Assembly: GCF_018687575.1 (NCBI RefSeq)
Contig: NZ_CP061297.1
Span: 310,001-374,000 of the forward strand
DNA: 64,000 nt
DNA from: Polynucleobacter asymbioticus
GTDB taxonomy: Bacteria; Pseudomonadota; Gammaproteobacteria; Burkholderiales; Burkholderiaceae
Direction: 5' to 3'
Shown: piece by piece, positions 1 through 64,000 of the stretch
How positions within the stretch are numbered: the first letter of the stretch is position 1
How the letters are laid out: each line of letters starts with the position of its first letter
Translations under genes and position numbers: made by a program
Notes under the pieces: model-generated
The model's database searches: none
Told to the model about the DNA's origin: nothing
Seen by the model: only the letters and a program-made list of their open reading frames with translations

Positions 1-263
1 CGAGTTGTGAAGTGTCCATACCCCCGGTCATATTTATCAGCAATAAACGCCAGGGTGCGCAATTGTTTGGAGCTCAACAGGCCATAAGGGATGGCGATAC
101 GCAGCATATATGCATGGCGCTGGTGGTACAGACCATTTTGAAGTCGAAGGGGGCGAAACTCTTCTTCGGCTAGGGTGCCGTTTAAGCGACGCTCAACTTG
201 GTTTTGAAATTGGATAACCCGTTGATCTACAAGGGTTTGGTCAATATGGTCATATTTATACAT
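1..263 (-). CDS. cysI: Nitrite/sulfite reductase hemoprotein, N-terminal fragment (cut by window edge)
   Basis: Only the first 87 codons lie in the window; the gene runs off the left edge. The protein begins MYKYDHIDQTLVDQRVIQFQ and contains the stretch RPLRLQNGLYHQRHAYMLRI followed by IPYGLLSSKQL and KYDRGYGHFT. This is the N-terminal ferredoxin-like half-domain of siroheme [4Fe-4S] nitrite/sulfite reductases of Burkholderiales. The family reduces sulfite to sulfide in cysteine synthesis. An AAGG Shine-Dalgarno sequence lies about 4 nt before the ATG. The siroheme and cluster cysteines are outside the window, so sulfite rather than nitrite as substrate is inferred from resemblance. Confidence 0.85.
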   Translation of the reverse strand, partial: MYKYDHIDQTLVDQRVIQFQNQVERRLNGTLAEEEFRPLRLQNGLYHQRHAYMLRIAIPYGLLSSKQLRTLAFIADKYDRGYGHFTT

Positions 264-395
264 AGCCTTATATTGTCTGGGGCTATGACCATAACTACAA
301 ATACTTAAATATTGAATCTATATATCTGTATTGATATATAGGGTTAGACCATGTTGAATAGATGCCTTATTCCTGAGGAGGTCTAACTATCCTGC

Positions 396-767
396 TTAGA
401 GGCTAAATTCTCGGTAATGCCTGTAGAGATTGGCAATCGATGCAAAGCCCAGCACGACAATCAGAACAGCAAAAAGATAGTCGGTTGTCAGGTAGGTAAA
501 CACGCCTACTTGAATGGCAATAGCTGCAGCAATGAAGGCAGCGATTGCACCAAAGACCACTAACTTGAAGTTCGGAATAAATGCACCCAGAGTAATAGCA
601 ACAAACAATAGAACAAGTTCAGAAACCAGTTGATCCGCCATTAAGAAGATCCCGTTGGTGAACTCCGGATTAGTCAACTTACCAACAACTGCGAGCACCA
701 GAATGCTGGCCAATACCGCAAAGTTGAGCTTGGCTTTCTTGAGAATGTTGAGGAGTTGATCATTCAT
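396..767 (-). CDS. Small integral membrane protein, unknown function
   Basis: A 123-residue hydrophobic protein with about four predicted membrane segments (roughly residues 15-33, 45-63, 66-88 and 92-112) and short polar ends. No catalytic motif is visible. It lies on the same strand as the 73-residue membrane protein upstream (38-bp gap) and the cysI fragment downstream, so it may be co-transcribed with the former. I do not recognise the family. The even membrane-protein character and conserved-looking ends make a real gene likely. Confidence 0.65.
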   Translation of the reverse strand: MNDQLLNILKKAKLNFAVLASILVLAVVGKLTNPEFTNGIFLMADQLVSELVLLFVAITLGAFIPNFKLVVFGAIAAFIAAAIAIQVGVFTYLTTDYLFAVLIVVLGFASIANLYRHYREFSL

Positions 768-805
768 GATGGCAGCGACTTCCTAGTGTTTGCTGGTATT
801 GGTAA

Positions 806-1027
806 TTAGGACTGCCCACTGAATACTAGGCTGATGCCAATCCACAAAAGGATGAAGGCAGCCAAAATAGTGAAGCCAATCTTTTTAAGAAAGTATTCGA
901 GAGTATCCATATAGGCTTCATCGTTGCGACCAAAGTATTGATCAAAGCGTTTCCATACCAGGCGACCCACTACTAGTGGAAGTAGCATGGCAACAATGCC
1001 GAAAATAATAGTAAACGTGTTATCCAT
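806..1027 (-). CDS. Small two-helix membrane protein, unknown function
   Basis: A 73-residue protein with two hydrophobic segments (about residues 5-23 and 50-69). They are separated by a charged loop containing KRFDQYFGRNDEAYMDTLEY. No signal peptidase site or known motif is visible. It sits 38 bp before the next downstream gene (another small membrane protein), and a gap of about 38 bp separates it from the amidohydrolase upstream, all on the minus strand. The loop is amphipathic and well-formed, which argues for a real gene. The function cannot be told from sequence. Confidence 0.6.
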   Translation of the reverse strand: MDNTFTIIFGIVAMLLPLVVGRLVWKRFDQYFGRNDEAYMDTLEYFLKKIGFTILAAFILLWIGISLVFSGQS

Positions 1028-1065
1028 GGAGCTTATATTCTTTCTTGCGAATTTCTTATTTGTTT

Positions 1066-1974
1066 CTAATAGTTGCCAGTAAAGGCAGGGAAGTCATATA
1101 GCATACAGGGATTATCGGACAGGATGCCTTTTCTAAGCCCTGGATCCGACACCCAAGAGCCAAACAGATCGCAGAGATCGGCATCATGCGGCATTTGCTT
1201 TTTGACCATCACATGAGGCCAATCACTGCCCCAGATCAATCTCTTGCTATTGGCCTTAATCACTGCATCATTAAATGCTCGCATATCTGCATAGGGAAAG
1301 TCCCCATCACAAATGCGATAAGGTCCAGTCATCTTGACCCAAGCTTTGTTATTTTTCAGAAGCTCCAGCAGACCCTGAAAACCTTTGTCATTAATGCCAT
1401 GTTTTGCGTGTGAGTAGCCAAAGTGACCAAACACTAAGTCGACAGGAAAATCTGCAAATGTTCTAGCAAGATCGGAATATTCATTGACGTGGGCTAGTAA
1501 CTCCAAATGCCAACCAAGGGGTTTGATGCGCCTAGCGATTGCAGTTAATTCATCAATCGGCAAGCCCTTCGATTTATCAGCAACATCGACAACATTGCAA
1601 CGAATGCCTCGCACGCCAGCTTGATGAAGCTTCTCCAGTTCAGCATCAGTAATGTTGCTGTCTATGACTGCAACCCCACGAAATTTGTTGGGGTTCGCAG
1701 AGAGCGCTGCAAGCATGGCTCGGTTATCAGTGCCATATACGCTGGGCTGAACTAAGACGGCACGATCTACGCCCAACATATTCAATAGGGATTTGTATTG
1801 GCTCAGTGTGGCATCAGGTGGAGTGTAGATACGCTCATCAGCATAAGGAAACTCCAAGGCTGGCCCACAGACGTGGGCATGACAATCTACCGCCCCAGAG
1901 GGAAATTGAATCTTTGGTGATCGAATTTCTGGATCTGGGGCTTGGCAGAGTGGAGCTGCTGGAGTTGAGTTCAA
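1066..1974 (-). CDS. Amidohydrolase family 2 protein (PDC-lactonase-like)
   Basis: A 302-residue TIM-barrel metal-dependent hydrolase of the amidohydrolase 2 family, which includes 2-pyrone-4,6-dicarboxylate lactonase and related carboxylases/lactonases. The metal motif DCHAHV (D30, H32, H34) follows a short N-terminal tail. A histidine in FGHFGYSHA and the catalytic aspartate in LIWGSDWPHV near residue 250 complete the site. It lies 15 bp downstream of a Bug-type solute receptor gene on the same strand. That pairing is common in Burkholderiales and suggests turnover of a carboxylic or aromatic acid taken up by the receptor system. The substrate is not known. Confidence 0.85.
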   Translation of the reverse strand: MNSTPAAPLCQAPDPEIRSPKIQFPSGAVDCHAHVCGPALEFPYADERIYTPPDATLSQYKSLLNMLGVDRAVLVQPSVYGTDNRAMLAALSANPNKFRGVAVIDSNITDAELEKLHQAGVRGIRCNVVDVADKSKGLPIDELTAIARRIKPLGWHLELLAHVNEYSDLARTFADFPVDLVFGHFGYSHAKHGINDKGFQGLLELLKNNKAWVKMTGPYRICDGDFPYADMRAFNDAVIKANSKRLIWGSDWPHVMVKKQMPHDADLCDLFGSWVSDPGLRKGILSDNPCMLYDFPAFTGNY

Positions 1975-1989
1975 TTTGATACAGGTAGA

Positions 1990-3000
1990 TTACTGTGGTT
2001 CGATGTTGGCATCTTTAGCAATCTTTTGATACTTCGCCATCTCATCGCGTACAAACTTAGCAAATTCTTGCGGGCTCATTGGCGTTGCTTTGATGCCTTT
2101 GGCCTCATAAGCAGCCTTTACTTCAGGAGTTTGCATTGCTAGATTGATATCTTGATTAATCTTTTTCACAATCGCCGCTGGTGTGCCGGCGGGTGCCCAT
2201 ACGCCAAACCAAAGACCAATTTCAAAGTTGGAGTAACCCAACTCAGCAATGCTGGGGATATCTGGAACGGCGGCATTACGTGCCTTACTAGTAACGCCCA
2301 GCGCTCTTACTTTGCCACCCTTGAGTTGCCCGATAGCAGTATCCAGTGGTGCCATATAGAAAGCAGTACGCCCAGCCATTGTGTCTTGAATAGCTTCTGG
2401 TGATCCTTTGTAGGGAACATGAATGAGCTTAATGCCCATCATTTGATTGAAGTATTCAGCAGCGAGGTGAGTTGAGCTACCAACACCTGCAGATGCAAAA
2501 GTAATCTCACCGGGTTTGGATTTAGCTGCTATTACCAGATCTCTGATGGATTGGTATGGACCCTCAGCCGAGGTAATTAAGACGTAAGGAGTTTGTCCAA
2601 GGATGTCGACATCAACCAGGCTCTTCAGAGGGTCGTACGGTAGTTTTTTATAGATTGCAGGATTAGCCGCGTAGGAGGCTGATTGCACGAGAAGGGTGTA
2701 GCCATCCGGCTCGGAGCCGACTACTGCACCAGTACCGATTAAGCCACCAGCACCAGGACGATTTTCAATAATGACGGATTGTTTCCAGGTTTCAGCCAGG
2801 CTCTTAGCAACGATCCTGCCGGCGATATCTGCACCAGACCCAGCGGTCAGAGGCACTATCATCTTGACTGTCCGATTGGGGTAGCTTTGCGCGTTTGCAG
2901 CCGTGGAAATGAGGTTGAGGCTAAGCCCTAAGCCAATGAATAAGCTCACCATCCAGTTGCGCTTTAGTGAGCGAGGGGATTGCAATATCTTTTGCATCAT
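1990..3000 (-). CDS. Bug family tripartite tricarboxylate transporter substrate-binding protein
   Basis: A 336-residue periplasmic receptor of the Bug (TctC) family, which captures carboxylates for tripartite tricarboxylate transporters or acts alone in sensing. The signal peptide covers about residues 1-38, with a positively charged start, a hydrophobic core and an ANAQS cleavage region. The hallmark mature start YPNRTVKMIVPLTAGSGADI and the VIIENRPGAGGLIG loop are both present. No TctA/TctB membrane genes are nearby, as is usual for orphan Bug proteins of this lineage. It is first in a minus-strand unit with the amidohydrolase. The ligand is unknown. Confidence 0.93.
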   Translation of the reverse strand: MMQKILQSPRSLKRNWMVSLFIGLGLSLNLISTAANAQSYPNRTVKMIVPLTAGSGADIAGRIVAKSLAETWKQSVIIENRPGAGGLIGTGAVVGSEPDGYTLLVQSASYAANPAIYKKLPYDPLKSLVDVDILGQTPYVLITSAEGPYQSIRDLVIAAKSKPGEITFASAGVGSSTHLAAEYFNQMMGIKLIHVPYKGSPEAIQDTMAGRTAFYMAPLDTAIGQLKGGKVRALGVTSKARNAAVPDIPSIAELGYSNFEIGLWFGVWAPAGTPAAIVKKINQDINLAMQTPEVKAAYEAKGIKATPMSPQEFAKFVRDEMAKYQKIAKDANIEPQ

Positions 3001-3114
3001 GTCTCCTTAGTATTTTTATTGTTTCGTTGGATAATCTACCATGCTCCTTTCCAGATCTCCATGATTAAGACAGGAAATTTAAAAATTGTTAGACCAGTCA
3101 GAAAGTACATATAA

Positions 3115-3930
3115 ATGAGCCAAAAACTAGAAAAACAGATCATTAAGGTCAATGGAATCGATATTGCCTATCGTTTTGATGGTCCTAGCGATGGTCATGT
3201 GGTGATGATGGCCAACAGCTTAATGTCTGACTGCAGTATGTGGGATTGGAATGTGCCCGCATTAAGCGATCGTTATCGAGTGCTACGCTTTGATAAGCGT
3301 GGGCATGGCAACTCAGAAACAACTCCCGCCCCCTACAGCATCCCCCAATTGGCTGATGACGCAGTTGCCTTATTAGATGCATTGAAAATTGATAAGGTGC
3401 ATTTCATTGGACTCTCGATGGGCGGCATGATTGGTCAGCAATTGGGTGCTCGCTATCCGGAACGCGTTTACTCCCTTTCCCTTTGTGACACCGCCAGTGA
3501 AATGCCGCCACGCAGTTTGTGGGAAGAGCGTTTTGATATTGCCCGAAAAGAAGGAATTGCTGGTTTGGTAGATGGCACCATTAAGCGCTGGTTTACTGCC
3601 CCATTTATTGAGCGTGCCCCTCAAGATATTGCCAAAGTGAGAGAGATGATTTTAGGTACCGGAGTTGAGGGCTATCTAGGTTGCGCAAGTGCAGTAAGAG
3701 ATATGGCGCAAACAACGATGTTGCTCAAAATCAAAGTGCCAACACTCATCTTGACTGGTCGCCAGGATCCCGCCTGCACGGTGGATCAGGCGATCGTGCT
3801 GAACCGTATGATTGATGGATCCAAGTTCGTCATCTTGGAAGATGCTGCGCATTTGTCCAATATCGAGCAGCCAGAAGCATTTAATCGCACTGTCCGTGAC
3901 TTTATTGATTCAGTCGACAACACTTTGTAG
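3115..3930 (+). CDS. Alpha/beta hydrolase, 3-oxoadipate enol-lactonase-like (PcaD)
   Basis: A 271-residue alpha/beta-hydrolase. The nucleophile elbow GLSMGG places the catalytic serine at S101. An oxyanion region precedes FDKRGHGNS, the acid is in the TGRQDP segment, and the base is the histidine in EDAAHLSNIEQP. Overall spacing and the GLSMGGMIGQ signature match 3-oxoadipate enol-lactonases, which open the lactone ring in the beta-ketoadipate pathway. However, no other pca genes are adjacent, so the substrate assignment is tentative. It is divergent from the Bug receptor gene across about 114 bp that must hold both promoters. Confidence 0.82.
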   Translation: MSQKLEKQIIKVNGIDIAYRFDGPSDGHVVMMANSLMSDCSMWDWNVPALSDRYRVLRFDKRGHGNSETTPAPYSIPQLADDAVALLDALKIDKVHFIGLSMGGMIGQQLGARYPERVYSLSLCDTASEMPPRSLWEERFDIARKEGIAGLVDGTIKRWFTAPFIERAPQDIAKVREMILGTGVEGYLGCASAVRDMAQTTMLLKIKVPTLILTGRQDPACTVDQAIVLNRMIDGSKFVILEDAAHLSNIEQPEAFNRTVRDFIDSVDNTL

Positions 3931-3955
3931 GAATGTATTTAAACATTAAAGCGCT

Positions 3956-4135
3956 ATGGCAATGAAAAAAACAGACCTCTACAAAAACCTTGCTCTGACT
4001 ACGGCTCAGCGCATGAAAAATGCTGCAAAGACACCAAAGCCTGGTACGGCAGAAGGCATTGCAAAAACGAAGAAAGAGCTTGCAAGTAGCAATCCTATGC
4101 TGGCCTCTTTAATGGGCAAGACTAAATCCAAATAG
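3956..4135 (+). CDS. Small basic protein of 59 residues, unknown function
   Basis: A short ORF beginning MAMKKTDLYKNLALTTAQRM and ending LASLMGKTKSK. It is lysine- and alanine-rich, without hydrophobic segments. It starts 25 bp after the PcaD-like gene and ends 13 bp before the acyltransferase, on the same strand, filling the gap neatly. Codon use resembles the neighbours. No close Shine-Dalgarno sequence is visible (the best match is weak). The protein family is not recognised; its basic, probably helical composition would suit nucleic-acid or ribosome contact, but that is only a guess. Confidence 0.6.
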   Translation: MAMKKTDLYKNLALTTAQRMKNAAKTPKPGTAEGIAKTKKELASSNPMLASLMGKTKSK

Positions 4136-4148
4136 TACTTAACAATTC

Positions 4149-5222
4149 TTGAAGCAAGCCTCTCCACTATTTCTCATAGACCTGCTGAAGGTCTTTGCTG
4201 CTCTAGTCATCATCCTGCATCATCTTTCTAGCTATGGCCAGATCGCAGCAGATGCGCGAGCATTCTTGCCAAGTGTGATGAATTTCTTGTATGAGTATGG
4301 TCGCTTTGCCGTACAAATTTTCTTAGTGATGGCGGGTTATCTCGCAACCCAGTCTCTCACACGATTTGCGAATGCGAAATTCAGCAGCCAGAATTTGCTG
4401 CGAGTCATCATTAATCGCTATTTGCGTTTGTTTGCACCTTATATTGCTGCTTTGGTCTTCACCATTCTTTGCGCCTTGATTGCACGCTTCTGGGTGAATG
4501 ATGAGTTCGTTGGCGATCAAGAAAAGATGGGTCAGTTCCTGGCACACTTATTTTTCTTGCAAGGTATCTTGGGCTTAGATTCGATCTCTGCTGGCGTTTG
4601 GTATGTAGCGATTGATTGGCAGTTGTATTCAGTGCTAGCAGTATTGCTAATCACTTTTTCTTCTTATCAGGCTTTGATTTGGTTCATCAGCATTGTTGCG
4701 ACTGCTTCTTTGCTGTACTTTAATCGCTCTAATCAGTATGAGGCCTACTTTATTTACTTTATTGGCTCATACAGCCTTGGTGTCTTGGCTTATCTGGCTA
4801 AAAACTTTGCGGATAAAAAAATTCAGGGCTTAGCTAAGCTTGCGCTCATTGCAATTGGGGTAATGATTCTGCTTTCGACTCTTCAACAAGTTTGGTTACG
4901 AAATTTCTTGGCTTGGTTTGTGGCGATTGCCTTGTTGGTGTGGGGCAATGTTGCTTATCCTAGTTCATCTGTGACACATAGATTAAAAGCATCGCTACTG
5001 CGAGCGATTGCTTGGGCAAGCCCACGCTCATACTGCGCCTTCTTAATTCACTTTGCGTTTATCTTGTTAGCCAATACGATCTACATCGCTTCTGGAATGC
5101 ACGCCCACGAGAGTGGCCTGATTGCAGTTGGCTTAATGTTGGGGGTTGTGGTGAGTAGCCTCATTGCCGCTAGCTACATGTATCGCTGGATTGAAATTCC
5201 ATCAGCAAAGCTGAAGATCTAA
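4149..5222 (+). CDS. Acyltransferase 3 family membrane protein
   Basis: A 357-residue polytopic membrane protein with about ten helices. The N-terminal segment LIDLLKVFAALVIILHHLSS carries the conserved histidine of the acyltransferase 3 (OafA/YrhL-like) family. These enzymes transfer acetyl or other acyl groups to sugars of O-antigen, peptidoglycan or exopolysaccharide across the inner membrane. The start is a TTG, because no ATG lies before the conserved first helix, and the Shine-Dalgarno sequence is weak. No soluble SGNH domain is fused at the C-terminus. No polysaccharide genes are adjacent, so the acceptor is unknown. Confidence 0.85.
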   Translation: MKQASPLFLIDLLKVFAALVIILHHLSSYGQIAADARAFLPSVMNFLYEYGRFAVQIFLVMAGYLATQSLTRFANAKFSSQNLLRVIINRYLRLFAPYIAALVFTILCALIARFWVNDEFVGDQEKMGQFLAHLFFLQGILGLDSISAGVWYVAIDWQLYSVLAVLLITFSSYQALIWFISIVATASLLYFNRSNQYEAYFIYFIGSYSLGVLAYLAKNFADKKIQGLAKLALIAIGVMILLSTLQQVWLRNFLAWFVAIALLVWGNVAYPSSSVTHRLKASLLRAIAWASPRSYCAFLIHFAFILLANTIYIASGMHAHESGLIAVGLMLGVVVSSLIAASYMYRWIEIPSAKLKI

Positions 5223-5231
5223 AACAACAAC

Positions 5232-5759
5232 TTAGATCCCCATATCCTTTAAGACGCGGAAGATTTCTCGATAAGCCTTAGGAGGTTTATTGGTTTCTTT
5301 TTCCTTACGCGCATTGCGAATGAGGGTGCGCATATTCTGAATATCCATATCGGGATATTGCTCAATCATCTTCGTAAAGGTTTCGTCATTCGCAATTAAG
5401 CGATCACGGTAGGACTCTAAATGGTGGAGCTTGGCAGTCTCTGCCTTGCTAACACCCTGAATGGCATCTAAACGCTTCTGAATCGCATCCAGCTCCTCTT
5501 CATCCAAAAAGCGCATGAGTTTGCCAAGGTACTGCTTATGACGACGAATTGCCTCAAAGCTTTTAATCTTGTTTGTTTCTGCAATGGCAGCCTTAATGGC
5601 TTCATCGAGAGGGATAGTCTTTAAAGCATCGCTACTGAGTGCCGCTAGAACCTCGGCCAGCTTCTGGCGTTCAGTCATCTGGCGCTTTAGCTCAGATTTG
5701 CTGGGACCCTCATCCAGATCTTCTTTCTTGGGGGTGCGGTTCTTTTCATTGACATGCAT
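5232..5759 (-). CDS. darP: Ribosome biogenesis factor DarP (YjgA, DUF615)
   Basis: A 175-residue highly charged helical protein matching the DUF615/YjgA family, renamed DarP. In E. coli it binds late 50S assembly intermediates and helps fold the peptidyl transferase centre. Characteristic segments are SKSELKRQM near residues 20-28, an RRHKQYLGKLMR motif in the middle and a basic C-terminal helix with TLIRNARKEKE. It converges with the acyltransferase gene with only 9 bp between stops. The often-linked pmbA (tldE) gene is not visible upstream, where the sequence becomes accessory. Confidence 0.92.
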   Translation of the reverse strand: MHVNEKNRTPKKEDLDEGPSKSELKRQMTERQKLAEVLAALSSDALKTIPLDEAIKAAIAETNKIKSFEAIRRHKQYLGKLMRFLDEEELDAIQKRLDAIQGVSKAETAKLHHLESYRDRLIANDETFTKMIEQYPDMDIQNMRTLIRNARKEKETNKPPKAYREIFRVLKDMGI

Positions 5760-6020
5760 GATGTTATTTTAGACGCTATTGGGTATTTAGCAGCGGGTGT
5801 ACAAGCATTGATGTACTTGGTTTCACCTGATTCGACAATATGCGTCGCCATAACTTGCTTTGGCTCGCTAGACATCCCTACTAAGCCAAAGTGTTCCCTC
5901 GGAACTTCTAGCCACCCATCCAATAAATTGGTTTTATCGCGGCGCTGTGAAGCAGTGGCCTAGGTAATTGTTACCTTTGCCACTTATATTCATTATTGAC
6001 CGGGTGGGAATTTATTAAGG
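5760..6020. other. Stretch with no convincing gene upstream of darP
   Basis: Two antiparallel frames are open over about 160 bp here. Neither gives a recognisable protein, a clear ribosome binding site or a plausible domain, so I leave both out. One of them would place a methionine start inside the first codons of darP. The area may be degraded remains of an accessory gene, since it borders the broken ORF that follows. The darP promoter must lie in its left part. Confidence 0.4.
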
Positions 6021-6413
6021 TTAAATATTCTTTTTCTGCAACTTTGGCAACCTCTTAGGGTGAGTAAATCGCCACCTCCAATGTGGGTTTTGCTGTGAAT
6101 AATGCTCAATTGCATCTAGAGCAAAATCCCTAAGTTTTTTGAGATTCCATAATTTAATTACTAAATTACTCGGAATAAGCTCAATCTGAGCGCCCTTATG
6201 AAATTCCCAGTCCTACAAGCCTGTACTTCCAGTTGGCATAAATAAAAGAGTTTCGGGATTGGACATTTGAAGCAGTGTTCCAATGCGCGTTAAAAAAGTA
6301 TCAGGCCCAATTGAGCCGATATAGAGTGACTCTCTACATAAGCCCATATATGCACTTGCCGCCATCTGATGGAGATGTTTCATAGCTAATCCTAACTTGT
6401 AATGAATCTGCAT
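6021..6413 (-). pseudogene. Interrupted ORF: two same-frame halves separated by one amber codon
   Basis: Read on the minus strand, an ATG at 6413 opens 66 codons ending LLFMPTGSTGL, then a TAG at 6213-6215. The same frame then continues for another 63 sense codons, starting DWEFHKGAQIELIPSNLVIK and ending at a TAA at 6021-6023. Both halves have protein-like composition, and the second is rich in W, H, K and R. The stop could come from a single change, for example from CAG. I do not recognise the family. It is either a recent pseudogene, an amber-containing gene or chance; recent inactivation seems most likely. Confidence 0.45.
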
Positions 6414-6571
6414 CTTTTGCTTTTATGGACAAAGTGCCAGGCTAGTTCTTTGCCTCATGTAGCTAGTTTGTTCTTACCGATGTCCGTCGAGTGCATGCGA
6501 GCCGCCCCTTGGGGTGCCCTTGACGGAATGAGGGCTGACCTTGAAATAGACACTCCAAAAGCTAGCCCTCA

Positions 6572-6700
6572 ATGTCGATCCAATCGATATATGTCGTTTA
6601 TATGTCGATAAAACCCTAATTTTTAGACATGTTTTCACATTATGTCGAACAAATCGACATGTTTTGGTAAAATGTCGATAAATCAGGAAAAAATCGACAT
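6572..6700 (+). promoter_or_regulatory. Array of ATGTCGAT half-sites in front of fic
   Basis: The 8-mer ATGTCGAT or its complement ATCGACAT occurs exactly at 6572-6579, 6602-6609, 6653-6660, 6672-6679 and 6693-6700. Near copies lie at 6583-6590, 6591-6598 and 6642-6649. Two pairs form inverted repeats: 6642-6660 (arms ATGTCGA/TCGACAT, 5-bp spacer) and 6672-6700 (8-bp arms, 13-bp spacer). The last arm abuts the fic ATG and the spacer contains the AGGA ribosome binding site. This is the layout of an operator array for autoregulation, probably by the winged-helix part of the Fic protein itself (inference). Confidence 0.7.
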
Positions 6701-7780
6701 ATGAACTTTGACCCTAAAAAACCGTATAACGAACTTCCTTTGCTGCCCCCTAAGGCAGATATTGAGTCCAAGGCAATTCTCAAGGCCTGTATCGAGGCCC
6801 GCTCTGTGCTTGGAGAATTAAAAATTGCTGGAGACTTAATTCCTAACCAGGGAGTGCTAATTAATACGATCCCTTTGTTAGAGGCGCAGGCCAGCTCGGA
6901 AATTGAAAATATTGTCACCACAACAGATCGCTTGTTTCAATATGCAAACGATGTGAGTGGTGGAGCCGATTTAGCAACCAAAGAGGCATTGCGTTATCGC
7001 ACCGCTCTATATAGCGGTTACAAATATTTATCTGAGCGCCCCTTGACTACGGCTACAGCAGTAGAAGTTTGCAGAACCATTAAAGGCATTGATCTCGACA
7101 TTCGTAAAACTCCAGGAACCACATTGATAAACGATGTTACTGGGGACATTATTTACACGCCACCAGAGGGCGAGTCTTTACTAAGGGAAAAATTGAGTGA
7201 TTGGGAAAAGTTTATTCACGAAGCCGAAGAATTTGATCCATTAATTCGTATGGCGGTGATGCACTACCAGTTTGAGGCAATTCATCCATTTAATGATGGT
7301 AATGGCAGAACTGGTCGCGTCTTGAATTTGCTATACCTAGTAGAAAAAGAATTACTTAGCATCCCTGTTCTCTACTTGTCTCGCTACATTATTGAGAACA
7401 AGGTCGAATACTATCGCCTACTCAATGGGGTAACCGCTAACGGGCAATGGGAAGAATGGATCCTATATATGCTCAAAGCCGTTACTGAAACTGCCATATC
7501 AACCACCGCCAAGATCAAGGGCATCCGCTCACTGTTAAACGCAACGGCTAATAAAATTCGTGAGCAGGCGCCTCAGATCTATACACGCGAACTAGCGGAC
7601 CTGATCTTCATTCAGCCATATTGCCGTATTAGTGACGTGGTGGATGCTAACTTAGCAAAGCGTCAGACAGCTTCTGTCTATCTGAAGCGCCTATGCGATA
7701 TCGGTGTTTTGCATGATGTCAAAGTGGGTCGAGAAAGATTATTTCTTAACCCAGCTTTCTTGGATTTACTAAAGCGTTAA
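6701..7780 (+). CDS. Fic family protein AMPylase, class II, SoFic-like
   Basis: A 359-residue Fic protein. The N-terminal Fic_N domain contains the inhibitory helix motif S65-S-E-I-E69-N70, matching [S/T]xxxE[G/N], which marks class II (self-inhibited) enzymes. The complete active-site motif HPFNDGNGRTGR spans 195-206, including the catalytic H195. The last 70 residues look like a winged helix (TRELADLIF, then SVYLKRLCDIGVL and a wing). Family members transfer AMP from ATP to hydroxyl side chains of proteins, including themselves. No separate antitoxin gene is adjacent, in line with internal inhibition. The operator-like repeats in front suggest autoregulation. Confidence 0.93.
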   Translation: MNFDPKKPYNELPLLPPKADIESKAILKACIEARSVLGELKIAGDLIPNQGVLINTIPLLEAQASSEIENIVTTTDRLFQYANDVSGGADLATKEALRYRTALYSGYKYLSERPLTTATAVEVCRTIKGIDLDIRKTPGTTLINDVTGDIIYTPPEGESLLREKLSDWEKFIHEAEEFDPLIRMAVMHYQFEAIHPFNDGNGRTGRVLNLLYLVEKELLSIPVLYLSRYIIENKVEYYRLLNGVTANGQWEEWILYMLKAVTETAISTTAKIKGIRSLLNATANKIREQAPQIYTRELADLIFIQPYCRISDVVDANLAKRQTASVYLKRLCDIGVLHDVKVGRERLFLNPAFLDLLKR

Positions 7781-7929
7781 ATTCGCATATTGCCTAGATG
7801 CTGGGCAATATGATCCATTGGCTGCTCAGAGCTGGATAGTAATGGCATTGAACTCATTAAGCTGAGATCCTGGATGGTTTCTACTCTCTCGAAAGCTGGG
7901 CCTGAGTTTGCGCCAGTGACTATAAGGCC
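7781..7929 (-). other. Inverted repeat and in-frame continuation behind the HTH gene
   Basis: An inverted repeat CATATTGCC at 7786-7794 and GGCAATATG at 7804-7812 follows the fic stop. It could end the fic transcript, although no T-run follows. On the minus strand the frame of the HTH gene stays open for 50 codons past its TAG (7930-7932), ending at a TAA that overlaps the fic stop. The continuation reads VTGANSGPAFERVE and later MPLLSSSEQPMDHIAQHLG. It may be a remnant C-terminus or chance. Confidence 0.35.
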
Positions 7930-8136
7930 CTATCCAAGCTTCTGTTTGAGTTTGCGTAGATCAATCGTTCCAAATAGCTGACTTCTGCCTATAACCTCTT
8001 TAGGTTTTATTTTCCCTGATTGAACATATCGTCGAAAAGTTGGGATCGAGATCTCTAAAAATTCTGCAGCCTCTTTCGCTGAAAATGTAGTATTTCTGAG
8101 ATGTCCAAATACTTGCTCATGATTTAAGGCTCGCAT
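7930..8136 (-). CDS. Excisionase-like helix-turn-helix DNA-binding protein
   Basis: A 68-residue protein whose centre TFSAKEAAEFLEISIPTFRR followed by YVQSGKIKP fits the MerR-like/excisionase HTH_17 fold: a helix-turn-helix, then a short wing ending in a basic C-terminus (LRKLKQKLG). Such small proteins act as excisionases, antitoxin-type repressors or local regulators. It converges with fic across 149 bp. It could regulate fic or itself, but no toxin partner is adjacent on its strand. It may have been longer (see the in-frame continuation downstream). Confidence 0.7.
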   Translation of the reverse strand: MRALNHEQVFGHLRNTTFSAKEAAEFLEISIPTFRRYVQSGKIKPKEVIGRSQLFGTIDLRKLKQKLG

Positions 8137-8226
8137 TTGTTTTTTGCTCCATCCAGGGTTAAGTCAAGGCTAAATTTTAGTAAATAATAGATACTACGAA
8201 CTACATGGTTATTTCTCACTAAGCAC

Positions 8227-9870
8227 ATGACTCAAGCCTCATCAATCAATACATACGACTACATCATCATCGGCGCCGGTAGCGCCGGCTGCATGTTGGC
8301 CAAGCGCCTCACTGAGAATCCCGCTAAACGGGTGCTGTTGATTGAGGCTGGTAAGAACGACAATTACATCTGGATACATGTACCAGTTGGATATTTATAT
8401 TGCATCGATAACCCAAGAGCGGATTGGCGTTTTAAGACTGCTGCGGAAAAAGGTTTAAATGGTCGTTCACTGCTCTATCCACGTGGCAGAGTTTTGGGCG
8501 GATGCTCATCTATCAACGGCATGATTTATATGCGTGGTCAGGTTGGCGACTACGACTCCTGGGTTAAGTCGACCGGTGATGATTCGTGGTCTTGGGAAAA
8601 CGCCTTGCGTCGCTATAAATCATTCGAGGATTATCACGGCGCTGCTAATCAGTGGCACAGCAAAGGCGGTGAGTGGACGGTTTCTAAACAGCGTTTGCGT
8701 TGGCCCATCATGGACGTCTTTAGAGAGGCTGCGGTGCAAGCTGGCATCCCAGCTTCCGATGACTTTAACCAAGGCGATAACTTTGGTGTGGGTTACTTTG
8801 ATGTGAGTCAGCGTAAAGGTTGGCGCCTCAATACCTCCAAAGCATTTTTGCGTGATGCTGCTAAGCGATCTAATCTCACTGTAGTTACTGAAGCGATGGT
8901 CAATAAATTATTGATTGATCCCAGTTCTAAAAATTGCTTCGGCGTTCAATACATCAAAGATAGCAAAACAGTAGACGTGCATTTAAGTAATAACAATACT
9001 GCTACTCATGGCGAAGTCATTTTGAGTGCAGGTGCCATTGGTAGTGTGCAGGTTCTAGAGCGCTCGGGCGTCGGATCAGCTGCGCTTCTCAATAAACTAG
9101 GTATCCCCGTCATTGTAGATTTACCTGGTGTGGGAGAAAACTTACAAGACCATTTGCAATTGCGCATGATCTATAAGGTCAATGGCATTAAGACTCTCAA
9201 TACCAAAGCAAATTCTTTGCTCGGCAAACTGATGATCGGTATGGAGTATGTGTTTAAGCGCTCTGGCCCAATGTCGATGGCTCCATCTCAATTAGGTGCT
9301 TTTGCATATAGCTCGCCGGAACAGCCATCAGCAAATTTGGAGTATCACGTACAACCGCTATCACTAGAAAAGTTCGGTGAGGACTTACATTCCTTTAATG
9401 CAATTACTGCTAGCGTTTGCAATTTACGTCCAACATCTCGCGGTAGTGTGCACATCGGCTCTGTCGATCCAGAAGCGCCTCCAGTGATTGCACCAAATTA
9501 TTTATCGACCGATGAAGATCGCAAAGTGGCTGCCGATTCATTGCGTCTCACACGCAAGATTGTGGAAAGCCCCGCGCTCAAGCCATACACACCAGATGAG
9601 TACAAACCAGGCAAGCAATATCAAACAGAAGAGGAACTCATTAAGGCTGCTGGCGATATCGGTACCACGATCTTTCATCCGGTAGGTACTTGCAAGATGG
9701 GGCGCGATGATGATCCGCTGGCGGTGCTGGATTCTCAATTACGTGTTCGGGGTATTCATCATCTGAGAGTAGTGGATGCTTCTGCAATGCCAACGATTAC
9801 TTCTGGCAATACTGCGGCGCCTACGATGATGATTGCGCAACGCGCTGCTGAATTGCTCACCAGTGAGTAG
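8227..9870 (+). CDS. GMC family FAD-dependent oxidoreductase (choline dehydrogenase-like)
   Basis: A 547-residue GMC oxidoreductase. The N-terminal FAD-binding motif DYIIIGAGSAGCMLAKRL covers about residues 10-28, with the second ADP-contact LLIEAG. The GMC signature CSSINGMIYMRG lies near 95-106. The C-terminal catalytic region has HPVGTCKMG, with the active-site His, and DASAMPTITSGNTAAP, with the conserved Asn. These enzymes oxidise primary or secondary alcohols. BetA-like and PEG/alcohol dehydrogenase members are indistinguishable here without a tree. No betaine genes are adjacent. The EamA exporter gene follows, overlapping or directly abutting it. Confidence 0.92.
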   Translation: MTQASSINTYDYIIIGAGSAGCMLAKRLTENPAKRVLLIEAGKNDNYIWIHVPVGYLYCIDNPRADWRFKTAAEKGLNGRSLLYPRGRVLGGCSSINGMIYMRGQVGDYDSWVKSTGDDSWSWENALRRYKSFEDYHGAANQWHSKGGEWTVSKQRLRWPIMDVFREAAVQAGIPASDDFNQGDNFGVGYFDVSQRKGWRLNTSKAFLRDAAKRSNLTVVTEAMVNKLLIDPSSKNCFGVQYIKDSKTVDVHLSNNNTATHGEVILSAGAIGSVQVLERSGVGSAALLNKLGIPVIVDLPGVGENLQDHLQLRMIYKVNGIKTLNTKANSLLGKLMIGMEYVFKRSGPMSMAPSQLGAFAYSSPEQPSANLEYHVQPLSLEKFGEDLHSFNAITASVCNLRPTSRGSVHIGSVDPEAPPVIAPNYLSTDEDRKVAADSLRLTRKIVESPALKPYTPDEYKPGKQYQTEEELIKAAGDIGTTIFHPVGTCKMGRDDDPLAVLDSQLRVRGIHHLRVVDASAMPTITSGNTAAPTMMIAQRAAELLTSE

Positions 9871-10792
9871 ATTGGAAAGTTCTCAAGGTAGCGGCTTACA
9901 CCAGCAGTTACCAGCAAGCCATTTGCTGTTAGCCCTGGCAATTGTGGCGGTATGGGGTACAAACTTTGTCGTGATCAAAAATAGTTTGGCATCTCTGCCA
10001 CCGTTTTATTTTGCGACCTTGCGATATCTATTTGTTCTTTTGCCCTTAGTCTTCTTTCTGCCTAGGCCAAAAGTAGCTTGGGGCAATCTCTGTATTTATG
10101 GATTAGCCACTGGAGTTGGACAATTTGGTGTGATGTACTACGCCGTCAATAGTCAGATTTCTCCGGGCTTGGCCTCCTTAGTGGTGCAGACCCAAGTATT
10201 TTTTACTATTGGCTTTGCCATGCTATTTGCCAAAGAGGGTCTCAAGCGGTATCAGGTGGTCGCAGTTGGCATCGCTTTGCTTGGTCTTGTAATTATTGCG
10301 CTGCACACAGACTCCACCACTACTTTCTTAGGTTTAGCGCTAGTAGTCTTTGCGGGTCTCTCCTGGGGAATTGCTAATACGGTGAGTCGTCAAGCTGGTT
10401 CAATCAATATGTTGTCCTATGTCGTGTGGGCCAGTGCTTTCTCTATTCCACCGCTCGCACTCATGGCGCTAATCTTTGAGGGCGGTACAGCCCATTTATG
10501 GGATGTGACCTTGGCTGCCCCTTTAGGGGCTTGGATTGGCGTCCTTTGGCAGTCTTGGGCCAATACGATATTTGGCTATGCTGCTTGGGGCTGGTTGCTG
10601 TCAAAACACCCTGCTGCACTAGTGGCCCCAGCGCCTCTATTGGTGCCCATCTTTGGAATGGGGGCATCCGCTTACTTTTTGGGTGAGGCTTTACCCCCTT
10701 GGAAAGTGGAGGCTGCCAGCTTGGTGATCGCTGGCCTCATCATCAATCTCTTCTGGCCTAGCCTGCAAGCTCAAGTTCGTAAGATTTTTTAA
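9863..10792 (+). CDS. EamA family drug/metabolite exporter
   Basis: A roughly 310-residue inner-membrane protein with ten hydrophobic segments in two EamA repeats. The first begins LLALAIVAVWGTNFVVIK and the second near LGLALVVFAGLSWGIANT. The DMT superfamily exports amino acids, nucleosides and other metabolites. The start is uncertain: a TTG at 9833 gives the longest form, the GTG at 9863 gives a shorter tail, and none has a good ribosome binding site. The coding region overlaps the end of the GMC gene, so translation is probably coupled. Substrate unknown. Confidence 0.85.
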   Translation: MSRLESSQGSGLHQQLPASHLLLALAIVAVWGTNFVVIKNSLASLPPFYFATLRYLFVLLPLVFFLPRPKVAWGNLCIYGLATGVGQFGVMYYAVNSQISPGLASLVVQTQVFFTIGFAMLFAKEGLKRYQVVAVGIALLGLVIIALHTDSTTTFLGLALVVFAGLSWGIANTVSRQAGSINMLSYVVWASAFSIPPLALMALIFEGGTAHLWDVTLAAPLGAWIGVLWQSWANTIFGYAAWGWLLSKHPAALVAPAPLLVPIFGMGASAYFLGEALPPWKVEAASLVIAGLIINLFWPSLQAQVRKIF

Positions 10793-10810
10793 AACGACTT
10801 TTATCTCTAG

Positions 10811-10847
10811 GGGCTAATGTAAAACCCTAATACAGAGCCCTTTTTTT
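10811..10847 (+). terminator. Likely rho-independent terminator after the EamA gene
   Basis: GGGCT at 10811-10815 pairs with AGCCC at 10836-10840, followed immediately by seven T residues (10841-10847). The loop is long (20 nt) and the stem short, so strength is doubtful. The T-run and the position between the exporter and livK fit a transcript end. Confidence 0.5.
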
Positions 10848-10937
10848 GCCCCGACATTGACTGTAAGATAAATGTTCGTTTCAAGTTGTACTTAAAAAAG
10901 AATTTATTTAATTAGCATTTTTAGTCATGGAGACTTT

Positions 10938-12122
10938 ATGAATATTCGTCGTCACATTTTTGCAGTAGCTGCTACTGCAATGTTAGCAACCGGCGCTTAC
11001 GCTGCCGATATCAAAGTGGGCGTTATTGGCCCGTTCACAGGCGGCTCCGCTTCAATGGGCGTGAGTATGCGTGATGGCGTTCGCTTAGCTGCGAAAGAAA
11101 TTAACGCTGCTGGCGGCATTGACGGCAACAAGATTGTTTTAGTTGAGCGCGATGACGAAGCTAAAAACGAGCGTGGCGTACAAATCGCCCAAGAATTGAT
11201 CAACAACGAAAAAGTGGCTGCTACATTGGGTTACATCAACACTGGTGTGGCTCTGGCTTCCCAGCGCTTCTTCCAAGAAGCCAAGATTCCTGTGATCAAC
11301 AACGTTGCAACAGGTACATTGATTACTAAGCAATTCCCAAATGCTGCTGAGAACTATGTATTCCGTACTTCTGCTGCTGACAACATTCAGGCACCTATGA
11401 TCGCTAAAGAAGCGGTTGAGAAGCGTGGCTTGAAGAAAGTCGCTATCTTGGCTGACTCTACAAACTACGGTCAGTTGGGTCGTGAAGACTTAGAGAAGGC
11501 ATTGAAGAATTATGGCGTTACTCCAGTGGCGGTAGAGAAGTTCAACTTGGGTGACGTCGATATGACATCACAGTTGCTCAAGGCAAAGAATGCTGGCGCA
11601 GAAGTAGTGTTGACATACGCAATCGGACCTGAGTTGGCACAAATTGCTAACGGTATGGCGAAATTGGGTTGGAAGAAGCCAATGATCGGTTCATGGACAT
11701 TGTCTATGGCTAGCTTTATTGATACTGCTGGTAAGAACGGTAACGGCGCAACTATGCCAGAGACTTTCATTCAGAGCCCTGCAACTACACCAAAGCGTAA
11801 AGCTTTCGTAGATGCTTACCTGAAGGATTTCAAACCTAAGAACGGCATCATCGCTTCCCCAGTGTCTGCAGCTCAAGGCTATGACTCTGTATACCTCTTG
11901 GCAGCTGCAATCAAGCAAGCTAAAGGTACAGAGGGACCAAAGATCTTGGCAGCACTTGAGAACCTGAATACACCTGTTGATGGTGTTGTGATGACTTACA
12001 ACAAGCCATTTAGCAAAACTGACCACGAAGCAATCAAAGCTAAAGACGTGGTGATGGGTATTGTTGAGAACGGAAAAGTTGAGTTCTTGAATGCTGAAGA
12101 CGCTGTAGCTAAGAAGAAGTAA
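10938..12122 (+). CDS. livK: Branched-chain amino acid ABC transporter substrate-binding protein
   Basis: A 394-residue periplasmic binding protein (Peripla_BP_6). The signal peptide covers residues 1-22, with cleavage after AYA. The mature start ADIKVGVIGPFTGGSASMG is typical of Leu/Ile/Val and related amide or amino acid receptors. A GGAG-type ribosome binding site precedes the ATG. It is the first gene of the livKHMGF cluster. It is separated from livH by two strong stem-loops, a common way to make receptor mRNA more abundant than permease mRNA. Exact ligand (Leu/Ile/Val, urea or another amide) is inferred only from family. Confidence 0.92.
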   Translation: MNIRRHIFAVAATAMLATGAYAADIKVGVIGPFTGGSASMGVSMRDGVRLAAKEINAAGGIDGNKIVLVERDDEAKNERGVQIAQELINNEKVAATLGYINTGVALASQRFFQEAKIPVINNVATGTLITKQFPNAAENYVFRTSAADNIQAPMIAKEAVEKRGLKKVAILADSTNYGQLGREDLEKALKNYGVTPVAVEKFNLGDVDMTSQLLKAKNAGAEVVLTYAIGPELAQIANGMAKLGWKKPMIGSWTLSMASFIDTAGKNGNGATMPETFIQSPATTPKRKAFVDAYLKDFKPKNGIIASPVSAAQGYDSVYLLAAAIKQAKGTEGPKILAALENLNTPVDGVVMTYNKPFSKTDHEAIKAKDVVMGIVENGKVEFLNAEDAVAKKK

Positions 12123-12138
12123 TTCTTCATAAAAGCGG

Positions 12139-12220
12139 GTGCAGAAATCTATTTTTCTGCACTGCAGCATTTATAGAAGTGTAATCAAGCAAAACGCCGC
12201 CCACGAAGCGGCGTTTTGCT
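12139..12220 (+). terminator. Tandem stem-loops between livK and livH
   Basis: The first hairpin has arms GTGCAGAAA (12139-12147) and TTTCTGCAC (12154-12162). The second has perfect 13-bp arms starting AGCAAAACG (12188-12200 and 12208-12220) around a 7-nt loop. Neither is followed by a clean T-run, although the second stem itself ends in TTTTGCT. They probably act as a leaky terminator or as a 3' stabiliser of livK mRNA. Confidence 0.7.
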
Positions 12221-12272
12221 TACAATAGCGGATCGTTCATAAAACAGTTTTAGAATTTTTTAGGTCTACATC

Positions 12273-13151
12273 ATGGAAATGTTTGCACAAATCCTCTCCA
12301 GTGGTATCGCAGTAGGCATGATCTATGCGGTCATTGCTTTCGGCTTTCAGCTGACTTTTGCCACTTCTGGCACATTGAACTTCGGTCAAGGCGAGGCCTT
12401 AATGTTAGGCGCCTTAGTTGGTCTGACCTGCGTTGACATGTTTGGCATGAACTACTGGCTCATGATTCCAATCGTTTGTCTCTTCGGAATGGTGCAAGGT
12501 GGCTTCGTTGAATTAATTGGTGTACGTCCTGCTATCAAGATTAAGTCTGAGTTTGGTTGGATTATGTCCACGATTGCGCTGGGTATCATTTTCAAGAACG
12601 TAGCTGAAAACGTTTGGGGTCGCGATGCATTGCCATTCCCATCACCATTGCCAATGGAGCCAATGGGATTCCTCGGAGCTAATATTTTGCCGATGGAAAT
12701 CTTGGTTGTAGTTGGCGCTCTAGTCATGATGTTGTTGGTCGAATTTTTTAACCGTAAAACGATTTACGGTAAAGCGGTGGTAGCAACGGCTAATGACCGT
12801 GATGCTGCCGGCTTGATGGGCATCAATACCAGCATGGTTATTACCTTCTCTTATGCGCTGTCATCCTTAACAGCAGCCTTTGCTGGTGTGTTGATTGCAC
12901 CGCTCACATTAACTGGCGCTGCCATGGGTGGAGCCTTGGGTTTAAAGGCATTTGCAGTAGCCATTATTGGCGGTCTCTCAAGCGGTATGGGAATCATTGT
13001 TGGTGGTTTGATTCTCGGAATTGTTGAGACAGCAACAGGCTTCTATATTTCTACTGGCTATAAAGATGTACCGGGTTTGATCTTACTCTTGTTAGTACTT
13101 GCATTCAAGCCATCTGGTCTCTTTGGTAAAACTGCAATTAAGAAAGTTTAA
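12273..13151 (+). CDS. livH: Branched-chain amino acid ABC transporter permease LivH
   Basis: A 292-residue inner-membrane permease with about eight helices. It begins with the typical LivH segment ILSSGIAVGMIYAVIAFGFQ, and later has TLNFGQGEALMLGA and the cytoplasmic coupling region ANDRDAAGLMGINTSMV. It ends 2 bp before the LivM-LivG fusion gene, so the genes are translationally linked. It forms the transmembrane channel with LivM; energy comes from LivG and LivF. Confidence 0.94.
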   Translation: MEMFAQILSSGIAVGMIYAVIAFGFQLTFATSGTLNFGQGEALMLGALVGLTCVDMFGMNYWLMIPIVCLFGMVQGGFVELIGVRPAIKIKSEFGWIMSTIALGIIFKNVAENVWGRDALPFPSPLPMEPMGFLGANILPMEILVVVGALVMMLLVEFFNRKTIYGKAVVATANDRDAAGLMGINTSMVITFSYALSSLTAAFAGVLIAPLTLTGAAMGGALGLKAFAVAIIGGLSSGMGIIVGGLILGIVETATGFYISTGYKDVPGLILLLLVLAFKPSGLFGKTAIKKV

Positions 13152-13153
13152 TA

Positions 13154-15082
13154 ATGAAATCGAAGTCTCTATTACCCCTATTGATTGCAATTGTTGGCTT
13201 ATTTAGCCTACCTTTCTTTATTAGCAACCCGTACTACATTCACTTAGTCGAAACGATTCTGATTTACACCATCTTGTTGTATGGCTTAGATATTGTGGTG
13301 GGTTACGTTGGTCAAGTTTCTTTAGGCCATGCTGCATTGTTCGGAATTGGTTCCTACACCGCAGGCGTTTTGTTTTTCCACTTCGGCGCGCCGATCTGGA
13401 TCACTTTGCCAGCGGCCATTGTTGTGACATCCATCTTTGGTGGAATCCTGGCCCTACCTGCACTGAAAGTCATTGGACCGTATTTGGCCATGGTGACCTT
13501 AGCGTTTGGAACTATTACTCAGATCTTGATCAATGAGATGACATGGCTTACAGAAGGTCCTTTAGGAATCAAGATTCCTAAGCCTGACCTGATGGGCGCG
13601 CCAATGTCAAAAGCCCAGTTCTTTTGGTTGGTCTGTATTGTGTTGATCATCGCCTTGGTGGTGGTAGACCGTTTTGTTAAATCCCAGATGGGTCGTGCTT
13701 TTGAGGCTTTGCGTGATAGTCCAGTAGCTTGTGACTGTATGGGCGTCTCGGTTTATCGCTACAAAGTGATTGCCTTCGTCATTAGCGCAGGCTTTGCTGG
13801 TTTAGCAGGCTGTTTGTATGCCTACTCTGAGCAATATATTTCTCCAAATACCTATAACAATGAATTAGCAGTTCTCTTCTTGTTAGCGGTCATTATGGGT
13901 GGCCGTAAGTCACGTTTAGGTGCATTACTGGGTGCGGCCATTATTGTTCTCTTGCCTAAGCTCTTGGACGATATTAATTTGTTCCGTATTGTTGCTACGA
14001 CCATCGCTGTTGTGGTGGCTGTAGGTGCGGCGATGGCACTCTCCAAAAAGGTGACAACACCACGACGCGTGATGGTGCCTTTGGCTGGTGTTATTGGCTT
14101 GGCAGCTTTCTCATTCTGGTTAGACAGAATCTCCGATTGGCGCCTCAGTATTTTCGGCTTCATGATTTTGTTAGTGGTGTACTACTTGCAAAACGGTATC
14201 GTTGGTTTTGCGAAGAGCTTCTACCAATCCATCGCCGGCAAGACAGTGACCACTCGTGGCGAAAAAGCAGATGAGATTGATGATTCAATCAACTTCATTA
14301 GCGCGGTGAATAATCAAAATGCAGGCACTGAGCTCCTCAAGGTTGACTCTGTTCTGATGCAGTTTGGTGGCTTGAAAGCGCTGAACAATGTTGACCTCAG
14401 CATTAAGCGTGGAACAATTCACGGCTTGATCGGACCGAACGGTTCCGGTAAGAGCACGATGATGAACGTCTTAACTGGTATTTATCAGCCGACAGCTGGT
14501 AATGTGCTGTATGCCGGTCAGAGTGTTGTTGGCCGTACATCTTCTGATATCGCCTTATCAGGTATCGCTCGTACCTTCCAAAACGTTCAGCTTTTCGGTG
14601 AGATGACTGCTATCCAAAATATTTTGGTTGGCTTGCATCACACCTTTAAGTCCAACATGCTGGAAATTGCTTTGAACTTACCGCGCTACAAAAAAGAATC
14701 GCAAGAAGCACATGCTCGAGCAATGGCCTTGTTGAAGTTTGTTGGCTTGGAAGATTTAGCGAATGAAGAGGCGCGTAACCTGCCATACGGTAAGCAGCGC
14801 TCCTTGGAGATTGCCCGCGCCTTGGCCTTGGATCCAGAGTTGCTCTTGTTGGATGAGCCAGCTGCTGGTTTGACGGCACCAGACATTAAAGAACTCTTGC
14901 GCATTATTCGTAAGATCCGCGATAGCGGTATTACCTTCATCCTGATTGAGCATCATATGGATGTGGTGATGTCAGTGTGCGACACCGTTTCTGTATTGGA
15001 CTTCGGTCAGAAGATTGCAGAAGGTAAACCAGCTGAAGTTCAGGCAGACGAGAAGGTGATTCATGCCTACTTGGGTACTTAA
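13154..15082 (+). CDS. Fused permease LivM and ATP-binding protein LivG
   Basis: A 642-residue fusion. Residues 1 to about 345 are a LivM permease, with GYVGQVSLGHAALFGIGSYT and the coupling motif FEALRDSPVACDCMGVSV. After a polar linker (about 345-395) comes a complete LivG ATPase: Walker A GPNGSGKST, the LPYGKQRSLEIARAL signature (a LivG-type variant of LSGGQ), Walker B LLLLDEPAAGL and the H-loop EHHMDVV. E. coli has these as separate proteins; the fusion is common in Burkholderiales. Frame continuity is seen directly, with no stop between the parts. Confidence 0.94.
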   Translation: MKSKSLLPLLIAIVGLFSLPFFISNPYYIHLVETILIYTILLYGLDIVVGYVGQVSLGHAALFGIGSYTAGVLFFHFGAPIWITLPAAIVVTSIFGGILALPALKVIGPYLAMVTLAFGTITQILINEMTWLTEGPLGIKIPKPDLMGAPMSKAQFFWLVCIVLIIALVVVDRFVKSQMGRAFEALRDSPVACDCMGVSVYRYKVIAFVISAGFAGLAGCLYAYSEQYISPNTYNNELAVLFLLAVIMGGRKSRLGALLGAAIIVLLPKLLDDINLFRIVATTIAVVVAVGAAMALSKKVTTPRRVMVPLAGVIGLAAFSFWLDRISDWRLSIFGFMILLVVYYLQNGIVGFAKSFYQSIAGKTVTTRGEKADEIDDSINFISAVNNQNAGTELLKVDSVLMQFGGLKALNNVDLSIKRGTIHGLIGPNGSGKSTMMNVLTGIYQPTAGNVLYAGQSVVGRTSSDIALSGIARTFQNVQLFGEMTAIQNILVGLHHTFKSNMLEIALNLPRYKKESQEAHARAMALLKFVGLEDLANEEARNLPYGKQRSLEIARALALDPELLLLDEPAAGLTAPDIKELLRIIRKIRDSGITFILIEHHMDVVMSVCDTVSVLDFGQKIAEGKPAEVQADEKVIHAYLGT

Positions 15083-15113
15083 TCACTAGAACAATATTGA
15101 ATCGGTAAATACC

Positions 15114-15842
15114 ATGTTATCTATTAAGAATCTTGAAGCAGGCTACGGCAAAGTAAAAGTTCTGCACGGCATCAATATTGATGTTCCTAAAGGACAAGTT
15201 ATTACTTTGATCGGCTCAAACGGCGCTGGTAAAACCACTACCATGCGCGCTATTACGGGCATGATTAAACCTACAGCGGGTGAAGTGACCTTGGGCGGCG
15301 AAAAAATTGATGGTTACGACTCTCATAAAATTGCCCGTCTTGGATTGGCGCACAGCCCAGAAGGTCGTCGTGTATTTACGACGATGTCTGTCAATGACAA
15401 CCTCTTGTTAGGCGCATTTCCGCGCTTTACTGGTAGCCGTCCAAAAGGCGATATTAAGAATGATCTAGAGCGCTCTCTAGAAATGTTCCCACGCTTAAAA
15501 GAGCGTCGCAACCAATTGGCTGGAACCTTGTCAGGTGGTGAGCAGCAGATGTTGGCGATGGCGCGTGCGGTGATGTTGAACCCAGAGATCATTCTCTTGG
15601 ATGAGCCATCTATGGGTCTAGCACCAATCTTGGTTGAGGAAGTATTTAAGATTATTTCTAATCTCAAATCACAAGGCGTGACGATGTTATTGGTGGAGCA
15701 GTTCGCTGCTGCAGCTTTGAACGTTGCTGACTACGGCTATGTATTGGAGAACGGTAAGATTGCAACGCATGGTCCAGCAGAAAAATTAAAGCATGATCCT
15801 GCTGTGAAAGCAGCTTACTTAGGTGGAGCTGGTGGTCACTAA
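15114..15842 (+). CDS. livF: Branched-chain amino acid ABC transporter ATP-binding protein LivF
   Basis: A 242-residue ABC ATPase with Walker A LIGSNGAGKTT near residues 33-43, signature LSGGEQQMLAMARA, Walker B IILLDEPSMGL and H-loop LLVEQF. The tail NLKSQGVTMLL then YVLENGKIATHGP is LivF-like. It is the last gene of the liv cluster, starting 31 bp after the LivM-LivG fusion and followed by a strong terminator. It pairs with the LivG domain to drive uptake. Confidence 0.94.
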   Translation: MLSIKNLEAGYGKVKVLHGINIDVPKGQVITLIGSNGAGKTTTMRAITGMIKPTAGEVTLGGEKIDGYDSHKIARLGLAHSPEGRRVFTTMSVNDNLLLGAFPRFTGSRPKGDIKNDLERSLEMFPRLKERRNQLAGTLSGGEQQMLAMARAVMLNPEIILLDEPSMGLAPILVEEVFKIISNLKSQGVTMLLVEQFAAAALNVADYGYVLENGKIATHGPAEKLKHDPAVKAAYLGGAGGH

Positions 15843-15865
15843 GATCTTGTATTAACGTGCTTGTT

Positions 15866-15891
15866 AAAAAGCCCTCGAAAGAGGGCTTTTT
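15866..15891 (+). terminator. Rho-independent terminator of the liv operon
   Basis: AAAAAGCCCTC (15866-15876), GAAA tetraloop, GAGGGCTTTTT (15881-15891). It is a perfect 11-bp stem with A- and T-tracts on both sides, so it can work in both directions. Confidence 0.92.
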
Positions 15892-15929
15892 CTATTGGGG
15901 AGCAAGTGGTGCTCGAACCATTTTCCTAT

Positions 15930-16499
15930 CTAGCCGTGAAGCAGCGAGATCGCCTCTCGAATGAGTAGAGCGCGATAAGTCATATAGAAGCCAACACCCA
16001 CAAAGCCCATCAGAAATAGCTTGGGGACTAAAGCGCCTTCAGCCACCAATTCTGAGTTAAGAAGCCCCAGGGCAACAGCCAAGAAGAAGAGAGCTCCTAA
16101 GCCTAGAACAATCCAGTTTTCATGTTTAGTGACTTGCTGAGTTTTGTTGGTGTATGCGAGTACCTGAAAGCTATTCCCTTTTTGATAACCCGAGACTGTG
16201 ACAGCATCCCCATTGCTTACCACCATTGGTGTTGAGAATTTAGCTGCAATCCTGTGATGGTCTAAATCAAATGTGGATATATAAAAGCGCTGGTAATACA
16301 CCGAAGAGTGATCGTGAGTGGGCTTTTCTGGATTGACATACTCTAAGAGTTCATTATTAAGATTACTGACTGTTCCGGAGATGCTGCTAACGGAGCTGTT
16401 TAAAAGAGAGCTGGGTTTAAGAGACATGATTAGGGCTCCCAATAGTGCGAGAGAAAAAATAAGAAGAATGGAAGATATCGGGCGTTTCACGGACTTCAA
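15930..16499 (-). CDS. Membrane protein with extracytoplasmic domain, unknown function
   Basis: A 189-residue protein. It has an N-terminal membrane anchor (about residues 10-30), then a polar domain of about 90 residues containing VVSNGDAVTVSGYQKGNSFQ, which looks like a small beta-barrel. Two hydrophobic helices follow near residues 128-147 and 158-178. The architecture resembles DUF3592-like or E3-ligase-like (MUL1/GIDE) bacterial membrane proteins, but I cannot name the family. Its start codon overlaps the stop of the TauE/SafE gene (ATGA, 16496-16499), so it is the second gene of that operon. Confidence 0.7.
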   Translation of the reverse strand: MKSVKRPISSILLIFSLALLGALIMSLKPSSLLNSSVSSISGTVSNLNNELLEYVNPEKPTHDHSSVYYQRFYISTFDLDHHRIAAKFSTPMVVSNGDAVTVSGYQKGNSFQVLAYTNKTQQVTKHENWIVLGLGALFFLAVALGLLNSELVAEGALVPKLFLMGFVGVGFYMTYRALLIREAISLLHG

Positions 16500-17311
16500 G
16501 TTAGCACGCTTTTGGCTAGTAGGCCAAGAGCAATCACCAGGGTAAAGATGGAGAAAGCAAGCTGAATATGTGGACCGCTTAACTTTTTCCCCACAAGCAA
16601 CCCAATCAACAATCCACCTAAGGCAGCAATCGCAAAAGGCGCTGCAAGCACAATTTTTAAGCTACCACTCACTGCCGAGAAAATAGCGCCACCACCAGTG
16701 ATGATAGCGAGCACCCCAAGAGAAGTGGCGACGATGGATTTCACTGGCAAGTCGGTATAGCGTTTGAGCGCTGGCACGATGATGAAGCCGCCACCAACGC
16801 CGAGTAGGCCAGATAAAAAGCCTGCGATGCTACCAGCGAACATCAGGGCTCGCGCACAAGGCAGGGTCCATTGGAGTTTTCCAACAGTGGGATTGACTAG
16901 GCAGGGCGGAGGTTTTCTATCTTCCTCCGGAATGCCTTTAAGCTCATTGCGCGCTTGTATTAATAAGCGTACCGCTACATAGATCAGGGTCAAGCTAAAC
17001 AGAATTTGTAAGGGTGTATTCGGAATCTGAGGTGCAAGCCAAAGACCTACGGGAGATAGGATTAAGCCAAAGATCGCCATGAAAATAGCCGCTTTGTAAC
17101 GCAAGATCTTATTTTTGAGTCCCAAAATAGCCCCAATACTCGAAGCCAGAGCAACTGCACAGAGTGCAATAGGTGCTGCTTCTGCAATCGGCAGCCCCAG
17201 AAAGAAGACTAAGAGTGGTACTGACAGAATCCCGCCACCAGCGCCAGTGAGGCCCATGAGTATGCCAACTAGGATGCCTAGTGAGGGGCTGATCAGAGTT
17301 GAGTAGTCCAT
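16496..17311 (-). CDS. TauE/SafE family sulfite/anion exporter
   Basis: A 271-residue inner-membrane protein of the TSUP family with eight or so helices in two repeats. The repeat signatures are GILMGLTGAGGGILSVPLLV (about residues 16-35) and GFLSGLLGVGGGFIIVPAL. Members export sulfite, thiosulfate or sulfoacetate. It is transcribed divergently from a persulfide dioxygenase-like gene and near a BigR/SqrR-type repressor. In Xylella and Agrobacterium the BigR operon also carries such an exporter, so a role in disposing of sulfite made from persulfides is well supported by context. Confidence 0.9.
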   Translation of the reverse strand: MDYSTLISPSLGILVGILMGLTGAGGGILSVPLLVFFLGLPIAEAAPIALCAVALASSIGAILGLKNKILRYKAAIFMAIFGLILSPVGLWLAPQIPNTPLQILFSLTLIYVAVRLLIQARNELKGIPEEDRKPPPCLVNPTVGKLQWTLPCARALMFAGSIAGFLSGLLGVGGGFIIVPALKRYTDLPVKSIVATSLGVLAIITGGGAIFSAVSGSLKIVLAAPFAIAALGGLLIGLLVGKKLSGPHIQLAFSIFTLVIALGLLAKSVLT

Positions 17312-17383
17312 TGCAATTTATTTTAGATTAATATAGTATATAAATATATATAATATTTACAATACTTACGTAAGCAAGAAAAT
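17312..17383. promoter_or_regulatory. AT-rich divergent promoter region, candidate BigR/SqrR operator
   Basis: The 72-bp gap between the divergent exporter and dioxygenase genes is almost purely A/T. It contains alternating TATA runs (about 17329-17356) and a perfect 10-bp palindrome CTTACGTAAG at 17365-17374. AT-rich imperfect palindromes are what BigR-type repressors bind. This is the natural site for the ArsR repressor encoded just downstream to control both directions (inference). Confidence 0.5.
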
Positions 17384-18259
17384 ATGTTGACTCCACAGCA
17401 CACCCCACTGATTAAAGACTTTTTTGACCCAGAAACCTGGACCTACACCTATGTAGTCTATGAGGGTGAGGGCAGTCCTTGCGTCATTATTGATTCAGTG
17501 ATGAACTATGACCCTAAATCGGGTAGAACCACCACCAAGTCTGCCGATGAGGTCATTGCCTTCGTTAGGGCGCACCAGCTAAAGGTCACTTGGATTTTGG
17601 AGACCCATGCCCATGCAGACCATTTAACAGCTGCCCCTTACTTGCAAAGTCATCTAGGTGGTCAGTTGGTCATTGGAGATCACATCAAGAATGTGCAGAC
17701 AGTATTTAAAGGTGTCTTTAATCTCGATGATCACTTTAAGGCGGATGGCACTCAATTTGACTACTTACTAAAGGAGGGTGAGTCACTTGCATTTGGCAAT
17801 CTCTCATTAAAAGCGCTCTTTGTTCCTGGTCATACCCCCGCTTGTATGGCTTATGAGATCGGTGATGCGATCTTTGTGGGTGATACCTTGTTTATGCCGG
17901 ATGTCGGCACTGCGCGTTGCGATTTTCCGGGTGGAGATGCCAAGACACTCTATCGCTCTATACAAAAGCTCTTGTCTTACCCAGGGCAGACTAAGCTGTA
18001 TATGTGTCATGACTACCCACCCAATAATCGGCCTGCAACTGGTATGAGCACTGTTGCCGATGAGAAGGCAAATAATATTCATGTGCATGATGGTGTGACT
18101 GAGGAGCAATTTGTGCAGATGCGTACCGCACGAGATAAGACCTTAGATATGCCAACATTAATCTTGCCTTCTATTCAGGTCAATATACGGGCTGGACATT
18201 TTCCTGAAGCAGACAGCAATGGAGTTGCTTATTTAAAAATTCCTTTGAATGCGCTCTGA
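17384..18259 (+). CDS. MBL-fold persulfide dioxygenase-like enzyme (ETHE1/Blh type)
   Basis: A 291-residue metallo-beta-lactamase-fold protein. The motif H75-A-H77-A-D79-H80 follows ILET, and PGHTPACM and GDTLFMPDVGTARCDFPGG follow. These are typical of ETHE1-type persulfide dioxygenases and of Blh in BigR operons. Such enzymes use a single iron to oxidise glutathione persulfide to sulfite. There is no fused rhodanese domain. The next gene, an ArsR repressor, overlaps or closely follows its 3' end. The divergent exporter could remove the product. Enzyme activity is inferred from motifs and neighbours. Confidence 0.88.
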   Translation: MLTPQHTPLIKDFFDPETWTYTYVVYEGEGSPCVIIDSVMNYDPKSGRTTTKSADEVIAFVRAHQLKVTWILETHAHADHLTAAPYLQSHLGGQLVIGDHIKNVQTVFKGVFNLDDHFKADGTQFDYLLKEGESLAFGNLSLKALFVPGHTPACMAYEIGDAIFVGDTLFMPDVGTARCDFPGGDAKTLYRSIQKLLSYPGQTKLYMCHDYPPNNRPATGMSTVADEKANNIHVHDGVTEEQFVQMRTARDKTLDMPTLILPSIQVNIRAGHFPEADSNGVAYLKIPLNAL

Positions 18260-18590
18260 TTGGGTAATGACAATGAATATGCCTATTTCAAAAGCAGAGC
18301 TAAAGAAGATGCAGTCATCAGCCGATGATGCCTGCAAGCTAATGAAGGTCTTATCAAACCGAGATCGCATGATGCTCTTATGTGAAATCGGTCAAGCGGA
18401 AAAATGTGTTGGTGAGTTAGAGGTTGCACTAGATTTACATCAGCCCACGCTCTCGCAGCAGCTCACCGTATTGCGCAAGGAGAAGCTGGTTAAAACACGT
18501 AGAGAGGGTAAGCAGATTTACTACTCACTATCTAGCCAGATTGCAGTATCAGTAATGAGTTTGCTCTACAAGCATTACTGCAAGAAGTAA
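18249..18590 (+). CDS. ArsR family repressor, BigR/SqrR-type persulfide sensor
   Basis: A winged-helix repressor of 113 residues from the first ATG; starts at 18267 or 18273 are also possible and would remove the overlap with the dioxygenase gene. The recognition helix region is DLHQPTLSQQLTVLRKEKLV. Two cysteines, C45 in MMLLC and C111 in the final HYCKK, match the pair that forms a di- or tetrasulfide in BigR/SqrR proteins. A third cysteine (C53) is extra. The residues and the neighbouring persulfide dioxygenase and TauE exporter strongly suggest derepression by sulfide or persulfide. Confidence 0.88.
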   Translation: MRSDWVMTMNMPISKAELKKMQSSADDACKLMKVLSNRDRMMLLCEIGQAEKCVGELEVALDLHQPTLSQQLTVLRKEKLVKTRREGKQIYYSLSSQIAVSVMSLLYKHYCKK

Positions 18591-18630
18591 TTTACAAGAA
18601 CCATTTAATCGCTTTTCAAAGGAGTTCAAT

Positions 18631-18843
18631 ATGAAATGTAACGTCGGCGGTATCGATCGTATTTTAAGAATCTCAGTAGGTATTGTGCTGGTTGTGCTGG
18701 CTACTAACGACATCATAGGTTGGTGGGGTTGGCTCGGACTAATCCCGATGGCTACAGGTATTTTTCGTTTCTGCCCAGCATATCCATTATTAGGAATCAA
18801 TTCTTGTGGAACTACATCTGGAAAAGATTCTTGCTGTAAGTAA
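18631..18843 (+). CDS. DUF2892 small membrane protein
   Basis: A 70-residue protein beginning MKCNVGGIDRILRISVGIVL, with two hydrophobic segments and ending in a cysteine-rich tail (NSCGTTSGKDSCCK). This matches the DUF2892 (YgaP membrane-domain-like) family, often found next to rhodaneses, ArsR repressors and persulfide enzymes. A strong AAAGGAG ribosome binding site lies before the ATG. It is the last gene of the sulfide-response cluster. Its cysteines may handle sulfane sulfur (inference). Confidence 0.88.
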   Translation: MKCNVGGIDRILRISVGIVLVVLATNDIIGWWGWLGLIPMATGIFRFCPAYPLLGINSCGTTSGKDSCCK

Positions 18844-18862
18844 GTCTGCTGTAGTTAGAAAT

Positions 18863-18892
18863 AGGCGTATTGAGAAAAAACTCAATACGCCT
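18863..18892. terminator. Bidirectional terminator between converging operons
   Basis: Perfect 12-bp arms AGGCGTATTGAG (18863-18874) and CTCAATACGCCT (18881-18892) around an A6 loop. It sits between the DUF2892 gene and the converging four-helix membrane protein gene. Confidence 0.8.
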
Positions 18893-18906
18893 GATGTTTA
18901 TTGAAG

Positions 18907-19329
18907 TCAGTCAATTTTTTTGACATACACTCCGTGCAGTAGAAAGATTGCAAAGAAGGCAATGCCAGTCATCCAGTGCGTTGCAATCACTCGGTCTCGC
19001 ATTTCTTCAGGACCGTAGTACAGTAGGGCGCCTGAAACCAATAGGGTAGTTAAAAAAGCCAATTGGCTTAAACCACTCCACAACTTTCTTCTAGACTTCA
19101 AGCCCGCCTTCAGGTGAAAGGGTAAGACTGAGCCTAGAGCCATCGTGGCTGCCATAGCAGCAATACCGTGCCATATTAATACCGAGTGGGCGCCTAATAC
19201 AGCGCGCTCGATGTGGAATTGATGACCCAACAAATAGGCTGTGCCAGTGAGGGAACAGCCCAACATAGCAATTAGTACAAAATGTCTTTGCCATGTCGGC
19301 ATCTTGCCAAGGCGACTCGTATTTTTCAT
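18907..19329 (-). CDS. Four-helix membrane protein, possible heme-binding (DUF4405-like)
   Basis: A 140-residue protein with four membrane helices (about residues 16-37, 44-70, 81-104 and 114-135). Histidines lie at helix ends: in the segments GHQFHIERAV, GAHSVLIWHG, THWMTGI and LLHGVYV. The spacing would allow two-histidine b-heme binding as in DUF4405/cytochrome b561-like proteins, but I cannot confirm the family. Its start overlaps the stop of apbE by 4 bp. It is the last gene of the Fur-box operon, so a role in passing electrons to the flavinylated partner is a reasonable inference. Confidence 0.72.
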   Translation of the reverse strand: MKNTSRLGKMPTWQRHFVLIAMLGCSLTGTAYLLGHQFHIERAVLGAHSVLIWHGIAAMAATMALGSVLPFHLKAGLKSRRKLWSGLSQLAFLTTLLVSGALLYYGPEEMRDRVIATHWMTGIAFFAIFLLHGVYVKKID

Positions 19330-20153
19330 GAAGTGATAGTGTTGGGGATTCGGATGGCTTGGGCTGAAAAATGACGCAAGCAGGGATGTTGGGTATTGCC
19401 AGAAATACTCACTACCTTAGTTAAGGCATCTGCGTAGACGCATTTGGCGGCGACGACTGAATAAGATTCTGAAAACTCAACATGTTCTTGCTTGAGCGGA
19501 TTGACCATAAAACTTCTTGCATTGGCATCCCGTTTTGCAAAGTAGAGGCCGCTGGTAGCAATTGCACCCGCCTTCATGCTACCAATCTGGATCAGCTCAT
19601 TCGGCCTAGAGGGGTTCCTGATTTCAATCTCTCGAGAATGGTCTCCAAAGACTCGCATATCGCCCCCGGCATTGACGAATCCAGATTGAACGCCATTCGC
19701 GATCAAAGCTTCAATCGCTTTATCTACTGCATAGCCTTTGGCAATCCCGCCAAGATCAAGACATAGTGGGAGATATGATCGAACCAAGAAGGGCTTGATC
19801 AATAGGAGATCTTCTACACCCCCAAATCGGCAATCACTGATTTTCAAGTGCCTCGGTAGAAGAGCTGCCTCTGCTAGCAAATGACCAATTCCACAATTAA
19901 ATATTCCTTGTGACTGACGATGAATATCCTTCGCGATAGTTAGTACTTCAGCTGTCCACGGATGAATCGCAATCGGCTCTAGATAAGACCTGGCATTAAT
20001 TTGAGAAAGCTCACTCTCTGGATCATGAAAGCCCATCAAAGACTGCACTTGTTCAATAGCTAAGAAGGCCTCGTCTAGTGCCTTGAAGGACGGCAGTTCA
20101 TCTTCAATACTGATTTCTACGAAGGTGCCTAAGAGCGGCTTGCAGCGAATCAT
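19326..20153 (-). CDS. apbE: FAD:protein FMN transferase ApbE
   Basis: A 275-residue ApbE-family enzyme, which attaches FMN from FAD to a Thr/Ser of a target protein. Visible motifs are LLGTFVEI at the N-terminus, DLGGIAKGYAVDKA (about 133-146), GFVNAGGDMRVFG (158-170) and the metal-site segment ADAL (241-244). The protein starts directly with the catalytic domain and has no signal peptide or lipobox. This is unusual, since most ApbE enzymes are exported. Its ATG overlaps the stop of the FMN-binding protein gene, the obvious substrate. Confidence 0.92.
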   Translation of the reverse strand: MIRCKPLLGTFVEISIEDELPSFKALDEAFLAIEQVQSLMGFHDPESELSQINARSYLEPIAIHPWTAEVLTIAKDIHRQSQGIFNCGIGHLLAEAALLPRHLKISDCRFGGVEDLLLIKPFLVRSYLPLCLDLGGIAKGYAVDKAIEALIANGVQSGFVNAGGDMRVFGDHSREIEIRNPSRPNELIQIGSMKAGAIATSGLYFAKRDANARSFMVNPLKQEHVEFSESYSVVAAKCVYADALTKVVSISGNTQHPCLRHFSAQAIRIPNTITS

Positions 20154-20704
20154 TTGGCTTTTGGAATCGTGCTCTGATTTTTAAGGGCAAGATCATATAA
20201 AACGGCAACCCGCTTGACGCCATCAGTCAGGTGTTTGCAAGAGAGGGTAGCACCACCAATGTTTTGAATGTCTTGATTGAGTTTGATGGGATCTGATGCC
20301 ACTTTTCCAACAAACTGCTGACGCCACTTCGCTTCTGCCACTTCGTAACCATAAGATTCAACGTACTCCAGAATCTCGATTCCCAGCACTGCGCCTGCTG
20401 GGCTTAGTGCTACTGCGTAAGTAATCATTTCATGTTTACCAACCACTTCATCGACAATGAACCAGCTTCCATCGGCCGCCCTCCAAATTCGATCTCCTTG
20501 AAAAGGGTGGCGAATACTTGAAGCTGTGCGCATTTTGTCTTGTAGCTCATCTGTAATGATGATGGGATTTTTGATAAGTAATTTATTGGGTATGAGTATC
20601 TTTTGAGCTTGCTCAATCGATACATAAATCTTAGCGTGTGCAATGATTGGCGCTGTGGTTGCAGCTAGACCAATCATGAATAAGGGATTTAGTTTCCAGT
20701 TCAT
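20150..20704 (-). CDS. Secreted FMN-binding domain protein (ApbE substrate)
   Basis: A 184-residue protein with an N-terminal signal peptide (about residues 1-24, cleavage after AHA) and a C-terminal FMN_bind domain. The flavinylation-like motif GGATLS places the acceptor threonine at T153, followed by CKHLTDGVKR as in other FMN_bind domains. The immediately following apbE gene supplies the modifying enzyme. As a periplasmic covalent flavoprotein it could carry electrons from a membrane heme protein to ferric iron or another acceptor. The acceptor is inferred from Fur control only. Confidence 0.87.
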   Translation of the reverse strand: MNWKLNPLFMIGLAATTAPIIAHAKIYVSIEQAQKILIPNKLLIKNPIIITDELQDKMRTASSIRHPFQGDRIWRAADGSWFIVDEVVGKHEMITYAVALSPAGAVLGIEILEYVESYGYEVAEAKWRQQFVGKVASDPIKLNQDIQNIGGATLSCKHLTDGVKRVAVLYDLALKNQSTIPKAK

Positions 20705-20708
20705 TTTT

Positions 20709-21623
20709 TTAGTTCAGCGGAAAACCTACTTTGACAATGAATTCATTGACTGAGTGGCTATCCCAAACGCGGGCATTGGAGCATTCAGCTTCGCCACCAC
20801 CCATGCAGTTACCGCCTTTGAGTTGGTAACGCCAGGCGCCAGTGACCCACCAATCTTTGGCGGCGTAGTGCATATTGGGGCCAACAAAGGTTGCGCGTTG
20901 AACTTGATTTCGTAAATTCAATTCTGAGTAGTCATTATGAAAACGTGCCTCAACGCCAGCAGACCATTTGGGTGCGAATCGATAGCTAGCACCTACAAGA
21001 AAATCGAGCATCGACTCAGGTACGTTGCCATTCTCAATAAATTTCAAGCGTTCATTTGCTACCACTACGTTACCTGCCAAGATCAATCGATCGTCAATGA
21101 AGTTAGATTGCAAGAGCAAGCGCGCTTCAATTTCATCTTTGTTTCTGCCCCAGGTTGGTTCTAAATATAGACCCACACCCACTGGTGATGTCACTGGATT
21201 GGTCAGTCGATAAATGGCTTCTAGGGAGCCGCCCTCAATACCGCTTTTTCTGTAAGGGGTGGCAGGGTCATGACTGGATGGCACGCCGTAACCGCCGGTG
21301 CAACTTGAGCTATCGCCACAGGCCTCGGGGTTTGTGTAATTCTGATTTGCGCTGGTGTAATACGAATTGATGTAGCCAGCAATTTGTAAATCATTGGTCA
21401 GGCCATATTCCAACTCGGTTCTGGCAGTCCAAGCATCGTAGGTGCCAGCAGCTTGTTGTTTGTTGAGTTGCAAACGCTGCTCAAACTCGAGCTTGCCCTT
21501 GGGTTGAAGATCTAGGGTGTAAATCCATCCAAATGCGCCTTCACCCGCATTCGCGAAGGAGATGTGTAAGGCGGTAGCTAATAGGATGCTGAAGGCAACA
21601 AGTTTTTTGATGGTCATTTTCAT
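20709..21623 (-). CDS. DUF6662 family outer-membrane-like protein
   Basis: A 304-residue protein with a signal peptide (MKMTIKKLVAFSILL, cleavage after ANA) and mature start GEGAFGWIYTLDLQPKGKLEFEQ, which is how I recognise DUF6662. Alternating polar and hydrophobic strands and an aromatic C-terminus suggest an outer-membrane beta-barrel. I set the start at 21623. The open frame continues upstream to 21695, but that part is the translation of the Fur boxes and has no ribosome binding site. It is the first gene of the Fur-controlled operon and is followed 4 bp later by the FMN-binding protein gene. Confidence 0.83.
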   Translation of the reverse strand: MKMTIKKLVAFSILLATALHISFANAGEGAFGWIYTLDLQPKGKLEFEQRLQLNKQQAAGTYDAWTARTELEYGLTNDLQIAGYINSYYTSANQNYTNPEACGDSSSCTGGYGVPSSHDPATPYRKSGIEGGSLEAIYRLTNPVTSPVGVGLYLEPTWGRNKDEIEARLLLQSNFIDDRLILAGNVVVANERLKFIENGNVPESMLDFLVGASYRFAPKWSAGVEARFHNDYSELNLRNQVQRATFVGPNMHYAAKDWWVTGAWRYQLKGGNCMGGGEAECSNARVWDSHSVNEFIVKVGFPLN

Positions 21624-21650
21624 GGTGAGGTGGGCTGGTGAATAAAAGTA

Positions 21651-21696
21651 AATGAGAATGATTCTCAATATACAGTAAATGAGAATAATTCTCAAT
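21651..21696 (-). promoter_or_regulatory. Two consecutive Fur boxes
   Basis: Two near-perfect 19-bp palindromes, AATGAGAATGATTCTCAAT (21651-21669) and AATGAGAATAATTCTCAAT (21678-21696), are spaced 27 bp centre to centre. Both match the Fur consensus of GATAAT-type hexamers in inverted orientation. A third partial element (TTGAGAAAATGA) follows. They lie just upstream of the DUF6662 start and predict strong repression by iron. The DUF3820 gene on the other strand starts 74 bp away and might also be affected. Confidence 0.9.
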
Positions 21697-21770
21697 TGAG
21701 AAAATGACCCTTGTTTGTCTAGGTGTTGAGATTTGTCTCCAGGGATTCCTGAGCTTGTAAGATCGGAGCT

Positions 21771-22010
21771 ATGGATTCAGAAGCCCTTGTGAAGCTGGTC
21801 ACCATAAAAATGCCTTTTGGTAAGCATGCTGGGCGCGCGCTTGCAGACTTGCCTGGTAATTATTTGGCGTGGTTTGCTCGGGAAGGATTTCCTAAGGGCG
21901 AGCTGGGTCAGTTGCTAGAGTTGATGCACACCCTGGATCACAATGGCCTGCGCGGATTATTGGCCCCTATCCAGCGGGCTCATGGAATTGCACCCCGTAC
22001 TCGCGAGTAG
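21771..22010 (+). CDS. DUF3820 family protein
   Basis: A 79-residue protein. The core IKMPFGKHAGRALADLPGNY followed by LAWFAREGFPKGELG is the DUF3820 signature, once called putative quorum-sensing-regulated virulence factor. Similar segments occur attached to exonucleases. The molecular function is not known. It converges with the nuclease gene, with 7 bp between stops. Confidence 0.88.
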   Translation: MDSEALVKLVTIKMPFGKHAGRALADLPGNYLAWFAREGFPKGELGQLLELMHTLDHNGLRGLLAPIQRAHGIAPRTRE

Positions 22011-22017
22011 TAAAGCT

Positions 22018-23034
22018 TTACTTGGAGCGAACTATGGCGATCACACGATTGCGTTCATAACTCACATTGGGTGCATCTGGCGGACTGCTTTGAGAAAGCG
22101 TGGCCTGCAATGTGCTTTGCGCCCCAATCTCCTGAGCTAGCTTTTGAGCGAGCTCGACATTACGGTCATATTGAATCTGTACGCTGGCAACCTTGCCTGC
22201 TTTGATGTTCGAGATGATCGCCGCTACCTTCTCAGGTGAGTATTGATCAAAAAAGACCGGATACCAGCCGCCTATTGCCTGCTTTGCTGCTGCACCCATC
22301 GCAGCAGCTTTAATGGCGGCAGTCTCACTAAGCCCTACGGGTAGATGAAAGTCGATGCCGGTCTTTTGAACCAGCTCAGCATAGGAGATTGGCGCACTCA
22401 TTTGCGCATCATCTGTGTTTTCCACCCAATAAGCCCAAGCCAACTTTTTATTGGGATCGTAGACTAGCTTATAGATATGGCTCGGTATGGTGACTCGGCT
22501 TTTGCCAATACTGCCGGCATTTCCTACTGATCCAGTAAATACATACACATCGCCTTCTGCGCGCTTGATGTACATCCTAGTAGGCTCTTCAACTCGTTTT
22601 GCCCAGATGCCCTGATTGTTTTGTCTGGCTTGCGGCATCATGTTTGCTAAGGAGAATGACTGAGCCATTCCCCGCTCTCGCGTCATGTCCCCGGCTGGAA
22701 CGTTATGCCCTCGGTCATATCCACTGCCACGATAGTCTGCCAGGAGGGCGCGTTCATGCGCTGGGAGTCTAGCCTCCTCGTAAAACTGATTCGTACGTCG
22801 TGGGTGAGGCGCCTGGAGTTGCTCGCCATTAAGGCGCTCGACGGTGTAGATCGGCTTTTTATCGGAAGGGGAATAGAAGATTGCGAAATCATCAAAGCAA
22901 AGGTCTCTCCCTATCTGGCTCGTACTCGGCACTTGCTGGGCAGGAAATAGATCTTTGCATTGATCAAATAGGGCCGATGCACTGAGTGGCAGCCAAAGCG
23001 AGCTAACTAAGAGGAGTTTGCCTATGAATTTCAT
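22018..23034 (-). CDS. Secreted DNA/RNA non-specific endonuclease
   Basis: A 338-residue protein with a signal peptide (about residues 1-21) and a beta-beta-alpha metal nuclease domain. The diagnostic motif D107-R-G-H110 followed by NVPAGDM contains the catalytic histidine. The Mg2+-binding asparagine lies in the SLANMMPQARQNNQG segment. The family (Serratia/NucA type) cuts DNA and RNA without sequence preference outside the cytoplasm. A further domain of about 110 residues follows the nuclease core and is not recognised. Likely roles are nutrient scavenging or extracellular DNA removal. Confidence 0.9.
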   Translation of the reverse strand: MKFIGKLLLVSSLWLPLSASALFDQCKDLFPAQQVPSTSQIGRDLCFDDFAIFYSPSDKKPIYTVERLNGEQLQAPHPRRTNQFYEEARLPAHERALLADYRGSGYDRGHNVPAGDMTRERGMAQSFSLANMMPQARQNNQGIWAKRVEEPTRMYIKRAEGDVYVFTGSVGNAGSIGKSRVTIPSHIYKLVYDPNKKLAWAYWVENTDDAQMSAPISYAELVQKTGIDFHLPVGLSETAAIKAAAMGAAAKQAIGGWYPVFFDQYSPEKVAAIISNIKAGKVASVQIQYDRNVELAQKLAQEIGAQSTLQATLSQSSPPDAPNVSYERNRVIAIVRSK

Positions 23035-23553
23035 TGCATGTCAGTGTAATGAGTGTCCTTCTGAGGGTGTAAAAGTTTTACACATATTGAGTGATCACAT
23101 TAGCTCTGGAGCTAGTATTTATCAGGGGGTGGCCGTCTTCTATCTCAACAACCGATCTCACTACAGGGTGTGAAGAAGCGGAGATGCGCGACTTGAGGTG
23201 ACGATCTAAATAACACTACCGGTAGAAAATTCAGCGCATCTGGATACTAGATATACCGGTCAGGTAGGGCTTTCGAAGCTCAACAATAGTAAAAAAGTTG
23301 GATTTTGAGGACTTTTTTATTATGTGAAATAAGTCCTCACTAACTTCTTTAAGTTACTGAAAATAAAGGATTAAATATCCAATTTGATGACCTTATTAGG
23401 GATCATCCTTATTTCAAGACCTATAAGTTATTGAAATGGATTCCTTTATTCTTGACTTGATATAAGAACCTTCTTAGGATGGCTCATGTTTTTTACTTAT
23501 TGCATTGCAACATAAATCTGAGCTTTGATTTTTGGGGTGCTGCAAGACCATGA
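23035..23553. other. 519-bp intergenic region with repeats and hairpins, no gene seen
   Basis: No credible ORF is visible on either strand. Structure is abundant. GAGGACTT at 23307-23314 and AAGTCCTC at 23331-23338 form a hairpin that extends inward with one mismatch. TAAGTTAYTGAAA occurs twice (23350-23362 and 23424-23436). AAAGGAT and ATCCTT segments near 23366 and 23404 are complementary. The right part is AT-rich. The nuclease promoter and the transglycosylase promoter must lie here. A small RNA or a multi-site regulatory region is possible. Confidence 0.4.
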
Positions 23554-24537
23554 ATGATTAAATGTTTTTCTGCTAATTTGAGTGAGATGCAACTGGTGCA
23601 GCCTGTAAAGGCAAGCGCTAAAGAGTTGCTGGCTCACGCACTATCTCCTGTATATCGGGTGATGAATGGCCTATTGATCGTGACTGTTTTCATGATTGTT
23701 GGACTCTGGCTTTCCGGCAACGGAACTCAAGCAGGTGCATTTGATTTAGCTCGCATCCTGGTCCCTGACGAAGCCCGCCATATGGTTTGGCAGGGTGGTT
23801 TTGCAATGCTCGATCAGTATCAGGAAGAGGCTCCCAAGGCGCTTGCTGACAAAGAAATTGCGAATGTCATCTATGGCAAGGCATCAGCTACTTCTCACAG
23901 CGGCTTGACAAGCGCTAAGCAGCAAACAGTTGCCCTCTTGATGCCCTCGGTGGCGCATGCTCAGGTAAAGCCGATTTCCCATTTGTCGGATCGCATCCCA
24001 ACATCCAAAATTGACCCTCAAGCTTTGGATTCAAAGTTGATGGTGTCCATTCAAAATCAACGCGCTGTTGCTGACTTCTTTGAGAAGAAGTACAAGTTAG
24101 ATCGGGCCAAGATTGAGGAATATGTTTCGAACACCGTGCTGATTGCAAAAGAAGTCAATATTGATCCAGTCTTATTGCTCGCGGTGATTTCTGTGGAGTC
24201 CAACTTTAATCCGCTCATTAAAAGCCATGCAGGTGCAGAAGGCTTGATGCAAGTGATGACTGCTATTCATAAAGATAAATATGCTTTGTATGGCGGTGCT
24301 ACTGATGCGGTTAAGCCAGAAGTGAATATTCGGGTAGGCGCTTATATTCTGAAGTATTTAATTGCGACTAGTGGCTCATTGCGCAATGGCTTGAAATACT
24401 ATGTTGGTGCTGCAAACGCTGAGAATGATGGTGGCTATGCTGATAAGGTCATGGCAGAAAGAAACCGCTTAATTAGTTTGTGCCAGCCAACAACGCAAAA
24501 TAAATTAACACTAAACGGTAAAGACTTACGCTCCTAA
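23554..24537 (+). CDS. Membrane-anchored lytic transglycosylase (SLT domain)
   Basis: A 327-residue protein. It has one membrane segment (about residues 38-54), a long linker, and a C-terminal SLT lysozyme-like domain. The catalytic glutamate is E215 in AVISVESNFNP, followed by HAGAEGLMQVM and an AGAYILKYL-like segment (VGAYILKYL). It cleaves peptidoglycan between MurNAc and GlcNAc. A second methionine at codon 12 is an alternative start. It is preceded by the long structured intergenic region and ends at a terminator shared with the converging FKBP gene. Confidence 0.88.
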   Translation: MIKCFSANLSEMQLVQPVKASAKELLAHALSPVYRVMNGLLIVTVFMIVGLWLSGNGTQAGAFDLARILVPDEARHMVWQGGFAMLDQYQEEAPKALADKEIANVIYGKASATSHSGLTSAKQQTVALLMPSVAHAQVKPISHLSDRIPTSKIDPQALDSKLMVSIQNQRAVADFFEKKYKLDRAKIEEYVSNTVLIAKEVNIDPVLLLAVISVESNFNPLIKSHAGAEGLMQVMTAIHKDKYALYGGATDAVKPEVNIRVGAYILKYLIATSGSLRNGLKYYVGAANAENDGGYADKVMAERNRLISLCQPTTQNKLTLNGKDLRS

Positions 24538-24566
24538 GATCGATATCGTTTCTTTAGGACAAAATA

Positions 24567-24592
24567 AAGGCCACTCATTGAGTGGCCTTATT
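24567..24592. terminator. Bidirectional terminator
   Basis: AAGGCCACTC (24567-24576) and GAGTGGCCTT (24580-24589) form a 10-bp stem flanked by A- and T-rich sequence. It lies between the converging transglycosylase and FKBP genes. Confidence 0.85.
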
Positions 24593-24614
24593 ACTTGCAG
24601 AAGCAGGTTCGGAA

Positions 24615-24962
24615 TTAATTCACTCCATGTAGCTCTACATCAAATACCAATGTTGCATTTGGGGGAATCACACCACCCGCACCACGAGGGCCATAGCCCA
24701 TCTCTGAAGGGATGATGAGGGTGCGTTTGCCGCCAATTTTCATGCCTTGCACGCCCTGATCCCAGCCCTTAATGACATGGCCAGCACCCAAAGGAAAGCT
24801 AAATAACTGACCGCGATCGAGGGAACTATCAAACTTCTGACCTTTATGGTCAGGGGCCTTTTCATCAAACAACCACCCGGTGTAATGCACATCGACATGA
24901 TTGCCGGCAGTCGCTTCTTTGCCATCACCAACAACGGTATCTATTTTTTGGAGTTCGCTCAC
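24615..24962 (-). CDS. FKBP-type peptidyl-prolyl cis-trans isomerase
   Basis: A single-domain FKBP of 115 residues. Motifs are VHYTGWLFDE, FDSSLDRGQLFSFPLGAGHVI, GWDQGVQGMKIGGKR and GVIPPNATLVFDVEL. The frame is open further upstream, but a GTG at 24962 with an AGGAAGA ribosome binding site 8 nt before it gives the usual family length and begins exactly at the domain. The longer version would add 32 unrelated residues. It catalyses proline isomerisation in the cytoplasm and lacks an IF (SlyD-like) insert. It is divergent from the DUF6352 gene. Confidence 0.92.
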   Translation of the reverse strand: MSELQKIDTVVGDGKEATAGNHVDVHYTGWLFDEKAPDHKGQKFDSSLDRGQLFSFPLGAGHVIKGWDQGVQGMKIGGKRTLIIPSEMGYGPRGAGGVIPPNATLVFDVELHGVN

Positions 24963-25037
24963 GTTTATCTTCCTCTTTGGCTGAAATTGAAGGGCTAGTA
25001 TATTCTGAGCGTAATCTTTTTGTTCGAGCAAACTCAT

Positions 25038-26054
25038 ATGACAAACTTCTGGCCTCATTCTGCATATAAAACCCTAACGGTGGGGTCTGACAAGCAATTG
25101 CAAGTGACGGATGATTTTCTGCGTACTTACTTATTGCGTCCCGAACTAAACCTAGTTCCCGAATCCTGCGCTGCTGAGCGTGCCTTGCACCAGCGCTTAA
25201 GCGAGAACCCCCGAGCAGTCATCGCCGATGAGGAAATTGCTGGAATGGCAGATCCTGATATTCAGGTGAACTATCAAGTTTGGTTGAGATACCGCGCTAA
25301 GTTATTGGCGGCCAGCTCTTTAGAAAATTTCTATATGAGCTTATTTAAAGGCGATGGTGTTGACGTGCCGCCTTTATTTATCTCTCAGTTGGCGCAAATA
25401 TTTATCCGTCATATCTTGGGTGAAGATTGCCATCCATTGGATGCTCGCATGGGTGAGATCTTCTTTCGAGTGCAGAAAATCACCGTGCTCGAGGACAGCG
25501 TGGTGATGGGCGCTGATGATGAGGTAGTCACTCGCAATGCGCAGGCAGGTGAAACGGGAAATATTCTTGATCTTCTAAAGAGCAAGTCGATGTCCATGCG
25601 CTCGATTGATTTAGATGTATTGCATGAAGAAAATGCCGATCTGTATTGGGAGAAGAATGAAGATCATGATTTTGCAGTGCAGCTCAATTTTGGTCAGCCA
25701 CCCATTAATCATTTTTGCCGTGTTCTTGAAAAATGGGTGCAACATTTTTTAGGCGCTCAAGTACGTATCACTCCAATGCAGCAAATCACCGATCCGAAGT
25801 GGTCTTGGCATGTTGGCCTAGATGCTGCTGCGACTGATATCTTGAATAAGCTTTACAACAAAGAGCCGGTCGATGCTGATGAGCTTGAGAAGGTCATTTG
25901 CTTATTCCGCTTAGACTTTATTGATGAGGCTGCCGTTACCCAATCTCAGGCTGGAAAGCCGGTGTATATGTGCATTGCGATGAATGATGAAAAGCAACTC
26001 AAGCTAAAGCCGCAAAACTTACTTTTCAATCTACCTTTAGCGAAGGTTTCTTAA
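25038..26054 (+). CDS. DUF6352 family protein
   Basis: A 338-residue cytoplasmic protein. The start MTNFWPHSAYKTL and the segments TDDFLRTYLLRPEL, ESCAAERALH, DVPPLFISQL and LDAAATDILNKLYN, with the tail LKPQNLLFNLPLAKV, are the pattern I associate with DUF6352 of Burkholderiales. Function is not known. The frame extends six codons upstream to a TTG, but the ATG at 25038 begins the conserved part. Its stop overlaps the stop of the converging MFS gene. Confidence 0.85.
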   Translation: MTNFWPHSAYKTLTVGSDKQLQVTDDFLRTYLLRPELNLVPESCAAERALHQRLSENPRAVIADEEIAGMADPDIQVNYQVWLRYRAKLLAASSLENFYMSLFKGDGVDVPPLFISQLAQIFIRHILGEDCHPLDARMGEIFFRVQKITVLEDSVVMGADDEVVTRNAQAGETGNILDLLKSKSMSMRSIDLDVLHEENADLYWEKNEDHDFAVQLNFGQPPINHFCRVLEKWVQHFLGAQVRITPMQQITDPKWSWHVGLDAAATDILNKLYNKEPVDADELEKVICLFRLDFIDEAAVTQSQAGKPVYMCIAMNDEKQLKLKPQNLLFNLPLAKVS

Positions 26055-27253
26055 GCCGCAGAGGAGGTGCTGACCTTCTTGCGATTGGCGCTAAGCCAAA
26101 TTAACGCAGCCGCTGTCACCGCAACGGGAAGCAGCGATCCGAGATTGAGAATGTTCCAGCCCTGCGAGGTAATGAGGGCTCCAGAGCCGAAGGAAGTGAA
26201 GGCCATAGTGCCAAATACAAAGAAGTTAATGGCTGCTTGAGCCTTGTCACGTTCTTCTGGTCGGTAGGCAGTCATCGCCAAAGAGGTCGAGCCAGTAAAT
26301 AAAAAGTTCCAACCAACGCCTAACAAAAATAGCGCAATTAGGAATTGATGAAAGTCGACGCCAGTCAGCGCGATTGCAATGCATACGAGATTGAGGATGA
26401 CGCCAACACCCATTATTTTGACTGTGCCAAAGCGTTGAATGAGTGAGCCAGTAAAAAACCCGGGTGCGAACATACCGATGACATGCCACTCCAAGACCAG
26501 TGCTGTGTCTGAAAAAGGGAGCCCACAAATTTGCATGGCAAGTGGCGTTGCTGCCATCAGTAGGTTCATGACGCCGTAGCCCAAAGAGGCGCCAATCACC
26601 GCAACCATAAAGACGGGTTGTTGCAGAATTGTTTTGAGATTTCTGCCTGCGGACAGTGAATGCTGGGTCTTAAACTCTTCTGGGAAGTGGATGAACTGCA
26701 TCACGATGATGCCAATAAAGCCCGCTATTGAAAGGGTAAGGTAAGCCCCCAAGAACGCGGTATCAAAGAAATCCTTAGTCCAAGAGGCTAGGTTGGGCCC
26801 AATCACTGCACCCAGGATGCCACCAGCTAGCACCCAGGAGACCGCCTTATCCCTTTGGCTGGCAACCGTGAGCTCAGCAGCCGCAAATCGATAGAGCTGG
26901 CCATTAGCGCTGTAATAGCCTGCAATAAAGGTACCTAGGACCAAAAGCCAGAAGTTTTTGGAAATAGCGGCGTATGCACAGAGGAGGGCTGACAAGACCG
27001 CTACCAAGAGGCCGAGCTGAAAAGAAATCTTCCGGCCAAAGTAATTTTGGGTTTTGGCTACGATGGAGGTTGAGAAGGCACCCCCCACCACATAACCCAT
27101 TACAGGCAGGGTCGCCATCCAGGCAACTGGACTCAGGCTGAGGCCAACCAGGCCATTAATGGCGATAAATGTCACATTATTGGTTAAAAACAAGCCCTGG
27201 CAGAGAATCAACAGCAGGAGGTTTTTGTTGAGCAGGGGGTGCTTGTTCGTCAT
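26051..27253 (-). CDS. MFS transporter, drug/sugar exporter type
   Basis: A 400-residue protein with twelve hydrophobic segments and the major facilitator loop patterns: QNYFGRKISFQLG between helices 2 and 3, and an FVHFPEEFK-like central loop (MQFIHFPEEFKTQHS). No substrate-specific motif is recognisable. It converges with DUF6352 (stops overlap by 4 bp) and is divergent from icd across about 250 bp. Confidence 0.88.
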   Translation of the reverse strand: MTNKHPLLNKNLLLLILCQGLFLTNNVTFIAINGLVGLSLSPVAWMATLPVMGYVVGGAFSTSIVAKTQNYFGRKISFQLGLLVAVLSALLCAYAAISKNFWLLVLGTFIAGYYSANGQLYRFAAAELTVASQRDKAVSWVLAGGILGAVIGPNLASWTKDFFDTAFLGAYLTLSIAGFIGIIVMQFIHFPEEFKTQHSLSAGRNLKTILQQPVFMVAVIGASLGYGVMNLLMAATPLAMQICGLPFSDTALVLEWHVIGMFAPGFFTGSLIQRFGTVKIMGVGVILNLVCIAIALTGVDFHQFLIALFLLGVGWNFLFTGSTSLAMTAYRPEERDKAQAAINFFVFGTMAFTSFGSGALITSQGWNILNLGSLLPVAVTAAALIWLSANRKKVSTSSAA

Positions 27254-27504
27254 GTACTGCAGTTTACGATGTATACGAGCAAGGATTTAGCTCGGTGGAT
27301 TCCCTTAAATTGACTGACTTCAGCCAATTTGGTGCCTAAATCCCCTTAAATTGGCGGGGTCGATGATTTAAAATAGCATTCTCGGTCCAGTGCGCGAAAT
27401 GACACCCAAGACAGCCAAAAGCGCCTGAAGTGTTGCGTGCGGAATGCGAGAGTGGTTCGGTATAAGACCGAGCCCTAATATTTATCCATATCGAGGAAAC
27501 ATCA

Positions 27505-29742
27505 ATGGCTTCAGAGAAATCAAAGATCATTTACACGCTGACAGATGAAGCGCCATTATTGGCGACCTGTGCATTTTTACCAATCATTCGCACCTTTACA
27601 GCACCAGCTGGAGTGCAGGTTGTAGAAAGCGACATTTCTGTTGCGGCACGTATCTTGTCAGAGTTCTCTGATTGCTTAACTGCCGAACAAAAAGTTCCTG
27701 ATAATTTGGCTGAACTGGGTCGCATGACCTTATTGCCAGATACCAACATCATCAAGTTGCCGAATATCAGCGCTTCAGTTCCTCAATTGCTCGCTGCTAT
27801 TAAAGAACTGCAATCTAAAGGCTACAAGATCCCTGATTTCCCAGATGATCCTAAGGACGATGCTGAAAAAGCAATTCGCACCCGTTACTCCAAGTGTTTA
27901 GGCAGCGCAGTAAACCCAGTATTGCGTGAAGGTAACTCTGACCGCCGCGCACCAAATGCGGTGAAGCGTTATGCCCGCAAGAACCCACACTCTATGGGTG
28001 AGTGGAGCCAGGCTTCCCGTACACACGTATCCCACATGCATGGTGGCGACTTCTACGCTGGTGAGAAGTCAATGACGATGACTAAGGCATGTGATGTGAA
28101 GATGGATTTGGTCACGAAGAGTGGCAAGACGATTGTTCTCAAGCCAAAAGTCTCTTTGCTTGCTGGTGAAATTATTGACAGCATGTACATGAGCAAGAAA
28201 GCACTCTGCGAGTTCTACGAAAAAGAAATCGAAGATGCTTACAAGACCGGCATGATGTTGTCCTTGCACGTCAAGGCGACCATGATGAAGGTGTCACACC
28301 CAATCGTGTTTGGTCATGCTGTCAAGATTTTCTACAAAGATGCATTTGAGAAGCATGGCAAGTTGTTTGAAGAGTTAGGCGTTAATCCAAACAACGGTAT
28401 GAGCAGCTTGTACGACAAGATCAAAACTTTGCCAGAATCCAAGCGCGAAGAAATCATTCAAGACTTACATGCGTGCCATGAGCATCGTCCAGCATTGGCG
28501 ATGGTTGACTCTGCTAAAGGCATTACTAACCTGCATTCACCAAGCGATGTGATCGTGGATGCATCGATGCCGGCAATGATTCGTGTTGGCGGCAAGATGT
28601 GGGGTGCAGATGGTCGTTTGCATGACACTAAAGCGGTTATTCCAGAAAGTACCTTTGCTCGCATCTATCAAGAAATGATTAACTTCTGTAAGACCCACGG
28701 TAACTTTGATCCTAAAACCATGGGTACAGTGCCTAACGTGGGCTTGATGGCTCAGCAGGCAGAAGAGTACGGCTCACACGATAAGACTTTTGAGATCCCT
28801 GAGGCTGGTGTAGCCCGCATTGTTGCGGATGACGGCACAGTATTGCTGGAGCAGAATGTAGAAGAGGGCGATATCTGGCGTATGTGTCAGGTTAAAGATG
28901 CGCCGATTCGTGACTGGGTGAAGTTGGCAGTCAACCGTGCGCGTCTGTCTAATACTCCAGCCGTATTCTGGTTGGATGAGTACCGCCCGCATGAAGCTGA
29001 GTTAATCAAAAAGGTGCAAACCTACTTGAAAGATTACGACTTAACTGGCGTAGATATTCAGATCATGTCTCAGACCCGCGCAATGCGTTTCACATTGGAG
29101 CGCGTGATTCGTGGCAAAGACACGATTTCTGTGACTGGTAATATTTTGCGTGACTACCTCACTGATTTGTTCCCAATCATGGAACTCGGCACTAGTGCAA
29201 AGATGTTGTCTATCGTGCCTTTGATGGCAGGTGGCGGTCTCTTTGAAACTGGTGCGGGTGGTTCTGCTCCTAAGCACGTTCAACAATTGGTTGAAGAGAA
29301 CCATTTGCGATGGGATTCATTGGGTGAGTTTTTGGCTTTAGCTGTTTCTTTAGAAGATATCGGTGACAAGACTAATAATCAAAAAGTGAAGATTTTGGCT
29401 CGCACCCTAGATGAAGCTACTGGCACATTATTGGATAACAATAAGTCACCATCTCCACGTACTGGCGAGTTGGATAACCGCGGTAGCCAGTTCTACTTGG
29501 CGATGTACTGGGCTCAAGCTCTAGCTGCACAAACGGAAGATAAAGAACTACAAGCTCACTTTGCTCCGATTGCAAAAGCTTTAACTGAGAACGAGCAAAA
29601 AATTGTTAGTGAGCTCAAGGCAGTGCAAGGTAAACCAGCTGATATCGGTGGTTACTTCATGCCTGATCAAGCTAAGTTCAAGGCGGTGATGTGCCCAAGC
29701 ACCACTTTGAATGAGATCTTGAAGACAGCAGCAGTAGCTTAA
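27505..29742 (+). CDS. icd: Isocitrate dehydrogenase, NADP-dependent, monomeric type
   Basis: A 745-residue enzyme, the normal length of monomeric IDH, unrelated in size to the 416-residue dimeric form. It begins [20 protein letters not shown] and contains [20 protein letters not shown] (substrate-binding), [18 protein letters not shown] and [20 protein letters not shown] (NADP region). It converts isocitrate to 2-oxoglutarate in the TCA cycle. A GAGGAA ribosome binding site precedes the ATG. The 250-bp upstream region contains CCCTTAAATTG-type repeats and a small hairpin (27454-27474). A strong terminator follows. Confidence 0.97.
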
Positions 29743-29760
29743 TTTGCGCAGCTTCGTGAA

Positions 29761-29790
29761 AAGGGCAAACCGTTTGGTTTGCCTTTTTTT
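29761..29790 (+). terminator. Rho-independent terminator of icd
   Basis: GGCAAACC (29764-29771), loop GTTT, GGTTTGCC (29776-29783), then T7. Standard strong intrinsic terminator. Confidence 0.93.
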
Positions 29791-29895
29791 ATGCGTCTCC
29801 TGGCTTCAATTCAGTGCCTCAGCAATAAATTGGCGGGCGTAGGAGAATGGAGCTTATTGTTGGTAAGAGATTCAATCCATTGAGGAGACTTTGAT

Positions 29896-30858
29896 ATGCG
29901 AGCCCATGAACTAAAGCAGCTTTCCCAGGAAATCACCCCTAAGGCGGTTTTTGAGGGGCGTCGCGACTTAATTAAGAGCGCTGCTGCCGGTGCTTTTGGT
30001 TTGGCTCTTGCGCCATGGTTTTCCCGTGATGCACTTGCAAGTAATGCTCAAAAATTAATCGCCACTCCAAACCCCAACTTCATTCTCAAGGATGAATCGA
30101 CTAGTTATAAGTATGTGACTGGTTACAACAACTTCTATGAGTTTGGAACGGATAAATCAGATCCGGCCGCCTATGCTGAGAGCTTGCAAACGCGTCCATG
30201 GACAGTAACGATTGAAGGTTTGGTCAAAAAACCAATGACCTTGGATATTGACTCATTACTCAAGCTTGCTCCGATGGAAGAGCGCATCTATCGCATGCGC
30301 TGCGTTGAGGGTTGGTCTATGGTGATTCCATGGGATGGTTACTCCTTATCCAAATTATTGAATCAGGTGCAGCCCTTAGGTTCCGCCAAATATGTGGAAT
30401 TTATTACTTTGGCAGATCGCAAGCAAATGCCAGGCTTAAAGAGCCAGATTATCGACTGGCCTTATCGCGAAGGCCTTCGCTTGGATGAGGCTATGAACCC
30501 ATTGACTCTTCTGACCTTTGGTCTTTATGGTGAAATGCTGCCAAAACAAAATGGTGCCCCCGTCAGAATTGTGGTGCCTTGGAAATATGGCTTTAAAAGC
30601 GCTAAGTCGATTGTCAAAATTCGTTTGACAGAGGAAATGCCGAAGACCAGTTGGAGTCAGTTTGATGCACGCGAGTATGGATTTTATTCCAACGTCAATC
30701 CTCAGGTAGATCATCCTCGCTGGAGTCAGGCTACCGAGCGTCGTATTGGCGATCCTAAAGGTGTCTTTGCTCCTAAGATTAAAACCCAAATGTTCAATGG
30801 TTACGGTGATCAAGTGGCGAGTATGTACGCTGGGATGGATCTCAAGAAGTTTTATTGA
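29896..30858 (+). CDS. msrP: Protein-methionine-sulfoxide reductase catalytic subunit MsrP (YedY)
   Basis: A 320-residue molybdopterin enzyme exported by Tat: twin arginines R22-R23 in [19 protein letters not shown], then a hydrophobic core. The molybdenum-ligating cysteine is C136 in [14 protein letters not shown]. It repairs oxidised methionines of periplasmic proteins, including both sulfoxide isomers. It overlaps msrQ, which feeds it electrons from the membrane. The cluster continues with a lipocalin and an MBL protein in the same direction. Confidence 0.96.
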
Positions 30859-31469
30859 GGCTAAGCAATCAATATAGCGTGATGAAGTTATTCATTTTTC
30901 TCTTAGCGCTATTGCCCTTAGATCGTTTGATTTGGTTGGGCTTAACCGATGGTTTAGGTGCGAACCCCATTGAGTTGATAACCCGCTCCACGGGAACTTG
31001 GGCGCTCGTTTTCTTGTGCTTAACCCTAGCGATGACGCCACTGCGTTTGCTGACGAATGCAACGGTATGGATTCGGTATCGCAGAATGTTAGGTTTATTT
31101 AGTTTCTTTTATGCATCTGTGCATTTCCTAATCTGGCTTTGGCTAGATCAAAATTTTGATTTAGTGGACATGCTGAAGGACGTGCTGAAGCGACCGTTCA
31201 TCACCATGGGCTTTATCAGTCTTGTTTTGCTGATTCCACTAGCCATAACCTCCACCCATTGGGCCCAAAGACAATTAGGTCGCCGTTGGGCTTTATTGCA
31301 TCGACTGATTTATCTCATTGCCTGTACTGCGATTCTGCATTATTGGTGGCATAAGGCGGGAAAGAATGATTTGGATACTGTAACAATTTATGCGCTTGTT
31401 TTGCTATTGCTGTTATGTTGTAGGATTCCTTATATTCGCAAGCTTTTGAGCAGGCGATCTACCAACTAA
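30855..31469 (+). CDS. msrQ: MsrPQ heme-binding membrane subunit MsrQ (YedZ)
   Basis: A 204-residue membrane protein with about six helices of the ferric-reductase-like family. Heme-ligand histidines are visible in YASVHFLIW and in [23 protein letters not shown]. It passes quinone electrons to MsrP. The TTG start overlapping the msrP stop gives [12 protein letters not shown], which resembles the E. coli MsrQ N-terminus. An ATG nine codons later is the alternative. Confidence 0.93.
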
Positions 31470-31482
31470 AGGCATTGCGCTA

Positions 31483-32067
31483 ATGACCCTGTTTTCCCAT
31501 TCTCGTGCTTCACTCATTTCCATAGTGGGCTCATTACTCATTGGACTGGGATCATCCCAAGTCATGGCGCAACCGGTGGAGCAGGGTGTGAAGATCATAG
31601 CTTCTTTGGATGTGCCGCGCTACCTAGGAACTTGGTACGAAATTGCCAAGTTTCCGAATTGGTTTCAGAAAAAGTGCGTTTCCAATACAAAGGCCGTCTA
31701 TAGCGCTAAACCAGATGGCAATCTTCGAGTACTCAACAGTTGCAAAACGGCTTCGGGAGAGACCTCAGAAGCAGAAGGCTTGGCTCGTCAGATTGGTGCC
31801 AAAGATTCCCCTAAATTGGAAGTGCGCTTTGCTCCCGAGTGGCTTTCATTTCTACCTTTGGTATGGGGTGATTACTGGGTGATTGATTTGGATTCTCAAT
31901 ATCAGGTGGCAGCCGTGAGTGATCCTAGAAGAGAATATCTTTGGGTTTTATCCAGGACCCCGCAAATCGATCCTAAAGTCTATGCGGATTTATTGCAGCG
32001 CCTGAAGCAACAGCAATTCGACATTCAAAAACTCGAACTCACTTCCCAGAAGAATTCAGGTGTCTGA
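31483..32067 (+). CDS. Bacterial lipocalin (Blc-like), exported
   Basis: A 194-residue protein. A signal peptide (about residues 1-29, cleavage near VMAQ) leads into a lipocalin barrel with the fold signature YLGTWYEIAKFPNWFQKKC, the GDYWVIDLD strand and the terminal REYLWVLSRTP. Unlike E. coli Blc it has no clear lipobox cysteine, so it may be soluble in the periplasm. It is thought to bind lipids, for example lysophospholipids. It is 13 bp downstream of msrQ and its end overlaps the MBL gene, so all four are likely one operon. Confidence 0.9.
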   Translation: MTLFSHSRASLISIVGSLLIGLGSSQVMAQPVEQGVKIIASLDVPRYLGTWYEIAKFPNWFQKKCVSNTKAVYSAKPDGNLRVLNSCKTASGETSEAEGLARQIGAKDSPKLEVRFAPEWLSFLPLVWGDYWVIDLDSQYQVAAVSDPRREYLWVLSRTPQIDPKVYADLLQRLKQQQFDIQKLELTSQKNSGV

Positions 32068-32998
32068 AAAGCGCATTGGTAATTATTTGCTCCCGCCCGG
32101 AATGGAGATTTTCGAGCGCGGATGGTTATCGGCAAATAATGTTTTACTATTCGGTGAACAAGACGTTTCCTTAGTTGACACTGGGTACTGTGCTCATCAA
32201 CAGATGACACTGGATTTAGTTTCTAATTCACTGCAGCAGCATGGCTTAAAAACCCTCAATAAAGTAGTCAACACCCATCTGCATTCTGATCATTGTGGCG
32301 GTAATGCGGCTTTATCCGAAGTATTTGATTGCGAGATTTGGATACCGCAAGCGGAGGCCATCGCGGTGCAAGACTGGGATGAGAATTTACTCAGCTTTGA
32401 ACAGCTAGGGCAAGAGTGTCCACGCTTTAGTCATCAAGCTCTCCTAGTACCTGGTGAAGAACTGATCTTGGGTCCGTACCGCTGGCAAATTCTTGCGGCT
32501 CCAGGTCATGACAACCATTCCATCATGTTGTACCAAGAGCAGCATCAAATCTTGATCTCTGCCGATGCACTTTGGGAGGAAGGCTTTGGGGTCATCTTTC
32601 CTGAGCTATGGGGTGAGGGGGGTTTTGAAGAGGTGGCACAGACCTTGGAGCTGATTGAGAGGTTGCCTGTTGCTTTAGTAATCCCGGGACATGGAAAACC
32701 TTTTACTAATGTAAAACAGTCGATTGAGACTGCAAAATCACGCTTGGATTACCTCTCAAGCGATGCTGACCGTAATGCACGTCATGGCGCCAAAGTGCTC
32801 CTCAAGTACAAGCTCTTGGAATGGCGTAGTCAGAAACTAATAGACGCTCAGCAGTGGATTGCGAGAACGCCTGTATTGGAGAATATTCGCAAACAGCTCA
32901 ATATGAATGCTGAGGATTTTCAGCTTTGGTTGGTGGAGGCTTTGGTGAAATCGAAAGCAGCCATCATCGAAAAAGATTACTTAGTCAATCTTGATTAA
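32060..32998 (+). CDS. MBL-fold metallo-hydrolase
   Basis: A 312-residue metallo-beta-lactamase-fold hydrolase with the zinc motif H73-L-H-S-D77-H78 (in VNTHLHSDHCGGN), further ligands in APGHDNHS, SADALWEEGFG and IPGHGKP, and a C-terminal helical extension of about 90 residues. It starts with GTG, overlapping the lipocalin gene by 8 bp. The family includes glyoxalase II and lactonases; the substrate is not identified. Confidence 0.88.
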   Translation: MSEKRIGNYLLPPGMEIFERGWLSANNVLLFGEQDVSLVDTGYCAHQQMTLDLVSNSLQQHGLKTLNKVVNTHLHSDHCGGNAALSEVFDCEIWIPQAEAIAVQDWDENLLSFEQLGQECPRFSHQALLVPGEELILGPYRWQILAAPGHDNHSIMLYQEQHQILISADALWEEGFGVIFPELWGEGGFEEVAQTLELIERLPVALVIPGHGKPFTNVKQSIETAKSRLDYLSSDADRNARHGAKVLLKYKLLEWRSQKLIDAQQWIARTPVLENIRKQLNMNAEDFQLWLVEALVKSKAAIIEKDYLVNLD

Positions 32999-33006
32999 AT
33001 GGTGGG

Positions 33007-33837
33007 TCAGAAGTTAAACGACAGCTTGCCATAAAAAGACCAGTCGTAAACCGGATAGCTTTGCACTACCTGCTTGCTAGCACCCACTGCAAATAAAAAG
33101 CTTTTATTGAGGCGATGGGTCACCATAGCATCCAGTGGGACGAACCAGCCACCACCACCCGTGTTCCATGCTATCCCATTCTCGTCCCACAATCGAAGTT
33201 GGGTATTGGGAGTGAGATTAAAGCCTAGTGTTGGGAAGATATTGAGATTGCGAACTAGAGGTGGTTGATTGGGGTTATTGGCAAAAGAATTGCTCTTGGT
33301 ATCAAAGCCGTACATATATCTCAGAAGAGGTGAAAAGTCCGAGAGAGCTGACTTACTTCCTTGGCGCGGTACATACACGGTGCCGATCTGAGGACCTGCC
33401 GCCCATTGCCCGTAATTGCCAAAGGGAAAGATAATTCGCCCGCCTAAGGTTCCCTCCCAGTTTTTTAGAACATTTGGATGATTGCCCCAGACGGTTAGCA
33501 TCGTATTGCCGGCGCTGTAAGTGCCAGTCTGATGTTGTGGCAGTTCAGGCCCATAAGTTGACACGTAAGAGGTGTCGAGTCGCATGGTTCCGCGCCAGCG
33601 ATCAAAGTGCAGGGGCTGGTAGTAACGCAACTTCAGAGTATCGGCTTGGGTTTGCTCACCAAACGTATCGTGGTAAGCCCAAAATTCCAGTACCCGCTGA
33701 TTTGAATACTGATCAGATGCTTTTTCTAGGTCGAGAAAGCCTCCTGAGAACTTACTTTCGTCAGCCATAGCCCTTCCCGTGAATCCCAGCAGAATCAATA
33801 AAGTCAGGGTGTAGGTAAAAATCCGCAACAATCTCAT
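33007..33837 (-). CDS. Outer-membrane beta-barrel protein, unknown cargo
   Basis: A 276-residue protein with a signal peptide (about residues 1-25, cleavage after AMA). Its mature part is made of alternating amphipathic strands rich in Tyr, Trp and Gly, ending in the C-terminal aromatic signature YDWSFYGKLSFNF. It resembles phenol-degradation MetA-type or other transporter-like outer membrane barrels. It converges with the MBL gene (8 bp) and is divergent from the SDR gene. Function not known. Confidence 0.75.
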   Translation of the reverse strand: MRLLRIFTYTLTLLILLGFTGRAMADESKFSGGFLDLEKASDQYSNQRVLEFWAYHDTFGEQTQADTLKLRYYQPLHFDRWRGTMRLDTSYVSTYGPELPQHQTGTYSAGNTMLTVWGNHPNVLKNWEGTLGGRIIFPFGNYGQWAAGPQIGTVYVPRQGSKSALSDFSPLLRYMYGFDTKSNSFANNPNQPPLVRNLNIFPTLGFNLTPNTQLRLWDENGIAWNTGGGGWFVPLDAMVTHRLNKSFLFAVGASKQVVQSYPVYDWSFYGKLSFNF

Positions 33838-33853
33838 ATACGCAGTAATATAA

Positions 33854-34660
33854 ATGACTCAGTCAATTACAAAAAATAAGCAGAAAAATATGGAACATAC
33901 AGTTTTAGTAACCGGCGCTACCGCTGGCTTTGGGGAGGCAACTGCTAGAAGGTTTTTGGCAAATGGCCATAGAGTGATTGCTTTAGGCAGAAGGGTAGAG
34001 CGTTTAGAAGCGTTGAAGGTGTCTCTTCCTACGGATCAGCAGAACAAGCTTCTAACCTTGGCTGTGGATGTTTGCGATAGCGTGAAGGTAGATGGTCTTG
34101 CAGCAACATTGCCGGCAGACTTTGCCAAAGTGACAGTGTTGGTCAATAACGCTGGGTTGGCTTTGGGTTTGGAGCCGGCGCATCAAGCCTTTCTTACTGA
34201 CTGGGATCAAATGATTGACACCAACATCAAAGGGTTGGTTCATATGACACGCGCTTTTTTGCCAGGAATGGTAGAGCGTAAATGTGGTCACGTCATTAAT
34301 CTCGGTTCTGTGGCGGCAAGCTATCCCTATCCGGGTGGCAATGTGTACGGCGGAACTAAAGCCTTTGTGCAGCAATTTAGTTTGAACCTCAGGGCTGATT
34401 TAGTTGGCACACCAGTACGCGTGACTTGTGTTGAGCCGGGAATGTGTTCTGGAACTGAGTTTTCGAATGTGCGCTTTAAGGGTGATGACGACAAAGCAGA
34501 CAAAGTCTATTCTGGTGTGAAGGCCTTGAGCGCAGATGATGTGGCGGAAGCTATTTACTGGTCTGCTAACTTGCCAAGTCATATGAATATTAATTTAGTG
34601 GAGCTGATGCCAGTACAACAGGCATTTAATCCTTTCCATATTCACCGTGGTGAGTTTTAA
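33854..34660 (+). CDS. SDR family oxidoreductase, YdfG-like
   Basis: A 268-residue short-chain dehydrogenase. Cofactor motif TGATAGFGEATARRF, structural NNAGLALGLEPAH and the active-site Tyr-Lys in VYGGTKAFVQQFS are present. High similarity to E. coli YdfG (bifunctional 3-hydroxypropionate/L-allo-threonine dehydrogenase) is clear in NTNIKGLVHMTRAFLPGMVE and GTEFSNVRFKGDDDKA. The first 12 residues before MEHTVLVTG are an unusual extension; an ATG at 33890 may be the true start. Confidence 0.9.
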   Translation: MTQSITKNKQKNMEHTVLVTGATAGFGEATARRFLANGHRVIALGRRVERLEALKVSLPTDQQNKLLTLAVDVCDSVKVDGLAATLPADFAKVTVLVNNAGLALGLEPAHQAFLTDWDQMIDTNIKGLVHMTRAFLPGMVERKCGHVINLGSVAASYPYPGGNVYGGTKAFVQQFSLNLRADLVGTPVRVTCVEPGMCSGTEFSNVRFKGDDDKADKVYSGVKALSADDVAEAIYWSANLPSHMNINLVELMPVQQAFNPFHIHRGEF

Positions 34661-34666
34661 GGAAAT

Positions 34667-35206
34667 CTAGACTGTTGGTTTCCATTTGTAAAACTGGGGA
34701 TAGACGCGCATCACTACAGGTCCGTCAAAGTCCCAAGATTTACAGGTTCCCAAATACAGCGGCGGTTTATCGTCATCTGGATCAAATAGGGCGCCCGGAA
34801 TAGATTGAAAAGCAGCGGTAGCGATATTGCTGAGCAGTTCTCGTAAGTGAGTGCAGCCCTTGATGCCGCCAAGATGTTCATTAATCGTTTTACGCCAACC
34901 TTTGCCAATGCGTGCGCCAATGAGCGCATTCATAGGGGGTATCACTTGCGGGCATTCAGGGTGAGGGTGGCTATCCATAGCTACCTCAATGGCTTGAATC
35001 ACTAATTCAGTATTGACGGTGATACGAACCCACATATCGTGAAATGCTTGGCCGGGTTCCCAGGTTTTTCCACCGGTAGTAAAGGGGTGGAATTTGAAGT
35101 CCCGTAAATGCGCTTCAATGTCCCATAAACCATCTTCCCGAGCATATCCCTGAAAGGTGATTTCGCGGGTATGAAGTGGATTTCTGCTTGTTGGGGTGGA
35201 GAGCAT
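34667..35206 (-). CDS. DUF2889 family protein
   Basis: A 179-residue cytoplasmic protein with the DUF2889 pattern: RNPLHTREITFQGYAREDGL, WDIEAHLRD, VIQAIEVAMDSHPHPECP, IGKGWRKTINEHLGGIKGCT and HLRELLSNIATAA. Function unknown; in other betaproteobacteria it is linked with aromatic degradation genes. It converges with the SDR gene (6 bp) and is divergent from rsuA. Confidence 0.88.
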   Translation of the reverse strand: MLSTPTSRNPLHTREITFQGYAREDGLWDIEAHLRDFKFHPFTTGGKTWEPGQAFHDMWVRITVNTELVIQAIEVAMDSHPHPECPQVIPPMNALIGARIGKGWRKTINEHLGGIKGCTHLRELLSNIATAAFQSIPGALFDPDDDKPPLYLGTCKSWDFDGPVVMRVYPQFYKWKPTV

Positions 35207-35306
35207 GACGATAGTCGGTGAGAGTCTAAGAAGCGGTATATGACAATCATAACGGCTTCATTTGCCTTAGATCAATCTCCCGTCTTTGTAGTATTCTTCG
35301 CAACAT

Positions 35307-36041
35307 ATGGCCAAACCGATTTCTCTCGAAAAAATATTATTTAGCCAAGGCTTTGGCACCAGGCGCTATTGCAGTGATTTAGTTTATGCCGATCTCGTTA
35401 AGGTCAATGGTGTTTTGGCTGAAGATCCAGAAGAGCGTATCGCCACCGAGGGATTGATGCTCAATGTGGAGGGGCAGGATTGGGAGTTTCATGAAAAGGC
35501 TTACATCGCTCTCAATAAGCCACCAAACTATGAGTGCTCCCACAAAACGACGCACCATCCCAGTGTCTATAGTTTGCTACCAAAACCATTTGTAGAGCGA
35601 GGCTTACAGTGCGTTGGACGTTTGGATTTTGATACGACCGGTTTAATTTTGATCTCGGATGATGGCCAGTTTATTCATAAGATGACGACACCCAAGAAAA
35701 ATATTGGCAAGGTATACGAGATCACTACTCCTGAGCCTATTACGCAAAAACAGATGGACCACTTGTTAAATGGTGTCGTGTTAGATGATGACCCAAAGCC
35801 CTGTTTTGCTACAGCATGTCAGCAGCTTGATGAGAATGTATTAGCCATGACTATTGTTGAGGGTCGTTACCATCAGGTGAAGCGAATGATGGCTGCCGTG
35901 GGTAATCATGTTGCCAAGCTGCACCGCACTGAAATCGGACAATACCTCATGCCTTCTGATTTGGCGGAAGGCGAGTGGCGCTGGCTTTATTCAGAAGATT
36001 TACAGAAACTATCTAAAAGTGTGGATGCCCCTCATGTCTAA
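35307..36041 (+). CDS. rsuA: 16S rRNA pseudouridine synthase RsuA
   Basis: A 244-residue RsuA/RluB-family enzyme. It has an N-terminal S4-like RNA-binding part (residues 1-60, including FGTRRYCSDLVYADLVKVNG) and a catalytic domain with the aspartate in GRLDFDTTGLILISDDG. RsuA makes pseudouridine at 16S position 516. The S4 part and length favour RsuA over RluE, but specificity is not proven. It overlaps the next gene by 8 bp. Confidence 0.88.
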   Translation: MAKPISLEKILFSQGFGTRRYCSDLVYADLVKVNGVLAEDPEERIATEGLMLNVEGQDWEFHEKAYIALNKPPNYECSHKTTHHPSVYSLLPKPFVERGLQCVGRLDFDTTGLILISDDGQFIHKMTTPKKNIGKVYEITTPEPITQKQMDHLLNGVVLDDDPKPCFATACQQLDENVLAMTIVEGRYHQVKRMMAAVGNHVAKLHRTEIGQYLMPSDLAEGEWRWLYSEDLQKLSKSVDAPHV

Positions 36042-36336
36042 ACCCCAGGCCCTTGCTAATGATTTTGATTTTGCGAAAGTATTGCCTAATTGGCGCGTAA
36101 ATCTAGCAACTCAAGAGTTGGAGCGGACATTTGTATTTAAGGATTTCAAGGCTGCATTTCAATTCATGACTCTGTGCGCAAACTTCGCGGAGGGGTTAGA
36201 TCACCATCCAGATTGGTCCAATACTTGGAATAAGGTGTCAGTTCGCTTGAGCACCCATTCAATGAAGGCCTTGACTGATCTCGATATCTCCATGGCAACT
36301 GCCATGGATCAATACGCTCTTCAAATCTCGGCTTAA
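36034..36336 (+). CDS. phhB: 4a-hydroxytetrahydrobiopterin dehydratase (PCD/DCoH)
   Basis: A 100-residue pterin dehydratase starting MSKPQALANDFDF inside the end of rsuA. The active-site motif is LDHHPDW with H57 and H58. It recycles the pterin produced by phenylalanine hydroxylase, or a molybdopterin-related pterin. The open frame extends upstream through rsuA, but the ATG at 36034 fits the family's usual length. No phhA is nearby. Confidence 0.9.
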   Translation: MSKPQALANDFDFAKVLPNWRVNLATQELERTFVFKDFKAAFQFMTLCANFAEGLDHHPDWSNTWNKVSVRLSTHSMKALTDLDISMATAMDQYALQISA

Positions 36337-36342
36337 TTCGCT

Positions 36343-36561
36343 TTACTGAACTTCCTCGTCATCTTCATCTTCTGAGGTGATGCTCATGAGGATCGTTGCC
36401 AGAAGGCCGTAGACAACTTCAGTAGCGATCATGCCATCTTCATCAAGCTCATCGATCAGGTCGTTTAAACAATCTTCTGTAGGCTCATTTAAGAGTGTCA
36501 TGGCGCATTCGCACCCATAGTCAAAATCTTCGTCGTTTTGGGTTTGAGTATCGTTCGTCAT
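36343..36561 (-). CDS. Small acidic protein, unknown function
   Basis: A 72-residue, very acidic protein (DEDFDYGCECAM near the start, SEDEDDEEVQ at the end) with a hydrophobic centre VVYGLLATILMSI. It converges with phhB and follows the isochorismatase-like gene on its strand. An AAGGAT ribosome binding site precedes the ATG. The family is not recognised. Confidence 0.65.
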   Translation of the reverse strand: MTNDTQTQNDEDFDYGCECAMTLLNEPTEDCLNDLIDELDEDGMIATEVVYGLLATILMSITSEDEDDEEVQ

Positions 36562-36619
36562 AAGAATCCTTTAAGTGATGCTGCAGAATAGCAAATAAAG
36601 CTTCGCGCGCCCAGCTCTA

Positions 36620-37162
36620 TTATTTGAGTAGCGCGAGAACTTCTTTGAACGCTGGATTTTGAGCTGTCTTAAGCCACTCAAACCCGAGCATTTCACCGGT
36701 AATGAGCCGCGCTCCTGCAATTTGTAGTCGCTCAAGTGCAATTTGCTTATCGAGTGGGCGACGTGAGCCAACACCGTCCACCACTATCGAAACATCGTAA
36801 CCCTCATCAATTAACTTGAGAGCGGTTTGCATTAAGCAGACATGGGTTTCACAGCCCATCAAAATGCATTGCTGACGATTGCTGGGGATGGATTGAATTA
36901 AGCCATCGGCACAGGCATTGAAATGCTCTTTATGAATCGTTTTGCTACAAAAAATCCGAATAGATTCGATATTAGCCCCCAGACTTTTTGGACTTTGCTC
37001 CGTGGCAATAATCGGAATCTTGAGTAGTTGAGCAATTTGAGCGGTACGGATACATTGCTTGAGAACAGCCTCGCCTTGATCAATAGCTGGCATCAGGCGC
37101 CCCTGCAAATCGATCAAGATGAGGATCGAAGTTTCTGGATGAATTTGATTTGATGTGTTCAC
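36620..37162 (-). CDS. Isochorismatase-family hydrolase (YcaC-like)
   Basis: A 180-residue cysteine hydrolase. The catalytic aspartate is in ILIDLQGRLMPAI, the substrate-loop lysine in ATEQSPKSLG, and the nucleophile cysteine in MGCETHVCLMQTAL. The GCETHVC motif and length match the YcaC-related group with unknown substrate. Its ATG overlaps the stop of the GNAT gene by 4 bp. Confidence 0.88.
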   Translation of the reverse strand: MNTSNQIHPETSILILIDLQGRLMPAIDQGEAVLKQCIRTAQIAQLLKIPIIATEQSPKSLGANIESIRIFCSKTIHKEHFNACADGLIQSIPSNRQQCILMGCETHVCLMQTALKLIDEGYDVSIVVDGVGSRRPLDKQIALERLQIAGARLITGEMLGFEWLKTAQNPAFKEVLALLK

Positions 37163-37689
37163 AGTAGCAGGCTCACGGTTTTAAAGTCGGGGTCATCATC
37201 TAGGTTGGTGATCTGAAAGCCCAGATCAGAGACTAGATTGAGCATTCGTAAATTCTTACTCAAAACGTATCCAAGCATTTCTTGTATTCCATTTTCTTTT
37301 GCATACCCTATGAGGTCAAGCATCAAATGTGTACCAACGCCATGTGCTGAATGGTTATCACTCACGCTGAGAGAAAACTCGCAAATATTCTGATTGGGGA
37401 GCGTCACATACCGAGCAATTCCGATAGGCTCCTCCACTCCAGACTGGTTTGATAGGATTGCAAGCAAAGCCATTTCACTCTTGTAGTCTAGATCCAATAT
37501 GTCATCCAGAAAATCATCTGGCAGTTTAGAGATTGCATGGGCAAATCGGAGGTAGCGACTTTCGGGTGAGAGGTGGTTGAATAGCTCAATAATTCGATCT
37601 CGATCATCTAATTGAACGGGACGAATCAGATAGTGATTTCCATCGCCGAGCGCAATAGCTCTATTGGTAAACGAGTTCGGCGTATTCAT
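37159..37689 (-). CDS. GNAT family N-acetyltransferase
   Basis: A 176-residue acetyltransferase with the acetyl-CoA binding loop DNHSAHGVGTHLMLDLI (the Q/RxxGxG/A-type motif) around residues 110-127 and a preceding core strand CEFSLSV. The N-terminal part, YLIRPVQLDDRDRIIELFNH, resembles the GNAT domain attached to acyl-CoA synthetase-type Pat enzymes. Substrate unknown. First gene of a two-gene unit with the isochorismatase-like gene. Confidence 0.86.
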   Translation of the reverse strand: MNTPNSFTNRAIALGDGNHYLIRPVQLDDRDRIIELFNHLSPESRYLRFAHAISKLPDDFLDDILDLDYKSEMALLAILSNQSGVEEPIGIARYVTLPNQNICEFSLSVSDNHSAHGVGTHLMLDLIGYAKENGIQEMLGYVLSKNLRMLNLVSDLGFQITNLDDDPDFKTVSLLL

Positions 37690-37800
37690 GGATTGAGATA
37701 TACAAGTCTAGATATTTCAGCATACCCTTTTTATCTATTTGCTCAAACCCTTTTAGTCCTAAAATAGAGATCTACTTATTTCACCTTCGGCAAGTCCCTC

Positions 37801-38574
37801 ATGATTTCTTTGGTTCAGGCTTTTCATGACCACTCTTTCGCCTTTTTTGTATTGGCGTCCATCAGCGTCATTGTTGTTGGGATTTCTAAAAGCGGGTTTG
37901 GTGCTGGCTTGGGAGTGCTGTCATTACCCCTGATGGCGAGTCAGTCCAGCATCCATGAAGCCCTTGCTATCTTATTGCCACTTTTAATTGCAATTGATTT
38001 GGTGGGATTAAGGCGATTTTTGAAAAACGCTGATTGGCGAATACTGAAGTTGGTCTTATTGCCAGCTGCGTTTGGAATGCTATTGGGTTACCTCTTCTTC
38101 TCTGTCATTACCCCTAAAATCCTTTCTCTCTCGATCGGCATTTTTACCTTACTATTTTTAATTCAGAGCGTGGTGATGTCGCGCTTGGATCTGAAAGGGG
38201 CTAAGCCATTCCCTTGGCTTGGAAGATTAATGGGGGGTGTGTCTGGCTTCACCTCTTTTGTTGCCCATATAGGTGGCCCTCCAATTACAATATATATGCT
38301 GAGGGAGAGGGTTTCTCCGATGATCTATACCTCTACATTGGGTATATTTTTTACGGTGATGAATTTTGGTAAGTTAGTTCCCTATGCTTATCTTGATTTA
38401 CTCAACCTAGATCAGTTGGCCACATCAATACTCTTATTGCCTTTGGTGCCGGTAGGTGTGTATTTAGGATTTTATTTAGCTGGGAAGATTTCAGTAAAGT
38501 GGTACTACATCATTGTGCAAATTTTCTTATTGATCGCGAGTATTAAATTAATTGCTGATGGCTTGCTTGCTTAA
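37801..38574 (+). CDS. TauE/SafE family permease, second copy
   Basis: A 257-residue membrane protein of the TSUP family with eight helices. The repeat motifs are GISKSGFGAGLGVLSLPLMA and GGVSGFTSFVAHIGGPPITI. It differs in sequence from the copy at 16.5 kb and has no sulfur genes nearby, so its substrate is open. Confidence 0.88.
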   Translation: MISLVQAFHDHSFAFFVLASISVIVVGISKSGFGAGLGVLSLPLMASQSSIHEALAILLPLLIAIDLVGLRRFLKNADWRILKLVLLPAAFGMLLGYLFFSVITPKILSLSIGIFTLLFLIQSVVMSRLDLKGAKPFPWLGRLMGGVSGFTSFVAHIGGPPITIYMLRERVSPMIYTSTLGIFFTVMNFGKLVPYAYLDLLNLDQLATSILLLPLVPVGVYLGFYLAGKISVKWYYIIVQIFLLIASIKLIADGLLA

Positions 38575-38610
38575 GAAGATAAAAGAAAAGAAAAGCTTAA
38601 CTCAGAAAAA

Positions 38611-38931
38611 TTGATGAATACTCTCACTAGACTCAAAGCGCTTACCATTTTTGTAATGACTTTTAGCTTTTCATTTCCAATGACTGCTATTGCGCAGACA
38701 TTCTCACCCTACACTCCCGAGCAAATCCAAGAGTTTAATAATCAGCCCCTTGCCCCCGTGGAGACTCCCGCAGGACCTGTTTACTTGGTATCACCGCCTG
38801 TAAGTCAGAAGCCGACTGCACCTTTTGATTCTCGCTACATCAAAAATCCAGATGGAGAAGAACAGGCGGAAGCTCAGGGCGCGGAGTCTGCTGCACCCTT
38901 TGAACCTATTCCTGCAACCTTCACCTTTTAG
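38611..38931 (+). CDS. Small secreted proline-rich protein
   Basis: A 106-residue protein with a signal peptide (about residues 1-29, cleavage after AIA). The low-complexity mature part is rich in Pro, Glu and Ala (LAPVETPAGPVYLVSPPVSQ, later EEQAEAQGAESAAPF). No known domain. It lies between the permease and the parvulin gene, all on the plus strand; its end is 49 bp from the next start. Confidence 0.65.
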   Translation: MMNTLTRLKALTIFVMTFSFSFPMTAIAQTFSPYTPEQIQEFNNQPLAPVETPAGPVYLVSPPVSQKPTAPFDSRYIKNPDGEEQAEAQGAESAAPFEPIPATFTF

Positions 38932-38980
38932 CATTTGCTAACTGTTAAGATTACTTCTACATTTTAGAAAAGAGTTATTC

Positions 38981-39799
38981 ATGAAATTCCACACCATTCG
39001 TTTTCTTGCTGGTGCCTTGCTGGCAATCGGCTTTGTAGGTTCTTCTCATGCTCAGAATGCGCTGCCAATCAATGCCGCTGCTTCTGTTAATGGTTTCATC
39101 ATCACGAACGATGTAGTTGAGCAAGGTATTCAGGCGGCATTGTCTCAAGGTCAAAAGGATTCTCCAGAACTCCGTAAAGCAGTTTTGGGGAAGATGATTG
39201 AGATTTCTCTTCTATCTCAGCAGGCTGAAAAAGATGGGCTGGCTAATTCTGATAGAGCCAATAGTCAACTAGCTCTCATTCGTCAAAATTATTTAGCAGA
39301 TCTAGAGCTATCTACTTACATGTCAAAAAATCCAGTAAGCGATGCGGATATTCAGGCTGAGTACAACCGCGAAATCGCCTCTCTGGGAGCGCAGGGCATG
39401 ATTGTGGAATACAAGGTAAGTGATATTGCTGTTGCTACTGAAGCAGATGCGCAAGCTGCGCTAGCCAGAATTAAAAAGGGCGAGTCTTTCGATAAAGTAG
39501 CTAAGAGTGTTTCACTCGCGCCAAATAAAGTTCAGGGCGGTGCTGTAGGTTGGGTGCAAGCAGGGCAGACTTTGCCGCAGATCGCCAGCGTATTGGTAAC
39601 CCTATCTAAGGGTCAAGTCTCTCCAGCACCGATTCAGATGCCTCAGGGCTGGTATTTAATTAAATTGGAAGATAAAAAATCCAGCAAGCCGCCAACTTTT
39701 GAGCAGGCTAAAGCAGCTATTCGCAATGGTTTGCTGCAGAAGAAGCAGTTTGAATTCTTATCCCAATTGCGTCAGGGTGCGAATATCGTCGTACGCTAA
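38981..39799 (+). CDS. Periplasmic parvulin-type peptidyl-prolyl isomerase
   Basis: A 272-residue protein. The signal peptide is about residues 1-24 (cleaved after SHA). The SurA-like N-terminal helical domain has VNGFIITNDVVEQGI. A PpiC/rotamase domain (about 140-235) has YKVSDIAVATEADAQAALAR, SLAPNKVQGGAVGWVQAGQT and MPQGWYLIKL. It probably assists folding of outer-membrane proteins. Followed by a palindrome and a terminator. Confidence 0.9.
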   Translation: MKFHTIRFLAGALLAIGFVGSSHAQNALPINAAASVNGFIITNDVVEQGIQAALSQGQKDSPELRKAVLGKMIEISLLSQQAEKDGLANSDRANSQLALIRQNYLADLELSTYMSKNPVSDADIQAEYNREIASLGAQGMIVEYKVSDIAVATEADAQAALARIKKGESFDKVAKSVSLAPNKVQGGAVGWVQAGQTLPQIASVLVTLSKGQVSPAPIQMPQGWYLIKLEDKKSSKPPTFEQAKAAIRNGLLQKKQFEFLSQLRQGANIVVR

Positions 39800-39800
39800 G

Positions 39801-39851
39801 TCAATCTAAGTTAGATTGAGATCTTAAAAGAGTGCCTGAGGGCGCTCTTTT
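39801..39851 (+). terminator. Palindrome plus rho-independent terminator
   Basis: Immediately after the stop lies a perfect palindrome with arms TCAATCTAA (39801-39809) and TTAGATTGA (39811-39819). A terminator follows: AAAAGAGTGCC (39826-39836), TGAG, GGCGCTCTTTT (39841-39851), with one T-G mismatch or wobble in the stem. Confidence 0.8.
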
Positions 39852-39946
39852 CCATTGCTGCTAGCCTCTAGTGGTATTTCTCTATCTCAATAGAGCGCAT
39901 TCAGGAGTAGATTGAAAAAATCACTGATTAAATAAGGGGAGCGCAA

Positions 39947-40510
39947 ATGAGCAAGAATCCATTTGATTTGGGTGGAATGGCAAATCAAGCCAAGAGCATG
40001 AAAGCTGCTCAAGCAGCAGGCCAGGCTGCTCTCACCAGCGCTCAAGAGATTGCCCAGCTCAATCAGCGAGCCGCACAAGAGCTTTCTGCGCGATTACAAG
40101 CCAAGGTAGCGGAGTTGATGAAAACGCAAGATCCTAAAGCGGCGTTTGATTATGTTCATGCTGAAGTCTTGCAAGACGCTGCAAAAGAAGTTGCCGAGTA
40201 TCAAGCGCAACTTTTTCAAGCTTTAGCAAGTGGTAACCAGGAGCTGGCAAAAATTGCAGAAGCTATGATTAAAGAATCGCAGCATGATCTCATTCATTTT
40301 GTTAACGAGGCCACACAAAATGCTCCAGCAGGCACTGAGCCATACACCTCTGTATTTAAAGCTTCCTTTAATAATGCGCTGCAGAATTTTGAATTAATAC
40401 GCGCAGCCATGGCCGACTCATTTGTGAGCTTTGAGAAGAGTGTGGAAAATATGAGTCAGTTCTCTGCTGTGCAAAAAGGCGGCGCAGTACAAAAGCAGAA
40501 AAAGAAATAA
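39947..40510 (+). CDS. Phasin family protein
   Basis: A 187-residue helical protein. The Ala/Gln-rich helices (AAQAAGQAALTSAQEIAQLN, then RAAQELSARLQAKVAELM) and the segment NPFDLGGMANQAK match phasins of the TIGR01841/Phasin_2 type, which coat polyhydroxyalkanoate granules. The C-terminus is lysine-rich (QKQKKK). No pha synthase is adjacent. A GGGGAG ribosome binding site lies upstream. Confidence 0.87.
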   Translation: MSKNPFDLGGMANQAKSMKAAQAAGQAALTSAQEIAQLNQRAAQELSARLQAKVAELMKTQDPKAAFDYVHAEVLQDAAKEVAEYQAQLFQALASGNQELAKIAEAMIKESQHDLIHFVNEATQNAPAGTEPYTSVFKASFNNALQNFELIRAAMADSFVSFEKSVENMSQFSAVQKGGAVQKQKKK

Positions 40511-40533
40511 GACTACTTGCCGTAATCAGCCCA

Positions 40534-41376
40534 CTATGGATTGCAGTGGCTACACAAAGAGGGGTTGGCAAACTGAATTACTTTCATCCCTTCTGAGTTC
40601 TGATGATCGCACTTCAGGCAGCCCCATATTTTTGCAATCTCTTGCTTAGTGGGCATGCCACACGCATTACAAGGTAAACCTCGCTGAATATCCTTAATCC
40701 AGTAGCCTGGAGTTTGGCATGCTGGGCATAAGGAATTGATCTTTTTTGCAAGATCTATGGTTGCTTGCCGTATAGCTTCCATCCGGGTTGGATTGGCGAA
40801 TGCCCTCAGATCATTTTCAACATACACAACGCCTTTGGATGAGTGTGCTGAGGCCCATTCAAAAGCATCCTTGAGTTGCTCGATATTACTAATATTCTTG
40901 ATAGATCGTGGGTGATATTCATCCGTTGGTTTTATGACGAGATGGTGGGACGGAAAAAGTGCTGTGTGCGAAAAGTTTTCTAATTCTTCCCAGCGATTGA
41001 CATAGGCATGAGCATTTTGAGCGGGACCACTATAAAACCCCGTCATCTCTAGTTGGAGTGCTTGGTCGATGAAGATCACTAATTCTTGATTCCATGACAG
41101 CATCCCGGTATATGGATCGGCAACAAAGGCCCCTTCATTTGCTAGACCAAGATCTGTGCCCACCAACTCCATACCAATTTGAGCTTTCTTGCGTGCGGCA
41201 TCTAGTTGGCTGCCATATCTTGGAGCCTCCAGGGTAAACGTCCCTAGTAAATCTGTATCGTAAGCATCGGTATGCTGTATCTGAAGTCCAATGCTGGGTT
41301 GAAGAACTTCATTGAGCACCAGCTCTTTGCCATGCTTTGTTAAAACACTCGCGATTCGATTGGAATATGTATTCAT
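40534..41376 (-). CDS. Zinc-ribbon protein, DUF6671-like
   Basis: A 280-residue protein. Its first half (ASVLTKHGKELVL, DTDLLGTFTLEAPR, DLGLANEGAFVADPYTG) matches the pattern I associate with DUF6671. The last 75 residues contain two CxxC-pair zinc ribbons: CPACQTPGYW with CNACGMP, and CLKCDHQ with CSHCNP. Function unknown. It is on the same strand as, and directly downstream of, the SbtA-like gene (32 bp). Confidence 0.75.
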   Translation of the reverse strand: MNTYSNRIASVLTKHGKELVLNEVLQPSIGLQIQHTDAYDTDLLGTFTLEAPRYGSQLDAARKKAQIGMELVGTDLGLANEGAFVADPYTGMLSWNQELVIFIDQALQLEMTGFYSGPAQNAHAYVNRWEELENFSHTALFPSHHLVIKPTDEYHPRSIKNISNIEQLKDAFEWASAHSSKGVVYVENDLRAFANPTRMEAIRQATIDLAKKINSLCPACQTPGYWIKDIQRGLPCNACGMPTKQEIAKIWGCLKCDHQNSEGMKVIQFANPSLCSHCNP

Positions 41377-41408
41377 CAGAATATCTCTAAATAGAGTTCA
41401 TATCCTCA

Positions 41409-42377
41409 CTAAACAACCAGTTTTGCAATCATGGCATAAAGCGGAATGCCTAAAATAATATTGAATGGGAAGGTGATTCCTAAGGACATTCCCATATAGA
41501 GCGCTGGATTTACTTCAGGCAATGCATGTCGTAGAACTGCTGGTACCGCAATATAAGAGGCGCTAGATGCCAACACCATCAGCAAAATGGTATTACCCAG
41601 TGGCAAGCCAAGCAGTTTACAGAATGCTAATGCGATCAGAGCATGTGAGAGCGGCGAGGCAATTGCATAGAGAAGGGTGATGGGTGGCTTGCCTCTTAGG
41701 CCTTTAATATTTCGAGCTGCCATGAGACCCATGTCCAGCAGAAAAAATGCGAGCATCCCTTTAAAGAGATCTATTGAGAATGGCGCCATTAATTTTTGGC
41801 CGGCATCCCCGCTGACCAAACCAACTACCATCGAACCTAGCAGCAATAGTTGAGCGCCATCGGTGAAGGATTCATGCAGTATTTTGGAGATGCCAGTTTG
41901 CTCAGCCTTGATTTGGTGTTGAGCTGCATGTGCAACCCGAGCTTTGTTTGCCAGCACAATTGCCAAGATGATCGCTGGAGACTCCATGAGCGCCATCGCC
42001 GCTGCCATGTGACCGCCATAGCTAATATCGAATTGGTTTAAGTATTGGGTTGCTGTGATGAATGTAACCGCACTAACAGACCCGTAAGTTGCGGCAACTG
42101 CTGCGGCATCAAATGCATTGAGTTTAGTTCTGAGGATGTAATAGCCAATGATCGGGATGAGGACAGCAAGAAAGACTGCAAGCCCAAGTGATAGAGCAAT
42201 TTCTGCAGTAAAGCCGGATTTATGTAAGGCAAAACCGCCCTTTAGGCCTAAGGCCATTAATAGATAGAGCGATAGAAACCGAGCTATCGGTTGCGGAATT
42301 TCTAAGTTCGATTTAATGGCGCCAGCAAATGCGCCAAAGATAAAAAATAGAATTGCGGGATCTAAAAAACTTGCCAT
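41409..42377 (-). CDS. Sodium-dependent bicarbonate transporter, SbtA family
   Basis: A 322-residue membrane protein with ten helices in two inverted repeats, length and motifs as in SbtA (Sbt_1): LEIPQPIARFLSLYLLMALG, ATYGSVSAVTFITA with GGHMAAAMALMESPAIILAI, and the second-repeat SSASYIAVPAVLRHALPE. The family imports HCO3- with Na+. It lies 3 bp downstream of an NhaR-like LysR regulator, which suggests Na+/pH-linked control. No SbtB-type PII gene is adjacent here. In a heterotroph it may supply bicarbonate for carboxylases. Confidence 0.9.
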   Translation of the reverse strand: MASFLDPAILFFIFGAFAGAIKSNLEIPQPIARFLSLYLLMALGLKGGFALHKSGFTAEIALSLGLAVFLAVLIPIIGYYILRTKLNAFDAAAVAATYGSVSAVTFITATQYLNQFDISYGGHMAAAMALMESPAIILAIVLANKARVAHAAQHQIKAEQTGISKILHESFTDGAQLLLLGSMVVGLVSGDAGQKLMAPFSIDLFKGMLAFFLLDMGLMAARNIKGLRGKPPITLLYAIASPLSHALIALAFCKLLGLPLGNTILLMVLASSASYIAVPAVLRHALPEVNPALYMGMSLGITFPFNIILGIPLYAMIAKLVV

Positions 42378-42380
42378 AAC

Positions 42381-43253
42381 TTAGCGCCTAATAATTGCTT
42401 CTACTAACGGATGCTGAATTTTCTTCTCAGAGCGAATCGCGTAAAAATATTCGAAGATGTCTTCGCACTTACCAATCAGTTCAATATGGTAGGTCTCTTT
42501 TAAATCCTTTTTGATGCTCTCTCCAGCAGGAAATACGCCAAGACCACTGGCTGCAAAAGTTTTTAGTAGGGCGCTGTCCTCAAACTCTCCAGCAATATTG
42601 GGTTTGATGCCATTTTGATCGAACCATTGGTCAATTAAATGTCGAACTTTTGAGTGGGAGGTTGGCAATAGGATGGGAAGATCATTCAGGCAGGCAGGAA
42701 AAGCTTTTTTAGATTGCTTGAGCAACTTCTTGGGGCCAAACCAGGCAATCGATGACTTCATGAGCTCTTCGCTGTAGACATGAAGATTTTTATTAATGGG
42801 GGCAGGCCTGTCAGCCAGCACAATATCTAATCTATGTAGGGCTAAATCAGCCAACAGATCCTCAAATTCCCCTTCATGCGCAATGAGCTGGACATCATTT
42901 TTTTCTAGAATGGGCTCTAGTAACTGCTTGGTGACTAGCTTTGGTAAGCCATCAGATACGCCTACTGTAATTTTTGTTTTGGGAGAGCTTGCTGCTTCCC
43001 GCACCGCCTCTGGGAGCCTCTCTCCCAAAAGAAAAATTTGATCGGCAATGGCTAGGGCTGCAAAGCCTGATTCAGTCAGGGCGATCCCTCGGCCAGCGGG
43101 TTTAAATAGTAAATAGCCAAGCGACTTTTCTAATTCATGCACTTGGGCGCTAATGGTTTGAATTGCAATGTTAAGGCGCTCAGCTGCCTTAGACATGCTG
43201 CCTTCCTTGGCTACAACCCAAAAGTAATACAAATGACGGTAGCTATAGAGCAT
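42381..43253 (-). CDS. LysR family regulator, NhaR-like
   Basis: A 290-residue LysR regulator. The N-terminal start SYRHLYYFWVVAKEGSMSKA, helix-turn-helix NIAIQTISAQVHELEKSLG and effector domain with HEGEFEDLLADLALHRLDIV and LADRP match the NhaR branch, known for sensing Na+. It precedes the SbtA-like gene by 3 bp on the same strand, a probable operon. It is divergent from the TerC-family gene (124 bp), which it might also control. Confidence 0.88.
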   Translation of the reverse strand: MLYSYRHLYYFWVVAKEGSMSKAAERLNIAIQTISAQVHELEKSLGYLLFKPAGRGIALTESGFAALAIADQIFLLGERLPEAVREAASSPKTKITVGVSDGLPKLVTKQLLEPILEKNDVQLIAHEGEFEDLLADLALHRLDIVLADRPAPINKNLHVYSEELMKSSIAWFGPKKLLKQSKKAFPACLNDLPILLPTSHSKVRHLIDQWFDQNGIKPNIAGEFEDSALLKTFAASGLGVFPAGESIKKDLKETYHIELIGKCEDIFEYFYAIRSEKKIQHPLVEAIIRR

Positions 43254-43377
43254 TTTGATTGTCAGTTTTTTACGAAATTATTATCAATATATCTCTGCTT
43301 TTTGTTAAGTGCAAATCGGCCTAAATTACCCCTATTGAAACCCATGGAATTCATGGGTAATCCATTAGGAGACGAAA

Positions 43378-44064
43378 TTGGAATTATTTAGCCCGGAATT
43401 CTTCTCGGCATTGTTAGCAATCATTGTGATTGACTTGGTGCTTGCAGGAGACAACGCAATTGTGATTGCAATGGCTGCGCGCAACCTCCCGGCACATCTT
43501 CAGAAAAAAGCGATCTTATGGGGTGCTATCGGTGCTATTGCAGTCAGAAGCGCCATGACTCTCTTAGTAGTGTATCTACTGAAGATTCCAGGGTTGATGC
43601 TGGTAGGCGGCTTGCTCTTGGTTTGGATTGCTTATCGTTTATTAAGCCCCAGCCAAGATCAGGATGAGCATGGCCAAGCCTCTACTACCTTCTGGGGTGC
43701 CATGAAAACGATTGTGATTGCAGATGCCATTATGGGTTTGGACAATGTGCTCGCGGTGGCCGGCGCTTCACACGGCAGTTATGTGCTCGTTGTGCTCGGA
43801 TTATTGATTAGTATTCCGATTGTTATCTGGGGCTCTACACAAATACTCAAGCTGGTTGAGCGCTTCCCTTCAGTCATTTACTTGGGCGCTGGAGTGCTGG
43901 CATGGACGGCTGCAAAGATGATCATTTCGGAGCCGATGTCCAAAGATTGGCTTTCATCACAGAACCCAGCTTTGGAATACGTGATTCAAGTGGCAGTTGT
44001 AGCTGGCGTCTTAATTGGTGGATACCTAGCCAGTAAACGTGCAGTAGAAACAGCATCGCCTTAG
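43378..44064 (+). CDS. TerC family membrane protein (YjbE type)
   Basis: A 228-residue membrane protein with seven or so helices. The two TerC metal-site motifs are LAGDNAIVIAMAARNLP (D24, N25) and ADAIMGLDNVLAVAG. TerC/Alx/YkoY relatives are Mn2+ exporters in E. coli and Bacillus. The TTG start is preceded by TAGGAG. A small hairpin CCCATG-N5-CATGGG lies at 43341-43357 upstream; I do not see a manganese riboswitch directly in front of this gene. A terminator follows. Confidence 0.9.
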   Translation: MELFSPEFFSALLAIIVIDLVLAGDNAIVIAMAARNLPAHLQKKAILWGAIGAIAVRSAMTLLVVYLLKIPGLMLVGGLLLVWIAYRLLSPSQDQDEHGQASTTFWGAMKTIVIADAIMGLDNVLAVAGASHGSYVLVVLGLLISIPIVIWGSTQILKLVERFPSVIYLGAGVLAWTAAKMIISEPMSKDWLSSQNPALEYVIQVAVVAGVLIGGYLASKRAVETASP

Positions 44065-44094
44065 ACTCAACAGCCTAATAAGCTAGTTCTCTTT

Positions 44095-44118
44095 TGCCCT
44101 CGTATTGAGGGCATTTTT
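44095..44118 (+). terminator. Rho-independent terminator after the TerC gene
   Basis: TGCCCTC (44095-44101), loop GTATT, GAGGGCA (44107-44113), then TTTTT. Confidence 0.88.
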
Positions 44119-44227
44119 ATTAATTCTCAATACTCAGGTAAAAACTGAATTAAAGTCAATTTTATTCATCTTTATTAGGAATAAAATGTAATCTATTCTG
44201 AGCTTGTGTTGAACAAGGGAGATATGG

Positions 44228-44560
44228 ATGAATCTGATTTTGGAAGCTAAAGAAGGGGTTGAACCAGAATTTAAAGTCTTTACAGAGAACAGGGTTAAGT
44301 TTTCCCTCAAACGACTTTTATGGATGGTGCGGAAAATTAAAATTCGATATTCGGCCGCTGCACCTGGTAAGACAGCTTGCAATCAAAGCTGCCAGATTAG
44401 TCTAGAGACATTTGATCATCGGCAAATCGAGGTGAGTATGACTGCAAGAGATAGGCGGACTGCTCTGGAGATGTGTCTGAAGAGAATATATAAGCTGGTT
44501 CAGAAGGCGCTTCATAAAAGTCAGCAATATGGGCGATTCTCTAAAAACGTCTATATATGA
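44228..44560 (+). CDS. HPF/RaiA-like small protein
   Basis: A 110-residue basic protein. The layout resembles the short HPF/RaiA-like ribosome-associated proteins of Burkholderiales: FTENRVKFSLKRLLWMVRKI, an IRYSAAAPGK loop, NQSCQISLETFDHRQIEVSM and a helix TALEMCLKRIYKLVQKAL. There is a beta-strand, a Gly/Lys loop with cysteine, then a final helix. The similarity is visible but not strong. A GGGAGA ribosome binding site precedes the ATG. It stands alone between the TerC terminator and the riboswitch. Confidence 0.65.
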   Translation: MNLILEAKEGVEPEFKVFTENRVKFSLKRLLWMVRKIKIRYSAAAPGKTACNQSCQISLETFDHRQIEVSMTARDRRTALEMCLKRIYKLVQKALHKSQQYGRFSKNVYI

Positions 44561-44570
44561 TCTAATTAAA

Positions 44571-44694
44571 CTTGTACATGTGGGGAGTAGCCTGCTCAGT
44601 CATCTGAGTCCTATATATCGTCAATTCGGCCTTTTGGCCCGGTATATGGGTGATTAAACATCAAGGCAAGACCATTTAAATTTTTATAAATGGT
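44571..44694 (+). promoter_or_regulatory. Candidate yybP-ykoY manganese riboswitch
   Basis: The two signatures of this class are present: GGGGAGTAG at 44582-44590 and GGCAAGACC at 44665-44673. GCCT (44590-44593) pairs with AGGC (44664-44667). Inside are stem CTCAG/CTGAG (44595-44599, 44604-44608), a 10-bp stem between 44610-44619 and 44641-44650 with a TCAATTC internal loop and GGCC-TTTT-GGCC cap, and a small TGAT/ATCA stem. Directly after, ACCATTTA (44671-44678) can pair with TAAATGGT (44687-44694) and would compete with the conserved ACC, a likely expression platform. The downstream genes are an RND efflux operon. Confidence 0.85.
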
Positions 44695-44835
44695 TATAGT
44701 TTGAATATAAAGCCCCAATCGTTGATCCGACTTCCTAAAATCGTACCCAAATCCCTAGTTTGGGGAATTTCTCGCCTTTCAGCTCACATTGGGCTGGATA
44801 ATCAAAGAACGTATTTTTTCTCTAAAATTGTTGCA

Positions 44836-46101
44836 ATGAACTTCTTAAAAACTCTGTCCACACTTACTATCTGCATCTTCTTTGCAGGCGGAGTTAGTGC
44901 AAAAGTTCAAAAGCCACTGACGCTCAATGAACTCATTGGAATTGCGCTGGAGTCAAGCCCGCAAGTTTTAGCTGCGCGCGATCAATCTAAGGCGGTTAAA
45001 GGGCAACTCTCTTCCGCTCGTGCAATTCCAAATCCTGAGTTTGAGTTAAACACGGGACAGCAAAGATCGGTCAGTGGTCCCTTGACTACAGGTAATGTGT
45101 CATCGTGGTCAGTGACCCAACCTCTAGACATGCCGTATACCCGCTACCCACGCGTCAATGCTGCTGAGGCTAATTTGCGATCTGCAGAGGCAACTCGGAT
45201 TGCTTTTGAAATCGAAATGATTTCTAGGGTGCAACAACGCTTTTATGAATTGATGCGTCGTGAAGCGGAATTAAAAGCTGCTGAAGAAGATTTGGGGTTG
45301 ACCAAGCAAATTCGTGATCGCATGCAAATTCGCTATGACGTTGGTGAGACTGCTCGATTTGAATTGATTCGCGCACAAACCGAATTTTTGAATGCGCAAA
45401 TCAATACTGAATCTAGCAAGCTGAGGGTGGAGCAGGCTAAGGGTCAACTGAGACAAGTAGTTGGCCATAATTTACCGGCAGACTATGAGGTTGTCTCGCA
45501 GCCCCTCAAAATGGAGCCTTTACCTGCCTTACCAATCTTACTCAGTGAGTTACATGCACAAAGCCCTGAGTTACAGCGAGCGAAGGCGGAAGTTGAGGCT
45601 ACCGAATCCAAGCTGAGCTTTGAGCAGAATTCTCGTTTACCAAAACTATCTATTAAGGCGCAGCAATACAACGACCCTAACTTCACTGATCGCCTGTATG
45701 GCTTGGTGGTGAGTATTCCGATTTGGGACTTCAAGGGTGGTCAGATTGCGGAAGCAGAGGCGAATGCATCTAAGGCTAAGAATCAATTGAATGCGCAAAG
45801 TCAGAGTCTTGAGCAGCAGTTAGAGACGGCATACAAGCTCTACCAGATGACTAGCTATCAAGTAAAAATTCTGGATCAAGATGTCGTTCAGTTGGCATCG
45901 AGTGCGCGTCGGATTGCTGAAGTTTCTTATCGTTATGGTGAGCGCGGCATGCTCGAGTATTTGGATGCACAAAGAACATTTAGAGTAGCTCGTAATGACT
46001 TGATCAAGGCCCGCTTTGATTTAGCTTCAGTTGTTACTGAGATTCAGCGTTTAAGAGCAACCCCAGAGTGGATTGCAAAAATTGAGAGTGGAAAGCAATG
46101 A
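44836..46101 (+). CDS. TolC-family outer membrane efflux protein (CzcC-like)
   Basis: A 421-residue outer-membrane channel. The signal peptide is MNFLKTLSTLTICIFFAGG with cleavage after VSA. Two OEP repeats follow with LTLNELIGIALESSPQVLAA, coiled-coil helices (LRSAEATRIAFEIEMISRVQ) and a second half ending with RYGERGMLEYLDAQRTFRVA. The open frame extends to a TTG at 44701, but that 45-residue extension precedes a proper signal peptide and has no ribosome binding site. First gene of the RND operon behind the manganese riboswitch; overlaps the adaptor gene (ATGA). Confidence 0.92.
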   Translation: MNFLKTLSTLTICIFFAGGVSAKVQKPLTLNELIGIALESSPQVLAARDQSKAVKGQLSSARAIPNPEFELNTGQQRSVSGPLTTGNVSSWSVTQPLDMPYTRYPRVNAAEANLRSAEATRIAFEIEMISRVQQRFYELMRREAELKAAEEDLGLTKQIRDRMQIRYDVGETARFELIRAQTEFLNAQINTESSKLRVEQAKGQLRQVVGHNLPADYEVVSQPLKMEPLPALPILLSELHAQSPELQRAKAEVEATESKLSFEQNSRLPKLSIKAQQYNDPNFTDRLYGLVVSIPIWDFKGGQIAEAEANASKAKNQLNAQSQSLEQQLETAYKLYQMTSYQVKILDQDVVQLASSARRIAEVSYRYGERGMLEYLDAQRTFRVARNDLIKARFDLASVVTEIQRLRATPEWIAKIESGKQ

Positions 46102-47444
46102 AGCAAGAGTTCACGGAAATGATGACGAAGTCCAAGGAGTTGTACTCCCGCTATATGGCAATTGCAAAAGTCTATGTGCAGGAGTGGGTTGCCGCTGTTA
46201 TTAAAGCTCAAAATGATTTGTATGTGCTGACCCATGAGTGGTTTAGTACCCACCTACCTCGGGTAGCCCAGCAATACGATAAGACTCCCCCTTGGACGCA
46301 AAAAGGACTTTTTTACCTTCCTTGGTTTTGTCTATTTCTGATCATCCTGAATTACTTCAACGTCTTTGATCGCAGCCCGACTATTAAGTCTGTACAAGAC
46401 CCCAATGTGGTGATTGTGAATGATGATCTGCGCAACATGATTACGGATGGAGAGGTTTATACCGGCTCATTTGTTGAAGAATTGCGTGCTTCAGGTCGGG
46501 TAGATTTTAATGAGATGTTTTTATCTCGTATCGGCGCGAACGTGACCGGTCGCGTATCCGATATCCTTGCCGTTCCGGGCCAAAAGGTGAAGCAGGGCGA
46601 TATTTTGGCCAAAATTACTTCTACTGAACTAACGCAATCCCAGCTCTCGTTTTTGAAGGCTAAGAGTGCAAGTCAATTGGCTGACCAGGCTGCTAATCGC
46701 GCTAGGATTTTGTATAAAGAAGATGTGATTGCTTTGGCTGAGTTGCAAAAGCGAGAGGCTGAGGCCAGTAGTGCCAAGGCGGAGTATCGTGCGGCAAATG
46801 ATCAATTGCGTGTTCAGGGCATGGATCAGCCCAGTATCGATCGCTTAGCAAAGTCCGGTGTAATTGAATCTACCAACAATGTGATCGCCAGCATCCCCGG
46901 TGAAATTGTAGAGAGAAAGATTAATAAAGGTCAGGTAGTTCAGCCTGCCGATGCTCTCTTTACGGTGGCTGACTTGAATACCTTATGGGCCGTATCTGAG
47001 ATTCCAGAAAGTAACTCTTATTTAATTCATAAGGGGCAGAATGTGAATTTGATTATTCCCGCCCTGCGTAATGCCGAGATCCAAGGTGTTGTTGCCCACG
47101 TTGACTCGATCGTTAACCCACAAACTCGAACTGTAGTGGTACGGATGGAAGTGCCCAATAAAGACGGCTTGATTAAGCCTGGAATGTTAGCAACGATGAT
47201 GATCGAGAGCCAGCCAACAGAAAAACTACTAGTGCCTACTAGCGCCATCATTCGTGAAGACAATAATGATTATGTTTTTGTGAAAGAGGATGATGAAACC
47301 TACCGCATGATGGCCGTGAAGCTTGGCCCTGAAGGTAAGGGATATCGTCCAGTGATCTCAGGTCTCAAGGAGGGTCAAAATATTGCAGTCAATGGCGCCT
47401 TCCATTTGAATTCTGAACGTAAAAGACAGTTGAGTGGTGGATAA
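46098..47444 (+). CDS. RND efflux periplasmic adaptor (CzcB-like)
   Basis: A 448-residue membrane fusion protein. A 70-residue cytoplasmic N-terminal extension precedes one membrane helix (LPWFCLFLIILNYFNVF). Then come barrel-sandwich/lipoyl halves (IGANVTGRVSDILAVPGQKV and IPGEIVERKINKGQVV), a helical hairpin and the beta-barrel (LWAVSEIPESN). No His-rich metal-binding N-terminus is visible, unlike CzcB. It links the inner-membrane pump to the outer-membrane channel. It overlaps the channel gene by 4 bp and lies 5 bp before the pump gene. Confidence 0.92.
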   Translation: MKQEFTEMMTKSKELYSRYMAIAKVYVQEWVAAVIKAQNDLYVLTHEWFSTHLPRVAQQYDKTPPWTQKGLFYLPWFCLFLIILNYFNVFDRSPTIKSVQDPNVVIVNDDLRNMITDGEVYTGSFVEELRASGRVDFNEMFLSRIGANVTGRVSDILAVPGQKVKQGDILAKITSTELTQSQLSFLKAKSASQLADQAANRARILYKEDVIALAELQKREAEASSAKAEYRAANDQLRVQGMDQPSIDRLAKSGVIESTNNVIASIPGEIVERKINKGQVVQPADALFTVADLNTLWAVSEIPESNSYLIHKGQNVNLIIPALRNAEIQGVVAHVDSIVNPQTRTVVVRMEVPNKDGLIKPGMLATMMIESQPTEKLLVPTSAIIREDNNDYVFVKEDDETYRMMAVKLGPEGKGYRPVISGLKEGQNIAVNGAFHLNSERKRQLSGG

Positions 47445-47449
47445 GCTGC

Positions 47450-50400
47450 ATGATTGAGAAAATTGTCCGTCTTTCCCTGCAGCAGCGACTCTTAGTCACC
47501 ATCATTGCTTTGGTATTAATGGTGGCAGGCCTGCTGGCAACTAAGCGTCTGTCAGTGGATGCATTTCCAGATGTCACCAATGTGCAGGTACAAATTGCAT
47601 CTGAAGCCCCGGGTCGCTCTCCAGAAGAGGTAGAGCGCTTTGTCACGGTCCCTATTGAATTGGCGATGACTGGTTTACCGGGCCTTACCGAGATGCGATC
47701 TCTCAATCGCAATGGACTCTCTGTGATTACCTTGGTATTTACGGATAAGACAGAGCTCTATTTAGCAAGACAGTTGGTTACTGAGCGTCTGATTGAAGTG
47801 TCTTCCAGAATGCCCATTGGAATTACGCCTGTTTTAGCTCCACCTTCAACCGGTTTAGGTGAAATCTATCAATACACCTTAGATCACCCTTCTGATGGAG
47901 ATAAAGAGCTCACTGTAGATCAGCTTGAAGAGCGTCGGACTATTCAAGACTGGATTGTGCGTCCGATGTTGCGCTCCATACCTGGAGTGGCTGAAATTAA
48001 TACTCAAGGTGGATATGCGCGTGAGTATCAGGTCTTAGTGAATCCAGAGCGCTTACGTCACTATCAAGTCAGTTTGCGTGAGGTGTATGAAGCACTCGCC
48101 AGAAATAATGCTAATTCCGGTGGTGGACAGCTACCCACTTACGCCGAGCGATATCTGATTCGTGGTGTGGGATTGATTACTAAGCCGGAAGATATTGGCA
48201 AAATTATTCTGAAAGAGGTCAAAGGTATTCCGGTGTACGTGAAGAACGTAGCGGAAGTCACCATCGGTAGTGAGATACGTCAAGGTGCAGCGATCAAAAA
48301 TGGCTATACGGAGAGTGTGGCAGGCATTATTCAGATGATTCGTGGCGGTAATGCGCGTGAGGTAGTAAACCGTATTAAATTAAAAGTAGCTGAAATTAAC
48401 GAAGCAAAATTACTCCCTGATGGCCTGCAGATCGTGCCATTCTATGATCGTACAGACTTGGTCAATGCGGCCATGTTTAATGTGGCGAAAGTATTGGTCG
48501 AGGGAGTTATCTTGGTCATTATTTTGCTCTTCTTATTCCTGGGGGATGTGCGCTCTTCCTTGATTGTGGTGGCTACATTAATTTTGACGCCACTACTGAC
48601 ATTCTTGGTGATGAATCGTTACGGCATCTCCGCTAACTTGATGTCATTAGGCGGCCTTGCAATTGCGATTGGCATCATGGTGGATGGCTCGGTAGTAGTT
48701 GTGGAGAATACTTTCGCTAAGTTAGGCGAGCGATTAAAGATGGGTGAATCGAAGAACCGGATTATTTTGGAAGCTGCCTCTGAAGTAGGTACTCCGGTCT
48801 TGTTTGGTGTGGGCATCATCATCTTGGTATTTATGCCACTACTCTCTCTGGAAGGGATGGAGGGCAAGATGTTTGCCCCTATGGCCATCACTATTGCAAT
48901 TGCTTTAACTATTTCTCTGATCCTATCCTTTACCTTGTCTCCGGCACTGTGCTCTTATATTTTGAAGGGTGGTAGTGAGGATGACACGAAGCTAGTTGCC
49001 CGTCTTCGTGCGCCATATGATCGTTGGCTGCATTGGAGTCTTGCTAATCCGAAGCTGGTCGTGAAGAGATCCTTGATGGCATTAGCGGCGAGTTTGGTCG
49101 GCTTTGTGCTCTTGGGTAAAGCATTTATTCCAGTGATGCAAGAGGGCTCAATCACCCCTGTGATTGTGCGCGCGCCGAATATTTCTTTGGATGAGTCAAT
49201 TAAGCTCGAGTTTGAGGCTATCAAAAGAATTATGACTATTCCTGATGTCAAGATGGCGGTCTCGCGCTTGGGTAGAGGTGAGTCTCCTGCTGATCCAGGT
49301 CAGCCTAATGAGTCTGACCCAATCGTGACCTTAAAGGCTTTAAGTGATCGCAAATTAAGTCAAGAAGAGATTGCTCAGGAAATTCGCGATAAGTTAAAAA
49401 CGCTTCCTGGTATTGAATTAGCGATTTCACAGCCGATTGCTGCGCGCGTCGATGAGATGGTTTCGGGCGTGAGGTCGCAAGTAGCGATTAAGATTTTTGG
49501 CGATGATTTGTTGATCTTGAAAAAGCTAGGAGCGCAAATCAGTCAAATCTTAACGAAGATGAAAGGTAGTAATGACTTGCGAATTGAGCAAGTATCTGGA
49601 CAAAACTATCTCAACATCAAAATTGATCGAGATGCTATTGCTCGTTATGGAATTAATGTATCGGATGTTAATGAAGTAATTGAAACGGCGATTGGTGGCA
49701 AGCAGGCTAGCATTGTTTACGAAGGGGAGAGGCGTTTCCCGCTGATGTTGCGCTATCCCGCTCCCTATCGAGATAATGTGGATGCTATCGCCAATATCAT
49801 TTTGCATTCACCGGATGGTGCTCAAGTATTAATGCGGGACTTAGCGGATATTTCCTTAGTAGACGGTCCAGCACAAATTTCTCGCGAGGCAGGTAAACGT
49901 CGTTTGGTTGTTGGCGTCAACGTCGATGGTCGAGATTTGGGTGGCTTTGTAAAGGAAGCGCAAGACTTGATTGCTAAACAGGTTGAGTTGCCAGAAGGGT
50001 ATACCTTGGAGTGGGGCGGCCAGTTTGAAAACATGGAACGTGCGATGGCTCGTTTAATGATCATTATTCCGTTAACCATTTTGGCAATCTTCTTCCTACT
50101 CTTCATGCTGTTTAAGTCCATCCGATTAGCAGGCTTGATTATTTTGGTGCTGCCTTTCGCTTCTATTGGTGGTGTGGTCGGTCTATTCTTGGCTGGTGAA
50201 TATTTATCCGTACCTGCTGCAGTAGGATTTATCAACTTATGGGGTATCGCTGTTCTGAACGGCGTGGTCTTGATCTCCTTTATTAAGCAATTACGCGAAG
50301 AGGGCTACTCTATGGAAGATGCCTTGCTACATGGATGTGGCCATCGCTTTAGGCCGGTCATGATGACTGCCTCAGTCGCGATGCTGGCGTTGGTGCCCAT

Positions 50401-50545
50401 GCTATTTTCAGGTGGTCCAGGATCCGAGGTTACAAGGCCTTTGGCTGCAGTAGTAATCGCTGGCCTCATCACATCAACTGCATTAACATTACTAGTACTG
50501 CCTGTCCTATACAGATGGTTCGAAGATAAAGAGGTGGAAGCATGA
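47450..50545 (+). CDS. Heavy-metal efflux RND pump (CzcA/CusA family)
   Basis: A 1031-residue HME-RND proton antiporter. It has twelve helices with two large periplasmic domains, PDVTNVQVQIASEAPGRSPE near the N-terminus and the TM4 motif GGLAIAIGIMVDGSVVVVEN (401-420). In TM4 the conserved D412 and E419 are kept. The first Asp of the CzcA D-D-E triad is alanine (A406), so it is not a typical Zn/Co/Cd (HME1) pump, and the Met-rich CusA pattern is not obvious. The upstream riboswitch makes Mn2+ a candidate substrate. The last codons overlap the PII-like gene. Confidence 0.93.
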   Translation: MIEKIVRLSLQQRLLVTIIALVLMVAGLLATKRLSVDAFPDVTNVQVQIASEAPGRSPEEVERFVTVPIELAMTGLPGLTEMRSLNRNGLSVITLVFTDKTELYLARQLVTERLIEVSSRMPIGITPVLAPPSTGLGEIYQYTLDHPSDGDKELTVDQLEERRTIQDWIVRPMLRSIPGVAEINTQGGYAREYQVLVNPERLRHYQVSLREVYEALARNNANSGGGQLPTYAERYLIRGVGLITKPEDIGKIILKEVKGIPVYVKNVAEVTIGSEIRQGAAIKNGYTESVAGIIQMIRGGNAREVVNRIKLKVAEINEAKLLPDGLQIVPFYDRTDLVNAAMFNVAKVLVEGVILVIILLFLFLGDVRSSLIVVATLILTPLLTFLVMNRYGISANLMSLGGLAIAIGIMVDGSVVVVENTFAKLGERLKMGESKNRIILEAASEVGTPVLFGVGIIILVFMPLLSLEGMEGKMFAPMAITIAIALTISLILSFTLSPALCSYILKGGSEDDTKLVARLRAPYDRWLHWSLANPKLVVKRSLMALAASLVGFVLLGKAFIPVMQEGSITPVIVRAPNISLDESIKLEFEAIKRIMTIPDVKMAVSRLGRGESPADPGQPNESDPIVTLKALSDRKLSQEEIAQEIRDKLKTLPGIELAISQPIAARVDEMVSGVRSQVAIKIFGDDLLILKKLGAQISQILTKMKGSNDLRIEQVSGQNYLNIKIDRDAIARYGINVSDVNEVIETAIGGKQASIVYEGERRFPLMLRYPAPYRDNVDAIANIILHSPDGAQVLMRDLADISLVDGPAQISREAGKRRLVVGVNVDGRDLGGFVKEAQDLIAKQVELPEGYTLEWGGQFENMERAMARLMIIIPLTILAIFFLLFMLFKSIRLAGLIILVLPFASIGGVVGLFLAGEYLSVPAAVGFINLWGIAVLNGVVLISFIKQLREEGYSMEDALLHGCGHRFRPVMMTASVAMLALVPMLFSGGPGSEVTRPLAAVVIAGLITSTALTLLVLPVLYRWFEDKEVEA

Positions 50546-50865
50546 TGGAAGTAAAGGCGGTTATTCGCCCTAATAAATTAGCCGCCTTAAGAACGGCATT
50601 ACTGGAGACCCCGGGGTTTCCGGGTATGACAGTCACCAAGGTTGAGGGCTGTAGTGCCCCGAACCGTACTAGTAAATTTAATATTAAAGAAGAGCTGACT
50701 GATTATTCTGCAAAAGTGAAAGTTGAAATCGTTTGCAACGACGAGATTGCACCAGTTTTTATGGATCGGATTGTGACTATTTGCCAAACGGGTCAAGTGG
50801 GGGATGGGGTAGTTTGGTGTACAGAAGTGCCGAAGGCCTTCTTTATCTCTAAGACCTCAGTCTAG
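50542..50865 (+). CDS. PII-like protein of the metal-efflux-linked group
   Basis: A 107-residue protein of the P-II superfamily: start MMEVKAVIRPNKLAALRTAL, the region with a B-loop-like turn, and tail IVTICQTGQVGDGVVWCTEV corresponding to the C-loop (classically RTGxxGDGKIFV). The T-loop is short and lacks the uridylylated tyrosine context. PII-type proteins encoded beside RND metal pumps have been described as a separate group (PII-NG). Its ATG overlaps the stop of the pump gene, so it is part of the operon. Ligand (nucleotide or metal) unknown. Confidence 0.87.
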   Translation: MMEVKAVIRPNKLAALRTALLETPGFPGMTVTKVEGCSAPNRTSKFNIKEELTDYSAKVKVEIVCNDEIAPVFMDRIVTICQTGQVGDGVVWCTEVPKAFFISKTSV

Positions 50866-50939
50866 GCAAGTCCGTAAATTATTCGGTATGATGATTTGAG
50901 CAATTTTCTAAATGATTGCCACTCATCTTGGAGACTAAT

Positions 50940-51338
50940 TTGAAAAATATTATCGATCGCATTGATCATATTGTCCTGACTGTTACAGATATTGAGCGCA
51001 CTACACAGTGGTATGAAATGGCCTTGGGTTTCGAGCGAGAGTTTTTTACTGGGCCCGAAGGTCAACCACGATACTCTTTGCGTTTTGGGCAATTAAAAAT
51101 TAATCTTCAAGATAAAGATACGGAGACACCTACAAAAGCCAAAGTCCCCACAATTGGTTCGGGAGACTTTTGCTTGATTGCAGCAATCCCTTTAGATGAC
51201 TTTATTGCGCATCTTCAGAAGCAAGGCGTTGCTATTGATGTCGGCCCTGTACCTAGAAGAGGTGCGCTTGGTCCGATTCGTTCGGTTTACTTGCGTGACC
51301 CAGACAATAACCTCGTAGAGGTTGCTGAATACGTCTAG
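50940..51338 (+). CDS. VOC family (glyoxalase/dioxygenase-like) protein
   Basis: A 132-residue VOC protein with two beta-alpha-beta-beta-beta modules: IDHIVLTVTDIERTTQWYEM, and GPIRSVYLRDPDNNLVEVAEYV with the metal-ligand glutamate. The DHIVLTV histidine is the other ligand. The TTG start at 50940 has a GGAGA ribosome binding site; the longer frame from 50916 has none. It resembles a virulence-protein/bleomycin-resistance-like subgroup. It converges with the dehalogenase, with stops overlapping by 4 bp. Confidence 0.86.
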   Translation: MKNIIDRIDHIVLTVTDIERTTQWYEMALGFEREFFTGPEGQPRYSLRFGQLKINLQDKDTETPTKAKVPTIGSGDFCLIAAIPLDDFIAHLQKQGVAIDVGPVPRRGALGPIRSVYLRDPDNNLVEVAEYV

Positions 51339-52069
51339 CCTTGAACTGGATCGAGTGCGCTTAGCTGGCGCGCAAGATCCACAAAGTCTTTCGCGTGGTA
51401 ATTGGTAAATTGCTCTACATGTAGATCATCTCTCACATGATTTTTACCAAACTCTTGCGGGCGCTCAATAAAAGCAGTTTGCAATCCACAGGCATGGGCG
51501 GCTTCAAGATCATCCTTGTGTGCCGCAACTAGCATGACTTCTTCAGGAGATAGATTAAAGGTCTCTGCCACCCCCAAGTAAGTTTCAGGGTCTGGTTTGT
51601 AATGTCGGAAAACCTCAGCCGACAAAATGAGGTCCCAAGGCAATCCAGCATTTTTAGCCATGTTGGCCAATAAGCCCAAATTGCCATTCGAGAGAGTCAC
51701 AATGGTGAATTGACTCTTGAGCTGATGTAAACCTTCAACCGCTTCTGACCAAGGCTGGAGTCGATGCCAAACGAGGTTGAGGTTCTGTATTTGAGCCTCA
51801 GACAAACTGTTGATTTGGAAGGTCTTGAGTACATCATTCAGGATCATGCGGTGGAGATCATCAATCTTGGTCCAGGGCAGCTCTCCGGAGCGCACCCGAG
51901 CCATAGCCGGCCTATAGCCTTGCCGCCAAGCTGTAGCGAAAGCATCAGGATCAGCCTGAAGCCCTAATCGAGTGACCTCAGCAGCTATGGAGCCATGCCA
52001 GTCCACTACAGTGCCAAACACATCAAATGCGAGAACTTTTGGTTTTATATTCATGGGTAGATTATTCAT
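51335..52069 (-). CDS. Haloacid dehalogenase type II-like hydrolase
   Basis: A 244-residue HAD protein. The nucleophile motif LAFDVFGTVVDWHG, Thr/Ser motif LSNGN and the lysine-aspartate region HYKPDPETYLGVAE followed by MLVAAHKDDLEAAHACGL match (S)-2-haloacid dehalogenases. These replace halogen on 2-haloacids with hydroxyl. Natural substrate may differ. An alternative start is the MNIKPKV methionine five codons later. Confidence 0.9.
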   Translation of the reverse strand: MNNLPMNIKPKVLAFDVFGTVVDWHGSIAAEVTRLGLQADPDAFATAWRQGYRPAMARVRSGELPWTKIDDLHRMILNDVLKTFQINSLSEAQIQNLNLVWHRLQPWSEAVEGLHQLKSQFTIVTLSNGNLGLLANMAKNAGLPWDLILSAEVFRHYKPDPETYLGVAETFNLSPEEVMLVAAHKDDLEAAHACGLQTAFIERPQEFGKNHVRDDLHVEQFTNYHAKDFVDLARQLSALDPVQG

Positions 52070-52218
52070 GAGCTTGAAAAATTTTGCTGGAAATCATTCA
52101 GCTTGTTACTTCGTCAGGGTTCAAGTTTGAGCTGAGGTCATACAACTCATACATTGCAAAGAATTGCTAGAATGGCAGAGACCCAAAAAGGGCGCTAGAA
52201 CGAATAAGGGACACGATT

Positions 52219-55128
52219 ATGGGCGGTATTTCTCAGTGGGAAAAACTGAATGTTGAGCTAACAGCAGCTCTTGGAAGCTCTGTTCATTTTGATACAGCCC
52301 ATCAGGCTGTTTACGCCTCAGAGGCCTCTAATTACCGTCAAATTCCGATTGGGGTTGTGACCCCTAAAAATACTGAAGAATTTGTAAAAGGTATTGAGAT
52401 TTGTCATCGCAATAAGGCCCCAGTCTTGATGCGTGGTGCTGGTACTTCCATGAATGGTCAAACAGTCAATAACGCTGTGGTGTTTGATATCTCCAAGTAT
52501 TGCAACCATATTCTTGCCTTAGATCCAGTTGCTGGCAATGCAACTGTTGAGCCAGGTGTAATTTGCGACTCCTTACGTGATGCTGCTGAACTCCATGGCC
52601 TCACTTTTGCGCCAGATCCTTCTACGCATAGCCGTTGCACTTTAGGCGGTATGGTTGCTAATAACTCTTGTGGTGCCCACTCAGTCATGGCGGGCAAGAC
52701 ACTTGAAAACACCGAAGCATTAGAGATTCTGACCTATGATGGCGAGCGCTTTTGGGTTGGGCCAACATCCGATCAAGAGTTGCAAGAGATTATTGCTGCT
52801 GGTGGTCGTCAAGGTCAGATCTATCAAGACTTACTCAACTTACGTGATCGCTATGCGGATTTAATTCGGGCACGCTTCCCAAATATTAAGCGTCGTGTTT
52901 CTGGTTACAACTTAGATCAGTTATTGCCAGAGAATGGCTTTAACGTCGCCCGTGCTCTCGTGGGTACTGAAGGCACCTGTGCTCTCACCTTGGCTGCGAA
53001 AGTGCGATTGGTGAAGAGTCCTGCCAAGCGTGTCGTGTTGGTGTTGGGCTTTGATGATATTTATTTAGCGGGCGATGCTGTTCCGGAATATCAATCTTTT
53101 AATCCCATTGCGATCGAGGGCTTGGATTACAAAATCATTCGTGGCTTGCAGCAACGCAATCTAGCAAAAGCGGAAATCGATTTACTCCCCCCTGGCAATG
53201 CTTGGGTGGTGGTGGAGTTTGGCGATGACACCCTTGAAGGCGCAATAGCTCAAGCTGAAAAAGCCCAGGAGTATTTCAAGGCGAGAACGAAAGGTCCACA
53301 GCCTTCAACATGGCTGGTGCCGGACCCATCAATCCAAAAGCGTATTTGGTCGATTCGTGAGAATGGGGCATCTGCTACCCATTTATCTATCGATCCAAAT
53401 TCGCCTGATCCGGTTGTTGGATGGGAAGATGCTGCGGTTGATCCCGCACGCTTAGGCGAGTATCTACGTGCCTTCCAAGCCTTAGTAGACTCATACGAGT
53501 ATGAGACTTCGCTTTATGGACACTTTGGTGATGGATGTATTCATGCACGTATCACCTTTAATTTGCGCTCTGTAGAAGGTGTTGCCAAATTCAGATCTTT
53601 TATTCGGGATGCCGCAACTTTGGTTGTGGAGTTTGGCGGTTCACTCACAGGTGAGCACGGTGACGGTCAAGCCCGAGCAGAATTCCTCCCCATTATGTTC
53701 GGTGAAGAGTTGATGGGTGCAATGCATGAGTTCAAGCGCATTTGGGATCCACAAAACAAACTCAATCCAGGAAAAGTAGTTCACCCCTATCGCGTAGATG
53801 AAAACCTTCGCATGGGCCCAGAGTACAAAGTCGTCAATATGAAGACGCGCCTCAATTTCTTAAGCCAAGAAGGTAATGGATTTCAGAGGGCAGTAGAGCG
53901 TTGTGTTGGCATGGGTAAGTGCCGTAGCGAAAAAGTCGGCACCATGTGTCCAAGCTATCGCGCTACGAAAGAGGAGCGCTTCTCTACCCGCGGACGTTCA
54001 CGTCTTTTCTGGGAGATGCTTCAGGGCGAAGTGATTAAAGATGGTTGGGAAAGCAAGGAGCTTAAAGAGGCTCTGGATACTTGCTTATCCTGTAAGGGGT
54101 GTAAGAGCGACTGTCCTGCCCACGTGGATATGGCCTCCTATAAGGCGGAGTTCTTGTCTCACTATCATGAGACCAATAGCAGACCTCGTCAGGCACTGAC
54201 AATGGGTCGCATTGGTGATTGGGCTCCTCTGGCTAGCAAGTTTTCTTGGCTCGTGAACGGGGTCATGCAGACGCCAGTGATTTCCAGTCTTGCTAAATGG
54301 ATTGGTGGTGTAGCGCAAGAGCGCAGTCTGCCTAAGTTTGCCAGCCATTCTTTTAGAAAGCAGTTTAAGCAATCTCAGGGTGTAAGTATTGGTCACAAGA
54401 AAGTGATCCTCTGGGTAGATACCTTCTGTGAGCATTTTCATCCTGAGGTTGCGAATGCAGCGGTTGAGGTGCTGGCACACGCTGGCTTTGAAGCAACATT
54501 ACCGAAGACGCCGCTATGCTGCGGTCGTCCTTTGTACGACTTTGGCTACCTAGATCTTGCCAAGCAAAAGCTCGAGAAGATTTTGGATGCAATCGGAAGT
54601 GAAATTCAAGCAAACCCGGATGCACCGATCGCAGTTGTAGGTCTTGAGCCAGGCTGTATGTCGGTATTTAAAGATGAGTTACTCAAGTTCTTCCCGAATG
54701 ATCCAAGGGCGAAACTCTTGGCATCCAGCACCTATTTGCTGGGTGATTTCTTGCATGAGCAGGGCTATACGCCGCCTCCTTTAGACCGCAATATCCTGGT
54801 TCACTCGCACTGCCACCAAAAGTCTTTGTTTGGCACCAAAGGTGATGTGGCCTTATTGGCGGCCTTGGGTGCCAAAGCGAATTACATTGATAGTGGTTGC
54901 TGTGGCATGGCAGGTTCATTTGGATTTAATCCAGAACATGTTGAGATATCCAAGGCGGTTGGCGAGTTGGTATTGCTACCCGCTGTCCGGTCTGCTGATC
55001 AAGACACCATCATTCTTACCAATGGCTTTAGCTGCAGAGAGCAGATTGAACAAGAGACTGGGCGCAAGGTAAAGCATTTGGCAGAGTTGCTGCAGATGGC
55101 GCATCAAGCCCAAGCGGAAAAGGTGTAA
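52219..55128 (+). CDS. FAD-binding and (Fe-S)-binding oxidoreductase (D-2-hydroxyacid dehydrogenase, YdiJ-like)
   Basis: A 969-residue fusion. The N-terminal FAD-binding PCMH domain (about residues 30-270) has VLMRGAGTSMNGQ and STHSRCTLGGMVANNSCGAH. The FAD-oxidase C domain (to about 530) has GHFGDGCIHARI and GSLTGEHGDGQARAEF. A ferredoxin-type part has CLSCKGCKSDCP, and a CCG domain has CCGRPLYDFG and CCGMAGSFG. This layout is that of YdiJ/DLD-type enzymes oxidising D-lactate or D-2-hydroxyglutarate. Which acid is used is not decidable from sequence. Confidence 0.92.
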   Translation: MGGISQWEKLNVELTAALGSSVHFDTAHQAVYASEASNYRQIPIGVVTPKNTEEFVKGIEICHRNKAPVLMRGAGTSMNGQTVNNAVVFDISKYCNHILALDPVAGNATVEPGVICDSLRDAAELHGLTFAPDPSTHSRCTLGGMVANNSCGAHSVMAGKTLENTEALEILTYDGERFWVGPTSDQELQEIIAAGGRQGQIYQDLLNLRDRYADLIRARFPNIKRRVSGYNLDQLLPENGFNVARALVGTEGTCALTLAAKVRLVKSPAKRVVLVLGFDDIYLAGDAVPEYQSFNPIAIEGLDYKIIRGLQQRNLAKAEIDLLPPGNAWVVVEFGDDTLEGAIAQAEKAQEYFKARTKGPQPSTWLVPDPSIQKRIWSIRENGASATHLSIDPNSPDPVVGWEDAAVDPARLGEYLRAFQALVDSYEYETSLYGHFGDGCIHARITFNLRSVEGVAKFRSFIRDAATLVVEFGGSLTGEHGDGQARAEFLPIMFGEELMGAMHEFKRIWDPQNKLNPGKVVHPYRVDENLRMGPEYKVVNMKTRLNFLSQEGNGFQRAVERCVGMGKCRSEKVGTMCPSYRATKEERFSTRGRSRLFWEMLQGEVIKDGWESKELKEALDTCLSCKGCKSDCPAHVDMASYKAEFLSHYHETNSRPRQALTMGRIGDWAPLASKFSWLVNGVMQTPVISSLAKWIGGVAQERSLPKFASHSFRKQFKQSQGVSIGHKKVILWVDTFCEHFHPEVANAAVEVLAHAGFEATLPKTPLCCGRPLYDFGYLDLAKQKLEKILDAIGSEIQANPDAPIAVVGLEPGCMSVFKDELLKFFPNDPRAKLLASSTYLLGDFLHEQGYTPPPLDRNILVHSHCHQKSLFGTKGDVALLAALGAKANYIDSGCCGMAGSFGFNPEHVEISKAVGELVLLPAVRSADQDTIILTNGFSCREQIEQETGRKVKHLAELLQMAHQAQAEKV

Positions 55129-55152
55129 GGCAGAACCTGATAGCTGGAAAAG

Positions 55153-55180
55153 AAAAAGCCCCGAGAGATCGGGGCTTTTT
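55153..55180. terminator. Bidirectional rho-independent terminator
   Basis: AAAAAGCCCCGA (55153-55164), GAGA loop, TCGGGGCTTTTT (55169-55180); perfect 12-bp stem between the converging dehydrogenase and ahpF genes. Confidence 0.93.
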
Positions 55181-55204
55181 CAATCCAAAGACTGCTTTTA
55201 GATC

Positions 55205-56749
55205 TTATGAGCGAATCAAGTAATCAAAGGCAGAGAGTGATGCTTTAGCGCCTTCACCCATCGCGATGATGATTTGCTTGTAAGGCACGGTAGTGCAGTC
55301 ACCTGCAGCAAATACACCAGGCATCGATGTCTCGCCTTTCTGATCAATGATCACTTCACCGCGAGGGGATAAGTCAATCACGCCTTTGAGCCAATCAGTA
55401 TTGGGGAGCAAGCCAATTTGAACAAAGATGCCCTCCAGTGCTATGTCATGCATCTGCTGATTAGCGCGATCTTCATATCTCAAGGTGGTTACCTTGCCAT
55501 CTGCGCCCAAAACCTCTTTACTTAAAGCATTCGTAATGATGGTGACATTCGGCATGCTATTCAATTTCTTTTGCAAGACCGCATCGGCACGTAGTTTGGT
55601 ATCGAATTCAACCAAAGTAACGTGGCTCACAATTCCTGCTAAATCAATTGCGGCCTCAACTCCAGAGTTTCCACCGCCAATCACCGCTACGCGCTTACCT
55701 TTGTACAGAGGGCCGTCACAGTGTGGGCAGTAGGCCACGCCTTTACCGCGGTACTCTTGCTCGCCTGGTACATTCATTTCACGCCAGCGTGCGCCTGTAC
55801 TCAAAATAACGGTCTTACTTTTTAAAACAGCGCCATTTTCTAGTGTGATCTTAATTTCATCACCAGTCTTGCTTAAGCTCTTAGCGGTTTGTAGATTCAT
55901 TAAATCGACTTCATATTCCTTCACGTGCTGCTCGAGAGCCATGACTAACTTAGGACCTTCAGTTTCTTTGACGGAGATGAAGTTTTCAATGCCAACGGTA
56001 TCGGCAACCTGACCGCCAAATTTCTGAGCTACCACACCAGTTCTAATGCCTTTACGAGCAGAGTAGATCGCTGCTGAAGCGCCCGCTGGACCGCCGCCAA
56101 TGATCAAGGAATCATAGGCCTCTTTAGCGTTCAATTTTTCTGCATCACGTGCTGAAGAATTGGTATCGAGTTTGGCGGCAATTTCTTCAACGCTCATACG
56201 GCCTTGACCAAACACTTCGCCATTCAGAATGACGGTAGGCACAGCCATGATCTGGTATTGATCTACCAAACCCTGGAAGAGGGCGCCATCGATCATTTCG
56301 TGTTCAATATTGGGGTTCAGGGCAGCCATGAGGTTCAAAGCCTGTACAACGTCAGGGCAGTTATGGCATGACAATGAAATGAAAGTCTGAAAGCGCTTCT
56401 TACCTTCCAAGCCCTTAATGCTGTCGATCACATCTTGCTCTACTTTTGGTGGATAACCACTAGTTTGCAAAATGGCCAAGATAAAGGAAGTCATCTCATG
56501 ACCCATTGGCAGGCCTGAGAAGGCAATGCGGGCAACCTCATCCACTTTGCTTACAGTAAAGCTAGGAATATTTTTGCTGCTACCAGAAGTTTTTACTGTG
56601 ATCTTGGCAGATTGCTCGGCAACCTCATTTAAGAGCTCCAACATCTGAGCTGACTGAGTGCTGTTGTCCAAAGTAGCCTCTAAAACAATCGGGCTCTCAA
56701 TTTTTTCGAAATAGGTCTTAAGTTGAGCCTTGATATTGCTATCTAACAT
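55205..56749 (-). CDS. ahpF: Alkyl hydroperoxide reductase subunit F
   Basis: A 514-residue flavoprotein. The N-terminal double-thioredoxin domain has C128-HN-C131. FAD and NADH Rossmann parts have [17 protein letters not shown] near 218-234. The thioredoxin-reductase-like redox pair is C341-PH-C344. It carries NADH electrons to AhpC. It follows ahpC on the minus strand across 120 bp that contain two competing hairpins. Confidence 0.96.
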
Positions 56750-56778
56750 GGTGTGTTCCTTGGTATTAAATCTTGATG

Positions 56779-56841
56779 AGTCTATTGGGCAGGGCTGCTA
56801 TTAATCATCCTGCCCAATAGACTCTCCGAAGAGAGTCTATT
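56779..56841 (-). promoter_or_regulatory. Two mutually exclusive hairpins between ahpC and ahpF
   Basis: Hairpin 1 (first in the transcript): AATAGACTCTC/GAGAGTCTATT, 11 bp, arms 56831-56841 and 56816-56826. Read on the minus strand its loop is the very stable C-UUCG-G tetraloop. Hairpin 2: perfect 15-bp arms AGTCTATTGGGCAGG and CCTGCCCAATAGACT (56809-56823 and 56779-56793) around 15 nt. The segment 56816-56823 is needed by both, so only one can form fully. No T-run follows hairpin 2. Confidence 0.8.
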
Positions 56842-56869
56842 GATTACTACTAAATGCTGACTTGAACTA

Positions 56870-57433
56870 TTAGATCTTGCCTACGAGGTCTAAAGATGGA
56901 GTCAATGTTGCTGCGCCTTCTTTCCACTTAGCTGGGCAAACTTCACCTGGGTGAGCAGCTGTGTATTGAGCAGCCTTGAGCTTACGCAATGTCTCAGAGA
57001 TATCGCGAGCGATTTCGTTTGAGTGGATTTCAGCTGTTTTGATCACGCCTTCTGGATTGATGATGAATGTACCGCGCAATGCAAGACCTTCTTCATCAAT
57101 ATGCACATCAAAACCACGTGTCAATGTGTGTGTTGGATCGCCAACCAATGGGAACTTTGCTTTACCTACTGCAGGTGAAGTCTCGTGCCATACTTTGTGT
57201 GAGAAATGTGTATCGGTAGTAATGATGTATACCTCTGCACCCATCTTTTGGAACTCAGCATAGTTATCAGCTGCATCTTCAATTTCTGTTGGGCAGTTGA
57301 ATGTGAAAGCTGCTGGCATGAAAATCAATACAGACCATTTGCCTTTGAGGGACTCATCGGAAACAGTCACAAACTTGCCATTGTGGAAAGCTTGGGTTTT
57401 GAATGGGATTACTGGCGTGTTGATTAAAGACAT
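56870..57433 (-). CDS. ahpC: Alkyl hydroperoxide reductase subunit C (peroxiredoxin)
   Basis: A 187-residue typical 2-Cys peroxiredoxin, the same length as E. coli AhpC. The peroxidatic cysteine is C47 in FMPAAFTFNCPTE, the resolving cysteine C166 in HPGEVCPAKW. It reduces H2O2, organic peroxides and peroxynitrite. The start at 57433 has a CAGGAG ribosome binding site; the longer open frame (to 57481) is not used. The AT-rich region upstream (57482-57560) with repeated CTAT/ATAG tetramers could bind OxyR. Confidence 0.96.
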   Translation of the reverse strand: MSLINTPVIPFKTQAFHNGKFVTVSDESLKGKWSVLIFMPAAFTFNCPTEIEDAADNYAEFQKMGAEVYIITTDTHFSHKVWHETSPAVGKAKFPLVGDPTHTLTRGFDVHIDEEGLALRGTFIINPEGVIKTAEIHSNEIARDISETLRKLKAAQYTAAHPGEVCPAKWKEGAATLTPSLDLVGKI

Positions 57434-57651
57434 AGGGTTCTCCTGTAAAAAATGAAATAGTTGATTCACAACAGAAGCCATTCTAGAGACTAATTATTTA
57501 TTTGCATAATGAATAATTTAGATATTAATGATCTATTTATTAGATAATAGATATCTGCCCGATCAAAGCCACAAACGCAGGCTTCCAATGCTGCAATTCG
57601 CTTGAAGCCCTTCTTGATGGAAATTAAAAGCGCCCGTTATAAACTGGTTAT

Positions 57652-58260
57652 ATGAAGCCAATTTTGTACTCTTATCGGAGATGCCCCTATGCAATGCGGG
57701 CTCGCATGGCATTAAAGTACGCTGGGATTGATGTTGAGCAAAGGGAAATTGACTTTAGAAATAAGCCGCAATCCATGTTGCTAGTATCGCCCAAGGGGAC
57801 GGTTCCAGTCTTATGTGTTGATGAACTCGTTTTGGATCAAAGTCTCGACATCATGCATTGGGCCTTAGGTAAATCTGACCCCAGTAGTTGGAGCGGAGTT
57901 GATGAACAAGATGCTCAGAGGTGGATTGAGAAAAATGACGGTCCATTTAAAATGTTGTTAGATCAATATAAGTACCCAAATCGATTCCCTGATCTTAATC
58001 CTGAGGATGTGCTGAATAGTGCGATCGATCTGATGTTTGATCCCATGGAAAATGCGCTCCAATCTTCTCCGTATTTACTGGGTAATAGACTGTCCTGGGT
58101 AGATGTCGCTATCTTTCCGTTTATTAGACAGTTTGCTGCGGTGAATCCTCAGCAATTTGAAGCGTTGCCATTTCCTGCGCTCAAGAAATGGCTCAAGCTC
58201 CATCTTGAGTCGGAGTTGTTTCATTCAGTCATGAATAAGCATCCCACTTGGGCTGAATGA
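57652..58260 (+). CDS. Glutathione S-transferase family protein
   Basis: A 202-residue protein with an N-terminal thioredoxin-fold GST domain: ILYSYRRCPYAMRARMALKY, with a CPYA active-site motif as in omega-class or CLIC/YibF-like proteins. The cis-proline segment is GTVPVLCVDELVLDQSLDIM. The C-terminal helical domain has LLGNRLSWVDVAIFPFIRQF. The cysteine points to thiol-transferase or dehydrogenase activity. It is divergent from ahpC. Confidence 0.88.
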   Translation: MKPILYSYRRCPYAMRARMALKYAGIDVEQREIDFRNKPQSMLLVSPKGTVPVLCVDELVLDQSLDIMHWALGKSDPSSWSGVDEQDAQRWIEKNDGPFKMLLDQYKYPNRFPDLNPEDVLNSAIDLMFDPMENALQSSPYLLGNRLSWVDVAIFPFIRQFAAVNPQQFEALPFPALKKWLKLHLESELFHSVMNKHPTWAE

Positions 58261-58286
58261 CTTCTTACAAAGTTAATCTAGGAAAT

Positions 58287-58322
58287 GAAAAAGCCACCCG
58301 AAGGTGGCTTTGGTATTGCTGG
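58287..58322. terminator. Bidirectional terminator, repeat copy 1 of the terminator-CCA module
   Basis: AAGCCACC (58291-58298), CGAA, GGTGGCTT (58303-58310), then GGTATTGCTGG. It closes both the GST gene and katG (converging). Nearly identical 36-bp modules occur at 61555-61590 and 62160-62196; the last is the 3' end of tRNA-Lys plus its terminator. Here the TGG (CCA on the minus strand) is followed by sequence only faintly like a tRNA. Confidence 0.8.
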
Positions 58323-58362
58323 AGCTTAGGGCGATATTGACTTCGTCGAAACCCCATTGTTA

Positions 58363-60513
<2,151 letters not shown>

Positions 60514-60550
60514 TTAGATCTCCTTGTAGGTAAATCATTTTTGGTTTAGT

Positions 60551-60593
60551 AACCTGACCAAAACAGGTTAACTGAAAAAACAACTTTGGTCAG
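60551..60593 (-). promoter_or_regulatory. Overlapping inverted repeats in front of katG
   Basis: AACCTG (60551-60556) and CAGGTT (60564-60569) form one inverted repeat. CTGACCAAA (60554-60562) and TTTGGTCAG (60585-60593) form a larger one with perfect 9-bp arms. They share 60554-60556, so they exclude each other as RNA structures. As DNA they could be operator sites in the katG promoter. Confidence 0.6.
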
Positions 60594-60642
60594 TGTGTAG
60601 GGCACGTTTTCTATTCACCCGCCATAAATAGGATGAGAATGC

Positions 60643-60762
60643 TCATGATTTGCCAGTCTTGATAGGTTCTGGCTTCAAAATGGCTGCCAAATCCCTTTCA
60701 TAATGATGGTTAAGGAAGTACAAGCCTTCTGCAATTCCAGCTAAGCGATTTTGGATTTTCAT
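60643..60762 (-). CDS. Small protein of 39 residues upstream of katG
   Basis: An ORF starting MKIQNRLAGIAEGLYFLNHH and ending LKPEPIKTGKS. It has a strong ribosome binding site (GAAGGGAG about 6 nt before the ATG), unusually good for this window, and a plausible amphipathic helix. It lies on the katG strand, 129 bp before the katG start, and could be a leader peptide or an independent small protein. The family is not recognised. Confidence 0.55.
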   Translation of the reverse strand: MKIQNRLAGIAEGLYFLNHHYERDLAAILKPEPIKTGKS

Positions 60763-61003
60763 TTTTAACTCCCTTCGTGTTGTCTGTTGCGATGGGCTTA
60801 TCTTGTTCCTTAGTAATTGATCTGTCTAATGAATTAATACGATTTTGTTGATCTAATAAATGAATATCTAAATGGAATCGCCTCAGCTGAATCAGTCCAG
60901 CTCTAGATGGCAGAGGATCCATGAACCAATTTCAATTGGACTTATGCACTGACAATATGAGTGGAGGTGTAGTATTTACATTCCTCAATCAGCTTAGAAA
61001 ATA
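60763..61003. other. Intergenic region without a recognised gene
   Basis: This 241-bp AT-rich stretch separates the 39-residue ORF from the divergent lipoprotein gene. It should contain promoters for both. No repeat or conserved motif stands out. Confidence 0.5.
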
Positions 61004-61534
61004 ATGATAAAAATTTTCTCCCTTATGGTTTTTGTTGTATCGATATTGAGTGCATGTGCGACGGCAGTTTCGGTTCACTCAAGACCTGCAGGGGCTTTAA
61101 TTAGCAGCAAAAACCAGAATTTGGGTATTTCGCCAGTACGTATTAGCTTAGATTCGGAGATCGGCCAATCATTTCAAAAGTCTGGTGATGGCTGTTACGA
61201 GGCTCCTTCATTCACGGCACATTGGGCAAGCGGAGCCGTGGCCTCATCAGCTGCCTCACTCTTATGTCGAGGGCGTGATGGCAATTACAAAATTTTCATC
61301 AGAAGACCGGCTAATGCTCCAGATCTAAAAAAAGATCTGGATGCTGCAAATACACCAGAGGCAGTCATGGCGAGAAGACGGGAATTTATGATGGAGAATC
61401 ATTTGGGAGGATCACACCACTCAGATAATGACAATCCTGATATGCCGTCAAATGTATTGTCTATTGATGACCTTGAAAATGTTGGGCGCATGTGGAAGGA
61501 GCGGGATTCAATCCAAATCGGACCAAATAATTAA
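61004..61534 (+). CDS. Lipoprotein with PEGA-like domain
   Basis: A 176-residue protein with a lipoprotein signal peptide: hydrophobic core LMVFVVSILSACAT with lipobox LSAC and lipidated C18. It is followed by VSVHSRPAGALISSKNQNLG and ISPVRISLDS, the pattern of a PEGA-type beta domain. The C-terminal part is polar with HHSDNDNPDMPSN. Function unknown; probably attached to a membrane facing the periplasm. Confidence 0.7.
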   Translation: MIKIFSLMVFVVSILSACATAVSVHSRPAGALISSKNQNLGISPVRISLDSEIGQSFQKSGDGCYEAPSFTAHWASGAVASSAASLLCRGRDGNYKIFIRRPANAPDLKKDLDAANTPEAVMARRREFMMENHLGGSHHSDNDNPDMPSNVLSIDDLENVGRMWKERDSIQIGPNN

Positions 61535-61554
61535 AGTACCAAAATCATTAAAGA

Positions 61555-61617
61555 GAAAAAGCCACCCGAAGATGGCTTTTGTATTGCTGGCGCGCCGCGC
61601 GAGACCTGAACTCGCTA
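61555..61617. repeat. Terminator-CCA module with decayed tRNA 3' end (copy 2)
   Basis: The terminator AAGCCACC-CGAA-GATGGCTT (61559-61578) is followed by TATTGCTGG. On the minus strand CCA (61588-61590) is then preceded by a 7-nt acceptor-like strand, and by a perfect T-arm, GCGAG-7nt-CTCGC (61599-61615), whose stem equals that of the tRNA-Lys at 62.2 kb. The T-loop differs at three positions and the rest of the tRNA is absent. The lipoprotein stop codon (61615-61617) lies exactly at the edge of the T-arm. Confidence 0.65.
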
Positions 61618-62079
61618 CTCAGCTGGTTTCATCGTGAAGTCACCATTATTGCTGTTGGTGCTCCCTTTATTGGCCTCATAGTATGTAGCTTCCGCCACAC
61701 CAAAGGGCATGGTATTTGCAACCATTTCAGTCTTATTCGGCGCAATCACAAATCGATAGGTCTTGCCGCTGTCAAATTGATAGGTTTGAGAAAATACGCC
61801 GAAAGAGCCGGAGAAGGTGCTATCTATTTTAAGAACATGCTTCCCAGAGGAAATATTGACTACGCAATTTCCCCCATTAGGGATAACGCAGACTTTAAGG
61901 TCATCCACATAAACTTGAGCGCTTCTCACAATTGCAAACCAAACTGTGCTTGTGCGATTAAAGATCAGAGTGACATCGCCACCGGGATTAACGGGGGCTG
62001 CGCCTTCTTGCGGCATCATGCTCTGACAGCCCACCAAGAGGGTGAGAAAAGCAATGCTCAGTAATTTTTTGAACGGCAC
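61615..62079 (-). CDS. Lipoprotein, unknown function
   Basis: A protein of 154 residues from a GTG at 62079 with GGAG 8 nt upstream: VPFKKLLSIAFLTLLVGC ends in a lipobox, lipidated cysteine then QSMMPQ. An ATG at 62112 also has GGAG nearby and would give 165 residues, but with an acidic extension unusual for a signal peptide. The mature part has beta-strand-like segments (VTLIFNRTSTVWFAIVRSAQ, HVLKIDSTFSGSFG) resembling DUF2846-type lipoproteins. It ends in the tRNA-like module. Confidence 0.7.
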   Translation of the reverse strand: MPFKKLLSIAFLTLLVGCQSMMPQEGAAPVNPGGDVTLIFNRTSTVWFAIVRSAQVYVDDLKVCVIPNGGNCVVNISSGKHVLKIDSTFSGSFGVFSQTYQFDSGKTYRFVIAPNKTEMVANTMPFGVAEATYYEANKGSTNSNNGDFTMKPAE

Positions 62080-62159
62080 TGTTGCATCTCCAAAGTAGGC
62101 CACATTAGGCATACATTACTCCAAATTCGCTTTTGTAAACCAAGCACCTGGATTACAAA

Positions 62160-62193
62160 GAAAAAGCCACCCGAAGGTGGCTTTTGGTATTAC
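62160..62193 (-). terminator. Terminator of tRNA-Lys (module copy 3)
   Basis: AAAAGCCACC, CGAA, GGTGGCTTTT stem within 62162-62185. Read on the minus strand it follows the tRNA 3' CCA by about 9 nt and ends in a T-run. Same sequence as the modules at 58.3 and 61.6 kb. Confidence 0.85.
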
Positions 62194-62269
62194 TGGTGGG
62201 TCGGGCGAGATTCGAACTCGCGACCAACGGATTAAAAGTCCGCTGCTCTACCGACTGAGCTACCGACCC
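62194..62269 (-). tRNA. tRNA-Lys (anticodon UUU)
   Basis: A 76-nt tRNA with encoded CCA. Acceptor GGGTCGG pairs with CCGACCC, then discriminator A and CCA (62194-62196). The D-arm AGCTCAGTCGGTAGAGC, anticodon loop CTTTTAA in the stem GCGGA/TCCGT region, and T-arm GCGAG-TTCGAAT-CTCGC are all intact. Anticodon TTT reads lysine codons AAA/AAG. It is followed by its own terminator. Confidence 0.97.
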
Positions 62270-62355
62270 AGTAAGACAGAAATTATAGCAAGAACTTGGT
62301 TTGGCTTCCCTGGCTTTGCCGACTTTTGCCTCTACGCCCTGTAGTTACAAGAGTG

Positions 62356-63693
62356 CTAAGCGCTTGCCCGTCTGGCAACCGGTGGATTTTTCGAGAAATA
62401 GTCCTTAATTCCTCTCAAAATTGCTTCGGCAATCCGGTCTTGGTAGGCATCGTCATTGAGGCGGGCTTCCTCCTGAGGATTGCTGATAAAGGCGGTCTCT
62501 ACCAGGATGGATGGGATATCAGGAGCCTTGAGAACGGCAAAGCTAGCTTGCTCAACTTTGGGTTTATGAAGGGGTGCAAATCCACTAATTTGTTTCAGGA
62601 TCGATGTACCCACTTGAAGTGAGTCTTTAATCTGGGCGGTGGTCGACATGTCTAACAATAAATTAGCAAGCTGCTTATCTTGTGTTTTGATATTGATACC
62701 ACCAATCAGGTCAGAAGCATTTTCTTTATTGGCCATCCAGCGTGCTGTTGTACTACTGGCGCCCATTTGAGATAAGGCAAAGACTGAAGCACCTTTTGCT
62801 CTAGGTTCGATAAAAGCATCTGCATGAATCGAGATAAATAAATCAGCTTCCACGCGCCGCGCTTTTTGTACTCTAGTATGAAGTGGTACAAAGTAGTCAC
62901 CATCTCTCGTCAGAAACGGACGCATATAGGGGTCATTCTCAATCTTGTCGCGTAAGCGTTTAGCAATCGAGAGAACAACATGCTTTTCTTTAGAACCCAT
63001 GGCGCCGATCGCACCCGGATCTTCTCCGCCATGACCTGCATCGATTGCAATGGTAATGAGACGCTTATGTTTTGCTGGGGCAGCGGGCTGCTTAACATCT
63101 GGAATCGCTTGAGCTACTGGCGCCCTCGGAGCCTCTTTTTCTTTCTTGGTTGCAAACTGCGCAATCAAGTCAATTTCTTCATTGGCTTTTTCTAGAGCGC
63201 TTTCTTTACGAGCGCTACTCTTCACTAATTCCATTAGTGGGTCTGGCGGAGTCGCTGGATAGAGGTCGAGCACCATGCGATATTGGTATTCTGCAATGGG
63301 GTCTAGGGTGAATAGTTGAGGCTTGACCGGCTCTTTCAGATCAAATACCAAGCGCACCATGCCAGGTTGAAATTGCCCAACACGAATTTGTGAAACGTAA
63401 GGATCGTTAGGCTTGACCTTGGCCACCAAGTCTTTCAAGGTGGAATTCAATTCCATACCTTGAACATCGACTACTAAGCGGTCGGGGTTGGTCAGTAGCT
63501 GTTGTGAAATGGGTAATGCTTTATCGGATTCGAGCGTGATACGCGTGTAGTCCTCCGCAGGCCAAATACGCACACCCAAAATTTTGGCACCCCACGCAAT
63601 CTCCGCCTCGCCAAAGAAGAGGATAAAGCCCAACATCTTTGCTGAAGTTTTGAGATGTTTTCTTCTGGACGAATTAATTGGAGGCTTACTCAT
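62356..63693 (-). CDS. amiC: N-acetylmuramoyl-L-alanine amidase AmiC-type
   Basis: A 445-residue cell-separation amidase. It has an N-terminal signal segment, an AMIN domain (about 40-140, LGVRIWPAEDYTRITLES) and a linker. The amidase 3 domain has zinc ligands H in AIDAGHGGEDPGA and E in ILVETAFISNP, plus SIHADAF. The AMIN domain targets the septum. The segment KTSAKMLGFILFFGEAEIAWG with basic residues before it may be a Tat-like or Sec signal. It starts 2 bp after the tsaE stop. Confidence 0.94.
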   Translation of the reverse strand: MSKPPINSSRRKHLKTSAKMLGFILFFGEAEIAWGAKILGVRIWPAEDYTRITLESDKALPISQQLLTNPDRLVVDVQGMELNSTLKDLVAKVKPNDPYVSQIRVGQFQPGMVRLVFDLKEPVKPQLFTLDPIAEYQYRMVLDLYPATPPDPLMELVKSSARKESALEKANEEIDLIAQFATKKEKEAPRAPVAQAIPDVKQPAAPAKHKRLITIAIDAGHGGEDPGAIGAMGSKEKHVVLSIAKRLRDKIENDPYMRPFLTRDGDYFVPLHTRVQKARRVEADLFISIHADAFIEPRAKGASVFALSQMGASSTTARWMANKENASDLIGGINIKTQDKQLANLLLDMSTTAQIKDSLQVGTSILKQISGFAPLHKPKVEQASFAVLKAPDIPSILVETAFISNPQEEARLNDDAYQDRIAEAILRGIKDYFSKNPPVARRASA

Positions 63694-63695
63694 CT

Positions 63696-64000
63696 CTATT
63701 GGAGGTGTAGTTTCTCTATGACAGCAATCCCACCTTCGGAGTTTGCTTTGAGTTCTATTTGTCTTTCAGACTCTTGTTCGCCTGCTGCTAAGTGAATTTC
63801 AATATCAAAAGCAGGAAGGGAGCCCTCCGCCTTCTCTGGCCATTCCACTAAACAGAATCCAGGCTCATCAAAATGCTCTGCAAAGCCAGCTTCTTGCCAC
63901 TCTAATGGATCTCTCATGCGGTAGAGGTCAAAGTGATGAGCGGTGATGCCTGCTGTAGTACCTGGCTTGCTAGTCTCTATTTGAATAGGATAGGGCTCAC
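63696..64000 (-). CDS. tsaE: tRNA threonylcarbamoyladenosine ATPase TsaE, C-terminal part (cut by window edge)
   Basis: The visible frame continues to the right edge and begins EPYPIQIETSKPGTTAGITA followed by HHFDLYRMRDPLEWQEAGFA and CLVEWPEKAEG. The HFDLYR and VEWP motifs identify TsaE (YjeE), which powers t6A37 formation on ANN-decoding tRNAs with TsaB and TsaD. The P-loop lies outside the window. The adjacency tsaE-amiC is common in proteobacteria. The C-terminal 70 residues are the variable end of the protein. Confidence 0.93.
   Translation of the reverse strand, partial: EPYPIQIETSKPGTTAGITAHHFDLYRMRDPLEWQEAGFAEHFDEPGFCLVEWPEKAEGSLPAFDIEIHLAAGEQESERQIELKANSEGGIAVIEKLHLQ

Follow-up and report, generated by a model that had tools for sequence, protein, structure and literature searches.

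In the window, the 64,000-nucleotide stretch of Polynucleobacter asymbioticus DNA analysed here, a manganese riboswitch of the yybP-ykoY class very probably controls a czcC-czcB-czcA-PII operon as an ON switch that works by hairpin competition, with the encoded pump most likely serving as a Mn2+ exporter. Judged from sequence, the presence of a Mn2+-class riboswitch before an RND operon, conserved across much of this very common freshwater genus, is well supported, as is control of the pump by Mn2+. The arrangement suggests that the RND operon represents a class of target new to a known Mn2+ riboswitch. The original prediction had thought the pairing undescribed, and we found no report of it in the literature searched, to which the two founding Mn-riboswitch papers do not belong. 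If true, the pairing would bring into the Mn2+ riboswitch regulon a pump superfamily without a manganese link in the literature found, and it lends itself to a simple reporter test. It would also offer a route to substrate assignment for uncharacterised czc-like operons with PII-like genes.

The aptamer and its distribution

The two conserved elements that had been claimed for the class are present on the + strand: GGGGAGTAG at 44582-44590 forms the 5´ strand of loop L1, and GGCAAGACC at 44665-44673 the 3´ strand of P1.2/L1. A covariance-model search matched RF00080 at 44576-44697 (+ strand), an extent that takes in the aptamer and the start of the expression platform. The proposed check against this model came out divided: the match is the only one in the genome at E <= 10 (E 6.6e-4 genome-wide; 0.0013 when 851 nt were scanned permissively against all Rfam), but it scores 21.1 bits, under the gathering score of 45, and a default Rfam scan of the window leaves a site below that threshold unlisted. 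The threshold is a curators' cut-off and no physical feature. By its predicted features the window RNA at 44582-44673 is a yybP-ykoY (RF00080) Mn2+ aptamer and a structural member of the family, though it fails the score test, and it belongs to a sub-group of the class that the Rfam cut-off hides.

The 5´ strand of L1 is present in 52 of 52 rows of alignment A1, which were chosen by this motif, and the 3´ strand reads GGC[A/G/C]AGACC in 53 aligned loci, a pattern that was itself a selection criterion. Between the two strands lie helix P2 (44594-44609; 44594-44598 with 44605-44609), with compensatory changes in three of five pairs; helix P3 (44610-44650; 44610-44620 with 44640-44650, and an inner stem of 44628-44630 with 44637-44639), with such changes in nine of 14; and helix P4 (44651-44663; 44651-44653 with 44661-44663), with changes in all three. 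RNAalifold recovered the four-way junction with 97.0% of cells paired and compensatory changes in 15 of its 28 pairs. The covariation score was 0.373, against 0.202 +/- 0.008 in shuffles, none of 500 being as high, and for further pair types 5 of 500 shuffles were as high as the real alignment; a P1-P4 four-way junction with covariation is thus present. The P1.1 switch helix is a weak candidate, with 4.64 of eight pairs where shuffles have 4.04 +/- 0.11 (none of 500 reaches the real value, in a comparison that ignores relatedness).

Loop L3 (44621-44627) reads UCAAUUC. The accessible text of PMC9190785 gives the manganese-site residues of the L. lactis aptamer as U39, C40, A41, U44 and C45, and A44623, by our reading of the spacing, corresponds to the Mn-sensing A41. 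It is A in all 52 rows of A1 and was not used for selection. Both L1 strands and an L3 with an invariable adenosine are found together, as expected for the class from the site residues in the accessible parts of PMC9190785 and PMC6754395, and Mn2+ is the probable ligand, as read from this conserved site. A diverged aptamer that senses a different metal or ligand would fit the low RF00080 score and an L3 that, by eye, is shorter than in the other Burkholderiaceae aptamers compared; since the core L3 residues are kept, including the counterpart of the Mn-binding adenosine in 52 of 52 rows, we regard this as very unlikely. The L1 strands, L3 with its adenosine, four-way junction and competing hairpin are common to the RF00080 leaders of mntP, alx and yoaB, from which the window RNA differs in its shorter aptamer, its score below the Rfam cut-off and its target, a tripartite RND operon that includes a PII-like gene. 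The NiCo riboswitch is likewise a metal-sensing RNA with a four-way junction, according to the available portion of PMC6754395, but Rfam scans of the window and the leader gave no match to any Ni/Co riboswitch family.

The survey of related genomes that the original prediction had called for placed the aptamer before czcC in much of the genus. R1, an aptamer model built from 36 Polynucleobacter loci upstream of czcC, reaches at least 61 bits in 56 of 67 czcC-upstream loci; it matches 20 of the 31 such loci left out of model building and 38 of 45 named-record loci, a set that shares members with the 67. The window aptamer scores 100.5 bits, its sequence being part of the R1 training set. At E <= 1, unmodified RF00080 finds matches in 45 of the 151 genomes of the genus, eight of them over the cut-off, and 15 of the 30 genus loci among the matches listed lie directly upstream of czcC, which argues that the window match exceeds chance. 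None of these 15 reaches the cut-off, and relatives ahead of czcC score up to 37.0 bits (L010). A chance motif match without function would sit well with a sub-threshold score, but given the covariation and the position in 56 of 67 loci it is extremely improbable. An R1 match is absent from ten of the 67 loci and degenerate in one more, so a pump without the switch is possible. We considered and rejected the idea that another known RNA has taken the aptamer's place: in eight of the 11 loci lacking a strong match (L050-L053, L068, L085, L087 and L088 were scanned; L058, L086 and L089 were left out), only a weak RyhB-like match was seen (E 0.5, below the cut-off). Two of the replaced leaders fold no better than shuffles.

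The leader and the predicted switch

The competing hairpin that had been claimed 3´ of the aptamer lies at 44670-44695 on the + strand (GACCAUUUA...UAAAUGGUU) and is mutually exclusive with L1/P1.1. It captures the last aptamer strand: in 53 of 53 minimum-energy folds, a count without shuffle control, at least one C of GACC pairs with a downstream arm, L084 (three pairs) and L024 (another hairpin) being exceptions to the common form. For the window without ligand, the hairpin fold has -42.3 kcal/mol and the best arm-open fold -36.4 kcal/mol.

A candidate TTG start codon (44701-44703, + strand) shares the frame of czcC and stands 7 nt downstream of the hairpin arm. TTG or GTG occurs exactly 7 nt beyond the arm in 36 of 54 leaders, and six others have a GTG inside the arm that opens an apparent signal peptide; these counts come from a start-codon finder that chose incorrect codons in L077-L081 and L092 and located no arm in L084. 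At the position of 44701, all 20 close relatives compared have TTG or GTG. The frame from this codon continues into czcC in 41 of 54 leaders; among the close relatives, L040 has a stop and L041 is out of frame, and L076-L081 seem to start at a later ATG. By eye, no strong Shine-Dalgarno sequence is found near 44701, and leader 44701-44835 has no codon-position bias (0.32/0.33/0.36) in the 20 close relatives, with L041 and L092 left out. The ATG at 44836, 162 nt after the aptamer as first described, precedes an apparent signal peptide in a frame open from 44701. Both 44701 and 44836 are candidates for the czcC start. The original prediction had named, as a possible refutation, a short gene overlooked between aptamer and czcC; this was rejected as the real target: a separate conserved gene was not found, with no peptide-like conservation in the 20 close relatives and a frame that mostly enters czcC.

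Because the hairpin takes the last aptamer strand and a UUG or GUG lies 7 nt beyond or within it, a translational ON switch is suggested. When Mn2+ is absent, the hairpin at 44670-44695 would take GACC and hold the start region around the UUG at 44701. As Mn2+ rises, the ion would bridge L1 and L3 at A44623 and the four-way junction would dock; the GACC strand would then be kept by L1/P1.1, the hairpin blocked, and translation could start at czcC and its closely spaced downstream genes. The pump would then most likely export Mn2+, in a genus without MntP. Alternatively, the switch may act on transcription, with a terminator or Rho-linked pause formed by the hairpin or by an inverted repeat, rich in G+C, further along the leader. 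By eye, inverted repeats like CCCAAAT...ATTTGGGGAATTT or CCCCAAATTGGGG recur in many leaders, and the expression platform in a second genus resembles a terminator. Nevertheless, a pattern scan of the stretch from aptamer to czcC, run on the window and on the second genus, listed no terminator-like site in either. The conserved hairpin is rich in A+U, and in most leaders the start codon keeps a fixed distance from it, so that we consider action on transcription rather unlikely.

The pump, its cargo and its neighbours

Family models bear out the description of a CzcCBA-type operon ending in a PII-like gene. On the + strand, a czcC-like outer-membrane channel gene (OEP, PF02321; 44836-46101) is followed by a czcB-like periplasmic adaptor (HlyD/CzcB-like; 46098-47444; PF16576, over the cut-off of TIGR01730, and 163 bits against the TIGR00999 cut-off of 319), a czcA-like RND transporter (47450-50545; TIGR00914, 1099 bits, cut-off 701) and a PII-like gene (50542-50865; PF00543, 48.8 bits) that overlaps the end of czcA by 4 nt. 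Its CusA/CzcA subfamily membership places the pump in HME-RND heavy-metal efflux, and it shares the C-B-A gene order with CzcCBA, ZneA and CusA; it differs from such pumps in that an RNA element precedes its operon and that, by eye, no gene for a metal sensor adjoins it. The PII domain encoded with czc genes is a feature of PII-NG proteins, and the gene arrangement likens the operon to Geobacter GSU2134-2137, where a PII-domain gene adjoins czc genes. The Geobacter operon is reported to be Fur-regulated and cobalt-induced in the accessible part of PMC7726332, not under riboswitch control like that of the window. PII lies next to czcA in 33 of 45 named loci; in the DNA available for the remaining 12, no PII match was seen.

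The TM4 motif (AIGIMVDGSVVVVEN) does lack one Asp of the CzcA triad, with A where ZneA has the first Asp. As an argument for metal preference this is weak: that Asp is absent from the Cu/Ag pump CusA too, and the loss therefore does not point to Mn. The window motif, AIG-X3-DGS-X3-VEN, departs from the HME1/HME2 (CzcA, CnrA) signature DFG-X3-DGA-X3-VEN given in the available text of PMC3637150; AIG/AVG-X3-DGS-X3-VEN had 38 matches in 45 named loci, with a pattern that could not show DFG. At the HME4 (CusA) methionine triad M573-M623-M672, taken from the available text of PMC8092243, an alignment counted by hand has V, E and E in the window pump, with D at the position of CusA E625.

The riboswitch class, the absence of MntP from all 151 genus genomes searched and the acidic residues at CusA methionine positions make Mn2+ the most likely cargo. 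In a fuller form, which we offer tentatively as a substantial possibility, a dedicated RND pump would be a riboswitch-controlled Mn2+ exporter replacing MntP, the first Mn-specific RND, with an RNA rather than a protein sensor and a PII-family protein as second control. It is also possible, on a more guarded estimate, that the Mn2+ sensed by the riboswitch signals mismetallation or metal stress while the pump chiefly carries another divalent metal (Zn, Co, Cd, Ni or Fe). In the accessible parts of PMC3637150 and PMC7060636, the HME-RND subgroups have Zn/Co/Cd, Co/Ni, Cu/Ag, Ni or 'divalent' as their assignments and none has Mn; the Geobacter PII-NG-czcABC operon responds to cobalt and Fur; and among solved structures the closest relative is the Zn pump ZneA (specificity from the same part of PMC7060636). 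Against a cargo other than Mn2+, most class loci read in other genera precede MntP, GDT1 or TerC genes, and by eye the ORFs around the operon include no MerR, two-component or sigma-factor gene; there is a LysR-type gene at 42381-43253.

A TerC gene (YjbE subfamily; 43378-44064, + strand; TIGR03717, 232 bits) lies upstream as predicted, where it had been taken to strengthen a manganese theme, but the neighbour is inconstant: 11 of 38 named strong-aptamer loci show none in the upstream DNA available, which is short in some. TerC is followed by its own terminator-like site at 44095-44113 (shuffles give an expectation of 0.7 such sites), and the whole-genome scan at E <= 10 assigns it no RF00080 match. 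With the aptamer downstream of both TerC and ORF110, and that site in between, TerC was rejected as the real target or a co-regulated neighbour.

Outside the genus, 69 yybP-ykoY-class loci (a reading that left out L109, L117, L185 and L186) have MntP, GDT1/MneA, TerC, Na/Ca-exchanger or LysR (four) genes as targets, and one of the 69, a weaker match in the second genus, lies upstream of RND genes. GDT1/MneA, another Mn exporter family, is encoded in 146 of the 151 Polynucleobacter genomes, the window's own included, so the RND pump is not the sole candidate Mn exporter. Mutual exclusion of the RND aptamer and GDT1 was considered and rejected on the same count and because some genomes carry both aptamers: G063, G088, G099, G112 and G120 each have one before GDT1 and another before czcC.

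A yybP-ykoY class aptamer ahead of the RND operon

The host genome is a single contig of 1.84 Mb, of which the window covers bases 310001-374000. Both conserved L1 motifs of the yybP-ykoY class are found where the original prediction placed them, at 44582-44590 and 44665-44673. The Rfam model (RF00080), which it had proposed to run here, matched 44576-44697 in a permissive scan (21.1 bits, E 0.0013) but gave nothing in the default Rfam scan of the window. This is the only RF00080 match at E <= 10 in a search of the whole host genome and, taken alone, a single match of 21.1 bits is suggestive and not proof. RNAalifold predicted a four-way junction from 52 sequences, with compensatory changes at 15 of the 28 pairs. 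Paired cells amount to 97.0%, and pairing falls to 44-45% when partners are slid by one column; the covariation score is 0.373, a value reached by none of 500 shuffles (0.202 +/- 0.008). The invariance of L1 is partly built in, because the alignment rows were chosen by the L1 motifs. L3 was not used for row selection, and within it 52/52 sequences share C at column 50, A at column 51, T at column 53 and C at column 55. By spacing, column 51 would correspond to A41 of the L. lactis riboswitch, which binds Mn2+ via its N7 according to excerpts of PMC9190785 (see also PMC6754395). The aptamer is almost certainly a structural member of the class, with a score under the Rfam threshold of 45 bits. 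Elsewhere in the window, an icd-II RNA motif (RF04189) scored 122 bits at 27360-27496.

Conservation of the aptamer upstream of czcC

Relatives of czcC at E <= 1e-60 occur in 71 of 151 genus genomes. We examined upstream DNA for 67 of these loci, excluding G017, G028, G042 and G103, whose copies are partial or broken; G103 nonetheless has a match of 65.8 bits to R1, a covariance model trained on 36 of the motif-bearing czcC-upstream sequences. Both GGGGAGTAG and GGC[A/G/C]AGACC are present in 53 of the 62 loci (of the 67) where czcC could be placed. The survey of related genomes suggested earlier bore out the arrangement, with R1 at >= 61 bits in 56 of the 67 loci, one further locus at 21.9 bits and ten without a match; because 36 of the sequences were used for training, the count to go by is that of the loci outside the training set, 20 of 31 of which reach at least 61 bits. 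Among 45 loci from named records (Polynucleobacter or Burkholderiaceae/betaproteobacterial bins, overlapping with the 67), R1 reaches >= 61 bits ahead of czcC in 38 and about 20-22 bits in two; the other five lack a match.

Aptamer and czcC remain paired while the genes upstream vary between genus loci, the neighbours being TerC with ORF110, a divergent gene without an assigned family, or a divergent SbtA-like gene (by eye). Full-length relatives of ORF110, a 110-aa reading frame at 44228-44560 between TerC and the aptamer, occur at 31 of the 45 loci from named records; ORF110 has no Pfam match and, by eye only, resembles a ribosome-hibernation factor. At L010 (1666-1751), a tRNA gene precedes the aptamer match by 36 nt on the same strand, and neither TerC nor ORF110 was matched at that locus. 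At L050 and L051, the aptamer ahead of czcC is lost and replaced by a different leader (86% alike between the two genomes in the aligned stretch), which matches no Rfam family and folds no better than shuffles. A good aptamer is still present at L090, L091 and L107, where czcC is broken or carries stops, suggesting recent pump loss in some lineages.

A hairpin at a candidate start region of czcC

In 53/53 minimum-energy folds just 3´ of L1, a count made with no shuffle control, at least one C of GACC pairs with a downstream arm. The hairpin takes a common form in 51 of the 53, the exceptions being L084 (only three pairs) and L024 (another hairpin). The hairpin (44670-44695 in the window), described as competing in the original prediction, is mutually exclusive with both the L1 strand and P1.1. 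The window fold with the hairpin has -42.3 kcal/mol versus -36.4 for the best fold with the 3´ arm open, energies that include no tertiary or ligand term. A TTG or GTG lies exactly 7 nt beyond the hairpin arm in 36 of 54 leaders; the frame does not continue into czcC at L069 and L076, which are among the 36, nor at L040 and L041. A GTG within the arm opens an apparent signal peptide in six of the 54, and in L076-L081 the apparent start is instead an ATG about 30-35 nt past the arm. These candidate start codons at or near the arm point to sequestration of the start region by the hairpin, and a translational ON logic seems somewhat favoured. In 41 of 54 leaders, the frame spanning 44701-44836 (or its equivalent) stays open into czcC. 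In 20 close relatives, it lacks the codon-position bias seen inside czcC (0.32/0.33/0.36 versus 0.21/0.09/0.70), and is therefore not conserved as a peptide.

Targets of the class and the possible substrate of the pump

The unmodified Rfam model found RF00080 at E <= 1 in 45 of 151 genus genomes; eight exceed the cut-off, and these matches are the ones ahead of GDT1. Among the 30 loci listed, the downstream gene is czcC in 15, GDT1/MneA-like in eight and TerC in six, so that a single genus combines three kinds of target, of which two are classical; one match lies within another gene and was judged spurious. czcC and TerC were assigned by tblastn with the window proteins and GDT1 by eye, with one GDT1 and one TerC representative confirmed by Pfam.

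In the family, R1 matched at 71 places in 66 of 249 genomes. Polynucleobacter accounts for 15 of these places, two of which precede TerC. We read 26 of the 56 other places, a non-random set (13 of the 15 with loci given, plus 13 fetched). By eye, the targets are 13 Na/Ca-exchanger-like genes, seven MntP, three GDT1, two TerC (one behind another gene) and one czc-like operon; for MntP and for the exchangers, Pfam confirmed one representative each. Several Burkholderiaceae genomes thus have the aptamer ahead of a gene of the sodium/calcium exchanger family, matched by PF01699 at L112. The czc-like operon is in G172, of another genus (R1 36.8 bits, per-genome E 5.7e-6; no RF00080 match at E 0.05). 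There the aptamer is followed by OEP, HlyD and ACR_tran, split over several reading-frame pieces, and no PII relative was found in 11.5 kb. In other families of the order, 20 of 22 R1 places were read, giving six TerC (one about 1.1 kb from the aptamer), six MntP, four GDT1, four LysR-type and no RND targets. The LysR-type genes (L169, L171, L179 and L181; R1 36-49 bits; named by eye) were seen at no other locus read, and at L169 and L171 a GlcG/HbpS-like gene follows (by eye). At class level, 21 of 321 genomes have RF00080 matches, at 23 places of which two are identical copies; the targets, named by eye, are 20 GDT1 and three MntP genes, with no RND among them. Altogether, one of 69 places read outside the genus has an RND target. 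The literature searched contained no description of the riboswitch-RND pairing, in keeping with the original prediction; the gene lists of the founding Mn-riboswitch papers, where a mention is possible, lie outside that search.

MntP was not found in any of the 151 genus genomes at E <= 1e-5 (the same search found it in four of 14 control genomes, including E. coli), 146 of the 151 carry GDT1, and a search of the host genome yielded no Nramp importer. It is quite probable that the operon is under Mn control. The transporter belongs to the CusA/CzcA family, with ZneA and CusA the nearest solved structures by sequence. TM4 indeed lacks the leading Asp of the CzcA signature, but as a clue to metal preference this says little about Mn, because CusA also lacks it. 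Three CusA methionines bind Cu(I), according to excerpts of PMC8092243; the window transporter instead has V, E and E at these positions, and D at E625 (hand-counted on the alignment). These residues argue against a Cu/Ag pump and would be compatible with a harder divalent metal, which could equally be Mn or Zn. That Mn2+ is itself the cargo is a tentative reading, to which we give a little short of an even chance.
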